DNA from: Gammaproteobacteria bacterium
GTDB taxonomy: Bacteria; Pseudomonadota; Gammaproteobacteria; Ga0077536
NCBI GenBank assembly: GCA_030429865.1
Contig: JAUIFX010000007.1
Location: 1-49,970 of the forward strand
Direction: 5' to 3'
DNA: 49,970 bases
The notes below the pieces were generated by a model that made no database searches, was not told the DNA's origin, and saw only the letters and a list, made by a program, of their open reading frames with translations. The position numbers and the translations under genes were made by a program. Every line of letters starts with the position of its first letter. Position 1 is the first letter of the stretch. Shown piece by piece: positions 1 through 49,970 of the stretch.

Positions 1-34
1 TGCGCAATCGCCGGAATCGCCCGGCTGGCCAGCC

Positions 35-598
35 TCACGGCCGCTCTTGCCGCCCCTTCGAGAAACACGGCTGGATCGAAAGTGGTTCTGAAGACCGGCG
101 CTCCGGCAACCAGGCGGTCTTCATCTCGACCTTCTGCACCACGTGGGTGGCGTTCGGGAACATCTCCATGTTGCCGGCATGGTCGAGGTGCATGTGGGAG
201 AGCACGACGTACTTCACGTCGTCGGTGCTGTAGCCGAACTTCTCCAGCCACTTGTCGATGACTTCCTCTCGTTTCTGGATCGGCAGGAAGGCCTGGCACA
301 GCTTGCCCCAGTAGCTCTCGCACTGACCGTCCGAAACGGCGACGTTGTTGCCGGTGTCATAGACCACCAGGCCGCGCGGGTGATCGATGATGTACATCGC
401 TACCGGCACCTTGATGAGCTTGCCGACGTCGCGCATCGCGGTCATCCAGCCCTTGTCGAGCTGCAGCACGCCACTGGTGACCTGGTAGAGCTTGATCGTG
501 CCCTCGGCGCCGGCCCCCGCCGGCAGCATGCCGAGCACGAGCGCAACGAAGAGCAACCGGCCGCGCAGCGCGCGCCAAACACGACTAAACGGGATCAT
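35..598 (-). pseudogene. MBL-fold metallo-hydrolase (AHL-lactonase-like), C-terminally truncated
   Basis: Signal peptide then SHMHLDHAGN (HxHxDH metal motif). Ends abruptly after the motif with an unrelated tail, lacking the second half of the fold. Confidence 0.65.
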
Positions 599-692
599 GA
601 GCGATTGGTCTCCCCTGTACCGGACCGCGGCGACGCTGCCGCGCGAACGGCATTGTAGCGGGCGTTGCCGGCCTTGTGGGCCGGCAACGCCA

Positions 693-1487
693 TCAGATGT
701 CCTCGGGCACGGTATGGCCCTTGCTGCGCTTGGCCTCGATGTAACGACGGTTGTGCTCGCAGATCCCCGCGATCAGCGATACCGCCTCGGCCACCCGCTG
801 CCCGTGCGCCTCGAGCTGGGCGCGCTTGTCCGGGTTGTTCGACAGCAGGCGGATCGGCCGTCCATCGAGCAGATACTTGAGCACCACCGCGGCATCGCTG
901 AAATCACGCGAATCCTCCGGCAGCCCGAGCGCCACGTTGGCCTGGTAGGTGTTGTGGCCACGATCCTGCAGCAGGTAGGTCACGGCCTTGGCCCACAGGC
1001 CGATGCCGCGCCCTTCGTGGCCGCTCATGTAGACCACGGCGCCGGCGCCGGCGTCCTTGATCTGCTCGAACGCGGCCTCGAGCTGGGGTCCGCAGTCGCA
1101 GCGCCGCGAGCCGAACACGTCACCGGTCAGGCAGCACGAATGGATACGCACCAGGGGCCGCTCCGCGCGCCGGAACCCCGGCAACGCGAACACCGAGTTG
1201 ACCGACATCGAGCTGTGGAGCAGGTGACGGAATGCCTCGCTGCCGCCGTCATCGACCTCGTGCGCCGCTTCGAGCACCGCGGAAAGCTCGGTGCGGCGCA
1301 CGAAGGGAAACCATTCGAGCATGATTTCCTCGTCGCCGATGAAGCGCGGAATCGGCACCGGCCCCAGCACCGACATGAACGCGCCGGGTGCGTCCCCGGG
1401 CACCACGGCACCGTCACGATCGAGCGTGACCAGCAGTCCCTCGTCCTCCAGGCGGAGACGAATCGAACTATCGACGTAACTGAACAA
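693..1487 (-). CDS. ribA: GTP cyclohydrolase II family protein
   Basis: SCCLTGDVFGSRRCDCG zinc-binding Cys motif, EGRGIGL, SRDF and LLSNNPDK motifs. TTG start in the ORF track. Confidence 0.8.
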   Translation of the reverse strand: MFSYVDSSIRLRLEDEGLLVTLDRDGAVVPGDAPGAFMSVLGPVPIPRFIGDEEIMLEWFPFVRRTELSAVLEAAHEVDDGGSEAFRHLLHSSMSVNSVFALPGFRRAERPLVRIHSCCLTGDVFGSRRCDCGPQLEAAFEQIKDAGAGAVVYMSGHEGRGIGLWAKAVTYLLQDRGHNTYQANVALGLPEDSRDFSDAAVVLKYLLDGRPIRLLSNNPDKRAQLEAHGQRVAEAVSLIAGICEHNRRYIEAKRSKGHTVPEDI

Positions 1488-1590
1488 TGGTCCTTCCTTT
1501 CGAATGCGTTACGGGCAGCGCCGGTACCGGCGCTCGTACGCGGCCGGCGCCGCCCAAACGCCCATGATACGCGCTGCGTGCGCCAGCCGT

Positions 1591-2352
1591 TCAGTGCGAC
1601 GGCGTGAAGATATCGCTGTAGGCGGCGTAGACCGACGCGCTGAGAACCGGCCCCAGGATCAGCCAGCCGAGCGCGAGCGGGATCGAGGCGAGGACGGCGA
1701 AGAACACGAGCACCACGCCGTACAGCGTCAGCGCACCGAGATTGCGGGTGCAGGCGCCGAAACTCGCCTTGAGTGCGGCCACGGGTGCGCAGCCGGCGAG
1801 CACCACCAGGGCCGGGGCGAACCACACGGCCATGTAGACCGGCGCCAGCACGAGGACGAAGACCAGCGCGCCGAGCAACCCGCCCGCGACCGGCAGCACC
1901 GCACCGGGCGAAGCGTCGCCGGCAAAGGCTTCGAAGCCGCCGCCGAGGCCGAACAACAGGCTCAGAAGCACGCCAACGACGAGTATCGCGACGAACGAGG
2001 CCAGCAGGGTGAAGACGCCGACCAGGGCCAGCGGCCCGGTGTGCGAGCGGAAGCCCGCGAACAGGTGCGCGAAACGCAGCGTGCCGCCACGCGCGAGCTC
2101 GTCGCAACCGAGCATGATGCCGCCGACGAAGACCGGCCCGAGGATGGTCAGCGCCAATGGCCCGATGACGGGGACCAGGCTGCCGGCGATGTTGATCGCG
2201 AACAGCGCCGCGACCAGGCCGATCCACACGCCCGGTGCGCGGCGGAAAAATTGCCAGCCCGCGGCGAGCCAGGCCCACCCGCGTTCCGTCGCACAGCGCC
2301 GTGGTGCCGGCGGCGGCGCCCCCTCGCTCACCAACCGCGTGTCCTCGTTCAT
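1591..2352 (-). CDS. multi-pass membrane protein, BPSS1780-like family
   Basis: Several hydrophobic helices with Gly-rich repeats; internal start MNEDTRLV at 2352. Confidence 0.6.
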   Translation of the reverse strand: MNEDTRLVSEGAPPPAPRRCATERGWAWLAAGWQFFRRAPGVWIGLVAALFAINIAGSLVPVIGPLALTILGPVFVGGIMLGCDELARGGTLRFAHLFAGFRSHTGPLALVGVFTLLASFVAILVVGVLLSLLFGLGGGFEAFAGDASPGAVLPVAGGLLGALVFVLVLAPVYMAVWFAPALVVLAGCAPVAALKASFGACTRNLGALTLYGVVLVFFAVLASIPLALGWLILGPVLSASVYAAYSDIFTPSH

Positions 2353-2404
2353 GGCTCCTCCCTCACCCTCTGCCCCGGCCGTGACGCGACCGGCCGCGGC
2401 CGCG

Positions 2405-3274
2405 TCAGGACGCCAGCGCCTCGAGCGCGGCCCAGTCGGGACCCGGTTCGCCATCGGCCCGGATCGGCTGGATCACGACCTGGTCGGCGCCAGCGTCGAA
2501 ATACGCCGCAAGCCCCGCCTTGATGTCGGCCGCACTGCCCCACAGCACCATCGCGTCCATGAGGCGGTCGCTGCCGCCGTCGGCGAGGTCGCTCTCGTCG
2601 AAACCGAGCCGGAACCAGTTCTTGAAATAGTTCGGCAGCGGCAGGTAGGGCGCGAGGGCCGCACGCGCCGCGGCGCGCGCGCGCTGCGGATCCTCGCACA
2701 GGCAGACCTTCTGCTCGCAGATCACCGCGCCTTTGCCGCCCATCGCCTCGCGCGACAAAGGCACCTGGGCCGGCGTGATGTTGTAGGGGAACGCGCCGAG
2801 CGTACGCTCGGCGGACAGTTTCGACATGTTCGGCCCGAGCGCGGCGAGCACGACCTGCTTGACCGCCGGCGCGCCGCCCAGCGCCTCCCAGGCACGGTCC
2901 ATGTCGTCGAGGTAGCGGCGCATCGTCGCCAGCGGGCGCTGGTACTCGTGGCCGCGCACGTCGGAGACCAGCGGCGCGTGCGAGACGCCGAGGCCGAGCA
3001 CGAAACGGCCATCGTAGAGCGCGTTGAGCGTGTTGTGGCCCATGACCGAGGCCGCCGGATCGCGCGCGTAGATATTGGCGATGCCGCTCGCCACGACCAG
3101 CTTGCGGCTCTTGGCGAGCAGGTAGCTGCCGATGCCGAAGGTCTCGTAATTGAATGCCTCCGGGTACCACAGCGTCGAGTAGCCGAGTTCCTCGACGCGC
3201 CCGCACAGCTCGGCGAGCTGTGCGCCATCGAGCTGATCGGTGAAGGTGAACACGCCGTACTTGCCGAATTTCAT
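2405..3274 (-). CDS. LLM class (F420-type) oxidoreductase
   Basis: MKFGKYGVFTF..., GRFVLGLGVSHAPLV and luciferase-like TIM-barrel pattern. Confidence 0.8.
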   Translation of the reverse strand: MKFGKYGVFTFTDQLDGAQLAELCGRVEELGYSTLWYPEAFNYETFGIGSYLLAKSRKLVVASGIANIYARDPAASVMGHNTLNALYDGRFVLGLGVSHAPLVSDVRGHEYQRPLATMRRYLDDMDRAWEALGGAPAVKQVVLAALGPNMSKLSAERTLGAFPYNITPAQVPLSREAMGGKGAVICEQKVCLCEDPQRARAAARAALAPYLPLPNYFKNWFRLGFDESDLADGGSDRLMDAMVLWGSAADIKAGLAAYFDAGADQVVIQPIRADGEPGPDWAALEALAS

Positions 3275-3457
3275 CAGGTGCCTCCCACTGGACTGGCCGC
3301 CAAGCATACCGCCAGGCGCGGCGGGGCGCAGCCGCCGCGCTTGTCACGCGGCGCTGCCAGGGGCTAGCCTCGCGACGCTGCGCCGCGCTGCGCCGCGCTG
3401 CGTGGCAGCACGCGCCGCCATGCGATGCCTCACGGCCCCGACACAGGAGACCCGCCG

Positions 3458-4594
3458 ATGATCCCGCGTACCGTCTATTCCGAAGAACACGAGATCTATC
3501 GTCACGCCGTGCGGCGCTTCGTCGAGCGCGAAATCGTGCCCTACCATGCGCAATGGGAACAGGACGGCATGGTCAGCCGCGAGGTATGGCGCGCCGCCGG
3601 CGAACAGGGCCTGCTCTGCCCCTTCGTACCGGAAGCCTACGGCGGCGCCGGCGGAGACTTCCTGCACGTGGCGGTCGTCGCCGAGGAACTGGCGCGCGTC
3701 GATGCCACCGGGCCCGCTTTCCACCTGCATTCCGGCATCGTCGCGCCCTACATCCTCCACTACGGCACCGAGGCGCAGAAGCAACGCTGGCTCCCGGGCA
3801 TGTGCAGCGGCGCGATCATCGGCGCCATCGCCATGAGCGAACCCGCCGCCGGCAGCGACCTGGCCGCCATCCGCACACGCGCCGTGCGCGACGGCGCCGA
3901 CTACGTGATCGACGGCCAGAAGACCTTCATCTCCAACGGCCAGCTCGCCGACCTCGTCATCACCGCCTGCAAGACCGACCCGGCGGCCGGTGCACGCGGC
4001 GTCAGCCTGATGCTCGTCGACACCACCGCGCCCGGCTTCGCGCGCGGGCGCAATCTCGACAAGATAGGCTGGAAGGCGCAGGACACCTCGGAACTGTTCT
4101 TCGACGGCGTCCGCGTGCCCGCCGATGCCCTGCTCGGCGAGGAAAACCGCGGTTTCCACCAGCTCATGCAGCAGCTCGCACAGGAACGCCTGATCGTCGC
4201 GCTGCGCTCGGCGGTGACGATGGAAGCGGCGCTCGACTGGACGCTCGACTACACGCGCGGCCGCGAAGCGTTCGGCCGCGCGATCGCGGATTTCCAGAAC
4301 ACCCGCTTCAAGCTCGCCGAGGTCAAGGCACGTGCGGTGGTGACCCGCACCTTCATCGACCGCTGCCTCGAGCTGCACATGCAGGGCGGGCTCGATGCCA
4401 ACGACGCCGCCATCGCCAAGCTGCATGCGACCGAGACGCTGATGACGGTGCTCGACGACTGCCTGCAGCTGCACGGCGGTTACGGATACATGTGGGAGTT
4501 CCCGATTGCGCGTGCCTGGGCCGGCCACCGCGTGTCGCGGATCGCCGGGGGATCGAGCGAGATCATGAAAGAAATCATCGCGCGCGCGATGTGA
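3458..4594 (+). CDS. acyl-CoA dehydrogenase
   Basis: AMSEPAAGSDLAAIRTRA, DGQKTFISNG, LHGGYGYMWEFPIARAW...GGSSEIMKEIIAR. Confidence 0.93.
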   Translation: MIPRTVYSEEHEIYRHAVRRFVEREIVPYHAQWEQDGMVSREVWRAAGEQGLLCPFVPEAYGGAGGDFLHVAVVAEELARVDATGPAFHLHSGIVAPYILHYGTEAQKQRWLPGMCSGAIIGAIAMSEPAAGSDLAAIRTRAVRDGADYVIDGQKTFISNGQLADLVITACKTDPAAGARGVSLMLVDTTAPGFARGRNLDKIGWKAQDTSELFFDGVRVPADALLGEENRGFHQLMQQLAQERLIVALRSAVTMEAALDWTLDYTRGREAFGRAIADFQNTRFKLAEVKARAVVTRTFIDRCLELHMQGGLDANDAAIAKLHATETLMTVLDDCLQLHGGYGYMWEFPIARAWAGHRVSRIAGGSSEIMKEIIARAM

Positions 4595-4692
4595 CGGCGG
4601 TGGCGTCGGGACGACGCCGCGCAGCGGCGACCGGACGCGTCACGGAGGCGGGCGCCGAGCGGATGCCGCGGGGATCGAGGTCCGCAAACGCA

Positions 4693-4718
4693 AACGGCAG
4701 GGCCGAAGCCCTGCCGTT
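4693..4718 (-). terminator. stem-loop downstream of PEP-CTERM-type gene
   Basis: Perfect 11-bp inverted repeat AACGGCAGGGC-CGAA-GCCCTGCCGTT; on the minus strand the loop is C(TTCG)G. Confidence 0.65.
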
Positions 4719-4792
4719 GCGTGGCAAGCAAAGCCTGCCGGGCCAGACGCTGCCGACCGTGCTAGCGGTCAGCAGCGGTGCCCGGGCGACAC

Positions 4793-5407
4793 TCAGGCGC
4801 GGCGGTTGCGCCCGGTGACGACCAGCAGGCTGGCCAGCGAGGTGCCGAGCATCCACACCGCTGCAGGCAGCGGAATCGGTGCCACGGTCGCCGTCAGCGA
4901 AGCCTCGGTCTTGTTGATCGCCGCGTTGGACGCCCACAGGACGTTGAGGATCGAGACGTTGACGCTGGTCAGGTTCTGGCCGGTCAGGTCAATCGACTGA
5001 CCGAGCGGACCCCATGCGCCGTCCAGGCCGGAGTTCACCGACGTGCCGGCAACCGGGCCGGTGTTGTTGGCCAGGAGCTGCACGATGGCGCCGGTGGTAC
5101 CTGCCTGGGCAAGGTAGTTACCGGACTCGGAGTAGAAAAGACCCGTGATGTACTGGCCCGGATCGGCCGTCACCGTAAAGGTGATCGTGTCGGTGATCGC
5201 ACCGGAACCGCCGAGTGCGAAATTCGACACGTCGATCACGAGCGAGTCATCGACCTGCACCGTGCCGGCTGCGCTGAAGCCGGTGCCATCGTCGCCGTCG
5301 GTGGTGCCGATGGCCGAGTAGGTCACGGATGCGGCCTGCGCTGCCATGCTGAGGCAGAACAGCGCTCCGGCCGCCAGGGTTCCCTTGGCTAGTTTGTCAA
5401 TATTCAT
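4793..5407 (-). CDS. VPLPA/PEP-CTERM-type exported protein
   Basis: Signal peptide MNIDKLAKGTLAAGALFCLSMAAQA; C-terminus PIPLPAAVWMLGTSLASLLVVTGRNRRA (sorting motif, TM helix, Arg tail). Confidence 0.85.
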   Translation of the reverse strand: MNIDKLAKGTLAAGALFCLSMAAQAASVTYSAIGTTDGDDGTGFSAAGTVQVDDSLVIDVSNFALGGSGAITDTITFTVTADPGQYITGLFYSESGNYLAQAGTTGAIVQLLANNTGPVAGTSVNSGLDGAWGPLGQSIDLTGQNLTSVNVSILNVLWASNAAINKTEASLTATVAPIPLPAAVWMLGTSLASLLVVTGRNRRA

Positions 5408-5792
5408 CTTACCTGTCCCTAATCTTTGTATTACGTTCGCGGCAACGCGCGGACTATGCCGCCCACCTACCGTATCCGGCCAACTCGTCACCCTGGCCGG
5501 AACTGGAATTCATACTATCGCTGCACCGCATTACGGTAAATTGACCGCGGGGGTGCTCCGGCCACTTTTAGCGGTAATAGTTCCCACAACGGACAGATTT
5601 CGCTAAAGCCGTTGTCGCCGGCGGTCCGGGGTTCGTCATCCGGCGGCACGAAAACTTCTCTAAGTTACTGATCCATTGCCACCGCCCCCCACGTATGGGG
5701 GATTCGAGGCGGTGACGCGGGTTGGGGCCTTGCGCCCGTCCGCGGCGCGGGGCAGGTAACATGCCGCCGCCCGCCCTCCAGAGCAGACGACC

Positions 5793-8700
5793 ATGCGCAA
5801 GATTCCAGACTGGCTCAAGCGGCCCCGCAACGCCGCGTTGACCGCGCTCGGCGTGGTCGCGATTCTCACCCTGCTGACGCTGTTCCATCCGCGCGTGCAG
5901 ACCGCCCTGGTGCGCGACCAGCTCGCGCCGCACGTCGATGCGTTCAGCGTGGAACGCGTTCACCTGCTGCCCTGGGCCCTGCGCGTCGACGACCTCCAAC
6001 TCGAGACGAACGGCATCGCGATCCGCCTGCCCCGTGCCGACATCGGCATCGCGCCGTGGCGCATGCTGTTCGACGTCGTCGCCCTGCGTTACGTCGAAAT
6101 CAGCGACCTCGACGTCGACCTGAGCGGCATGCCCGTCGACGACGCGCCGTCCGAACCACCGCCCGGCCTGTTCGCCCTGCTCGAACAGGCCGGCTACGGC
6201 ATCGCACTCGGCCCGGTCGTCGCCAGCGCCAGCGTCGTCACGCCGCCCGGCCCGGTCCTGCGCGTCCGTCTCGGCGGGGGAAGCATCGACACCGAGAGCG
6301 AGGGCAGTGTGAATGTCGAGGTCGTGGCCGAGGAAGTTGCCGCTGACACGCGCATCGAGGTCGGCGGCGCGCTCAACGTCCGCCAGGGCGAGGCCGGGCG
6401 CTACGACGCGCTGGGCCTGGAACTGCTCGCGCTGCTGACGGCCCCGGCGCTGCCGCAGGAAGACGTCATCGCCCTGTCCGCGCGGGCCACGCCGCTGCGC
6501 GAAGAACGCCCGCGCAGCGATGCGCCGGAGGAAACCGAGTCGGTCATCGTCGCCGACGACCTGACGCTGGTATTGTCGAAGCCCGGCGAGGAAACCGACC
6601 CGCTGCACCTGCACGTCGAGAGCCGTCACGACACCGCGGCGCACCGTCTTGCAGGGACCTTCCGCCTTGCCATGAACGAGGCGCTGGTCAGCTTCTACGT
6701 GCCGCAGGCGGAGCTGCCGAACTTCGACGAGCGCGCGACGGGGCGTTTCGCGCTCGACCTGCAGACCTTGCAGCTCGATCTGGACTACGCGGGAACCGCG
6801 CGACTCGGGGCGATCGGCAGGCTGCTCGGCGACAACCTCGCCATACCCGAGACGCTGCTGCTGACGAAATCCTTCGACGTCTCGCTCGCCGACGGCGCGG
6901 TGACTGTCGGGTCGCTGCTCGCCACGCTGGCAGAGACCGATCGCCCACCGCTGCTGACCGCGCAGGCGAGTGCCCCGTTGCACGTCGACCTCGCCGCGCC
7001 CGCCGACCTGCTCGCACAGGACGCGACGCTCGCCCACGTGACGCTCGATGCGCTGCCGCTCAGCTGGGTCAACGGCTGGCTTGCCGAGCCCGCGATCGAG
7101 ACCGGCACGCTGAGCGCGGCGTTCTCAGTCGCCAGCGATGGCGGCGCGCTGGTGGTCACGCCGAGCGATGCGCTGCGCGCCGAGATCAGCGCGCTCGACG
7201 CGCGCTACGCCCTGTCGCTGCCACTGCTGCTGACGGCGCAGCCGCGGGTCCGCTACGAGGACGAATCCCTCGCCGCCGAGATCGGGCAGGTTCGTCTCGT
7301 GGCCGGCACCGCCGAGCTCGCGACGCTCTCGGCCCGTGCACGACTGGCGCCCGGCGCCGCGGCGGGGCCCCGGATTACGCTGCAGGGGAAGTTCGACGTC
7401 GACCAGGTCTTGGCGCAGCCGATGGTCGCGGCGCAGCTCGCCGGTTATCCGCTGCCGGACGGCCTCGCGCTGGCGCTCGACGGCGAATTCACGCTGCCGG
7501 CAGGCGGCCTGCGCCTCGAGACCCTGCACGCAGCACTCACCCGGGCGGCCGGACGGCCGCTGGTCGAACTGGACAGCCTGGCCCCCGTGGCGATAGCCCT
7601 CGGCGAAGCCGGTGCGCGTCTCGACAATCCCCCCGGCGAACTCGTACTGGTGACGCTGGACGACCTCGATCTCGCCTGGGCCGACCCGTTCGTCCCCGAC
7701 CTCTCGTTGTCCGGCATGCTCGACGGCGCCACGCTCACGCTCAGCACGGGCGCCGAGGTCGATACCCTCGCGCTGCGATCGCGCGCGCCGCTCAGCCTGC
7801 GTCGCGTCACCCTGCGCGACGAGACGAGCACCCTGGTCGAGAACCTCGCGCTGCGCGTGAGCGCCGAAGTGGACTACGAACCGGCGCGGGTCGCGCTGCG
7901 CTACTCGGGCCTCGATGCGCGGCTCGGCGGCACCGCACTCGCGCGAGCCCGCGGATCGGTGACGCTGGAACTTCCCGGTGGCACGGGCGACGCCCCGGGT
8001 GGCACCGCGAACGGCGTTGCGGATGACGGTGCTACCCCGGCCGGCACCGCTACCGCCGTCAAGGCACGGGCGGACGGGCACATCGAACTCGATCTCGCCG
8101 GCTTGCGGCGCCTGCCGCCGCTCGTGGCCTCGCTTGCCGAGATCGAACCCGAGCGCCGCTGGCGCGTCGCCGCCGACTATGCCCTCGGCGGCGATGCGTC
8201 ACGCGTCGACATCACGCGCCTCGCCGCGGCCGTCACGGTCGACGACCGCGAGCGCCTCGGCCTGAACAGCGCCGCGCCGCTCGTGCTGCGCCCGCGCATC
8301 GCGGCAGGCGAGCCGCTTGCCAGCCACCTCACCGGCGCGCTCGAGGCGCGCATCGATGCGCTCGATTCGGCGCTCGTCAACGACCTCGTTCCACTTACCG
8401 GCGTGGCCTTCGAGGCCTTGTCCGCGCATGCCACGCTGCACTCCGATGGCAGCGAGTTGAGCGCCGAACTGCTCGACCCGCTGTCGCTGCGCGGCGTGCG
8501 GCTGAGCACCGCGGACGGAGACGCGCTGCTGCACCCGTTCTCGGCCGCGCTCAGCGGCCGCCTCGACGCGCGCGGACAGCGGCTGGACGCCAGGATCGAG
8601 GATCTCGCGCTGCGCTTCGACGCACGACCGGAACCCACGGCCCTGAGCGGCAGCCTCGCGCTGACCATCGATCCCGGCGCCCGCGTGCCGTTGCGCCGGC

Positions 8701-10244
8701 TCGCTGCCGAACTCGGCGGTTTCCTGCCGGTGCTGCTCGACCAACCCGCGGTGCTGCCGGGCCACAGCCTGCGCCAGGGCCGTCTCGCGCTGAGCGCGAC
8801 CGTGGCCGAGGACGGCACCATCGGCGGCGACGTCGTGCTCGACGAACTCGCCGCGGACGATGCGCTCGCCATCGCGCGCCTGACCGCGAAAGCCACGGGC
8901 AACATGGACGCCGACGGCGCCGGGTTCGCGTTCCGCATGCCGCTCAGCGGCACGGGCCGCAGCGGCGAGACCGACGGCTTGCTGACGGCGGGCTATGCCC
9001 CCCGTGAGGCCGCCAATGCGCTGCTCGATCTCGAACTGACCAGCCGCCGCTTCCTGCTCAACGATGTGCTCGCGAGCATTGCGAGCATCGCCGGCGCGCC
9101 ACCGCCACCGGGCGCGGCCCCCGCGCAGCCGGCCGACGCGGCCGCCGCCGATACCGCGCCGCGCGAACCCGATCGCACGCCGGACGAGGCCGCTTTCTGG
9201 GACGTGCTGCCTTACGACGCCCGCGTGCGCTACCACATCGACGACCTCTACTACACCGACTACGTCATCTTCAACGACGTGCAGGGCGAGATCACGCTGA
9301 GCCCGACGCGTTTCGAACTCGCGAAGCTGGCAGCGCGCTTCCACGACAGCCCGCTGACCTTCGACGGCCGCCTCGAATTCCTCGGCGACGCGGCCGAACC
9401 CTACGCGCTCGCCCTCGACGGACGCATCGACGAGTTCGATCTCAACCAGTTCTTCACCGAGCTCGTGCCCGGTACCAAGCCGCGCGTCGAGGGTCTGTTC
9501 AGCGTCGACGTCGACGCCCACGGCACGTCACCCAACATGCCCGAGTACCGCAACGAACTCGGCTTCGACCTCGCGCTGCGCAGTCGCGATGGCCTGTTCC
9601 GCCCGCTGCCACCGGACAGCGTGCTCATGACCGGGGCCTCCGACGTGCTCGGCATCGTCGGCGAGGGACTGTCCTACGTTCCTACCGGCGGCTTCGGCGC
9701 GGGGGTGGTGTCGCGCCTGGTCAACTACATCAAGGTCATCGACTACGACCGCATCGACATCCACGTGGTCCGCGGCGACAGCCGGGACATCGTCATCGAA
9801 CAGTTCCACGTGCTCAGCCCGACCGTCCACCTGAGCGCGAGCGGCGGCATCGACTACGTCGACGGCAAGGACATCCTCGACAGCCCGCTGGAACTCGACG
9901 CCAGCCTCAACATGAGCGGCAAGGGCGCTGCCATTCTCTACAGCATGGATCTGCTCGAGGACGGTGAAGACGCCTACGGCTATGCCAAGGGGCCCTCGTT
10001 CCGCATCCGCGGCACGCCGTCGAGCACCGAGTCGAACTTCACCGAGATCGTCAACGCCGCCGCCGACGGCACCCTCAAGGGCGGCATCACCCGGCCGATC
10101 TCGGGGCTCATCGGCAACGTCAAGTACCGCTGGTTCGGCGACGCGCCGGATCCCTACACCGATGATGACGGCGACAAGGAAGGCGCACGGGGAGGCGAAG
10201 ACGACGCCGGAGCCGCACAGCCCGACCCGGCAGGCACGCCCTGA
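5793..10244 (+). CDS. DUF748 / AsmA-like large envelope protein
   Basis: 1483 aa; N-terminal TM anchor; long beta-rich repetitive body; DUF748-type C-terminal region. Confidence 0.8.
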   Translation: MRKIPDWLKRPRNAALTALGVVAILTLLTLFHPRVQTALVRDQLAPHVDAFSVERVHLLPWALRVDDLQLETNGIAIRLPRADIGIAPWRMLFDVVALRYVEISDLDVDLSGMPVDDAPSEPPPGLFALLEQAGYGIALGPVVASASVVTPPGPVLRVRLGGGSIDTESEGSVNVEVVAEEVAADTRIEVGGALNVRQGEAGRYDALGLELLALLTAPALPQEDVIALSARATPLREERPRSDAPEETESVIVADDLTLVLSKPGEETDPLHLHVESRHDTAAHRLAGTFRLAMNEALVSFYVPQAELPNFDERATGRFALDLQTLQLDLDYAGTARLGAIGRLLGDNLAIPETLLLTKSFDVSLADGAVTVGSLLATLAETDRPPLLTAQASAPLHVDLAAPADLLAQDATLAHVTLDALPLSWVNGWLAEPAIETGTLSAAFSVASDGGALVVTPSDALRAEISALDARYALSLPLLLTAQPRVRYEDESLAAEIGQVRLVAGTAELATLSARARLAPGAAAGPRITLQGKFDVDQVLAQPMVAAQLAGYPLPDGLALALDGEFTLPAGGLRLETLHAALTRAAGRPLVELDSLAPVAIALGEAGARLDNPPGELVLVTLDDLDLAWADPFVPDLSLSGMLDGATLTLSTGAEVDTLALRSRAPLSLRRVTLRDETSTLVENLALRVSAEVDYEPARVALRYSGLDARLGGTALARARGSVTLELPGGTGDAPGGTANGVADDGATPAGTATAVKARADGHIELDLAGLRRLPPLVASLAEIEPERRWRVAADYALGGDASRVDITRLAAAVTVDDRERLGLNSAAPLVLRPRIAAGEPLASHLTGALEARIDALDSALVNDLVPLTGVAFEALSAHATLHSDGSELSAELLDPLSLRGVRLSTADGDALLHPFSAALSGRLDARGQRLDARIEDLALRFDARPEPTALSGSLALTIDPGARVPLRRLAAELGGFLPVLLDQPAVLPGHSLRQGRLALSATVAEDGTIGGDVVLDELAADDALAIARLTAKATGNMDADGAGFAFRMPLSGTGRSGETDGLLTAGYAPREAANALLDLELTSRRFLLNDVLASIASIAGAPPPPGAAPAQPADAAAADTAPREPDRTPDEAAFWDVLPYDARVRYHIDDLYYTDYVIFNDVQGEITLSPTRFELAKLAARFHDSPLTFDGRLEFLGDAAEPYALALDGRIDEFDLNQFFTELVPGTKPRVEGLFSVDVDAHGTSPNMPEYRNELGFDLALRSRDGLFRPLPPDSVLMTGASDVLGIVGEGLSYVPTGGFGAGVVSRLVNYIKVIDYDRIDIHVVRGDSRDIVIEQFHVLSPTVHLSASGGIDYVDGKDILDSPLELDASLNMSGKGAAILYSMDLLEDGEDAYGYAKGPSFRIRGTPSSTESNFTEIVNAAADGTLKGGITRPISGLIGNVKYRWFGDAPDPYTDDDGDKEGARGGEDDAGAAQPDPAGTP

Positions 10245-10320
10245 CGGCAACGCCGGCACGCAGCGAGCGCGCCGCGGCCCGCGCTGCGGCCTGCGACGCG
10301 CGGCCCGGCGGCGCAAACGC

Positions 10321-10334
10321 TTGACCTGGATCAG
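10321..10334 (+). promoter_or_regulatory. candidate FNR/ANR box upstream of hemN
   Basis: TTGACCTGGATCAG versus TTGATNNNNATCAA, 33 bp before the hemN ATG. Confidence 0.5.
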
Positions 10335-10367
10335 CGTGTCGCCGGGTATTCGTAGTCTGATCACACG

Positions 10368-11762
10368 ATGAGCAGTCGCCTCGTCTTCGACGCCGACCTG
10401 ATTCGCCGCTACGACGCCCAGGGTCCGCGTTACACGTCCTACCCGACGGCGGTGCAGTTCCACGATGGCTTCGGCGCCGACGATTACCGTGCCGAGGTCA
10501 GGGCGGGCAACGCGCGGCACCGCCCCGCGCCGCTCTCGCTCTACCTGCACATCCCGTTCTGTGCGACGGTGTGCTACTACTGCGCGTGCAACAAGGTCAT
10601 CACGGCCAACCGCGAGCGCGCCGTCCCCTACCTGGCCCGGCTGCACGAGGAGATCGCGCGTCAGGGTGCGTCATTCGACGCGGCCCGGCCGGTCGACCAG
10701 CTGCACTGGGGCGGCGGTACGCCGACCTTTCTCGACCGGGCACAGATGCGCGCGCTGATGGACGTCACGCGCGCGCACTTCAACCTTCACGACGACGACA
10801 GCGGCGAGTATTCCATCGAGATCGACCCGCGTACCGTCGATCCCGCCGGCGTTGCCTACCTGCGCTCGCTGGGCTTCAACCGTCTCAGCCTCGGCGTGCA
10901 GGATTTCGACCCACGCGTGCAGCGCGCCGTCAACCGCGTGCAGTCCGAACACGACACCGTGGGCGTGATCGAGGCGGCGCGTGCGAACGGCTTCCGCTCG
11001 GTCAGCATCGACCTGATCTACGGTCTGCCGCACCAGAGCGTGGCGAGCTTCACGCGCACGCTCGAACGCGTCGTCGCGTGCGCGCCCGACCGGCTGTCGA
11101 TCTTCAACTACGCCCACCTGCCACAGATGTTCAAGACGCAGCGGCAGATCGACGAACAGACCCTGCCGAATGCCGCCGAAAAGCTCGCGATTCTCGAACG
11201 CACCGTGACGCAGCTGACCGCGGCGGGCTATGTCTACATCGGCATGGATCACTTTGCCCGCCCGGACGACGAGCTCGCCCGCGCGCAGGCCGACGGCCGG
11301 CTGACGCGCAACTTCCAGGGCTATGCCACCCACGGCGGCTGCGACATCGTCGGACTCGGTATGAGCGCGATCGGCAACGTCGGGAACTGCTACGCGCAGA
11401 ACGCGCGCACGCTCGACGACTACTGCAGCGCCATCGACGCCGGCGGCCTGGCGATTGCCAGGGGCGTGCAACTGAGCGCCGAGGACCATCTGCGGCGTGC
11501 CGTCATCACCCAGCTGATCTGCCATTTCGAACTCGACGCCGCCGCTTTCGGCGCCGCCCATGGCATCGACTTCTGGCGACACTTCGCCGATCAGCGCCCG
11601 GCGCTCGAGTCGATGGCCGCCGATGGCCTGCTCGACCTCGATTCACGTGGCATCCGCGTACGCGCGGCGGGGCGCCTGCTGATCCGCAACGTGTGCATGG
11701 TCTTCGACGCCTACCTCGGCGCCGGCGGGCACGCCACGCCGCGCTTCTCCAAGGTCATCTGA
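10368..11762 (+). CDS. hemN: oxygen-independent coproporphyrinogen III oxidase
   Basis: RYTSYPTAVQF, HIPFCATVCYYCACNKV radical-SAM motif, GGGTPTFL, YIGMDHFARPDDEL. Confidence 0.95.
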   Translation: MSSRLVFDADLIRRYDAQGPRYTSYPTAVQFHDGFGADDYRAEVRAGNARHRPAPLSLYLHIPFCATVCYYCACNKVITANRERAVPYLARLHEEIARQGASFDAARPVDQLHWGGGTPTFLDRAQMRALMDVTRAHFNLHDDDSGEYSIEIDPRTVDPAGVAYLRSLGFNRLSLGVQDFDPRVQRAVNRVQSEHDTVGVIEAARANGFRSVSIDLIYGLPHQSVASFTRTLERVVACAPDRLSIFNYAHLPQMFKTQRQIDEQTLPNAAEKLAILERTVTQLTAAGYVYIGMDHFARPDDELARAQADGRLTRNFQGYATHGGCDIVGLGMSAIGNVGNCYAQNARTLDDYCSAIDAGGLAIARGVQLSAEDHLRRAVITQLICHFELDAAAFGAAHGIDFWRHFADQRPALESMAADGLLDLDSRGIRVRAAGRLLIRNVCMVFDAYLGAGGHATPRFSKVI

Positions 11763-11792
11763 ACACCCCGCGGGTCATCTGAACACCCCGCG
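11753..11792. repeat. perfect 20-bp tandem duplication
   Basis: GGTCATCTGAACACCCCGCG x2, first copy contains the hemN stop codon. Confidence 0.95.
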
Positions 11793-11825
11793 CGGACGGC
11801 GGTCCCGCGACCGGCCGTGGCGCGC

Positions 11826-13322
11826 TCAGCCCGGCGCGCGGCGCGTCTTCTTGCGCGACGCCGGCGTCGTGCGCGTGCTGCTCGACGTAGCCGCCCGCTT
11901 GCCGCGCTTGGCCTTGACCGGCTTCGCCGCCTTGTCCGCCGACTGCTTCCACGGCGGCAGCGTGTGGTGCGCCGGGTGGGCGGCGAACAGCCGCCGGTTG
12001 CCGGCGCCGAAGTAATGCTCGCGCAGGGTTTCTCCCTCGTAGGCGGTACGCATGCGCCCACGGCGCTGCAGCTCGGGCACGACCAGTTCGACGAAGTCGC
12101 GGAAGCCGCTCGGTTGTGTCACGGGCACGAGGTTGAAACCGTCGCAGTCGGTGACCGCCATCCAGCGCTCGAGTTCGTCGGCCACGGTCTGCGGGCTGCC
12201 GACGATCTTGGGCATGACGGAGCCTATCGAGATCAGCTCGCCAATGTCCTGGATGGTCCACTTGCGATCGGGATCGATCTCGGCGAAGTAATTGACCAGT
12301 CCCTGGATGGCGTCGGTCTTCATGTCGAGCAGGTTGACGTCGCTCGGGAACTGCGCGATGTCGATGCCGATCCAGCCACAGAACAGCGCCAGGGCGCCTT
12401 CCGGGCTGCGGTAACGCTTGCACGTCTCGAGCTTGAGCTGCGCCTCCTCGTCGCTCGGCGCGACGATCACCGACACCCCGGGGAAGACCTTCACGTGGTC
12501 CGCTTCGCGCCCCGCCGCACGCGTCTGCTCGCGCACCGCGGCAATGCTCTTGCGCGCCGCTTCCATGTGCGGATAGATGGCGAAAATGGCCTCGGCATGG
12601 CGTGCGGCGAACTGCACGCCGCGGCCCGACTGCCCGGCCTGGAACAGTACCGGCGTGCGTTGCGGCGAAGGCTCGCACATGTGCGGGCCGGGCACGTTGA
12701 AATACCGGCCGCGGTAATCGATCTCGTGCACGCGCGACGGATCGGTGTGCATGTCTCCCTCGACATCACGCACCATCGCATCCTCTTCCCACGAGTGCTC
12801 CCACAGCTGGTAGACGACCTCGAGATACTCCTCGGCGCGGTCGTAGCGTTCGTCGTGCGCCAGCTGGTCGTCGATGCCGAAGTTCGCATTGGCGTCGGCG
12901 AGATAAAACGTCACCACGTTCCAGGCGATGCGCCCGCGCGTGAGATGATCCAGCGTCGAGAAGACCTTGGCCGCCTGGTAGGGCGGGAAGTAGGTCGTGC
13001 TGTAGGTGCAGGCGAAACCGAGGCGCCGCGTCGCGTGGGCCATGGCCGAGATCACGAGGGTCGGATCGTTGCTCGGGAACTGCACCGCGTGGCGCACCGC
13101 GGTCTCACGCGAGCCCTTGTAGACGTTGTAAGTGCCGTGCACGTCGGCCAGGAACAGGCTGTCGAAGCAGCCCCGTTCGAGCAGCTGCGCGAGTTCCACC
13201 CAGTAGCCGACGTCCTTGTAGCCCTGGCTCGAGCCGTCGAGCGGGTGTTTCCACTGGCCTTTCGAATGGTGACAGATCGAGCACTGCGTGAACGCATTCA
13301 TGCGGATCGGTTTACCGGTCAT
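11826..13322 (-). CDS. LLM class FMN-dependent monooxygenase (NtaA/DmoA-like) with basic C-terminal tail
   Basis: MTGKPIRMNAFTQCS...; TRGRIAWNVVTFYL; PVLFQAGQSGRGVQFAARHAEAIF. Confidence 0.88.
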   Translation of the reverse strand: MTGKPIRMNAFTQCSICHHSKGQWKHPLDGSSQGYKDVGYWVELAQLLERGCFDSLFLADVHGTYNVYKGSRETAVRHAVQFPSNDPTLVISAMAHATRRLGFACTYSTTYFPPYQAAKVFSTLDHLTRGRIAWNVVTFYLADANANFGIDDQLAHDERYDRAEEYLEVVYQLWEHSWEEDAMVRDVEGDMHTDPSRVHEIDYRGRYFNVPGPHMCEPSPQRTPVLFQAGQSGRGVQFAARHAEAIFAIYPHMEAARKSIAAVREQTRAAGREADHVKVFPGVSVIVAPSDEEAQLKLETCKRYRSPEGALALFCGWIGIDIAQFPSDVNLLDMKTDAIQGLVNYFAEIDPDRKWTIQDIGELISIGSVMPKIVGSPQTVADELERWMAVTDCDGFNLVPVTQPSGFRDFVELVVPELQRRGRMRTAYEGETLREHYFGAGNRRLFAAHPAHHTLPPWKQSADKAAKPVKAKRGKRAATSSSTRTTPASRKKTRRAPG

Positions 13323-13438
13323 GATGTCCTCCCCCGCGCGGCCGCTGGCAGCGGCTTCTCCCCGTGACGCGTGACGGGACCAGCATGCGGCGGCGGGCGC
13401 GGCGGCGCAAGTTCGCCGCGCTGGCCCCGGCGCGCAGA

Positions 13439-14716
13439 TCAGGGCGTGGCGAGGTCCGCCGCGGAAGCGTGATCGTGTTCGTCGTGATGAAAGTGCCGCG
13501 CCCACAGCTCGTGGCTGTCGATGTCGATGCGCAGCCGGGTCTCGTGCAGGTCGAGCCGCGCGCGGATCTCGCGCTCGGCGGCCGCCTGTGCCTGGCGGCG
13601 GGCCAGGCTTAAGTCGGCGAAGCCCGCTTCCCCGAGTGCGTAGGCACGTTCGACGCGAGTCAGCGCCGCGTTGCCGGCATCAACGGCTTCGCTAGCGGCC
13701 TGCCAGGCCGCGACGCGTGCCGGCAGCGCGGCGGTCAGCCGGCGGGCTTCGCGCTCGATGTCGCGCCGCACGGCCTCGGCCTCGACCGCACGCGCCGCGG
13801 CGAGATGCCCCTCCGCGACCGCCTCCGCGCGATTGGCCGCGGTGGGGAAGGACCACGACAGCACCAGGCCGAGCAACTGTTCCTGGTGGTTGCCCTCGTC
13901 GACGACACGCAGGCCCACGGACGGATCGGGCCGGCGTTCCGCCGCGCTGCGTTGCGCGCTTAGTGCCTGGCGTGCGGCGATCGCCTCGGCGATGCCGATC
14001 TCGTGACTGCGCGCGACGATCAGGGCGACCGCTTCGTCCGCCGTGGGCGCTGTCGGGGGAGGTGGCGGGATGGGCGGTGCAGAGGGCGGCAAGCTCAGGT
14101 CAGGGAAGTCGCTGACGAGCGCGACACGCGCCTCTTCGCGCGCCCGGCGGCTGTCTGCGACGGCGAGATCCATCTCGGCCACCGCGGCCTGCGCCCGGTC
14201 GACGTCGAGCCGGGCGACGTCCCCGGCGGCGGCGCGCCGCGCGATGGCGTCGTGCTCGGCCACGAGCGCCGCACGCTGGGTCTGCAACAAGCGTGTCTGG
14301 TGGGCTGCACGCAGCCACTCGAACCAGCGTGCGAGGAGAATGCGCGCGCCGGCATGACGAGCGTCGTCGACCGCGAGCGTGGCGGCCTCGATGCCGGCCT
14401 CACCCAGCGCTCGGTCCAGCGCCGCTTTATCGGGCAGGCGCAGGCTGCGCGTGAGCTGCGCTTCCCACTCGCTGTACATGGGGCCGTGATGCTCGTTGCG
14501 CACCCCGGGCATGATCTGCGTCTGGAAACCGTAGGGGCCGGCCTCGAGTGCATCACCGCGCGCGCGCGACTCCTCGACGCGAAAGCGCGCCGCGCGCACC
14601 ATCGGCAGTGCCTCGATGGCCGCTTCGGCCGCCTCCGGCGGCGGCAGGAACTCCCGGGCGGCCGCATCTCCGCAGGCGAGCAGAAGCATGGCCAGTGCAC
14701 TCAGGCGAAGCTTCAT
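13439..14716 (-). CDS. TolC-family outer membrane efflux protein (CzcC/CusC-like)
   Basis: Signal peptide; helical OEP repeats; last gene of RND operon. Confidence 0.82.
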   Translation of the reverse strand: MKLRLSALAMLLLACGDAAAREFLPPPEAAEAAIEALPMVRAARFRVEESRARGDALEAGPYGFQTQIMPGVRNEHHGPMYSEWEAQLTRSLRLPDKAALDRALGEAGIEAATLAVDDARHAGARILLARWFEWLRAAHQTRLLQTQRAALVAEHDAIARRAAAGDVARLDVDRAQAAVAEMDLAVADSRRAREEARVALVSDFPDLSLPPSAPPIPPPPPTAPTADEAVALIVARSHEIGIAEAIAARQALSAQRSAAERRPDPSVGLRVVDEGNHQEQLLGLVLSWSFPTAANRAEAVAEGHLAAARAVEAEAVRRDIEREARRLTAALPARVAAWQAASEAVDAGNAALTRVERAYALGEAGFADLSLARRQAQAAAEREIRARLDLHETRLRIDIDSHELWARHFHHDEHDHASAADLATP

Positions 14717-15027
14717 GCCAGCTGCCCGAATGCGCTGACCGGCACCACCCACCAGTGGACTTCCGGGTTGCGGATACGTGCCGCGAGACTCCCGATGAGC
14801 GCGTCGACGGCACTCGCGGGCAGCACCATCACGAGCATGCCGCGGGCGACCCGCCCGCGCACGCGCTCGCGCATGCTGGCGCCCTCGAAATCGGCACCGT
14901 GACCTTCACACTCGAGCGTGGTGAAACCGGGCAACTCGGGCTCGTGGTCGAGCAGCAGCTCGACCAGTTCAGCCTCGAGCGCCGGCGGATACAGCAGCGT
15001 CAGCCGCGCTAGCGCGGGATCGTTCAT
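14713..15027 (-). CDS. DUF3240 family protein
   Basis: 104 aa MNDPALARLTLLYPPALEAELVELLLDH...; overlaps both neighbouring RND genes by a few bases. Confidence 0.75.
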   Translation of the reverse strand: MNDPALARLTLLYPPALEAELVELLLDHEPELPGFTTLECEGHGADFEGASMRERVRGRVARGMLVMVLPASAVDALIGSLAARIRNPEVHWWVVPVSAFGQLA

Positions 15028-18000
15028 CAGGTTTTCCTCGTCGCCAGGCCGAAGCGCCGGAACAGCACCGGCAGCAGCAGCAGGGTCAACAGGGTGGATG
15101 TCACCAGGCCACCGATCACGACGATGGCCAGCGGGCGCTGGATCTCCGAGCCCGGCCCGCTGGCGAAGAGCATCGGCACCAGGCCCAGCGCGGCGATGGC
15201 GGCGGTCATGAGCACCGGGCGCAGGCGACGTTCGGCGCCTTCGCGTACGGCTTCGACGAGCGGCATGCCGGTGGCCAGCAGCTGGTTGAAGCAGACCACC
15301 AGCACGAGACCGTTCAGCACCGCGATACCGAGCAGGGCGATAAAGCCGACCGAGGCCGGCACCGACAAGTACTCGCCGCTCGCCCACAGCGCGCAGATGC
15401 CGCCGACCAGCGCGAAAGGAATGTTGACCAGGACCAGCAGCGCCTGGCGCAGCGAGCCGAACGTCGAGAACAGCACCACGAAGATGAGCCCCAGCGCAGC
15501 TGGCACGACCAGCGCGAGGCGCGCCGCGGCGCGCCGCTGGTTCTCGAACTGCCCGCCCCAGGCCAGGCGGTAGCCTGCCGGCAGCTCGATGCTCGCCGCG
15601 ACGCGCTCGCGCGCGTCCTCGACGAAGCCGACCAGGTCGCGCCCGGTGACATTGGCCTGCACCACGGCGTAGCGCGAAGCGTTCTCGCGGTCGACCTTGA
15701 CCGGCCCCTGCACGCGCACGATCTCGGCGACCTCGGCGAGCGGCACGCGCCGGCCATCGCGGTTGATCACGCTGCCACGGACGAACAGCGACGGGTCGGT
15801 GCGCAGCGCGTCGCTGCCGCGCACCAGGATCGGTATGCGGCGGTCGCTCTCGATGACGTCGCCTGCGCGCCGCCCCTCGATCTGCGCGCGCAGTTCGTCC
15901 TCGATGGTCGCGACGTCGAGGCCGAGGCGTCCTGCGCGGGTCCAGTCGATGCGCGTGGTGAGGTATTCGACGCCGTCGTTGGTGACACGGAACACGTCTT
16001 CCGCGCCGGGTGTCTCGCGCAGCACCGCCTCGATGCGTGCGGCAAGCGTGTTGAGCTCGTCCAGTTCGGGGCCGAACACTTTCACCGCCAGCGCGCCGCG
16101 GGAACCGGTCAGCATCTCGGACACGCGCATCTCGATCGGTTGCGTGAAGCCGTAGTTGATCCCCGGAAAACCCTTCATGACTTCGCGCATCTGGTCCGCG
16201 AGCCAGGCCTTGTCCGGCACGCGCCAGGCCGTTTTGGGCTTGAGCTGCAGGAACATGTCGCTGTCGTTCAAACTCATCGGATCGAGACCGAGTTCGTCCG
16301 AGCCGAGGCGCGAGACGATGTGCTCGATCTCGGGAATCGCCTCGAGCAGCGCGCGCTCGACGCGCAGGTCGGTCGCCACCGATTCCTCGAGGCTGATCGC
16401 CGGCAGCTTCTCGATCTGCATCAGGAGATCGCCCTCGTCCATCGTCGGCATGAAGGTCTTGCCGACGGCGAGGTAGGCAGCGATGCCGACGGCAAGCAGG
16501 GCAAACGCGCCGCTTACGACGACGAACGGGTGCGCGAGCGCGCCGCGCAGGAGCGGCGCATAGCTTCGCGCGATGACGCGCATCAACCACGGCACGCGGT
16601 GTTCGGCGTCGGTACGGAGCACGAACGAGGCCAGCACGGGCACGACCGTGAACGACAGCAGCAGCGACGATGCGAGCGCGAACACGATCGTCATCGCGAC
16701 GGGGGCGAACAGCTTGCCCTCGAGATCGGACAGCGTCAGCAAGGGCAGGAACACCAGGCAGATGATGACGATACCGGCGGTCACCGGCACCGCGACTTCG
16801 CTTGCCGCGCGGTAAATGATGTGCAGGTGCGGCAGGCGCGGACTGCGATGCCCGTTGAGGTGCGTGATCGCGTTCTCGACCACGACGACCGCGGCATCGA
16901 CCAGCATGCCGATGGCGATGGCGAGCCCGCCGAGGCTCATCAGATTGGCCGAAAGCCCGGTCAGGCGCATCAGGATGAACGTCGCCAATGCCGCGAGCGG
17001 CAGCATCAGCGCTACCACCAGGGCCGCGCGCACTTCGCCCAGGAACACGAGCAGCAACAGCACGACGAGCACGCTGGCCTCGATGAGAGCGCGACCGACG
17101 GTACCGACGGCGCGTTCGACGAGGGTGCTGCGATCGTAGAAGACGTCGAGCGTGACGCCGCGCGGCAGACTCGGCTGGATTTGCGCGAGGCGCTCGCGCA
17201 CGCCGCGCACCACGGATTGCGCATCCGCGCCGCGCAGGCCCACGACCAGCCCCTCCACCGCTTCGCCGACGCCGTCGCGCGTCACCGCGCCGAGACGCGT
17301 GAGACTCTCGATGCGCACGCTGGCGATGTCTTCGACGCGCACGGGCATGCCCGCATGCTCCCCCACGACCAGGCCGCGCAGGTCTTCGAGCGTGTACAGC
17401 GCGCCCTCCGCGCGCACGATCAGCGCCGTCTCGCCTTCCTCGAGGCGACCGGCGCCGTCATTGCGGTTGTTGCGCTCGATGGCATCGACGACGTCGCCGT
17501 AAGTGATCCCGGCAAGGGCCAGCGCATCGCGGTCGGGCACCACGGTATAGGTCGCAACGCGCCCGCCGAGCGCGTTGACGTCGGCCACACCCGGGATCGT
17601 GCGCAGCGCCGGGCGCAGCGTCCAGTCGAGCAGCGTGCGACGCTCCGTATCGCTGAGGTCACCGCCCTCGATGGTGAACATGAACAGGTCCGAGAGCGGC
17701 GTCGCCACCGGGGCGAGCCCTCCTTCGACGCCGCCTGGCAACGCGTCGGCGGCCGCCGCGAAGCGCTCGGCGACCTGTTGCCGCGCCCAGTAGATGTCGG
17801 TGCCCTCGGTGAAATCGAGCGTGATGTCGGCGATCGCGTACTTCGCCATCGAGCGCAGCACGGTCTGGTTGGGGATGCCGAGCAGCTCGAGTTCCAGCGG
17901 CACGATGACACGCGTTTCGACCTCCTCGGGGGTCATGCCAGGCGCTTTGAGGATCAGCTTGACCTGGGTCGGCGAGATGTCCGGGAAGGCATCGATCGGC

Positions 18001-18101
18001 AATTGCCGGAACGACCAGCTGCCGGCGGCGACCAGGCCCAGCGTCATGACCATCATCAGCAGGCGCTGACTGAGTGCGAATTCGATCAGGCGTCCGAGCA
18101 T
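15027..18101 (-). CDS. heavy-metal efflux RND transporter, CusA/CzcA family
   Basis: 1024 aa; SFRQLPIDAFPDISPTQVKL, TM4 AIAIGMLVDAAVVVVENAI, FMPTMDEGDLLMQIEKLP. Confidence 0.93.
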   Translation of the reverse strand: MLGRLIEFALSQRLLMMVMTLGLVAAGSWSFRQLPIDAFPDISPTQVKLILKAPGMTPEEVETRVIVPLELELLGIPNQTVLRSMAKYAIADITLDFTEGTDIYWARQQVAERFAAAADALPGGVEGGLAPVATPLSDLFMFTIEGGDLSDTERRTLLDWTLRPALRTIPGVADVNALGGRVATYTVVPDRDALALAGITYGDVVDAIERNNRNDGAGRLEEGETALIVRAEGALYTLEDLRGLVVGEHAGMPVRVEDIASVRIESLTRLGAVTRDGVGEAVEGLVVGLRGADAQSVVRGVRERLAQIQPSLPRGVTLDVFYDRSTLVERAVGTVGRALIEASVLVVLLLLVFLGEVRAALVVALMLPLAALATFILMRLTGLSANLMSLGGLAIAIGMLVDAAVVVVENAITHLNGHRSPRLPHLHIIYRAASEVAVPVTAGIVIICLVFLPLLTLSDLEGKLFAPVAMTIVFALASSLLLSFTVVPVLASFVLRTDAEHRVPWLMRVIARSYAPLLRGALAHPFVVVSGAFALLAVGIAAYLAVGKTFMPTMDEGDLLMQIEKLPAISLEESVATDLRVERALLEAIPEIEHIVSRLGSDELGLDPMSLNDSDMFLQLKPKTAWRVPDKAWLADQMREVMKGFPGINYGFTQPIEMRVSEMLTGSRGALAVKVFGPELDELNTLAARIEAVLRETPGAEDVFRVTNDGVEYLTTRIDWTRAGRLGLDVATIEDELRAQIEGRRAGDVIESDRRIPILVRGSDALRTDPSLFVRGSVINRDGRRVPLAEVAEIVRVQGPVKVDRENASRYAVVQANVTGRDLVGFVEDARERVAASIELPAGYRLAWGGQFENQRRAAARLALVVPAALGLIFVVLFSTFGSLRQALLVLVNIPFALVGGICALWASGEYLSVPASVGFIALLGIAVLNGLVLVVCFNQLLATGMPLVEAVREGAERRLRPVLMTAAIAALGLVPMLFASGPGSEIQRPLAIVVIGGLVTSTLLTLLLLPVLFRRFGLATRKT

Positions 18102-18107
18102 CGCCGC

Positions 18108-19187
18108 TTACCGGTCGAGGGCGCGCAGCGCGCTGGTGCCACTGACGACGACGGCATCACCCGCGCGCAGACCCGCCGCCGAGACCACTGCGCCGTCGGC
18201 CGACTCACCGTGGAGCGTGACCGGCAGTGCGACGAAGCGGTTGGCGTCGCCGCCCGCTTCGACGCGGTAGACGACGCTGGCGTCGCTCCCGCGCACGAGG
18301 GACGCGCGCGGCACCACGACCGCGCCCTGCGGTGCCGGCAATGCCAGTGCGGCGCTGATGCGCTGGCCGGGCAGCAGGCCGCTGCCCGGCGCCAGCGTCG
18401 CGCGCACGGTCACCGTCTGCGTATCGGGGTCGACACGCGCGCCGCGGCCGCTGACGCGCGCTTCGTGGCCTTGCGGCAGCCCCGCCACGCGCACCGTGGT
18501 GCCCTTTTCGGCCAACGCTGCGAGGGCCGCGGGCACCTGCAAATCGAGGCGCAGACCTTCGTCGGCGAGCAGCATGAAAGCGACTTCGAAGGCGCCGAGC
18601 GGCTCGCCGGCCGCAGCCCGCCGCTCCACCACCACGGCGTCGAGCGGTGCCCGCAACGGGTAGCGCGCAGCATCGCGCTCGGCCTGCGTGAGCGCACCGA
18701 GCGTCGCCGCAAGCCCTTGCAGGGCGGCGTCACGCGCGGCCAGTTCGGCCGCGCTCGCCTCGGCCCGCGCGGCCGGAATGATGCCTTCGGCGAGCAGGGC
18801 CGCGTCGCGTTCGGCGCGCGACGCCGCGAGATCGCGCTCGACCCGCGCCGTGCGCCATGCGGCGCGCGCCGCGGCGAGATCCGGACTCTCGACCCAGGCC
18901 ATCACCTGGCCGCGAACGACCTGGTCACCCTCGTCGGCGAGCACGCGGACGACCCGGCCGGCCCAGGGCGCGGCCAGTGCCGTGCTGCTGGCGATGGGCA
19001 GCGTGACCTCGCCGAGCAGCCCGTCGATACGCACGGTCGCGGCGGCCTGCGCCGTTGCCGTCGTCACGTTGAGTAGCCGCTGCTGCGCCGGGTCGAGCAC
19101 GATCGGCTCCGCCGCGCGGACCGTCGCGATGGCCAGCAGCCCGGCCAGGCATGTACCCGCCGCCCATATCCGCGCGCACCTCGTCAT
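18108..19187 (-). CDS. RND efflux periplasmic adaptor subunit
   Basis: Signal peptide; AAPWAGRVVRVLADEGDQVVRGQ lipoyl-like hairpin; VVPRASLVRGSDASVVYRVE. Confidence 0.88.
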   Translation of the reverse strand: MTRCARIWAAGTCLAGLLAIATVRAAEPIVLDPAQQRLLNVTTATAQAAATVRIDGLLGEVTLPIASSTALAAPWAGRVVRVLADEGDQVVRGQVMAWVESPDLAAARAAWRTARVERDLAASRAERDAALLAEGIIPAARAEASAAELAARDAALQGLAATLGALTQAERDAARYPLRAPLDAVVVERRAAAGEPLGAFEVAFMLLADEGLRLDLQVPAALAALAEKGTTVRVAGLPQGHEARVSGRGARVDPDTQTVTVRATLAPGSGLLPGQRISAALALPAPQGAVVVPRASLVRGSDASVVYRVEAGGDANRFVALPVTLHGESADGAVVSAAGLRAGDAVVVSGTSALRALDR

Positions 19188-19292
19188 CGTTCGTCTTCCA
19201 GCTCTGAGCATGCGAGCAGGCTAGCGCCCCAAGCTTTGGGAACGCTTAAGGTGGCCCGAGCCCTCGCGCCCACCCCGACTGGTCAAAAATCA

Positions 19293-19405
19293 AGCAAAAG
19301 TGTCAGACACTATTGGGGTGGCACGGCGCATCTGCAGCGAGCAAAAGTGTCTGACACTTTTGCTCGGATACGGGGTTGCCGCGCAGGTCGAAAGTGTCTG
19401 ACACC
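19293..19405. repeat. three copies of GTGTCWGACAC palindrome at exact 47-bp period
   Basis: GTGTCAGACAC 19300-19310; GTGTCTGACAC 19347-19357 and 19394-19404; middle copy sits in a 29-bp palindrome (19338-19366). Confidence 0.95.
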
Positions 19406-19481
19406 GTGGCTCCGCGTGCGCCGCGTGGTCGCGGCGGGGCGCCCCCAGGGGGCGCGTTCCGGGCGACGGCGCGGATACGGT

Positions 19482-20897
19482 TCAGGCCAGGCCGTCGAGC
19501 GGCGCGAGGCCGGCGAGGCTGACGACGAGGCGCTCGTGGTCGCGGGCGAGCCCGAGTTCGAGTCCGAGCTGGCGCGCGAGCGCGTCGCTGAGGCGCAGGC
19601 CCAACCCGGCATGCGGCCGCGATTCCGTCCCCGCGTTCAGCGACCGCGGATGCGCCAGTACCTGCGCGAGCGTATCGACGTCGAGACCGGGCGCGGCGTT
19701 CGCGACCGCGAAGCGTGCACCATGCTCCCCGCGCTCCGCGCGCACCACCACGCGCGCGCCGTGCGGCGCATGGTAGACGGCGTTGGCGACCAGATTGGCG
19801 ACGATGCGTTCGAGCATCGCGTGGTCGCTCATGACCCACAGCTCGGCCGGCGCCTCGAGCACCAGGTCGAGCCCGCGCGCGGCAGCCTCTGCCGCCAGCA
19901 GCCCGATCTGCCGGGTGAGCATCTCGGCGAGGTCGACCGGCTCGATCGCCGGCGTGTCGAGGCCGGCTTCGCAGCGCGCCAGTGCGAGCAAGGCATCGAC
20001 GGAGCGCGTCATGCCGTCGATCGCTCGCCGCAGCGCCGCCCGTTCGACCTCTCCGACGCGCTCGGCGCCAACCAGCATGCGCAGCTCGGCGAGCGGCGTG
20101 CGCAGTTCGTGGGCCGCCTCGCGGGCGAAACGCTGCTCCCGCGCGAGCGCGGCCAAGGCGGTGTCGACTGCTTCGTCGAGCCGCGTCGCGATGGGTTGCA
20201 GCTCCGCCGGCAGTGCCGTCGCGACGGGTAACGCCGCGGGTTCGCAGCGCGCCGTTGCCGCGCCGGCGTGGGTGCGCGTGACAACACGCGCGGCGATCGC
20301 ATCGCTGAAACGCGCCAGCGGCGCCAGGCCACGGCGCACCGCGACGATGCCGAGCAGCGCCATCAAGGCCAAAGCCGCCAGCGTGCCCAGGCTGAGCGCG
20401 AGATGCAGCCGATGCTCGAGCGCCTCGAGCGCTTCGCGTTCAGTCGCCACGACCAGCGTCTGCGGTCCCCCGCCACCCGGCTCGCGATGCTCGCCAAGCA
20501 CGGCCAGGGCCACCGCGCGACCGTGATGCCCGTCCGGCAGGACCAGGTCGTAGAGCACCGGCTGCTCACCCGGCCGCCGCGGCGGACTGGCGAGATCGCG
20601 CCCGTCGCTCGACGCAGAGCGCGCCAGGGTCGTGCCATCGGCCGCCCACAGCTGGTAGAACTCCTGGTGCCCGCCCGCAGCGTACTCGGGCCAGCGCGCG
20701 GCGTCGCTGACGGTGGCGCGGGCGCGCGTGTCGATGAGCCCGGCGAGGACCCGGCCACGCGCGGTGAGCGCGGTATCGAAGCGCGTGTAGAGTTCGCGAT
20801 CGATGGCGAGATCGAGCACCAGGAACAGGCTGCCCAGGGTGATGCTGCCGCCCGCAACGAGGGCAACGATGAGCCGGTTGCTGATTGACAACCTCAC
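19482..20897 (-). CDS. sensor histidine kinase
   Basis: FAREAAHELRTPLAELR H-box, NLVANAVYHAP N-box, HAGLGLRLSDALA G2; GTG start uncertain (20897 or 20924). Confidence 0.9.
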   Translation of the reverse strand: MRLSISNRLIVALVAGGSITLGSLFLVLDLAIDRELYTRFDTALTARGRVLAGLIDTRARATVSDAARWPEYAAGGHQEFYQLWAADGTTLARSASSDGRDLASPPRRPGEQPVLYDLVLPDGHHGRAVALAVLGEHREPGGGGPQTLVVATEREALEALEHRLHLALSLGTLAALALMALLGIVAVRRGLAPLARFSDAIAARVVTRTHAGAATARCEPAALPVATALPAELQPIATRLDEAVDTALAALAREQRFAREAAHELRTPLAELRMLVGAERVGEVERAALRRAIDGMTRSVDALLALARCEAGLDTPAIEPVDLAEMLTRQIGLLAAEAAARGLDLVLEAPAELWVMSDHAMLERIVANLVANAVYHAPHGARVVVRAERGEHGARFAVANAAPGLDVDTLAQVLAHPRSLNAGTESRPHAGLGLRLSDALARQLGLELGLARDHERLVVSLAGLAPLDGLA

Positions 20898-20955
20898 TGC
20901 GCGAGGTCCACGCAGCCGAGCCACGAGGCACTCGTGCCCAAGCGCGGCGCCGTGC

Positions 20956-21621
20956 TCAACGGACGAGGTACCCGAAACCGCGCCGCGTCTCGATCAGCTC
21001 GCTGAGCCCCGCCCGCGCGAGCTTGGCCCGCAACGTACTGACCAGTACCTCGATGACCTTGTCAGAGGCATCGCTGCGCGCGTCGTAAAGGGACTCGAAC
21101 AGCGCCGCGCGCGCGTGCACGCGTCCGCGGCCGCGTAGCAAGGTCTCCAACAACAGGTACTCCTTCGGCGTCAGGGCCAGGGGCTCACCGTCGACGCGCG
21201 CGATGCGCACCGCCGGGTCGACCTCGAGCGCGCCGGCAACCAGCACCGGCGGCGCCGCGTCGAGGCTGCGCCGCATCAGTGCCAGTATGCGCGAAGCGAG
21301 TTCTTCGAACGAGAACGGTTTGACCAGGTAGTCGTCGGCGCCGCGGTTGAGCGCCTCGACGCGATCGGCGACCTGGTCGCGCGCCGAGAGTACGAGCACG
21401 CGCGCACGCGAGCCCGCACTGCGCAGGTGCCGCAGCACGTCGAGGCCGTCGACGCGCGGCAGGCCGAGATCGAGCAGCACCAGCGGATAGTCGTAGGCAT
21501 CGAGGTAGGCCAGTGCGGCGGCGCCGTCCGCGGCCTCGTCGACGCTCCAGCCGCGCCCGGCCAGCCACTCGCGCAGGTGCTCGCGCAGCGTCGGCGAATC
21601 TTCGATCAGCAGCAAGCGCAT
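20956..21621 (-). CDS. OmpR-family response regulator
   Basis: MRLLLIEDS..., LVLLDLGLPRVDGLDVL, KPFSFEEL, winged-helix RGFGYLVR end. Confidence 0.95.
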   Translation of the reverse strand: MRLLLIEDSPTLREHLREWLAGRGWSVDEAADGAAALAYLDAYDYPLVLLDLGLPRVDGLDVLRHLRSAGSRARVLVLSARDQVADRVEALNRGADDYLVKPFSFEELASRILALMRRSLDAAPPVLVAGALEVDPAVRIARVDGEPLALTPKEYLLLETLLRGRGRVHARAALFESLYDARSDASDKVIEVLVSTLRAKLARAGLSELIETRRGFGYLVR

Positions 21622-21689
21622 GCGCCCTGCCGCGTCACCGGTTCGGCGTCTCGCTACGCGGCCCCGACCTGGTCCGCTCCCCGGCGCCG

Positions 21690-22832
21690 TCAGTCATCGG
21701 CCAGGAACGCCCCGAGCCGCTCGTAGGCGGCGAGGAAATCCTCCTGAAAATCCTGCATCACCGCCCGCACCGTGCGCGCCTCGTTCATCAGGCCGACACC
21801 CTGGCCGACCCAGTAGGTCGCGAGTTCTCGCGCCCCCGCGTGCCCGGCCTGGGCGAGCTTGTCGACCTTGGCGAGCGGCGGCTCGCTGACCAGGGACTGC
21901 AGCGGCATGGGCAGGGGCTGCGGCGCCTGCGGCGCTTCCCAGGCATCGGTCCAGGCCGAACGCAGCTGCCGCGAAGGCTTGCCGGTGCGGCTCCTTGCGC
22001 GCACCGTGTCGCGCGACGTCGCCGCGAGCATCTTCTCCTTGACGACCGGGTTCGTCTCGGCCTCGTGGGTCGTCAGCCACACCGAGGCCGTCCACGCGCC
22101 GGCCGCGCCCATCGCCATCGCCGCCGCCATCTGCCGCCCGGTGACGATGCCGCCGGCGGCCAGCACCGGCACCTCGCCGAGTTCGCGTACCGCGGCGACC
22201 ACCTCGGGGACCAGGACCATCGTCGAAACCTCGCCACAGTGGCCGCCGGCCTCGCCGCCCGCGGCAACGATGATGTCGACGCCGGCAGCGACCTGGCGCA
22301 CGGCGTGCTCGCGCGCGCCGACCAGGGCAGCGACGGCGACCCCGTGCTCGCGGCCGAGTTCGAGCATGCGCGGCGGCGGCACACCGAGCGCGTTGGCAAT
22401 GAGGCGGATGGGGTGACGAAAGGCGACTGCCATGGCGTCCTCGGCCCCGGATGGATGCAGGTTGCGCCCGAGATGCAAGGTGCCGCGGCGCATCGCCTCG
22501 AGGCCCTCGTCATCGACGTCGTGACGCGCGAGCACGTCGACGGTGAACGCCTTGTGCGCCTCCGGGATGGCCGCGAGCAGACCCTCGGCGTCGAACGCCT
22601 CACCCTTGCCGAGCACCTTGTCGGGAATCAGCAGGTCGACGCCGTAAGGCTTGCCGTCGACATGGGCATCGATCCAGGCCAGTTCCTCCTCGAGACGTTC
22701 GGCGGTCATGCTGGCGGCGCCGAACACGCCCATGCCGCCGGCGCGCGAGACCTCGGCGACGACGTCGCGGCAGTGGCTGAAGGCGAACAGCGGGAACTCG
22801 ATGCCCAGGCGGGCACACAGCGCGGATGTCAT
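21690..22832 (-). CDS. nitronate monooxygenase / 2-nitropropane dioxygenase-like
   Basis: LGIEFPLFAFSHCRDVVAEVSRAGGMGVFGAA; GGEAGGHCGEVSTMVLVPEVV; VLAAGGIVTGRQMAAAMAMGA. Confidence 0.88.
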   Translation of the reverse strand: MTSALCARLGIEFPLFAFSHCRDVVAEVSRAGGMGVFGAASMTAERLEEELAWIDAHVDGKPYGVDLLIPDKVLGKGEAFDAEGLLAAIPEAHKAFTVDVLARHDVDDEGLEAMRRGTLHLGRNLHPSGAEDAMAVAFRHPIRLIANALGVPPPRMLELGREHGVAVAALVGAREHAVRQVAAGVDIIVAAGGEAGGHCGEVSTMVLVPEVVAAVRELGEVPVLAAGGIVTGRQMAAAMAMGAAGAWTASVWLTTHEAETNPVVKEKMLAATSRDTVRARSRTGKPSRQLRSAWTDAWEAPQAPQPLPMPLQSLVSEPPLAKVDKLAQAGHAGARELATYWVGQGVGLMNEARTVRAVMQDFQEDFLAAYERLGAFLADD

Positions 22833-22842
22833 CGTCGCGCCC

Positions 22843-23640
22843 TCAACGGCCCTTGTACACGGGCGCGCGCTTCTCCATGAACGCGCGCGGACCCTCCTGA
22901 GCGTCTTCGGTCTTGAACACCGGCGCCGAAATCTTCGTCTCCAGCGCGAGTGCCGCCTGCTCTTCCATGCCCAGGCAGGCACGCGCCGACTGGCGGATGG
23001 CCTGGACGGCGATCGGCCCGTTGGCCGCAATCTTGCCGGCGATCTCCTGCGCCTTGGCCATCGGATCGTCGACGACGTAGTTGAGGAAACCGAGCGCCAG
23101 CGCCTCGTCGGCGCTGATCAGGTCACCGGTCAGCAGCAGTTCCATGCCCTTGGCGAAGGGCAGCTGCTGGGTCAGGCGCACGGTCGAACCGCCGGCCGGG
23201 AAAATCGCCCACTTGACCTCCTGTACGCCGAGCTTGGCAGCCGGCACGGCGACGCGGATGTCGGTGCCCTGGGTCATCTCCATGCCGCCGGCGATGGCAT
23301 GGCCGTTGAGCGCCGCGATGACCGGCTTGACCGGGTCGAAGCTGCGCAGGAAACAGCACTCGAAGATATCGGGATTGGCGAGGACCTTCTCGTCGTACTC
23401 GTTCTCCGCCGCGCGGCTGCCGGAAATCAGGGGAATGAGCTGGCCGAGGTCGGCGCCGGCGCAAAACGCGCTGCCGGTGCCGGTGAGGATCGCGACGCGC
23501 ACGTTGTCATCGTCACGGACCTTGTGCCAGGCCTCGGCGAGACGCACCGCGACCTCGGGATTGACGGCGTTGCGCGCCTCGGGACGATTGAGTGTGACGG
23601 TGGCGATGTGCCCGTTGACTGCGTAATCGACGACGGCCAT
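22843..23640 (-). CDS. enoyl-CoA hydratase/isomerase family
   Basis: ATVTLNRPEARNAVNPE; GTGSAFCAGADLGQL; ALNGHAIAGGMEM. Confidence 0.93.
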   Translation of the reverse strand: MAVVDYAVNGHIATVTLNRPEARNAVNPEVAVRLAEAWHKVRDDDNVRVAILTGTGSAFCAGADLGQLIPLISGSRAAENEYDEKVLANPDIFECCFLRSFDPVKPVIAALNGHAIAGGMEMTQGTDIRVAVPAAKLGVQEVKWAIFPAGGSTVRLTQQLPFAKGMELLLTGDLISADEALALGFLNYVVDDPMAKAQEIAGKIAANGPIAVQAIRQSARACLGMEEQAALALETKISAPVFKTEDAQEGPRAFMEKRAPVYKGR

Positions 23641-23847
23641 GTGTGCTCCCCTGCTGGAATGGTGATCGTTGGCCAGCCGGCGGCCTCGTCTGTGGCGCGT
23701 GCCGTTGCTGGTGCGTTCAAGTCTAACCGCCGGCAGCGTCTGCTGGCGACGCCGCGGCGTCGGGCAGCGACTTGATCCCGGTCAGCATCGCCACGGTGGC
23801 GAGCACCGATACTCGAACGACAAACGCCAACCAAGGGGGGACACGCC

Positions 23848-24273
23848 ATGTTCAAGGCTTCCGTATTTCGCCGCGCCGGCCTGCTCGGTGCGCTGCCGTT
23901 CGTCGCGAGCATCGCCTTCAGCTGCACCGCCAACGCCGCCGATGACGACGTCGCAAAGGTCGGCGAGCAACGCTTCATGGATTTCTGTGCCGTGTGCCAC
24001 GGTGCGGACGCCAAGGGCGGCGGGCCATTCGCGCCGATGCTCAACAAGGCGCCGACCGATCTCACCATGCTGGCCAAGGCGAGCGACGGCGAGTTCCCGT
24101 TCAACCAGGTCTACGACATGATCGACGGGCGCAGCATGCCCGGCGCCCACGGCACCAAGGACATGCCGATCTGGGGCGGCGAATGGAAGCGCATGGACGC
24201 GATCGGCGCGGAGACGGCGCTGCGCGGCCGCATTCTCGAGATCATCATCTACCTGCGCTCCATCCAGCAGTAG
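23848..24273 (+). CDS. small c-type cytochrome
   Basis: Signal peptide; FCAVCH heme motif; KDMPIWGGEW distal Met. Confidence 0.9.
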   Translation: MFKASVFRRAGLLGALPFVASIAFSCTANAADDDVAKVGEQRFMDFCAVCHGADAKGGGPFAPMLNKAPTDLTMLAKASDGEFPFNQVYDMIDGRSMPGAHGTKDMPIWGGEWKRMDAIGAETALRGRILEIIIYLRSIQQ

Positions 24274-24306
24274 GCGCCCTCCCCGGCGCCGCCGGCGCGG
24301 CGGCGC

Positions 24307-26805
24307 TCAGGCGTGTCCCGCCGCTTCGGCGGGCGCGCCTGCACGGCGTTCGCGCGCAGCCTGTTCGAGGCGTTCGCCGAGCGTCGGACAGACCGCGACG
24401 GCCGCTTCCACGCCGCGCCGGTCGAGTTCGTAGAGCGCGCACGCGGTCGCCGCGCGGCATGTCGCCGAGCGCGGCGTGTCGTCGAGCAGGGCCATCTCGC
24501 CGAAGAAGTCGCCCGCCATCAAGGTCGCTAGTTCGCCCGCCGCATCACCGGTGCCCGTGTCGGCCAGCACGCGAACCACGCCGCGCCCGATGAAGAACAT
24601 GCTCGTGCCGCGCTCACCGGCGCGCACGATGTCGTCCCCGGCGGCGACCGTGAGCAGGCGCAGGTGCGGCACGATCTCGGCGATCTCGTCAGGCGCGAGA
24701 TCGACGAAGAACGGTACCTTGCGCAGCAGCTCTTCCGGCGCGACCGCGAGTTCGCTGATCGACAGCGCGCCCAGCCGGCGCCGCTCCCGGTCGAACGTCT
24801 CGCCGAGTTCGTCGCTGAGGTTGGCGGGCACCAGCCCGGAGCGTGACAGGCGCTGCACTTCGGATTGCTCGACCTGCAGAATCAGGCGTTCGGCGAGACG
24901 CGTCTGCATGGCCTTGACGAATTCCGGGAACTGCTCGGCCCAGTCGTCGAGCCGGCCGCGCGCGGCGTCGCGCCGCTTGCGATAGGCCTCGCGCACGGGT
25001 GCCATCTGCCGCGCTTCGAAGGCGCCGGAACCGGCCATGCGTGCGAGCGCCTCGTCGACCCGGTCGCAGGCCTGCAGTGCGGCCCAGGCGCGTGCGTAAT
25101 CCCGTGCCACCGCGCGCGTGTGCGCGAGCCGTCCGAAACGGCCGGGCATCCGTGCGAGCCAGGCGAGCAGGCGCCGGGCCGTGGCATCGAGATCCTCGGC
25201 AATCGCCGTCGGCGTGCGCGCGAAGTGACGCAGCTCGTCGAGACGCACGGCCGCGGCATGGTCGAGGGCACGGTAGGTACGTTCGTCGATGTGATAGCGA
25301 CCGTAGAGCTCCCGGTAGGCGGTACGCTCGGTGGCGACGGCGCGCATCCACAGCATGCGCACCGCCTCGTCGTCATCGACCTCCTCGCGCCGCGTGCGCG
25401 CCATGTCCGCGCGCAGCCGGGCGACACGCGCGCGCTGTGCCGCTTCGAGGCGCTCGGCGAGTGCCGCCGAGAAGAGCCCTCCGCCGCGCAGTCCCGGGAT
25501 GCGCTCGGCGGCGACCCGCGCTGCCTCGCTCAGGACCTCGTCGCGGGCCAGCCGGTCGGCGACGCCGGGACGGTCCAGGCCGAGGCGCCGCATGAGCGGC
25601 TCGACGGTGAGGCCCTGCACGATCAGGGTGAACAACACCACGCCCATGACCACCGCGACGAAGGTCTCGGCCCAGGCGAAATCCCGCAGGCTCAACACCA
25701 GCGCCAGCGAGACCGCCCCGCGCAGACCGCCCCAGTACATCACTGTCTGGTAGGCGCCGCTGACCGAGAGGCTCGGGCGCAGCCGCCCGATCAGCGGCAT
25801 CAGTCCGTAAATGGCCAGCGCGCGCGAGAACAGCATGGCGAGAATCGTCAGGCCGAGCACGTCGGCCTGCGCCGCCAGCGCGGCGAAATCGATCGACAAG
25901 CCCATCAGCAGGAAGATGAGCGCGTTGGCCATGAACGCGACGTACGACCAGAAGTGCTCGATGTAGTCGGCGATGCCGGGTTCGATCTTGCCGCGCCCCC
26001 AACTGCCGATGACGAGACCGGCGGCGAGCGTCGCCATCACGCCGGACACGTGGAAGACCTCTTCGGCCACGATGAACGAGAGGTACGCGAGCGTCGTGAG
26101 AATCGAGATCACGATGGCCTGGTTGCCGCGCGCCAGGCCGATCACGCTGCCCGCGACGAAGGCCATCGACGCGCCGGCCACGAGACCGCCGCAGAACGTG
26201 ACGAGGAAATCGCCGACGGCACCCCAGGCGCCCGTACCACCGATGTGGCCGGCCAGCGCCATGCCGAGAAGAATCTTGGTCACCACGATGGCCGCCGCGT
26301 CGTTCAGCAGGCTCTCGCCCTCGACCAGGTCGGTCAGCCGGCGCGGCGCACCGAGCTGGCGGAACAAGGCGATCACCGCGACCGGGTCGGTCGCCGAGAG
26401 AATCGCCCCGAGCACCAGCGCGGCGGCCAGCAGCGCGTCGCCGAACAGCGCGACGAGCGCGCCGATGACGCCCGTCGAGACCAGCAGCCCCGGCACGGCC
26501 AGGGTCAGCACCGGCAGCAGGTTGTCGCGCAGCTCGCGCCAGTCGAGATGCGTGGCCGACTCGAAGATCAGGCTCGGCAGGAAGACGTAGAGAATGAGTT
26601 CGGTGCCGATGTGCAGGTCGAGCACGCGACCGACGCCCGGCGGCAGCAGCGGGGCCAGCTGGGCCAGCGCCATGCCGACCAACACCAGCAAAATCGTGAA
26701 CGGCGCGTGCAGGCGCCGCGCGAGCACCAGCGTGGCCGAGGCCAGCAGCAAGAGGATCGAGATCCCGAGGACCAGGTCGGCCACCGGGTTCTCATGCATC
26801 GTCAT
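24307..26805 (-). CDS. CPA1-type cation:proton antiporter with C-terminal cyclic-nucleotide-binding-like domain
   Basis: ATDPVAV and EGESLLNDAAAIV antiporter motifs; C-terminus RVLADTGTGDAAGELATLMAGDFFGEMALLDDTPRSATCRA. Confidence 0.9.
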   Translation of the reverse strand: MTMHENPVADLVLGISILLLLASATLVLARRLHAPFTILLVLVGMALAQLAPLLPPGVGRVLDLHIGTELILYVFLPSLIFESATHLDWRELRDNLLPVLTLAVPGLLVSTGVIGALVALFGDALLAAALVLGAILSATDPVAVIALFRQLGAPRRLTDLVEGESLLNDAAAIVVTKILLGMALAGHIGGTGAWGAVGDFLVTFCGGLVAGASMAFVAGSVIGLARGNQAIVISILTTLAYLSFIVAEEVFHVSGVMATLAAGLVIGSWGRGKIEPGIADYIEHFWSYVAFMANALIFLLMGLSIDFAALAAQADVLGLTILAMLFSRALAIYGLMPLIGRLRPSLSVSGAYQTVMYWGGLRGAVSLALVLSLRDFAWAETFVAVVMGVVLFTLIVQGLTVEPLMRRLGLDRPGVADRLARDEVLSEAARVAAERIPGLRGGGLFSAALAERLEAAQRARVARLRADMARTRREEVDDDEAVRMLWMRAVATERTAYRELYGRYHIDERTYRALDHAAAVRLDELRHFARTPTAIAEDLDATARRLLAWLARMPGRFGRLAHTRAVARDYARAWAALQACDRVDEALARMAGSGAFEARQMAPVREAYRKRRDAARGRLDDWAEQFPEFVKAMQTRLAERLILQVEQSEVQRLSRSGLVPANLSDELGETFDRERRRLGALSISELAVAPEELLRKVPFFVDLAPDEIAEIVPHLRLLTVAAGDDIVRAGERGTSMFFIGRGVVRVLADTGTGDAAGELATLMAGDFFGEMALLDDTPRSATCRAATACALYELDRRGVEAAVAVCPTLGERLEQAARERRAGAPAEAAGHA

Positions 26806-27062
26806 GCAGGGCTCCCGGGGCCGCACCGCTGCCGCCCGCCCGCGTAGCCGTTGTTACGCCCATGCCACGCGCTGACACTGCCGGCGGAAACACCGACCGT
26901 GCGGCTGCGCCGCCCGTTGGCGATGCCGCACACGGTTCCGCCTTGTGCGCTCATCTCGCATAAACTGGGCTTTCGGAGGGACGCGCGCCTCGCCTGCGCG
27001 CAAGCACGCGCGCTCGTTCAGCGCACCACCTACGGCAATTCAATTCAGGGGACGGAGACATC

Positions 27063-28688
27063 ATGACGATCAATTTCGCCAAGCTGTGGGAGTCGGTAGC
27101 CGACATCGTGCCGCAGCAGGTCGCGGTGGTCCAGGGCGCGCGTCGCTACACCTGGCGCGAATACGAAGAGCGCGCGGCGCGCCTGGCCGCGGCCTTCGCC
27201 GGTGCCGGTCTCGGCGCCGGCGCCAAGGTCGGCATGTACCTGTACAACTCGCCCGAGTATTGCGAGACCAATTTCGCCGCGCTGAAGATGCGGGCCGTGC
27301 CGGTCAACGTGAACTACCGTTACCTCGACGACGAACTCGCCTACCTGCTCGACAACGCGGACGCGGAGGCGGTGGTCTTCCACACCTCGCTCGGCGACCG
27401 CATCGCCCGCGTCGCGTCACGCCTGCCGAAACTGCGCCTGCTCGTCGCGGTCGACGATGGCCCGGTGCCGGGCACTGCCGCGCTGCCGGACGCGGTCGAG
27501 GCGTACGAGGCGCTGCTCGAACGGCACGCGCCGGCTGCGCGGGTCGCCGCGCAGGGCGACGAAATCTACATGCTCTACACCGGCGGCACGACCGGCATGC
27601 CGAAGGGCGTGATGTATCCCTTCGACGAGTTCACCGGGTTCTTCCTGCAGGGCTACCCGCCGATGATCGGCCTCGAGCCGCCGGCCGACGCCGACGCGCT
27701 GCTCGCCGCCGTCGCGGCACGGCGCGACGCGCCGCCGCTGGTCGCGATGTCGGCGCCGCCATTGATGCACGGCACCGGCTGCTGGCTCGGCATGATGGCG
27801 CCGCACATGATGGGCGGCGCGACGGTGCTGCTCGAAGAGCGAGGCCTCGACGCGGAAGCGCTGTGGGAGAGCGTCTCGCGCGAACGGGTGCAGCACCTGG
27901 TGATCGTCGGCGACGCGTTCGCCCGCCCCCTGCTCGCCGCGCTCGAGGCCCACCCCGGGCGTTGGGATCTCGATTGCCTGCGCCTGATGATTTCCTCCGG
28001 CGCGATGTTCTCGACCGAGGTCAAGCGCGCCCTCATCGAGCACTTGCCGGAACTCACCATCGCCGACCTGCTCGGCTCGACCGAGGGCGGCATGGGCCAG
28101 TCGCTCATGAACCGCCACACCCCCGCAGCCGAAACGGCGCGCTTCGCGCTGTCACCGACGAGCAAGGTCTTCAGTGAGGACGGCCGCGAGATCGCGCCGG
28201 GCTCGGACGAGATCGGCATGGTCGCCAACGGCGGCCTGGTACCCATCGGTTACTACAAGGATCCGGAGAAATCCGCGCGGACGTTCCGCGAGGTCGCCGG
28301 CCAGCGCTACTCGTTTCCGGGCGACATGGCGCGCGTTGCCGCCGACGGCACGCTCGAGCTGCTCGGGCGCGGCTCGAACTGCATCAACACCGGCGGCGAG
28401 AAAGTCTTTCCCGAAGAAGTGGAGGAAGCGCTCAAGCGTCACCCGGCGGTCGCCGACGCGCTCGTCTTCGGCGTGCCCGACGAACGCTTCGGCAATCGCA
28501 TCGTGGCGGTCGCGGCGCTCGTGCCCGGCGGCGACGCCGACGAAGCCTCGCTGATCGCGGCGGTCCATGAGCATCTCGCCGGCTACAAGGCGCCGCGCGC
28601 GGTGCACCTCGTACCGACGGTGCCGCGTGCGCCGAACGGCAAGGCGGACTACCCGGCCGCCCGGACCCTGTTCGAAGCGCGGGGGTGA
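27063..28688 (+). CDS. acyl-CoA synthetase (AMP-dependent ligase)
   Basis: YTGGTTGMPKGVMYP, SRGSNCINTGGEKVFPEEVEEALKRHPAV-type motif (GRGSNCINTGGEKVFPEEVEE), NGKADYP. Confidence 0.93.
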   Translation: MTINFAKLWESVADIVPQQVAVVQGARRYTWREYEERAARLAAAFAGAGLGAGAKVGMYLYNSPEYCETNFAALKMRAVPVNVNYRYLDDELAYLLDNADAEAVVFHTSLGDRIARVASRLPKLRLLVAVDDGPVPGTAALPDAVEAYEALLERHAPAARVAAQGDEIYMLYTGGTTGMPKGVMYPFDEFTGFFLQGYPPMIGLEPPADADALLAAVAARRDAPPLVAMSAPPLMHGTGCWLGMMAPHMMGGATVLLEERGLDAEALWESVSRERVQHLVIVGDAFARPLLAALEAHPGRWDLDCLRLMISSGAMFSTEVKRALIEHLPELTIADLLGSTEGGMGQSLMNRHTPAAETARFALSPTSKVFSEDGREIAPGSDEIGMVANGGLVPIGYYKDPEKSARTFREVAGQRYSFPGDMARVAADGTLELLGRGSNCINTGGEKVFPEEVEEALKRHPAVADALVFGVPDERFGNRIVAVAALVPGGDADEASLIAAVHEHLAGYKAPRAVHLVPTVPRAPNGKADYPAARTLFEARG

Positions 28689-28804
28689 ACGGCGGCGAAC
28701 ACCACGGCCGTTCACCCGGCACCGGGTGGTCGCCGGGCCGCGTTCTTCATTTTCAGTAACATATGGGCCAGAATTAAGAACCAATCTACTCTCGACACCC
28801 GTCC

Positions 28805-29665
28805 ATGACCGGTCTCCTGGCACAGCCCCGGCGCGACGCGCGGCGGTGGCTGAAGCGCCCCCTCGTGATGTGCCTCGTGTTGGTGTGGTCCGCGGCGGGC
28901 GCGCAGGACCAGGTCGGCCTGCGCACCACCGAACCCCTGGAACTCGACCCGGTCATCGAGGCCAGCGGCGTCGATACGACATGGTCAGCGCGGATCGGGA
29001 TCCTCGCCGCCATCGGCCCCGACTACGAGGGTGCCGACGCCTACCGCCTGCGCGCGGTGCCCGCCATGCGCGTGAGCTGGAAGCAGCGCCTCGTGTTCCG
29101 CGGCCGCAGCCTCGAAGCGAACGTGTACCGCGCCCATGGCCTGCGTTTCGGACCGATGATCGGTACGCGCGCCGGGCGCGACGAAGACCGCGACGGCGTG
29201 TTGCGCGGGCTCGGCGACGTCGACCGCGCTTTCGAGGCCGGCCTGTTCGCGCGCTATACGCTCGGGCCCGGCAGCCTGCGCCTGAACGTCCTGCACGACG
29301 TCAGCGGCGCCCACGACGGTCTCGTCGTCGAACTCGGCGGCGGCATCAAGCTGCCGCTCTCGAGCCCCCTGTTCAGCTTGAGCGTGACCAGCACCTGGGC
29401 CAGCCGCGACTACATGCGCACCTACTTCGGCGTCGACGCGGCGCAGGCGCGACGCTCGCGCCTGCCCGCGTTCGCCGCCGGCAGCGGCTTCAAGGACGTA
29501 CGCGTCGGCCTCGGCTCGCGCGTCGACCTGACCCGGCACTGGTCGGCCATCGTCACCCTGGCCTACGAGCGCCTGCTCGGGGACGCGGCGGACGGCCCGC
29601 TGGTCGCCATGCATGGCAATGCCGACCAGGTCTTCGCCGGGCTCGGCGCACTGTACCGCTTCTGA
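28805..29665 (+). CDS. MipA/OmpV family outer membrane protein
   Basis: PDYEGADAYRLRAVPAMRVSW; barrel ending ...GLGALYRF. Confidence 0.85.
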   Translation: MTGLLAQPRRDARRWLKRPLVMCLVLVWSAAGAQDQVGLRTTEPLELDPVIEASGVDTTWSARIGILAAIGPDYEGADAYRLRAVPAMRVSWKQRLVFRGRSLEANVYRAHGLRFGPMIGTRAGRDEDRDGVLRGLGDVDRAFEAGLFARYTLGPGSLRLNVLHDVSGAHDGLVVELGGGIKLPLSSPLFSLSVTSTWASRDYMRTYFGVDAAQARRSRLPAFAAGSGFKDVRVGLGSRVDLTRHWSAIVTLAYERLLGDAADGPLVAMHGNADQVFAGLGALYRF

Positions 29666-29741
29666 GCCCGCTGCCGCCGCACCGCGGCGACGCGAGTTGA
29701 GTACAATCCGCGCTGGCCCGATCACCCGTGCACGCGATGCC

Positions 29742-30674
29742 ATGACCCTGCCCGCCCTGCCCGACTGGACGGCACCCGAACTCGCCGTCACCCGCCCTGC
29801 GCCGGACTGGTTCCATGCCGCCCTGGCCTGGCCGATGGCCTCGCATTTCGTGACAGTCGAAGACTGCCCCATCCATTACCTCGCCTGGGAACCGGCGCGC
29901 GCGCCGCGGCGCGGCGTGCTGCTGGTTCACGGTGGCGGGGCGCACGCGAACTGGTGGCGCTTCATCGCGCCGTTCCTGGCCGAGGATTACGCCGTCGCCG
30001 CGCTCGACCTGTCCGGCATGGGCGACAGCGGGCGCCGCGAGCGCTACGACGCGGCCCAACGCAGCGCGGAGATGCTCGCCGTGATCGCCGATGCCGGGCT
30101 CGGCGAGCGGCCGTTCGTGGTCGGCCACTCCTTCGGCGGTTACCAGCTCATGCGTCTCGCGGCCATCCACGGCGAGGTACTCGGCGGCGCAGTGATCGTC
30201 GATTCGCCGATTCGCCGCCCGGACGATCCGGAGAAACAGACGCCGCGCCGCGTGCTCAGCTTCGAGCGCCATTACCCCGACTTCGAGATCGGCGTCGAGC
30301 GGTTCCGCCTGATGCCGCCGCAGGAATGCGCCAACGACTACATCGTGGAGTTCATCGCGCGCCATTCCATCCGGCAATCGAACGCCGGTTACACCTGGAA
30401 GTTCGACGTCGGCGCGATGGGCGCACGGCGCTGGGAGGAACCCTTCGCCGAGCATTTCGCCAACATGCGCTGCCGGCGTGCGCTCATCTACGGCGACCGC
30501 AGCGTGCTGGTCAGCCGCGAGACCGCTGACTACATGGCGGGGCTGATGGGCGAGGCGGCGCCCGTGTTCGGCGTTCCGGAGGCCCACCACCATCTCATCC
30601 TCGACCAGCCTATCGCCTTCGTCGCCGCGCTGCGCGGCCTGCTCGACGGCTGGCAGCGCAGCGAAGCCGCCTGA
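29742..30674 (+). CDS. alpha/beta hydrolase
   Basis: GVLLVHGGGAHANWW; VVGHSFGGYQLMRLA; HHHLILDQP. Confidence 0.92.
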   Translation: MTLPALPDWTAPELAVTRPAPDWFHAALAWPMASHFVTVEDCPIHYLAWEPARAPRRGVLLVHGGGAHANWWRFIAPFLAEDYAVAALDLSGMGDSGRRERYDAAQRSAEMLAVIADAGLGERPFVVGHSFGGYQLMRLAAIHGEVLGGAVIVDSPIRRPDDPEKQTPRRVLSFERHYPDFEIGVERFRLMPPQECANDYIVEFIARHSIRQSNAGYTWKFDVGAMGARRWEEPFAEHFANMRCRRALIYGDRSVLVSRETADYMAGLMGEAAPVFGVPEAHHHLILDQPIAFVAALRGLLDGWQRSEAA

Positions 30675-30710
30675 CCCTTACCCCTGATCCCTGCCGCCAG
30701 GAGCCGCCCC

Positions 30711-31034
30711 ATGCCTCTGTACGAAAAACGCACCTATACCGTCATCGTCGGCCGCATGGCCGAGGTCCAGCGCCTGTATGCCGAGCAGGGCTGGCCCGTG
30801 CTCGAAGCCGAGGGCTTCAGCACGCACAACGTCGGCTACTTCGTCAGTGATACGGGCACGCTGCACCAGCTCGTGCACCTGTGGCGCTTCCAAGACGACG
30901 CCGAGCGGCGCGCGTTCTGGCAGCAGCTCTATGCCAGCGAGGCGTTCATGGCCTTCGCGGCGCAGATCCGTCCGCTGATCCAGGCCCAGGACGTCCAGCT
31001 GCTCAACCCGGCGCCGTGGGGTCCGCGGCCCTGA
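30711..31034 (+). CDS. NIPSNAP family protein
   Basis: MPLYEKRTYTVIVGRMAEVQRLY; QLVHLWRFQDDAERRAFWQQL. Confidence 0.85.
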   Translation: MPLYEKRTYTVIVGRMAEVQRLYAEQGWPVLEAEGFSTHNVGYFVSDTGTLHQLVHLWRFQDDAERRAFWQQLYASEAFMAFAAQIRPLIQAQDVQLLNPAPWGPRP

Positions 31035-31039
31035 GCGGG

Positions 31040-31080
31040 CACGACCCGAACAGCCACGACCCGAACAGCCATGACCCGGG
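31040..31080. repeat. 15-bp tandem repeat CACGACCCGAACAGC, about 2.7 copies
   Basis: 31040-31054 and 31055-31069 identical; degenerate third copy. Confidence 0.9.
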
Positions 31081-31354
31081 CGGCGCTGCGCCGCGCGGGC
31101 CCGTTCAGGCCGCGACGCGGGCGCGGCGCAGGCCGGGTCACGCACGGCCTGCGCGGAATGCGTACAATCGGTGACACCGGCATCGCCGCGCCACGCAGGC
31201 GCCGGCGCGGCCGGTTTCGCGCCGGGTTCGCAGCTTCGCCGCGGAGCGATCGCGGCAGCGCCAGGCGGCACGGCCGCCGGCCACACGGCCCCGCCCGGCC
31301 CGCGCCATGGGCGCAGCAACGATTACCGCAACCCGACAGGCCCGCCAGCCCACC

Positions 31355-31801
31355 ATGGACGTCATCCCGCATACCGGCATCGATACGCTGCGCCTGGGCA
31401 GCAGCCGTGAATGCGTGCGCGAACAGCTCGGCGCCCCGGATCGCACCAGCCGCGACTACCACGAGGACGGTGAGATCTCCGAGATCTGGATCTATCGCCT
31501 GATGCGGCTCGAACTCTCGTTCGATTCGGAACACGGCTACCGCTTGTCGCACATCACCTCGTATCACCCCTACACGCTGCTGCGCGGCTTCAACCCCATC
31601 GGCATGGCACCGCGGTTCCTGCTGCAGAAGTATCCGCATCTCGACCTCGACGTCGAACTGACGCCCGAGGAGAGCTATTACACCGACCAGGTGCTCGACC
31701 TGACGTTCGGCGTCGCGCGGGGCAAGGTGGTCAGCGTGACCGTCTTTCCCGAGTACCAGGCCAACGGCGAGGACGTGGTCTGGCCCGAGACGCGGAACTG
31801 A
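31355..31801 (+). CDS. conserved hypothetical protein
   Basis: MDVIPHTGIDTLRLGSSRECVREQLGAPDRTSRDYHEDGEISEIWIYRLMRLELSF; coding-like composition. Confidence 0.65.
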   Translation: MDVIPHTGIDTLRLGSSRECVREQLGAPDRTSRDYHEDGEISEIWIYRLMRLELSFDSEHGYRLSHITSYHPYTLLRGFNPIGMAPRFLLQKYPHLDLDVELTPEESYYTDQVLDLTFGVARGKVVSVTVFPEYQANGEDVVWPETRN

Positions 31802-31824
31802 CTGCTCGCCGCGCGCCGCACACC

Positions 31825-32751
31825 TCAGGGTGCGGCGCCGCGCAAGGCCTCGAGCGCTTCGCGCGTGTAGGTCGCGGCGAACGGCGGGTGCCACGGGATC
31901 CCCCAACCGCGTGCGATGCGTTCGAGCTGACCGTTGGCGGTCAGCGTCGCGAGCGCGTCGTCGACGCGTTCGCGCAGACGCGTGCGGTCGCGCAGCATGG
32001 CGACGTGCAGGTTCCAGCGCAGCGCCACCGGCGGCTCGTAGCCCGGCACCAGGTTGCACGCCGCGTAGCTCGCGTCGCGCAGGCGCAGACCGGTCGCCTG
32101 GGCCATGCGCAGGCGCCAGCCGATCGCGGGCCCCCACAGCAGCGCGGCACCGGCTTCGTGCGTGCGCGCGGCGTCGAAGGCGGCGTTGACCGAAAAATAA
32201 TTGCGCGGTTCGACGCCCGCGGCGAGCAGCGCGAAATGCGCCACGGTCTGCGACTGGATGGCGACCGCCTGGCCGGCGAGGTCGGCGAGCGTGGCCGGCA
32301 CCTGCTCGCGGCAGGCGACGAGTTCGAACGCCGCGCCGTAGTAGGGCTCGCCGAGCACCAGTGCCGGGTGGCCGCGCAGCGTCTCGCCGGGCGGCCCCGG
32401 CACGCTGAACATCGCATCGCAGTCGTCGCGCGCGAGACGCGCGAGCGGCAGGTCCTCCTCGATTTCCTGGATGTTGGCGGCGCGCCCGGTCCACACCGGT
32501 TCGACGCGGTAGCCGATCAGCGCGGCGACCGCGGCGCCGACATCGAGATCGAAGCCGCTGATGCCCCCCTCGCGGTTCGCGTACGGCAGGTTCGCATCGG
32601 TCACGCATACGCGCAGCGCGGCTGCGCGGGTCGCGCCGGGCGAGGCTTCGGCCGCGCGCGCCGCGGCGCCGGCGCCGGACAGCAGCGCGCCGAGCAGCAG
32701 CGCGAGCACGATGCGCGGCCGTGCGCGCCGTGCTGGCCGTGGCGTCTCCAT
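31825..32751 (-). CDS. periplasmic substrate-binding protein associated with quinoprotein dehydrogenase (XoxJ/MxaJ-like)
   Basis: LRVCVTDANLPYANREGGISGFDLDVGAAVAALIGYRVEPVW; seven bases downstream of the PQQ dehydrogenase. Confidence 0.82.
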   Translation of the reverse strand: METPRPARRARPRIVLALLLGALLSGAGAAARAAEASPGATRAAALRVCVTDANLPYANREGGISGFDLDVGAAVAALIGYRVEPVWTGRAANIQEIEEDLPLARLARDDCDAMFSVPGPPGETLRGHPALVLGEPYYGAAFELVACREQVPATLADLAGQAVAIQSQTVAHFALLAAGVEPRNYFSVNAAFDAARTHEAGAALLWGPAIGWRLRMAQATGLRLRDASYAACNLVPGYEPPVALRWNLHVAMLRDRTRLRERVDDALATLTANGQLERIARGWGIPWHPPFAATYTREALEALRGAAP

Positions 32752-32758
32752 CCCCGGC

Positions 32759-34474
32759 TCAATCAGGCAGCGCGAACACCACCAGCGTGCTGCCGAGCGT
32801 GGTGATCTCGGGCTCGCCGATGATGCTCACGGCAAGCCCGCCGCCGCCGCTGGTGTAGGCCACGTACTGGCGGCCGTCCTGCTTCCAGGTGACCGGCTGA
32901 CCGCGCACGGCCGAGCCGGTCTGGAACTTCCACAGCAGTTCGCCGGACGTGTCGTCGAAGGCCAGCGCGTAGCCGCGCTGGTTGCCGGCGAAGACCACGC
33001 CGCCGGCCGTCGCCATGGCGCCGCCGACGAGCGGGTAGTCGTCGCGGTACTTCCACTTGATCGCACCGGTCGCCGGGTCGATGGCGAGGAACACGCCGTA
33101 GGCCGCACCGGTCTCGGCCTCGGTCTCGCCCGGGCCACCGCCCCAGAACGGCGCGCCCTGCACGAACTCGATGTCTTCCTTGACCATCTTCGCGCACGAT
33201 TCGATCGAAGGCACGTACATCAGCCGGGTGCGTCCGCTGAAAGCCCAGGTGTAGGAACCGTTGTTGCCGCCGATATTGCCCGGGCAGACGAACTCGGGAT
33301 TGCCGCCGGGGACCGGAATGTACTTCTCGTCGACGATAGGCCGGCCGCTCTCGTCCAGGCCGCGCGCCCAGTTGATGCGATCGACGTACTGCGAGCCGCT
33401 CAGGAACCTGCCGGTCGCCGCGTCGAGCACGTAGACATAGCCGTTGCGGTTCGGTTGCAGCACCGTGCGCACCGTCTCGCCGTCGAGTTCGATGTCGGCG
33501 ACGACGAGGTTGTTGGTGGCATCGAAGTCCCACACGTCGTGCGGCGTGTACTGGAAGTACCATTTCATGTCGCCGGTCGCGGGGTCGAGCGCAAGGGTCG
33601 AGTTGCTGTACAGGTTGTCGCCCTTGCGCGCGTCGCCGTTCCAGTCGGGCGAGGGATTGCCGGTCGGCCAGTAGAGCAGACCGCTCTGCGGGTCGTAGGT
33701 GCCGGTGACCCAGGTCGGCGCACCGCCGGTCTTCCAGGAATCGCCGGCCCAGGTTTCGACGCCGGGCTCGCCGGCCGCCGGGACCGTCCAGCGGCGCCAG
33801 CGGCGCTCGCCGGTCGCCATGTCGTAGGCGTCGATGAAGCCGCGCGCACCGTACTCGCCGCCGGCGATGCCGGAGATGACCAGGTCACCCACGACCAGCG
33901 GCGCGCTGGTCGCGCTGTAGCCGACCTTGTGATCCCCCATCACCACGTTCCAGGCGACTTCACCCGTAGCGCGATCCAGCGCGACGAGGCGGGCATCGAG
34001 CGTGGCCATGAAGACGAGACCACCGGCGACGGCGACGCCGCGGTTGACCGGTCCGCAGCAGATGCGCAGGTCACCCGGCAGGCGATGCTCGTAATGCCAC
34101 AGGGGTTCGCCGGTACGCGCATCCAGTGCATAGAGATTGTTGTGCGCGGCGGTCAGGTAGACGACGCCGTCGGCGACGATCGGCGCCGACGCGAGCTGGC
34201 CCGGGATGCCGGTCTGGAACAGCCACGTCGGCGCCAGCTTTTCGACGTTGTCGCGGTTGATGTCCGCGAGCGGGCTGTAGCGCCAGTTCTCGTAGTTTCC
34301 GCCGTACATCAACCAACCGGACGTGTCGTCGGTGCCGGCCGCGAGCCGCTCCGGCGTGACCGCGACGAGCTGCGGGATCTGGGCGCGCTCGGCGGCCGGC
34401 GCGAGTGCGCTCGCGAGCAGGATGGCGCCGCCGATGGCGGCGCCCTTTAAGCGCTTTTTCAACGCGTCGTTCAT
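32759..34474 (-). CDS. PQQ-dependent alcohol dehydrogenase, methanol/ethanol family
   Basis: RICCGPVNRG vicinal Cys; PHDVWDFDATN catalytic Asp region; repeated W-motif propeller; signal peptide. Confidence 0.93.
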   Translation of the reverse strand: MNDALKKRLKGAAIGGAILLASALAPAAERAQIPQLVAVTPERLAAGTDDTSGWLMYGGNYENWRYSPLADINRDNVEKLAPTWLFQTGIPGQLASAPIVADGVVYLTAAHNNLYALDARTGEPLWHYEHRLPGDLRICCGPVNRGVAVAGGLVFMATLDARLVALDRATGEVAWNVVMGDHKVGYSATSAPLVVGDLVISGIAGGEYGARGFIDAYDMATGERRWRRWTVPAAGEPGVETWAGDSWKTGGAPTWVTGTYDPQSGLLYWPTGNPSPDWNGDARKGDNLYSNSTLALDPATGDMKWYFQYTPHDVWDFDATNNLVVADIELDGETVRTVLQPNRNGYVYVLDAATGRFLSGSQYVDRINWARGLDESGRPIVDEKYIPVPGGNPEFVCPGNIGGNNGSYTWAFSGRTRLMYVPSIESCAKMVKEDIEFVQGAPFWGGGPGETEAETGAAYGVFLAIDPATGAIKWKYRDDYPLVGGAMATAGGVVFAGNQRGYALAFDDTSGELLWKFQTGSAVRGQPVTWKQDGRQYVAYTSGGGGLAVSIIGEPEITTLGSTLVVFALPD

Positions 34475-34518
34475 CGTCTCCCCCCTGGAAGAAATCGCTT
34501 CGCGCGGCACGCCCGCGC

Positions 34519-35328
34519 TCATACCGGCGAATCCGGATCGAACTTCGGCTGGCGCTTCTCGCGGTGCGCGCGAACCCCTTCGACTGCCTCGGGCGAGGCG
34601 AAGCCGAGCATCTCGAGCGCGGTCGAGGCATCGAATGCCGGACCCGCCATGCGATACCAGTTGTTGAGCGCGTACTTGGTCCAGCGCGTTGCCGCCGGCG
34701 CACCGTCGCGCAGGCGTTCGGCCACGGCCAGGGCACGTGCCTGCAGTTCGTCGTCGGCCACGCACAGCGAGACCATGCCGAGCCGCTCGGCCTCCTCGCC
34801 GTCCATCGGCTCGCACAGCAGCAGGTGGTACTTGGCCTTGGCCATACCGCACAGCAGCGGCCAGTTGATGACTGCCGAATCGCCGGCGGCGACGCCGAGA
34901 CGCGTGTGCCCGTCAACGATGCGTGCCGACTTGGCCGCAATCGAGATATCCGCGAGCAGGCCGGCAACGAGCCCGGCGCCGACCGCGGCGCCGTTGATTG
35001 CCGAGACGATGGGCTTGGAACAGTTGATGATGTTGTAGACCAGGTCGCGGGCTTCCTTCCAGGTCCGCGCACGCGTCTTCGGATCTTCGATCATCTCTTC
35101 GATCATGCCGAAATCGCCGCCGGCCGAGAACGCGCGCCCCTTGCCGGTGAGGATCACCGCGCTGACCGCGTCGTCCTCGTCGATGTCACGCCAGATGTAG
35201 GTCAGCTCGCGATGGCCGTCCTTGTCGAGCGAATTCAAGGTCTCGGGCTTGTTGAACGTGATGCGCAGGATGCGCTCGGCCGGGCTGTCGATTTCGAGCG
35301 CCCGGTACTTCTCGTAGCGTTGCAGCAT
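34519..35328 (-). CDS. enoyl-CoA hydratase/isomerase family
   Basis: [49 protein letters not shown]. Confidence 0.92.
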
Positions 35329-35579
35329 GCAAGCTCCCCTCGTTGACTTGCGCCGGCCTACCCCGTGTCCGGCGGACGCATCCATGATGCCATTCCACTC
35401 CGCGTCCCGGTAGTGCGCGGCAGCGGACGCTGCGGCCGCCAGGCAGGCGCGGGGACCGGGTGGCTGCATCGGTGTCTGGAACCACTCGTACGGATGATGC
35501 CGCGCCCGGTTCTAGGCAAGCGCCGCGCCACGGTTCATACTCGAACCTTGTTCCAGGGAAATGAAAAGGAGGTGATCCA

Positions 35580-35651
35580 ATGTCTAGTGAGATCATGCCG
35601 ATGTCGAACCAGCATTCGGATCCCGCACGCGTCACGGAGACCGTGGCGTAA
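35580..35651 (+). CDS. candidate 23-aa small ORF MSSEIMPMSNQHSDPARVTETVA
   Basis: AAGGAGGTGATCC (35566-35578), ATG 7 nt after GGAGG; terminator immediately downstream. Confidence 0.45.
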   Translation: MSSEIMPMSNQHSDPARVTETVA

Positions 35652-35693
35652 TCCGACGGGATTATCGAGGTTGGTCGGTATCCAATCTCACGG

Positions 35694-35716
35694 GGGCCGC
35701 TCACGCGGCCCTTTTT
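35694..35716 (+). terminator. intrinsic terminator
   Basis: GGGCCGC-TCAC-GCGGCCC followed by TTTTT. Confidence 0.85.
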
Positions 35717-35782
35717 GATCGCGCCTGCCGCGCTTGACGGACGTCATGCCACGGCGGCGGCAAGGAATGCTAGGCTGATGCC

Positions 35783-36235
35783 ATGAACAGTTTTTCCACG
35801 ATTCGCGTACGTGCCTCGGCGCCGCGCGCGATGCTCCTCGCCGGCCTATTGCTCGGCGGCGCCGCCGGTGCCGCGGATGCGCCACCTGCGGCGCAGACGC
35901 GCCTGCATCCGAGTGCGGCCGGTGCCAGCCTGTACGTTGCCTACTGCGCGGTCTGCCATGGCTCGGAAGCCCGCGGCGACGGGCCGCTCGCGAGCGGACT
36001 GACGGTGCGCCCCACCAACCTGCGTCGCCTGGCGATTGCCAACGGCGGCGAATTCCCGGCCGACCGCGTGCGCGCTTTCATCGATGGACGCGACGTACCG
36101 CTGGCCCACGGCACGCGCGCGATGCCGATCTGGGGTGAAGCGTTCAAGGTCAGCCGCGGCGCCTACGGTGAGCGCCGCGTGCAGGAGCGCATCGACGCGC
36201 TGCTGACCTGGCTGCGGACCTTGCAGGAACGCTGA
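35783..36235 (+). CDS. small c-type cytochrome
   Basis: YCAVCHGSEARGDGPLA; RAMPIWGEAF. Confidence 0.9.
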   Translation: MNSFSTIRVRASAPRAMLLAGLLLGGAAGAADAPPAAQTRLHPSAAGASLYVAYCAVCHGSEARGDGPLASGLTVRPTNLRRLAIANGGEFPADRVRAFIDGRDVPLAHGTRAMPIWGEAFKVSRGAYGERRVQERIDALLTWLRTLQER

Positions 36236-36351
36236 CGGCAGACGCACGCGCCCCCCAACCCGGGCTGCCCGGCCCCCGCGCCGCGCTTGCCGCGCGCTGG
36301 ACGCGGTCACGGGCACTGGCGACAATGCCGCTCCGATTGCGGAGGAGTCCC

Positions 36352-37146
36352 ATGCCCGACCTGCTCGTAGACATCAGCGACCACATCGCCACGCTCACCT
36401 TCAACCGCCCCGAGGCGCGCAACGCGCTGAGCCTCGAGATGCGCGCGCTGCTGCGCGAGAAGCTGCACGAGATCGAAACCGACGACGACATACGCTGCGT
36501 CGTCATGCGCGGCGCCGGCGAGCACTTCATGGCAGGCGGTGACGTCAAGTCGATGGCAGGCATGATCGACGCGCCGCCGGCCGAGATCCGCAATACCTTC
36601 GTCAACCGCATCCACGACCTGCACCCCATCATGTACGCGATGCGGCGCATGCCCAAGCCCGTCATCGCGAGCGTCGCCGGCGCCGCGGCCGGCGCCGGGG
36701 TCAGCATGGCGCTGGCTGCCGATCTCGTGATCGCCGACGAGAACGCCTTCTTCACCCTGGCTTACGTGCACATCGGCACGAGCCCCGACGGTTCGGCGTC
36801 CTTCCACCTGCCGCGCGCGGTAGGGATCAAGAAAGCGATGGAAATCGCGCTCCTCGGCGACCGCTTCGATGCCGCGAGCGCGCGCGACATCGGCATGATC
36901 AACTTCGTCGCCGCGAGCGGCCGGCTCGAAGCCGAGACCCGGGCGCTGGCGACGCGTCTCGCCAACGGCCCCACGCACGTCTACGGCAACACCAAGCGGC
37001 TGCTCTACCGTTCACTCGAAAACGAGTTCGAAGCGCAGCTGCAGCTCGAGGCCGAGACGTTCGCGGACTGCGCCTCGCGCGCCGACTTCCGCGAGGGCGT
37101 CAGCGCGTTCGTCGAGAAACGCAAGGCCCGTTTCAGCGGCAAGTAG
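36352..37146 (+). CDS. enoyl-CoA hydratase/isomerase family
   Basis: ATLTFNRPEARNALSLEM; GAGEHFMAGGDVKSM; ASVAGAAAGAGVSMALAADLV. Confidence 0.93.
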   Translation: MPDLLVDISDHIATLTFNRPEARNALSLEMRALLREKLHEIETDDDIRCVVMRGAGEHFMAGGDVKSMAGMIDAPPAEIRNTFVNRIHDLHPIMYAMRRMPKPVIASVAGAAAGAGVSMALAADLVIADENAFFTLAYVHIGTSPDGSASFHLPRAVGIKKAMEIALLGDRFDAASARDIGMINFVAASGRLEAETRALATRLANGPTHVYGNTKRLLYRSLENEFEAQLQLEAETFADCASRADFREGVSAFVEKRKARFSGK

Positions 37147-37174
37147 GGCCCGCCCCGCGGACGGGCCTGCCGCC

Positions 37175-38041
37175 TCACAGCTTGCGCAGTTCCGGCGCGG
37201 CGCCGGTCGAGCCCTTGGTCACGCCGACCACGCCGGCACCGCGCGCGGAAATCTGCGCGAAGCGCTTCGACAGTTCCGGTCCCGCGGCGGTCAGGCCGCC
37301 GTCGACGATCAGCGACTCGCCGGTGACGAAACGCGCATCGTCAGTGGCGAGAAACAGCGCCGCGCCGGCGATGTGCTCGCCCTGGCCGGCTTCGGGCCAG
37401 GGCTGCGACTTGGCGAACATCGGCTCGACCTTCTCGGCCTTGCCGCCGTGCGCGAGCGGGGTCGAGATGAAGCCCGGCAGGATCGCGTTGACGCGCACGT
37501 AGTGCGGCGCGAGCTCGACCGCGCCCGACTTGGTCAGGCTGATCACCGCGGCCTTGGCCGCGGAGTAGACCATCGGCCCGCCGTCGCCGGAGAGCCCGGC
37601 GATGGAAGCGGTGTTGATGATCGCGCCACCCTCGCCTTGCGCGATGAAGATGCGCGCGGCGTGCTTCATGCCGAGGAACACGCCTTTGCCGAGCACGTCG
37701 AAGGTGTAATCCCAGGCCTCGACGGTGGTTTCGGTGAGCGGCCCGATCGCACCGCCCACGCCGGCGTTGTTGAAGACCACGTCGAGACGTCCGAAATCGT
37801 CGACGGCGAGCTTCAGCATCGCTTCCACGTCGGCCTCGCTGGCGACGTCGGTACGGATGAAGCGCACGCGCTGCTCGTGGCCGCGCGCGGCCGCGAGAGC
37901 GACGGTCTCCGCTCCCGTTTCGGCATTGAAATCGGCGACCACGACGTTCGCGCCCTCCTCGAGGAAGCGCAGCACGGTCGCGCGTCCCATGCCACTCGCG
38001 CCGCCCGTGATGACGGCCGTCTTACCCTGCAATCTCATCAT
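37175..38041 (-). CDS. SDR family NAD(P)-dependent oxidoreductase
   Basis: TGGASGMGRA; NNAGVGG; YSAAKAAVISLTKSGAVEL. Confidence 0.93.
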   Translation of the reverse strand: MMRLQGKTAVITGGASGMGRATVLRFLEEGANVVVADFNAETGAETVALAAARGHEQRVRFIRTDVASEADVEAMLKLAVDDFGRLDVVFNNAGVGGAIGPLTETTVEAWDYTFDVLGKGVFLGMKHAARIFIAQGEGGAIINTASIAGLSGDGGPMVYSAAKAAVISLTKSGAVELAPHYVRVNAILPGFISTPLAHGGKAEKVEPMFAKSQPWPEAGQGEHIAGAALFLATDDARFVTGESLIVDGGLTAAGPELSKRFAQISARGAGVVGVTKGSTGAAPELRKL

Positions 38042-39435
38042 GATTCTCCCCGCTTGTACGCGCCGCCGGCTGATGCGCGCGCGGCAGCAGCGCTGTCGTT
38101 ACTGAATTCGCGTTCGAGTTCGCGCCGCAGACGCACCGTGGCGTCGCCGGCGTCGAGATCGACGTCGGCCCAGCGCAGGGTCTGGCCGCAGGCGACGTCG
38201 CGGCGCAGGCGGCAGCCGTGGGCGAGCCCCAGGGGCAGCGCGTCGTCGGCCAGCGAACGGGCCGCCGGCACGAGCCTGCCCCACACCGTGTGACCGCCCT
38301 CGCCGTCGAGCGTCTCGCCGGCGGCGAGCGCGCGCTTGGCCGTGGCGACGACGTCGCCGTGCCAGGCCCGTGGCTGCCCGGTGGGCTCGCCGCGCAAGGC
38401 CACCGCGGCCACCGAGATGCCGAGTTCGAGCCCGATCAGATGGTAGGGCTTGTACATCGCGCCGTACCAGCCGCTGGCGTCGGTCTTCAGGCCATACTCG
38501 GCAAAGCAGCGCCGTACGTACGCGTCGCCGGCCTTGAATACGCAGTACACGCCCCAGCGCAGATCGCGCGCCACTGGCACGCTGTCACGCTCGAGACTGG
38601 AGACGACCTCGACCATGCCCGCGGCCTCGAGCACGCCGCCATCGGCGCGCGGCTTGAGCCGCTCGGCCAGGTCGTCGACATCACAGGGCGGGAAACCGAG
38701 GCCGTCGGCCGGCGGCGCGAGACCGGTCGCGTTGGCCACCGCGCACATCTCGATCGCCGACTTCGTGCCGTCGAGAAAACTGTTGAACATCTGCGCGTTC
38801 ATGCCGCCGGCCGCGGCGTCGGCCGCGCTCAGCCCGTAATGTCCCCACACCGTGTCCGGCGTCGAGGCATGGTAGGCCGGCAGGTACTTGGTCCCCTTGC
38901 CGGCGGCGACGACCTCGAAACCGGCGGCCCGCGCCCAGTCGACCATCTCGCAGATCAGCGCCGGCTGGTCGCCCCAGGCGAGCGAGTAAACGACGCCTGC
39001 CGCATGAGCGCGCCGTGCCAGCAAGGGACCGACCAGCGCATCGGCTTCGACGTTGACCATCACCACGTGGCGGCCTTGCGCGAACGCGGCGAGGGCATGC
39101 CGGATGCCGGCGGCCGGGTTGCCGGTGGCCTCGACCACGACGTCCACACCGTCGGCGGCGATCAGCGCGCCCGCATCGTCGCCGACCCAGGTCGTGCCGC
39201 GGCAGAGCGCGGTGGCCGCGTCGCGCGCGTCGAACGCCGCCGCGGGCCAGCCGACGCGCGCGAGGGTGTCGCGCGCGCGCTGCGGATCGAGATCGGCGAT
39301 ACCGATCACGTGCAGCCCCGGGGTACGGCGCGCCTGGGCGAGGAACATCGCGCCGAACTTGCCGGCGCCGATCAGCGCCACGCGCACCGGCCGTGACGCC
39401 GCGGCGCGGGCCTGCAGCAGGGCGTGCAGGTTCAT
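38038..39435 (-). CDS. Gfo/Idh-like NAD(P)-dependent oxidoreductase with C-terminal SAF-like domain
   Basis: VRVALIGAGKFGAMFLAQARR Rossmann; VDVVVEATGNP; C-terminal SAF-like VACGQTLRWADVDLD. Confidence 0.75.
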   Translation of the reverse strand: MNLHALLQARAAASRPVRVALIGAGKFGAMFLAQARRTPGLHVIGIADLDPQRARDTLARVGWPAAAFDARDAATALCRGTTWVGDDAGALIAADGVDVVVEATGNPAAGIRHALAAFAQGRHVVMVNVEADALVGPLLARRAHAAGVVYSLAWGDQPALICEMVDWARAAGFEVVAAGKGTKYLPAYHASTPDTVWGHYGLSAADAAAGGMNAQMFNSFLDGTKSAIEMCAVANATGLAPPADGLGFPPCDVDDLAERLKPRADGGVLEAAGMVEVVSSLERDSVPVARDLRWGVYCVFKAGDAYVRRCFAEYGLKTDASGWYGAMYKPYHLIGLELGISVAAVALRGEPTGQPRAWHGDVVATAKRALAAGETLDGEGGHTVWGRLVPAARSLADDALPLGLAHGCRLRRDVACGQTLRWADVDLDAGDATVRLRRELEREFSNDSAAAARASAGGAYKRGES

Positions 39436-39459
39436 GGGCGGCTTTCCGGTGACGACGCT

Positions 39460-40251
39460 TCAGGCATGCGCCGGCGCCAGCGCCGCGAGACAGTCGTCGG
39501 CGAGCGGCTCGATCGGCGTGAAGTCACGGTGCGCGATCCACTCGGGGCGCTTGAAGCGGCGGATGTGGTTGTCGACGTGGCACAGGCTCAGGTACACGAT
39601 GGTGCGATCGAACGGCGACATGTTCGACGGACTGCCGTGCACGAGGTTGCCGTGGAACAGGATGACCGAACCGGCCGGCCCCTTCGGTGAAACCAGTCCA
39701 CCCGCCTCGACGAGACGCGTGATGGTCGCGTTGTCGATGGTCCACAGTGGGTAGCTCGTCGTCTGCAGATCGTGCCCGGCCTCGAGCGTGCCGCCCCGGT
39801 GGCTGCGCGGGATGAACATCAGCGCACCGTTGAACTCGGTGACGTCCTCGAGGAACAGGGCGATGTTCATCGCGCGGGGCTCCGGCATCAGGTCGTCGCG
39901 CGCCCAGGTGCCGTAGTCCTGGTGCCATTGCCACACGTCGCCGTTGAACGCGGCCTTGGCGTTAATCTTGAACTGGTGCATGTAGACCGGCCCGTCGAGC
40001 AGCTGCATGACCGGCTCGATCAGGCGCGGATGGCGTCCGAGCCGCCGGTAGGCCTCGTCGTAGGTGTGCGCCGCGAACGCGGTGCGCGCGGTCGTCTGGT
40101 CCTTCTCGCGCACCACTTCCTCGCGCTGACTGGCGAAGATCTCGTGGGCGTGCTCGCGCAGCACCGCGACCTCGGCGGCAGAGAACCGTTCCGGCAGGAA
40201 CACGTAGCCGAGCTCGTCGAAACTGGCGAGCTCCTCGTCGCTCAAACGCAT
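39460..40251 (-). CDS. phytanoyl-CoA dioxygenase (PhyH) family, EctD-like
   Basis: WQWHQDYGTWARDD (HxD), FNGALMFIPRSHRGG, GSVILFHGNLVHGSPSN (distal His). Confidence 0.88.
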   Translation of the reverse strand: MRLSDEELASFDELGYVFLPERFSAAEVAVLREHAHEIFASQREEVVREKDQTTARTAFAAHTYDEAYRRLGRHPRLIEPVMQLLDGPVYMHQFKINAKAAFNGDVWQWHQDYGTWARDDLMPEPRAMNIALFLEDVTEFNGALMFIPRSHRGGTLEAGHDLQTTSYPLWTIDNATITRLVEAGGLVSPKGPAGSVILFHGNLVHGSPSNMSPFDRTIVYLSLCHVDNHIRRFKRPEWIAHRDFTPIEPLADDCLAALAPAHA

Positions 40252-40333
40252 CGTCTCCCCCTGCGCTTGCACGCCGCAACGGGCGCGCCCGACAATCGAA
40301 AGCGGAGCATAACGCGGATCGGGGAGCAGGCGC

Positions 40334-41218
40334 ATGACGACAGGTGGCAGAATCGGATTCATCGGCCTCGGCGCCATGGGCAGCGTGATGGCACGCCGCC
40401 TGCTCCGCGCCGGTCACGCCGTCACGGTGTGGGCGCGGCGCCCCGAGGCAGCGGCAGGGCTCGTTGCCGGCGGCGCGCAAGCAGCGGCCTCGCCGGCGGC
40501 GCTGGCACGCGAATGCGAGCACGTGCTGCTGTGCGTCACCGACACCGCCGCGGTCGAGGCGGTCGTATTCGGCGCCGAGGGCGTCGCCGCGGCCGGCCGC
40601 CATGCCGGTGTGCTGGTCGACCATTCGACGATTCATCCGCACGCCACGCGCGAGCTGGCCGCGCGCCTGGCGAACGCCAGCGGCATGGCCTGGGTCGATG
40701 CGCCGGTCAGCGGCGGCGTGCCCGGCGCCACGGCCGGCGAGCTCGTCGTCATGGCGGGCGGCGCGGCGGCCGCTCTCGAGCGCGTGCGGCCCTTGCTCGA
40801 CGCCTACGCGAGACGCATCACCCACCTCGGCGAGGTCGGCAGCGGCCAGGCGGCGAAAGTCGTCAACCAGATGCTGATCGGCGGCGCGGTGGCGGTGGTC
40901 GCCGAAGCGCTCAATTATGCGGCCGCGTTCGGCGTCGAGGCCGCACGCCTGCCCGATGCGCTGGCCGGCGGCTGGGCCGACTCGACGGTGCTGCAGAACC
41001 ATGCGCGGCGCATGGCGGCGGCCGATTACGCCGGCGACGTCGATGCCCGCATCATGGCCAAGGACATGGACATCGCGCTCGACATGGGCCGTCTCACCGG
41101 CGCGCCCATGCCGGTCAGCGCCGTGGTGCAACAGCTGTACCGCCGCTTGGTCGCCGACGGCGATGCCGACAAGGGCCAGATCGGCCTCATGTGGCTGTAC
41201 CGCCAGGAGCCTTTGTGA
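40334..41218 (+). CDS. 3-hydroxyisobutyrate dehydrogenase-type NAD(P)-dependent oxidoreductase
   Basis: IGFIGLGAMGSVMARRL; DAPVSGGVPGATAGELVVMAGG; GSGQAAKVVNQML. Confidence 0.93.
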   Translation: MTTGGRIGFIGLGAMGSVMARRLLRAGHAVTVWARRPEAAAGLVAGGAQAAASPAALARECEHVLLCVTDTAAVEAVVFGAEGVAAAGRHAGVLVDHSTIHPHATRELAARLANASGMAWVDAPVSGGVPGATAGELVVMAGGAAAALERVRPLLDAYARRITHLGEVGSGQAAKVVNQMLIGGAVAVVAEALNYAAAFGVEAARLPDALAGGWADSTVLQNHARRMAAADYAGDVDARIMAKDMDIALDMGRLTGAPMPVSAVVQQLYRRLVADGDADKGQIGLMWLYRQEPL

Positions 41219-41379
41219 GGGTGTTCGCGATTTTCATCGAAATTCGTACCTTTCGCAGCTAGATTCAAGATATTGTTCGAATTTCTGGCGACTTGCGCCT
41301 ACCTGTGCGAGAATCCGGACGTTTTTCCACCACAGGGTCGTGGGCGCGGCGACGGCGGCGTTCGCGGGTGACAGGAACG

Positions 41380-42711
41380 ATGCTAAGAACACTGCTTCTC
41401 CTCTCCATTCTCGTCGCCGCCTCGGCCGCCGACGCAGACGATGATCCACTCGCCCGCGCGCAGGCCCTGATCGAGGCCGGCAAGCCGGCCGAGGCGTACG
41501 CCCTGCTCGAACCGCTCGAGGCGAGCTACGCCGGCGAGCCGGCGTTCGACTACCTCTACGGCGTGGCCGCGCTCGACTCGGGGCAGGCACTACGCGCCGT
41601 GTTCGCACTCGAGCGCGTGGTCGACACCAAGCCCGACCACGGCCCGGCGCGTGCCGAACTCGCGCGTGCCTACCTTGCGCTCGGCGAGACCGACGACGCC
41701 CGCGCCGAATTCGAGAAGGTGCAGGAGATGGACCTGCCGCCCGAGGCGCGCCAGACCATCGACCGCTACATGACCGGCATCGAACTCTTCCACGACCGCA
41801 CGCGCACGCGCTTTCGGCCCTGGGTACTGGTCGGACTCGGCTACGACACCAACGTCAACGGCGCGACCGATGCGAAGAGCGTTATCGTGCCGAACATCTC
41901 GGCCACCCAGCCGGCCCTGCTCGGCGGCACCGAGAACAGCCCGTTGTGGACGCTTGGCGCGGGTACCCGCTTCACCACCCCGCTGGACGTCGAGCGCGGT
42001 CTCAGCCTGTTCGGCCGCATCGGCCTCGATCATCGCCTGACCGTCGACGAGGCGGATTTCTCGACCTCGGCCGCGGCCGGCGCGCTGGGTATCAACCTGC
42101 GCCGCGACCGTCACCAGTTCCGTCTCGCCGCCGAGGCCGACATCGTCAAGATCGACGGCATCGGGCGCGTCAGCGGCGATCGTGAAACCGCCGGCATCTC
42201 GACCCAGTACCAGTACGCGCCGACCGATCGGGACCAGATGACCGCTTTCGCGCAGTTCGCGCTGGTGCGCTACCCCGACCAGCGCGTGCGCGACGTCAAC
42301 CGCTTCACCGGCGGCCTCGGCTGGGGCCACGCGTTCGCCGACGTCGCAGGCACGCCGATCCTTTACGGCTCGATCTTCGGCGGCTTCGACGACGAGCAGA
42401 GCGAAGCCAGCGGCGGCCATTTCGGGCGCGATTTCTACGGCGCGCGCGTCGGCGCCAGCTACCAGCCGCGCGAACGACACCAGGTCTACACGACGCTGAC
42501 CTGGCAGCAGAGCGACTACAGCGAGCGCGACCCGTTCTTCGCCAAGCGCCGCGATGACGAGTTCTTCGACATCGAGGCCGGCTATCGCTTTCAGTACGAT
42601 GAGCACTGGAGCCTGAGCCCGACGCTCCGCTATTCCGATAACAGCTCGAACATCGTCATCAACGAATACGATCGCTTCGAAGTCCTGCTCACGCTGCGCA
42701 ACGACTTCTAG
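41380..42711 (+). CDS. TPR-domain outer-membrane beta-barrel protein (Slam/surface lipoprotein assembly modifier-like)
   Basis: Signal peptide; N-terminal TPRs (ALIEAGKPAEAYALLEPLEASYAG...); C-terminal amphipathic strands ending LLTLRNDF. Confidence 0.75.
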   Translation: MLRTLLLLSILVAASAADADDDPLARAQALIEAGKPAEAYALLEPLEASYAGEPAFDYLYGVAALDSGQALRAVFALERVVDTKPDHGPARAELARAYLALGETDDARAEFEKVQEMDLPPEARQTIDRYMTGIELFHDRTRTRFRPWVLVGLGYDTNVNGATDAKSVIVPNISATQPALLGGTENSPLWTLGAGTRFTTPLDVERGLSLFGRIGLDHRLTVDEADFSTSAAAGALGINLRRDRHQFRLAAEADIVKIDGIGRVSGDRETAGISTQYQYAPTDRDQMTAFAQFALVRYPDQRVRDVNRFTGGLGWGHAFADVAGTPILYGSIFGGFDDEQSEASGGHFGRDFYGARVGASYQPRERHQVYTTLTWQQSDYSERDPFFAKRRDDEFFDIEAGYRFQYDEHWSLSPTLRYSDNSSNIVINEYDRFEVLLTLRNDF

Positions 42712-42730
42712 CGCTCGGAGGTTCGCCATC

Positions 42731-45271
42731 ATGTCAACCCCCCGCCCGCTCCCCCTCATCGTCCTCGCCATCCTGCTCGGCCTGGTCGTCCTGCCCGCCA
42801 GTGCCGCCAGCCAGGCCGGCAAGGTCGTCTACGCCTTCGGCAACGTGAGCGCCGTCGATGCCGACGGCGACAGCCGCGCGCTGTCCCGCGGCGCCACCTT
42901 CGACGCGGGCGACACCATCGTCACCAAGCGCGGCCGCGCGCAGCTGCGCTTCTCTGACGGCGGTTTCGCGGCGCTGCAGCCGAACACCGAGTACCGCATC
43001 GAGGACTACCACTTCGAAGGCGAGGCGGATGGCAACGAGCGCAGCTTCCTGAACCTGATTCGCGGCAGCGTGCGGCTCGTCACGGGGCTCATCGGCCGCG
43101 CCAACAAGCAGAACTTCCGCCTGCGCACCGCCGTCGCCACCATCGGCATTCGCGGCACCTCGGGCAAGATCACGCATTGCGAGGCGAATTGCGGCGAGCG
43201 CGGCCCGGGCACCAGCCTGGCCGGTTACGGCGGCGAATGGGATCTCAACTCGGGCTCGTTCAGCGGCCCGGTCAAACCGGGCCAGGCGAAGTTCTGTAAC
43301 GGCGCGAGCTGCTTCGACATCCCCGGCTTCGGGCAGCGCAGTGACGCTGGCGGCGATGACGGCGGCACCCTGGCCAGCAGCGACGACGAAGACGACGCCA
43401 CCGGCAGCGGCGGCGCAGCCGGCGACAGCGAGCCGGTCTTCCAGGCCGGCGTGCAGGTCGGCGAAGAAGGTCCGTGCGTGTTCGGTGAATGCGCCCAGGC
43501 CGATATCCTCGTCGCGACCGACCAGGCCGGCGCCGTGGCCTTCAACGATTCGCGCCGCGACGGCGATACCGGCGCCGGCGAAGACCTCGGCGTGGTTCTG
43601 CGTAACGGCGAGCCGGTCGCCGTGGTCGATATCGAAGACCGTCCCGACGGTGTGCCCGAAGTCTTCATCGCCACGACCGACATCGCCTCGGTACGCACCG
43701 CCGTGAGCGGCATCAACGAGCCCGGCCTGCGCGAGGGACTGACCGATTTGCTCGACGCCATCCCGGCCAGCGCGCTCGAGACCCTCGCGAGCAACCCGGC
43801 GAGCGTCGCGGCGGAGGACTTCGGCCTGACCATCGACGGCCTGCTGCTCAAGGGCCGCTGGCAGGACGGCTGGCTGCTCGAAGTCGAAGCCAACCCGCTC
43901 ACCGGCATCGACGACCTCGTGCTGACCGAGCTGGACGGCTTCCGCAGCACCCACTTCATCTTCGGTCCCGACCCCGGCTTCGTGCCGTTAGGCGGTGTGG
44001 CCACTTACAACTTCACCGGCGGTACCCGCTCGACCAGCGCCGACGGGCGCACCATCGGCCCCGGCGTCATCAGTGGCAACCTGCTGTTCGATTTCGCGGC
44101 ACGGACCGGCCTTCTGTCAATGAGCGTTCGGCACGCGGCGCGCACCTATAACATGTTCGGCGAACTGGAGTTCCAGAGCATGCGGACGTTCCGAGACGAC
44201 GACGCCCATGCAATCCAGGGTGGAACCGTCTACGACGTCGATATCGAAGGCTTCCTCGCCGGTCCCAATGGTCAGCAAGCCCCGCGTGCCGCCGGCCTCT
44301 CCTACGTCATCGATACACCGGTCAACATCATCGGCGTGGCCGGCTTCGGCCTCGACAAGTTCGTCGCCAATCCTTTCCAACCGGTTCCGAATGGCGCCTA
44401 CGTTGCCTTCGCGCACGGTTTCGAGGATACGTTCGACGAACTCAACAGCCAGGCCTTCGACTTCATCGTCGATGGCACCGACAACCTGGCGTTCCAGCAG
44501 AACGGCGTGGTCATCGACTTCCTCACCCTGGCGCACCCGATCTGCGACCCGGATTGCTTCTTCGAGGCCGACCAGGCTGCGGTCGCCCTCGACGCCACCG
44601 GGCCCGGCGGCGCCACCTCGCTGCCCACGCTCGGCGTGAGCTGGGCGCGTTTCTCGCCGGGCTACGACGTCGAACACACCGACGTCAGCAACCCGCTCGG
44701 CTCCGCACACGTGATCAAGGCCGACGTGCCGACTTCCGTCGCCGCGATTCCCGCACTCGGCAGTGGCCAGTACGGCGCCTACAACATGCTGCGCGGCGGC
44801 ACGCGCCCGACCGTGCTGTTCGAGACCAACGGCCAGCCGTCCGGCGAGCGCATCGGCCAGCTCACGTCCGCGCAGATCGGCATCAACTTCAGCACGGGCG
44901 ACGTCAACGCGAGCTTCGCCGGCAGCTTCCCCGACGGCGCCGGCACGGCGCTGTGGAACCTGAGCGGCGCGCCGGTCAGCACCTGCCCGGGCAGCGCCGG
45001 CTGCTTCGTACGCAGCCAGCCGATCCATTCGCTCGACCTCTCCGGCCAGGTGCTCAGCTCGCGTATCAGCAACCCGCAGGCATCGAACTTCGACTGCAGC
45101 GACGGCTGTTTCATCAGTGGCCATACGCACTTCGACCTGATCGGCGCGAACGCGCCGAACGGTGTCGTCGGCGCCTACCAGGCGCGCACCGACCAGGCCA
45201 TCGAGCCGGCATTCTCGCTGTCGGGGACCTACGTGCTGCAAGGCTCGGTCGGCCCCATCCCCCCGCTTTGA
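42731..45271 (+). CDS. FecR-domain exported protein, large
   Basis: Signal peptide; FecR fold (GDTIVTKRGRAQLRFSDGGFAALQPNTEYRIEDY; FRLRTAVATIGIRGT); 846 aa. Confidence 0.8.
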   Translation: MSTPRPLPLIVLAILLGLVVLPASAASQAGKVVYAFGNVSAVDADGDSRALSRGATFDAGDTIVTKRGRAQLRFSDGGFAALQPNTEYRIEDYHFEGEADGNERSFLNLIRGSVRLVTGLIGRANKQNFRLRTAVATIGIRGTSGKITHCEANCGERGPGTSLAGYGGEWDLNSGSFSGPVKPGQAKFCNGASCFDIPGFGQRSDAGGDDGGTLASSDDEDDATGSGGAAGDSEPVFQAGVQVGEEGPCVFGECAQADILVATDQAGAVAFNDSRRDGDTGAGEDLGVVLRNGEPVAVVDIEDRPDGVPEVFIATTDIASVRTAVSGINEPGLREGLTDLLDAIPASALETLASNPASVAAEDFGLTIDGLLLKGRWQDGWLLEVEANPLTGIDDLVLTELDGFRSTHFIFGPDPGFVPLGGVATYNFTGGTRSTSADGRTIGPGVISGNLLFDFAARTGLLSMSVRHAARTYNMFGELEFQSMRTFRDDDAHAIQGGTVYDVDIEGFLAGPNGQQAPRAAGLSYVIDTPVNIIGVAGFGLDKFVANPFQPVPNGAYVAFAHGFEDTFDELNSQAFDFIVDGTDNLAFQQNGVVIDFLTLAHPICDPDCFFEADQAAVALDATGPGGATSLPTLGVSWARFSPGYDVEHTDVSNPLGSAHVIKADVPTSVAAIPALGSGQYGAYNMLRGGTRPTVLFETNGQPSGERIGQLTSAQIGINFSTGDVNASFAGSFPDGAGTALWNLSGAPVSTCPGSAGCFVRSQPIHSLDLSGQVLSSRISNPQASNFDCSDGCFISGHTHFDLIGANAPNGVVGAYQARTDQAIEPAFSLSGTYVLQGSVGPIPPL

Positions 45272-45308
45272 CGCACGCGGCGCGGCACCGTGACGGTGCC
45301 TGCGCCGC

Positions 45309-45968
45309 TCAACGCCAGGCGAAGCGCGGCTGGTCGTAGTGCGCGACGCGGGTCGCCCGCCCGAGCATGCAGACCTCGCGGAACTGGTAGAGGATCGCGG
45401 CGGTCGGCGCCGCGATCCAGTCCGTGCCGACCGGCATGCGCAGTACCGGTGGTGCACCGTCGGCAACGTGGTCGAGCAGCGGCGCGTCCTCGCGCAGCAG
45501 CTCGGCCACCGGGATACGGTGCACCGAGTCGACTTCGTCGGGGTTGGGACGAAACCGTGCCTGGCTGCCGCCCCAGATGACCACCGGCGTCATGACGAAT
45601 CCGGAGCGGGTCACGAAATCATCGAGGCGCCCCAGGATCTGCCCGGGATCGAGCTCCAACCCGATTTCCTCGTGCATCTCGCGTAGCGCAGTCTGCTCGG
45701 GCGTTTCGCCGGCATCGACGCGCCCGCCCGGGAACGCCCACTGGCCGGCGTGGTTGCGCAGGCGCGAGGAACGCCGGGTCAGCACGAGCGCCGCATGCGA
45801 TTGCCATTCGCCGTGTTCGGGCAGACCATTGCAGCCGGCGCCGAGGCCGGCATCGACCACGGTCACCGCGACCGCCGCCGCGCGCGCCTCCCCGATCTCC
45901 GTCTCGAGCAGCGCGAACGCCTCGAGGCGCGCCGTGATGGCGTGGCGGAAAGCTTCGTCGCAGTTCAC
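45309..45968 (-). CDS. NUDIX hydrolase (CoA pyrophosphatase-like)
   Basis: Nudix box [26 protein letters not shown] start overlapping upstream gene by 4 nt. Confidence 0.88.
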
Positions 45969-46816
45969 CGCGCGTTCTCCGGCGATATGTCCGCGGGCGC
46001 CACGAGCTCGAGATCGGCGACGACGCGCCCGGCCTCGTTGACCGCCCACGTCGCGGCCAGGCCGCCCGCCGCATCGCGCCGGCCGCGGATCTCGAGCGTC
46101 TCGTCCCAGAATACCGGGCGCCGAAAGCGGACGCTGAACGCGAGTGCGTCGCGGCGCCGCTCGCGGTAAAGCGGCGCGACGAGAAAGTTGATTGTCTGCA
46201 CCCCGGCAATGATGGGGGCGCGCAGGCCGAAGCCGCGTGCGTAGTCCGGGTCGAGGTGAATCAGGTTCTCGCTGCCTTCGCAGTAGCCGAGCGTGGAGCT
46301 TGGCGTGCACTGGTGATGCGCCAGCGTCTCGACGGGTCCGGCGGCGCCGCCAGTGGGGACCGTCCCGCGCGCCTCGCGCACCTCGCCCGCGGCCGGCTCC
46401 GGGTCGAGCATCAGTACGTCCGGCGTGACCACGAAGACCTCGGCACCGTCGACGTCGCGATAGGACCAGCGGCTGACCAGCATCACGCCGCGCACATGCG
46501 GCGTGAGCGCGGTGACCTCACCGCTGAGTACGAGGGTTTCGCCGAGCGCGATGCTTCGACGCTGCTCGACGCGCTGGATGACGTGCACGGGCCCCCAGCC
46601 GGGACGACTGGCGCGTATGGCGGCCGTGTTGTGCAGGATCGGCGGCCGTGCGACCAGCGCCGGATCGGCGATGTCACCGAAGACCTGCGGCTCGATGGCG
46701 CACCAGCGATGCAGGCGCTCCTGTTCGGCGCGCGTGACCATCACCGTCTCCTCGGGCCAGCGGTAACCGACCTCGGCGCGGCCAGCACCTTGCGCGCGGT
46801 CCTTGATTTCGCTCAT
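45965..46816 (-). CDS. FAS1-like / MaoC-type dehydratase domain protein
   Basis: N-terminal [27 protein letters not shown] and C-terminal [25 protein letters not shown] hotdog motifs. Confidence 0.8.
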
Positions 46817-47079
46817 CGTTCTCCCCTTCAGGCCCCTCTGAATGACTCCGGGCCGAGCCGATCGTGTTTGCACTGTTCGAGTTCGAGGCGCGACGCGCGC
46901 GGCAAAGCCGGCGAGGGCGAAGCGTCGCAACGCGGAAACCGGGCAGCGCGGGCGCGAGATGCGGGTTGATGACTTGAGCAGCCGCTCCTCTACTACGACG
47001 CCGCGCGATCGGCCGGACGATTGACCGCGGGGCGGCGCCGGCGCCAGACTGCGCCAGGTTCAACTCCGAGGGTCCGTCG

Positions 47080-47469
47080 ATGGTCGCGACGCATTCCGAA
47101 CTCGTGCGTGAATTCTGCCAGAGCCTGGCGCAGGGCGACATGGCGCGCTCGCGCCGCTTCCTGCACGATGACGTCCACTACCACAACCAGCCATGGGAGC
47201 CGATCACCGGCGCCGAGGCGGCATGCGCTTTCCTGCAGCCCTTCGTCGACGGCACCCACTGCCGGCTGGCCGAGATGCGCATTGTGCACCAGGTCTGCGA
47301 AGGCACGACGGTGATGAACGCGCGCGAGGAACTGTGGGTGCGCGGCGACATCCGCGTGATGCTGCCGGTCGCGGGCCTGTTCGTCGTTGCCGACGACGTC
47401 ATCACGCGTTGGGTCGATTACTGGGACCTCGCCACGTTGCGCCCGATCCTGGACGCCATCGACACCTGA
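47080..47469 (+). CDS. NTF2-like / limonene-1,2-epoxide hydrolase-type protein
   Basis: VREFCQSLAQGDMARSRRFLHDDVHYHNQPWEPITG; NAREELWVRGDIRVMLPVAGLFVVADDVITRWVDYWD. Confidence 0.82.
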   Translation: MVATHSELVREFCQSLAQGDMARSRRFLHDDVHYHNQPWEPITGAEAACAFLQPFVDGTHCRLAEMRIVHQVCEGTTVMNAREELWVRGDIRVMLPVAGLFVVADDVITRWVDYWDLATLRPILDAIDT

Positions 47470-47556
47470 TCCGCGGGCACGCGCTCCGCGTGGTGGCCTT
47501 TCGCGGCGCGCTGCGGCACGATTGCGCTCCGAGTTGCCTTCCGACCAGGGGAATCC

Positions 47557-48711
47557 ATGAATTTCGCACCGACCGAAGAACAGGCGCTGATCCAGGAAAG
47601 CGCGCGGCGCTTCGCCACCACCGAACTCGCCCCGATCGCCGGCGAGCTCGAAGAGCCGTCCGCGCGTCCGCGCTACCTCGCCGTGCTCAAGCAGCTCGCC
47701 GAGCTCGGCTTCATGGGCCTGAACGTCTCGCCGCAATACGGCGGCACGGGCGCCGGCGTCGTCGCCTTCAGCCTCGCCATGACCGAGATTTCCCGTGCCT
47801 GTGCCTCGACCGGCGTGGCGATGTCGGTCAACAACCTGGTCTGCGAGGTGGTGCAGTCGATCGGTACCGAGGCGCAGAAAGAGCGCTACATCACGCGCGT
47901 CTGCTCGGGCGAATACCCGTGCGGCTCGTTCTGCCTGTCCGAGGCCGGCGCCGGTTCCGATCCGTCGCGCATGAAGACGCGCGCGGTGCGCGATGGCGAC
48001 GGCTGGGTCATCAACGGCACCAAGATGTGGATCTCGAGCGCCGAGTACGCCGGCTTCTTCGTCGTGTGGGCGGTGACCGACGCCGCCGCACCGGCCGGCA
48101 AGGGCATCTCCTGTTTCCTGGTCGACGCCGACAACCCGGGCGTGACGGTCGGGCGCGCCGAGCACAAGATGGGGCAGCGCGCGTCGAGCACCAACCCGGT
48201 CAGCTTCGACGACTGCCGCGTCGGCGCCGATGCCATGCTCGGCGCCGAGAATGCCGGGTTCCGCATCGCCGTCGGTGAACTCACCGGGGGGCGCATCGGC
48301 ATCGCCTCGCTGGCGCTCGGCATCGGCTCGGCCGCGATCGACGTCGCGCGCCGGTACATCACCGAGCGCGAGCAGTTCGGCCAGAAGATCGCGGACTTCC
48401 AGGGCATCCAGTTCCAGCTCGCCGATACCATGACCGAACTCGAGGCAGCCCGCCTGCTGGTACTCAACGCCGCCTGGATGAAGGAAACCGGCCAGCCCTA
48501 CATGAAGGCCGCCTCGATGGCCAAGCTGTACTGCAGCGAGGCCGCGAACCGCGCCTGCTACACCGCGCTGCAGTTCATGGGCGGCGCCGGCTACACCGCC
48601 GAGTACCCGCTCGAACGCTACGCGCGCGATGCGCGCGTGACGACCATCTACGAAGGGACGAGCGAGATCCAGCGCGTGATCATCGCGCGCGAGCTGCTCA
48701 AGTCGCTGTAG
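47557..48711 (+). CDS. acyl-CoA dehydrogenase
   Basis: CLSEAGAGSDPSRMKTRA; INGTKMWISSAEYAGF; QFMGGAGYTAEYPLERYARDARVTTIYEGTSEIQR. Confidence 0.95.
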   Translation: MNFAPTEEQALIQESARRFATTELAPIAGELEEPSARPRYLAVLKQLAELGFMGLNVSPQYGGTGAGVVAFSLAMTEISRACASTGVAMSVNNLVCEVVQSIGTEAQKERYITRVCSGEYPCGSFCLSEAGAGSDPSRMKTRAVRDGDGWVINGTKMWISSAEYAGFFVVWAVTDAAAPAGKGISCFLVDADNPGVTVGRAEHKMGQRASSTNPVSFDDCRVGADAMLGAENAGFRIAVGELTGGRIGIASLALGIGSAAIDVARRYITEREQFGQKIADFQGIQFQLADTMTELEAARLLVLNAAWMKETGQPYMKAASMAKLYCSEAANRACYTALQFMGGAGYTAEYPLERYARDARVTTIYEGTSEIQRVIIARELLKSL

Positions 48712-48769
48712 CATCGCACCCGGCCCGGCGCACGGGCCGCGCCCAACGACCGTTCCGCGAGGAGAACCC

Positions 48770-49970
48770 GTGAATTTCGACCTACCCCCGGAGCTTGCCG
48801 CTTATCTCGACGAACTCGACGACTTCATCGAGCGCGAGATCAAACCCCTCGAGCAGGCAGACGACAACATCCGCTTCTTCGACCACCGCCGGGAACACGC
48901 GCGCACCGATTGGGACAACGGCGGCCGCCCGCGCGAGGACTGGGAAGCGCTGCTCGCCGAGGCACGGCGCCGCGCCGACGCCGCCGGACACTACCGCTAC
49001 GCGTTCCCGCAGGCCTTCGGCGGCCGCGACGGCACCAATCTCGGCATGGCCGTGATCCGCGAGCACCTCGCTGCGCGCGGCCTCGGCCTGCACTGCGACC
49101 TGCAGAACGAGCATGCCATCGTCGCCAACAACATCGGCCTGCTGCTGATGCTCGAGTACGGCAGCGAGGCGCAGAAGGCGCAGTGGGTCGAACCCCTCGC
49201 CACCGGCCAGGGCTTCATCGCCTTCGGTATCACCGAGCCCGACCACGGATCGGATGCGACGCACATGGAAACGACCGCCGTGCGCGACGGCGACGGCTGG
49301 CGCATCAACGGCGAGAAGACCTGGAACACCGGCATCCACACGGCGCCTGCCGACCTGATTTTCGCCCGCACCTCGGGCCAGGCCGGCGACGGCGACGGCA
49401 TCACCGCCTTCATCGTGCCGACCGATGCCGACGGCTTCCGGCTGGAAGAACTGCTGTGGACGTTCAACATGCCGACCGACCATGGCCACGTCACCTTGAA
49501 GGACGTGTGGGTGCCGGACGCGGCGATCTTCGGCGGCGAAGGGCGCGGCCTGCAGGTGGTACAGCACTTCTTCAACGAGAACCGCATCCGCCAGGCCGCA
49601 TCGAGCCTCGGCGCCGCGCAGTACTGCATCAACGAAGCCGTCGCCTACGCTCGGGAGCGCAAGCCGTTCGGCAAGCCGCTCGCGACCAACCAGGGCATCC
49701 AGTTTCCCCTCGTCGAGCTGCAGACGCAGTGCGAGATGCTGCGTGCGCTCGTGCACAAGACCGCCTGGATGATGGACACCTACGGCGCCTTCTCGGTATC
49801 CGACAAGGTCTCGATGTGCAACTACTGGGGCAACCGCCTGTGCTGCGAAGCGGCCGATCGCGCGATGCAGGTGCACGGCGGCATGGGCTACTCGCGCCAC
49901 AAGCCGTTCGAGCACATCTACCGGCATCACCGCCGTTACCGCATCACCGAGGGCGCCGAGGAGATCCAGA
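48770..49970 (+). CDS. acyl-CoA dehydrogenase, partial (runs off window end)
   Basis: GTG start after GAGGAG; VNFDLPPELAAYLDELDDFIE...; GITEPDHGSDATHMETTAVRDG; VHGGMGYSRHKPFEHIYRHHRRYRITEGAEEIQ. Confidence 0.92.
   Translation, partial: MNFDLPPELAAYLDELDDFIEREIKPLEQADDNIRFFDHRREHARTDWDNGGRPREDWEALLAEARRRADAAGHYRYAFPQAFGGRDGTNLGMAVIREHLAARGLGLHCDLQNEHAIVANNIGLLLMLEYGSEAQKAQWVEPLATGQGFIAFGITEPDHGSDATHMETTAVRDGDGWRINGEKTWNTGIHTAPADLIFARTSGQAGDGDGITAFIVPTDADGFRLEELLWTFNMPTDHGHVTLKDVWVPDAAIFGGEGRGLQVVQHFFNENRIRQAASSLGAAQYCINEAVAYARERKPFGKPLATNQGIQFPLVELQTQCEMLRALVHKTAWMMDTYGAFSVSDKVSMCNYWGNRLCCEAADRAMQVHGGMGYSRHKPFEHIYRHHRRYRITEGAEEIQ

Follow-up and report, generated by a model that had tools for sequence, protein, structure and literature searches.

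A putative divergent DUF560-family channel paired with a FecR-headed protein bearing TbpB-like lobes: a predicted type 11 secretion module

The closest described systems are the Slam/type 11 secretion (T11SS) channels of the DUF560 family (Slam1/2, NilB, HrpB; PF04575), in which a TPR domain is followed by an outer-membrane barrel described as 14-stranded (PMC8406197). The cargo proteins co-encoded with these channels carry a C-terminal TbpB-like barrel. TbpB and LbpB are lipid-anchored, occur in a transferrin context and contain two lobes, each made up of a handle and an 8-stranded barrel; an SPII signal peptide with a lipobox cysteine is the mark of a T11SS-1A surface lipoprotein. Soluble T11SS-1B cargo proteins, such as hemophilin/HphA and HrpC, are non-lipidated, small and heme-binding, with a Sec signal peptide, a single C-terminal barrel and a co-encoded DUF560 channel. 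Nine of ten DUF560 clusters likely transport as-yet-unknown cargo (PMC8406197), and known barrels are seldom found paired with T11SS cluster 3 (PMC12282271).

Here, we describe a gene pair on a 49,970-bp gammaproteobacterial contig (the window, analyzed over its whole length) that we consider likely to be a two-gene T11SS (Slam/DUF560) export module, with a FecR-headed, non-lipidated protein as its predicted cargo. An initial annotation had described a 443-aa protein with a signal peptide, TPRs and a strand-rich C-terminus ending in DF, followed 19 bp later by an 846-aa protein with a signal peptide, a FecR domain, an acidic linker and a strand-rich C-terminus. Both descriptions were borne out by the open reading frames, by Pfam matches to TPR_19 and FecR (PF04773), and by AlphaFold2 models. 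The features of the pair are as follows:

41380..42711, + strand: gene 1, candidate channel ORF, 443 aa, C-terminus ...LRNDF
Gene 1 residues ~1-17, + strand: Sec-type signal peptide (...LLLSILVAASA followed by AD, read by eye)
Gene 1 residues 23-141, + strand: TPR helices (TPR_19 and AlphaFold2 model)
Gene 1 residues 144-442, + strand: barrel, 14 strands in the AlphaFold2 model, C-terminal Phe
42731..45271, + strand: gene 2, FecR-domain exported protein, predicted non-lipidated cargo, ORF of 846 aa
42731..42808, + strand: gene 2 Sec signal peptide, residues 1-26, SPI type without lipobox (...ILLGLVVLPASA followed by AS, read by eye)
42815..43330, + strand: FecR domain (PF04773), residues ~29-200
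43331..43498, + strand: acidic linker, residues ~201-256, Asp/Glu-rich, pLDDT <50 at 201-248 and 250-256
43829..44365, + strand: TbpB-like lobe 1, residues 367-545, handle-like strands 373-413 and eight barrel strands 423-545 (DSSP)
44399..45244, + strand: TbpB-like lobe 2, residues 557-838, handle-like strands 557-664 and barrel strands 681-838

A ribosome-binding-site-like GGAGG precedes the ATG of gene 2 by about 10 nt (sequence read directly), and a promoter and terminator scan gave no signal above chance. The flanking ORFs are unrelated; judged by their translations, the upstream one resembles an NAD-binding dehydrogenase and the downstream one, on the opposite strand, a NUDIX protein. 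As the initial annotation had stated, neither a sigma factor nor a TonB receptor lies nearby; no sigma-70 region 2 and no TonB-receptor plug was detected across the whole contig. Iron, heme and TonB genes are likewise absent from beside the pair, unlike at classical Slam loci, which counts against the explanation that we favor. Within the 4.6-Mb genome that contains the window, the sole PF04575-like match and the only two barrel matches all fall inside this gene pair.

Gene 1 matched TPR_19 clearly (E = 3.5e-13), but its direct assignment to SlipAM/DUF560 (PF04575) by Pfam failed: the match was weak (E = 0.087, residues 408-443), reaching 12.8 bits against a cut-off of 22. Family-level evidence was therefore used instead. 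When public bacterial genomes were searched using an alignment of relatives, 432 relatives emerged, the best 80 of which were kept, and 68 sequences entered a full-length alignment of the channel family. PF04575 was found at E <= 1e-3 in 58 of these 68, with the best match (E = 1.7e-23) extending across the barrel, and the top full-barrel match among the relatives, at locus L152, scored 84 bits. The predicted membership of gene 1 in the SlipAM/DUF560 family rests on these intermediate relatives, most of which match SlipAM over their full length; the window channel itself appears to belong to a divergent clade. An AlphaFold2 model built on the family alignment (pLDDT 89.7) showed a TPR domain and exactly 14 outer-membrane strands, the layout known from Slam/T11SS channels. 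The label "Slam-like" given in the initial annotation stands, while Slam proper does not apply, because no lipoprotein is involved; a divergent type 11 secretion (DUF560) channel with non-lipidated cargo is the more fitting name for the pair.

When the gene 1 model was compared with the PDB using Foldseek, the top matches included the TPR-barrel protein BcsC, PelB and the 14-stranded OmpG, and no Slam structure was among the matches listed. Together with weak NCBIfam matches to BcsC and EpsL, this would fit a polysaccharide porin of the BcsC/PgaA/PelB type, to which the FecR protein would be an accessory. However, 14 strands is the number reported for DUF560, versus 16 in PgaA (PMC8406197), and the relatives match SlipAM specifically. 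In addition, no polysaccharide synthase recurred among the neighbors of the pair loci, and the partner protein resembles T11SS cargo. We considered the porin reading very improbable and rejected it.

The resemblance of gene 2 to T11SS cargo lies in its C-terminal region. Pfam detected FecR alone in this protein, while the region after FecR aligned with the C-termini of partner proteins from other loci. A lobe profile of 49 sequences, drawn from partners of channel genes, was searched against all PDB sequences and retrieved TbpB (1e-5), LbpB (2.6e-5) and, more weakly, hemophilin (0.03); the remaining matches up to E = 10 were two weak, unrelated chains (E = 1 and 4.5). Among the members of the lobe family, Pfam TbpB_B_D was detected in 8/49 and HphA_C in 2/49. 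A family profile that excluded the window protein and its 92% relative found two copies in gene 2, at residues 367-540 (c-E 1.3e-28) and 636-750 (c-E 2.7e-10), and a profile-profile comparison of lobe 2 with the lobe 1 family gave 97.8%. In line with this, the AlphaFold2 model of gene 2 (pLDDT 83.6) consisted of the FecR domain, a disordered acidic linker and two lobes, each with handle-like strands and a barrel. With this model as a query, Foldseek ranked TbpB first (3e-10) in an alignment of about 635 columns, with HphA and HpuA lower. The TbpB-like fold anticipated by the initial annotation was thus recovered by profile, Foldseek and DSSP, in the form of two lobes rather than one. The motif FSTGDVNASFAGSF sits within barrel 2, and FDLIGANAPNGVVGAYQAR lies close to its end.

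Gene 2 lacks the lipid anchor of TbpB and LbpB and the transferrin context in which they occur, and carries an additional N-terminal FecR domain, which hemophilin/HphA and HrpC also lack. No lipobox cysteine is present (sequence read directly), which agrees with the suggestion in the initial annotation that the FecR protein may be a non-lipidated cargo of the upstream Slam-like channel, and sets it apart from T11SS-1A surface lipoproteins. A crude LxxC lipobox scan of the aligned cargo gave one positive, spurious-looking by eye. Among relatives, the number of TbpB-like barrels per cargo ranges from 1 to 4. At L092, L090, L109, L135 and L144, cargo of 1000-1300 aa contains one FecR domain followed by three or four tandem barrels.

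The FecR domain (PF04773, E = 2.3e-8, residues 61-146) is the most conserved part of an otherwise variable cargo. Its first half resembles the retention domain by which RTX adhesins of the LapA type are anchored to the surface, N-terminal in both proteins: the best PDB match of the FecR profile was the LapA/MpAFP retention module 5ix9 (E = 4e-5), Foldseek superposed the FecR part on it with an rmsd of 1.0 Å over 62 columns, and NCBIfam retention_LapA (NF033682) matched gene 2 at 1.3e-5, with 25.4 bits against a curated cut-off of 50. This likeness suggests non-lipid anchoring. The retention_LapA model matched 44/44 cargo N-termini, but FecR paralogues without a channel matched equally well or better, so that the similarity characterizes this FecR family as a whole rather than channel-paired cargo in particular, and we give it less weight. 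LapA itself is exported by type I secretion and released by LapG. As LapG (PF06035) had no match in any searched pair-bearing genome, LapG-dependent release of the cargo was rejected; nor was a LapG site noticed.

FecR domains are also familiar from signaling, and the second half of the domain weakly matched the putative anti-sigma factor structure 4m0n (E = 0.24). Gene 2 could accordingly be read as an anti-sigma factor or envelope sensor, with the barrel protein as its outer-membrane receptor. Such a protein would be expected to have a cytoplasmic or transmembrane anti-sigma part, and gene 2 has none: its N-terminus is an SPI signal peptide, followed by the FecR domain, and the C-terminal two thirds consist largely of TbpB-like lobes. 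The barrel protein, for its part, is plugless and has 14 strands, and the contig provides neither a sigma factor nor a TonB receptor to complete such a circuit. We rejected this reading as extremely unlikely, in support of the initial annotation, which had doubted a regulatory role for FecR here.

The two genes occur together across many genomes, in a pairing that computation shows to be near-obligate. The channel gene adjoins a FecR and/or barrel gene in 80/80 loci (the best 80 of the 432 relatives), and in 77 of these the FecR gene lies downstream, with a median gap of 12 bp; 75 were counted by script, to which L119 (over-extended start) and L097 (broken frame) were added. The remaining loci have a FecR-barrel gene (L124, L142) or a truncated barrel ORF (L137) immediately upstream or upstream of the channel gene, respectively. 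To avoid bias from retaining the best matches, we also sampled the class evenly. The channel was present in 29 of 143 genomes drawn in this way, about a fifth, and a FecR gene lay alongside it in 33 of the 35 loci examined (one divergent, one decayed), L196 and L198 being the loci without a FecR neighbor. Conserved adjacency, which the initial annotation had named as a check together with a barrel in the first protein and a TbpB-like fold in the second, was seen in both sets; its interpretation of the pair passed all three of these checks and is supported. All 17 barrel-bearing genomes of the draw also contained the channel (17/17; hypergeometric 1e-14), and 21/22 barrel matches lay within ~6 kb of a channel gene, in a search whose barrel profile was itself built from the partners of such channels. 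Several FecR partners, including those at L064, L085, L101, L114, L140, L143 and L175, have no recognizable barrel; the barrel may be dispensable, or it may have diverged beyond detection. Like the two loci without a FecR neighbor, this counts against the explanation that we favor.

A gene for a GT41 (PF13844, OGT/SPINDLY) glycosyltransferase was found downstream of the pair on the same strand in 21 loci (L101, L102, L113, L116, L126, L128, L133, L145, L150, L154 and about 11 more), in about ten of them within 130 bp of the cargo gene. The window pair has no such gene alongside. The arrangement is similar to the adhesin, translocator and glycosyltransferase of hmw1ABC. The HMW1 adhesin is glycosylated by HMW1C, another GT41 enzyme, so an adhesin role for the cargo is plausible.

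With these data, a route for export can be proposed. Sec would carry both proteins into the periplasm. The channel would then insert its 14-stranded barrel into the outer membrane, with the TPR domain facing the periplasm. The cargo would be recognized by its C-terminal TbpB-like barrel lobe or lobes and moved through the outer membrane, which would place the barrels on the exterior of the cell. The folds, the family relations and the near-obligate pairing are shown by computation; export by the channel is inferred, as is the barrel as a targeting element, which has been suggested for other T11SS cargo (PMC8406197, PMC12282271). The N-terminal FecR domain would remain in the periplasm and serve as a non-lipid anchor for the displayed lobes.

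In a variant of this model, which departs from it only in what becomes of the FecR end, the entire cargo including FecR would be released into the medium as hemophilin is, with FecR as just an effector domain. Release is indeed documented for non-lipidated T11SS cargo, HrpC for example (PMC8406197). Leptospira surface proteins contain FecR domains, and NCBIfam Lsa33 and LipL45 match 41/44 and 42/44 of the cargo N-termini, respectively. However, the conservation of FecR and its resemblance to a domain known for retention are easier to reconcile with a constant function on the cell side than with a variable effector. We regard release as a serious possibility, though not the probable outcome. 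More speculative, and on balance unlikely in full, is a third fate for T11SS cargo, neither lipid-anchored nor released. The cargo would be threaded C-terminus first until the FecR domain, with its LapA/RTX-adhesin-like fold, locks at the periplasmic side of the channel, leaving one to four lobes outside as an adhesin, GT41-glycosylated in some lineages. Such a stapled cargo would combine the logic of LapA with a Slam channel, its glycosylated-adhesin part being as in hmw1ABC.

The channel family is already known; neither the FecR-headed class of cargo nor its near-obligate association with the channel seems to have been described: in the open literature, covered by titles, abstracts and term counts and excluding most subscription papers and all preprints, FecR was not linked to T11SS, type XI secretion, surface lipoprotein assembly or TbpB. 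Many environmental beta- and gammaproteobacteria carry the channel-FecR pair. The FecR-adjoining channel clade would offer a concrete, testable answer to the cargo question of environmental DUF560 clusters, and a likely job for many "FecR domain-containing proteins", which can readily be taken for regulators by mistake. How the barrel directs export could be studied with the cargo proteins that contain as many as four tandem TbpB-like barrels.

The loci also varied in composition. A CHASE2-type gene lies near the pair at L111, L132, L090, L097 and L126, and the one tested, at L111, combines CHASE2 with adenylate/guanylate cyclase domains. At L064, L085, L140, L143 and L175, the channel is paired with a short FecR protein of 240-364 aa without a recognizable barrel. 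One channel gene is followed by two tandem FecR genes at L170, L177 and L185, suggesting cargo duplication, and at L200 (G073:C341) a FecR-barrel protein is encoded without a channel gene in the 6 kb covered and may represent an orphan cargo that is served in trans. Finally, some copies are degenerating or mis-sequenced: L058/L078 (G007) have an in-frame TAG within the channel gene, and L199 is a decayed channel-FecR pair.
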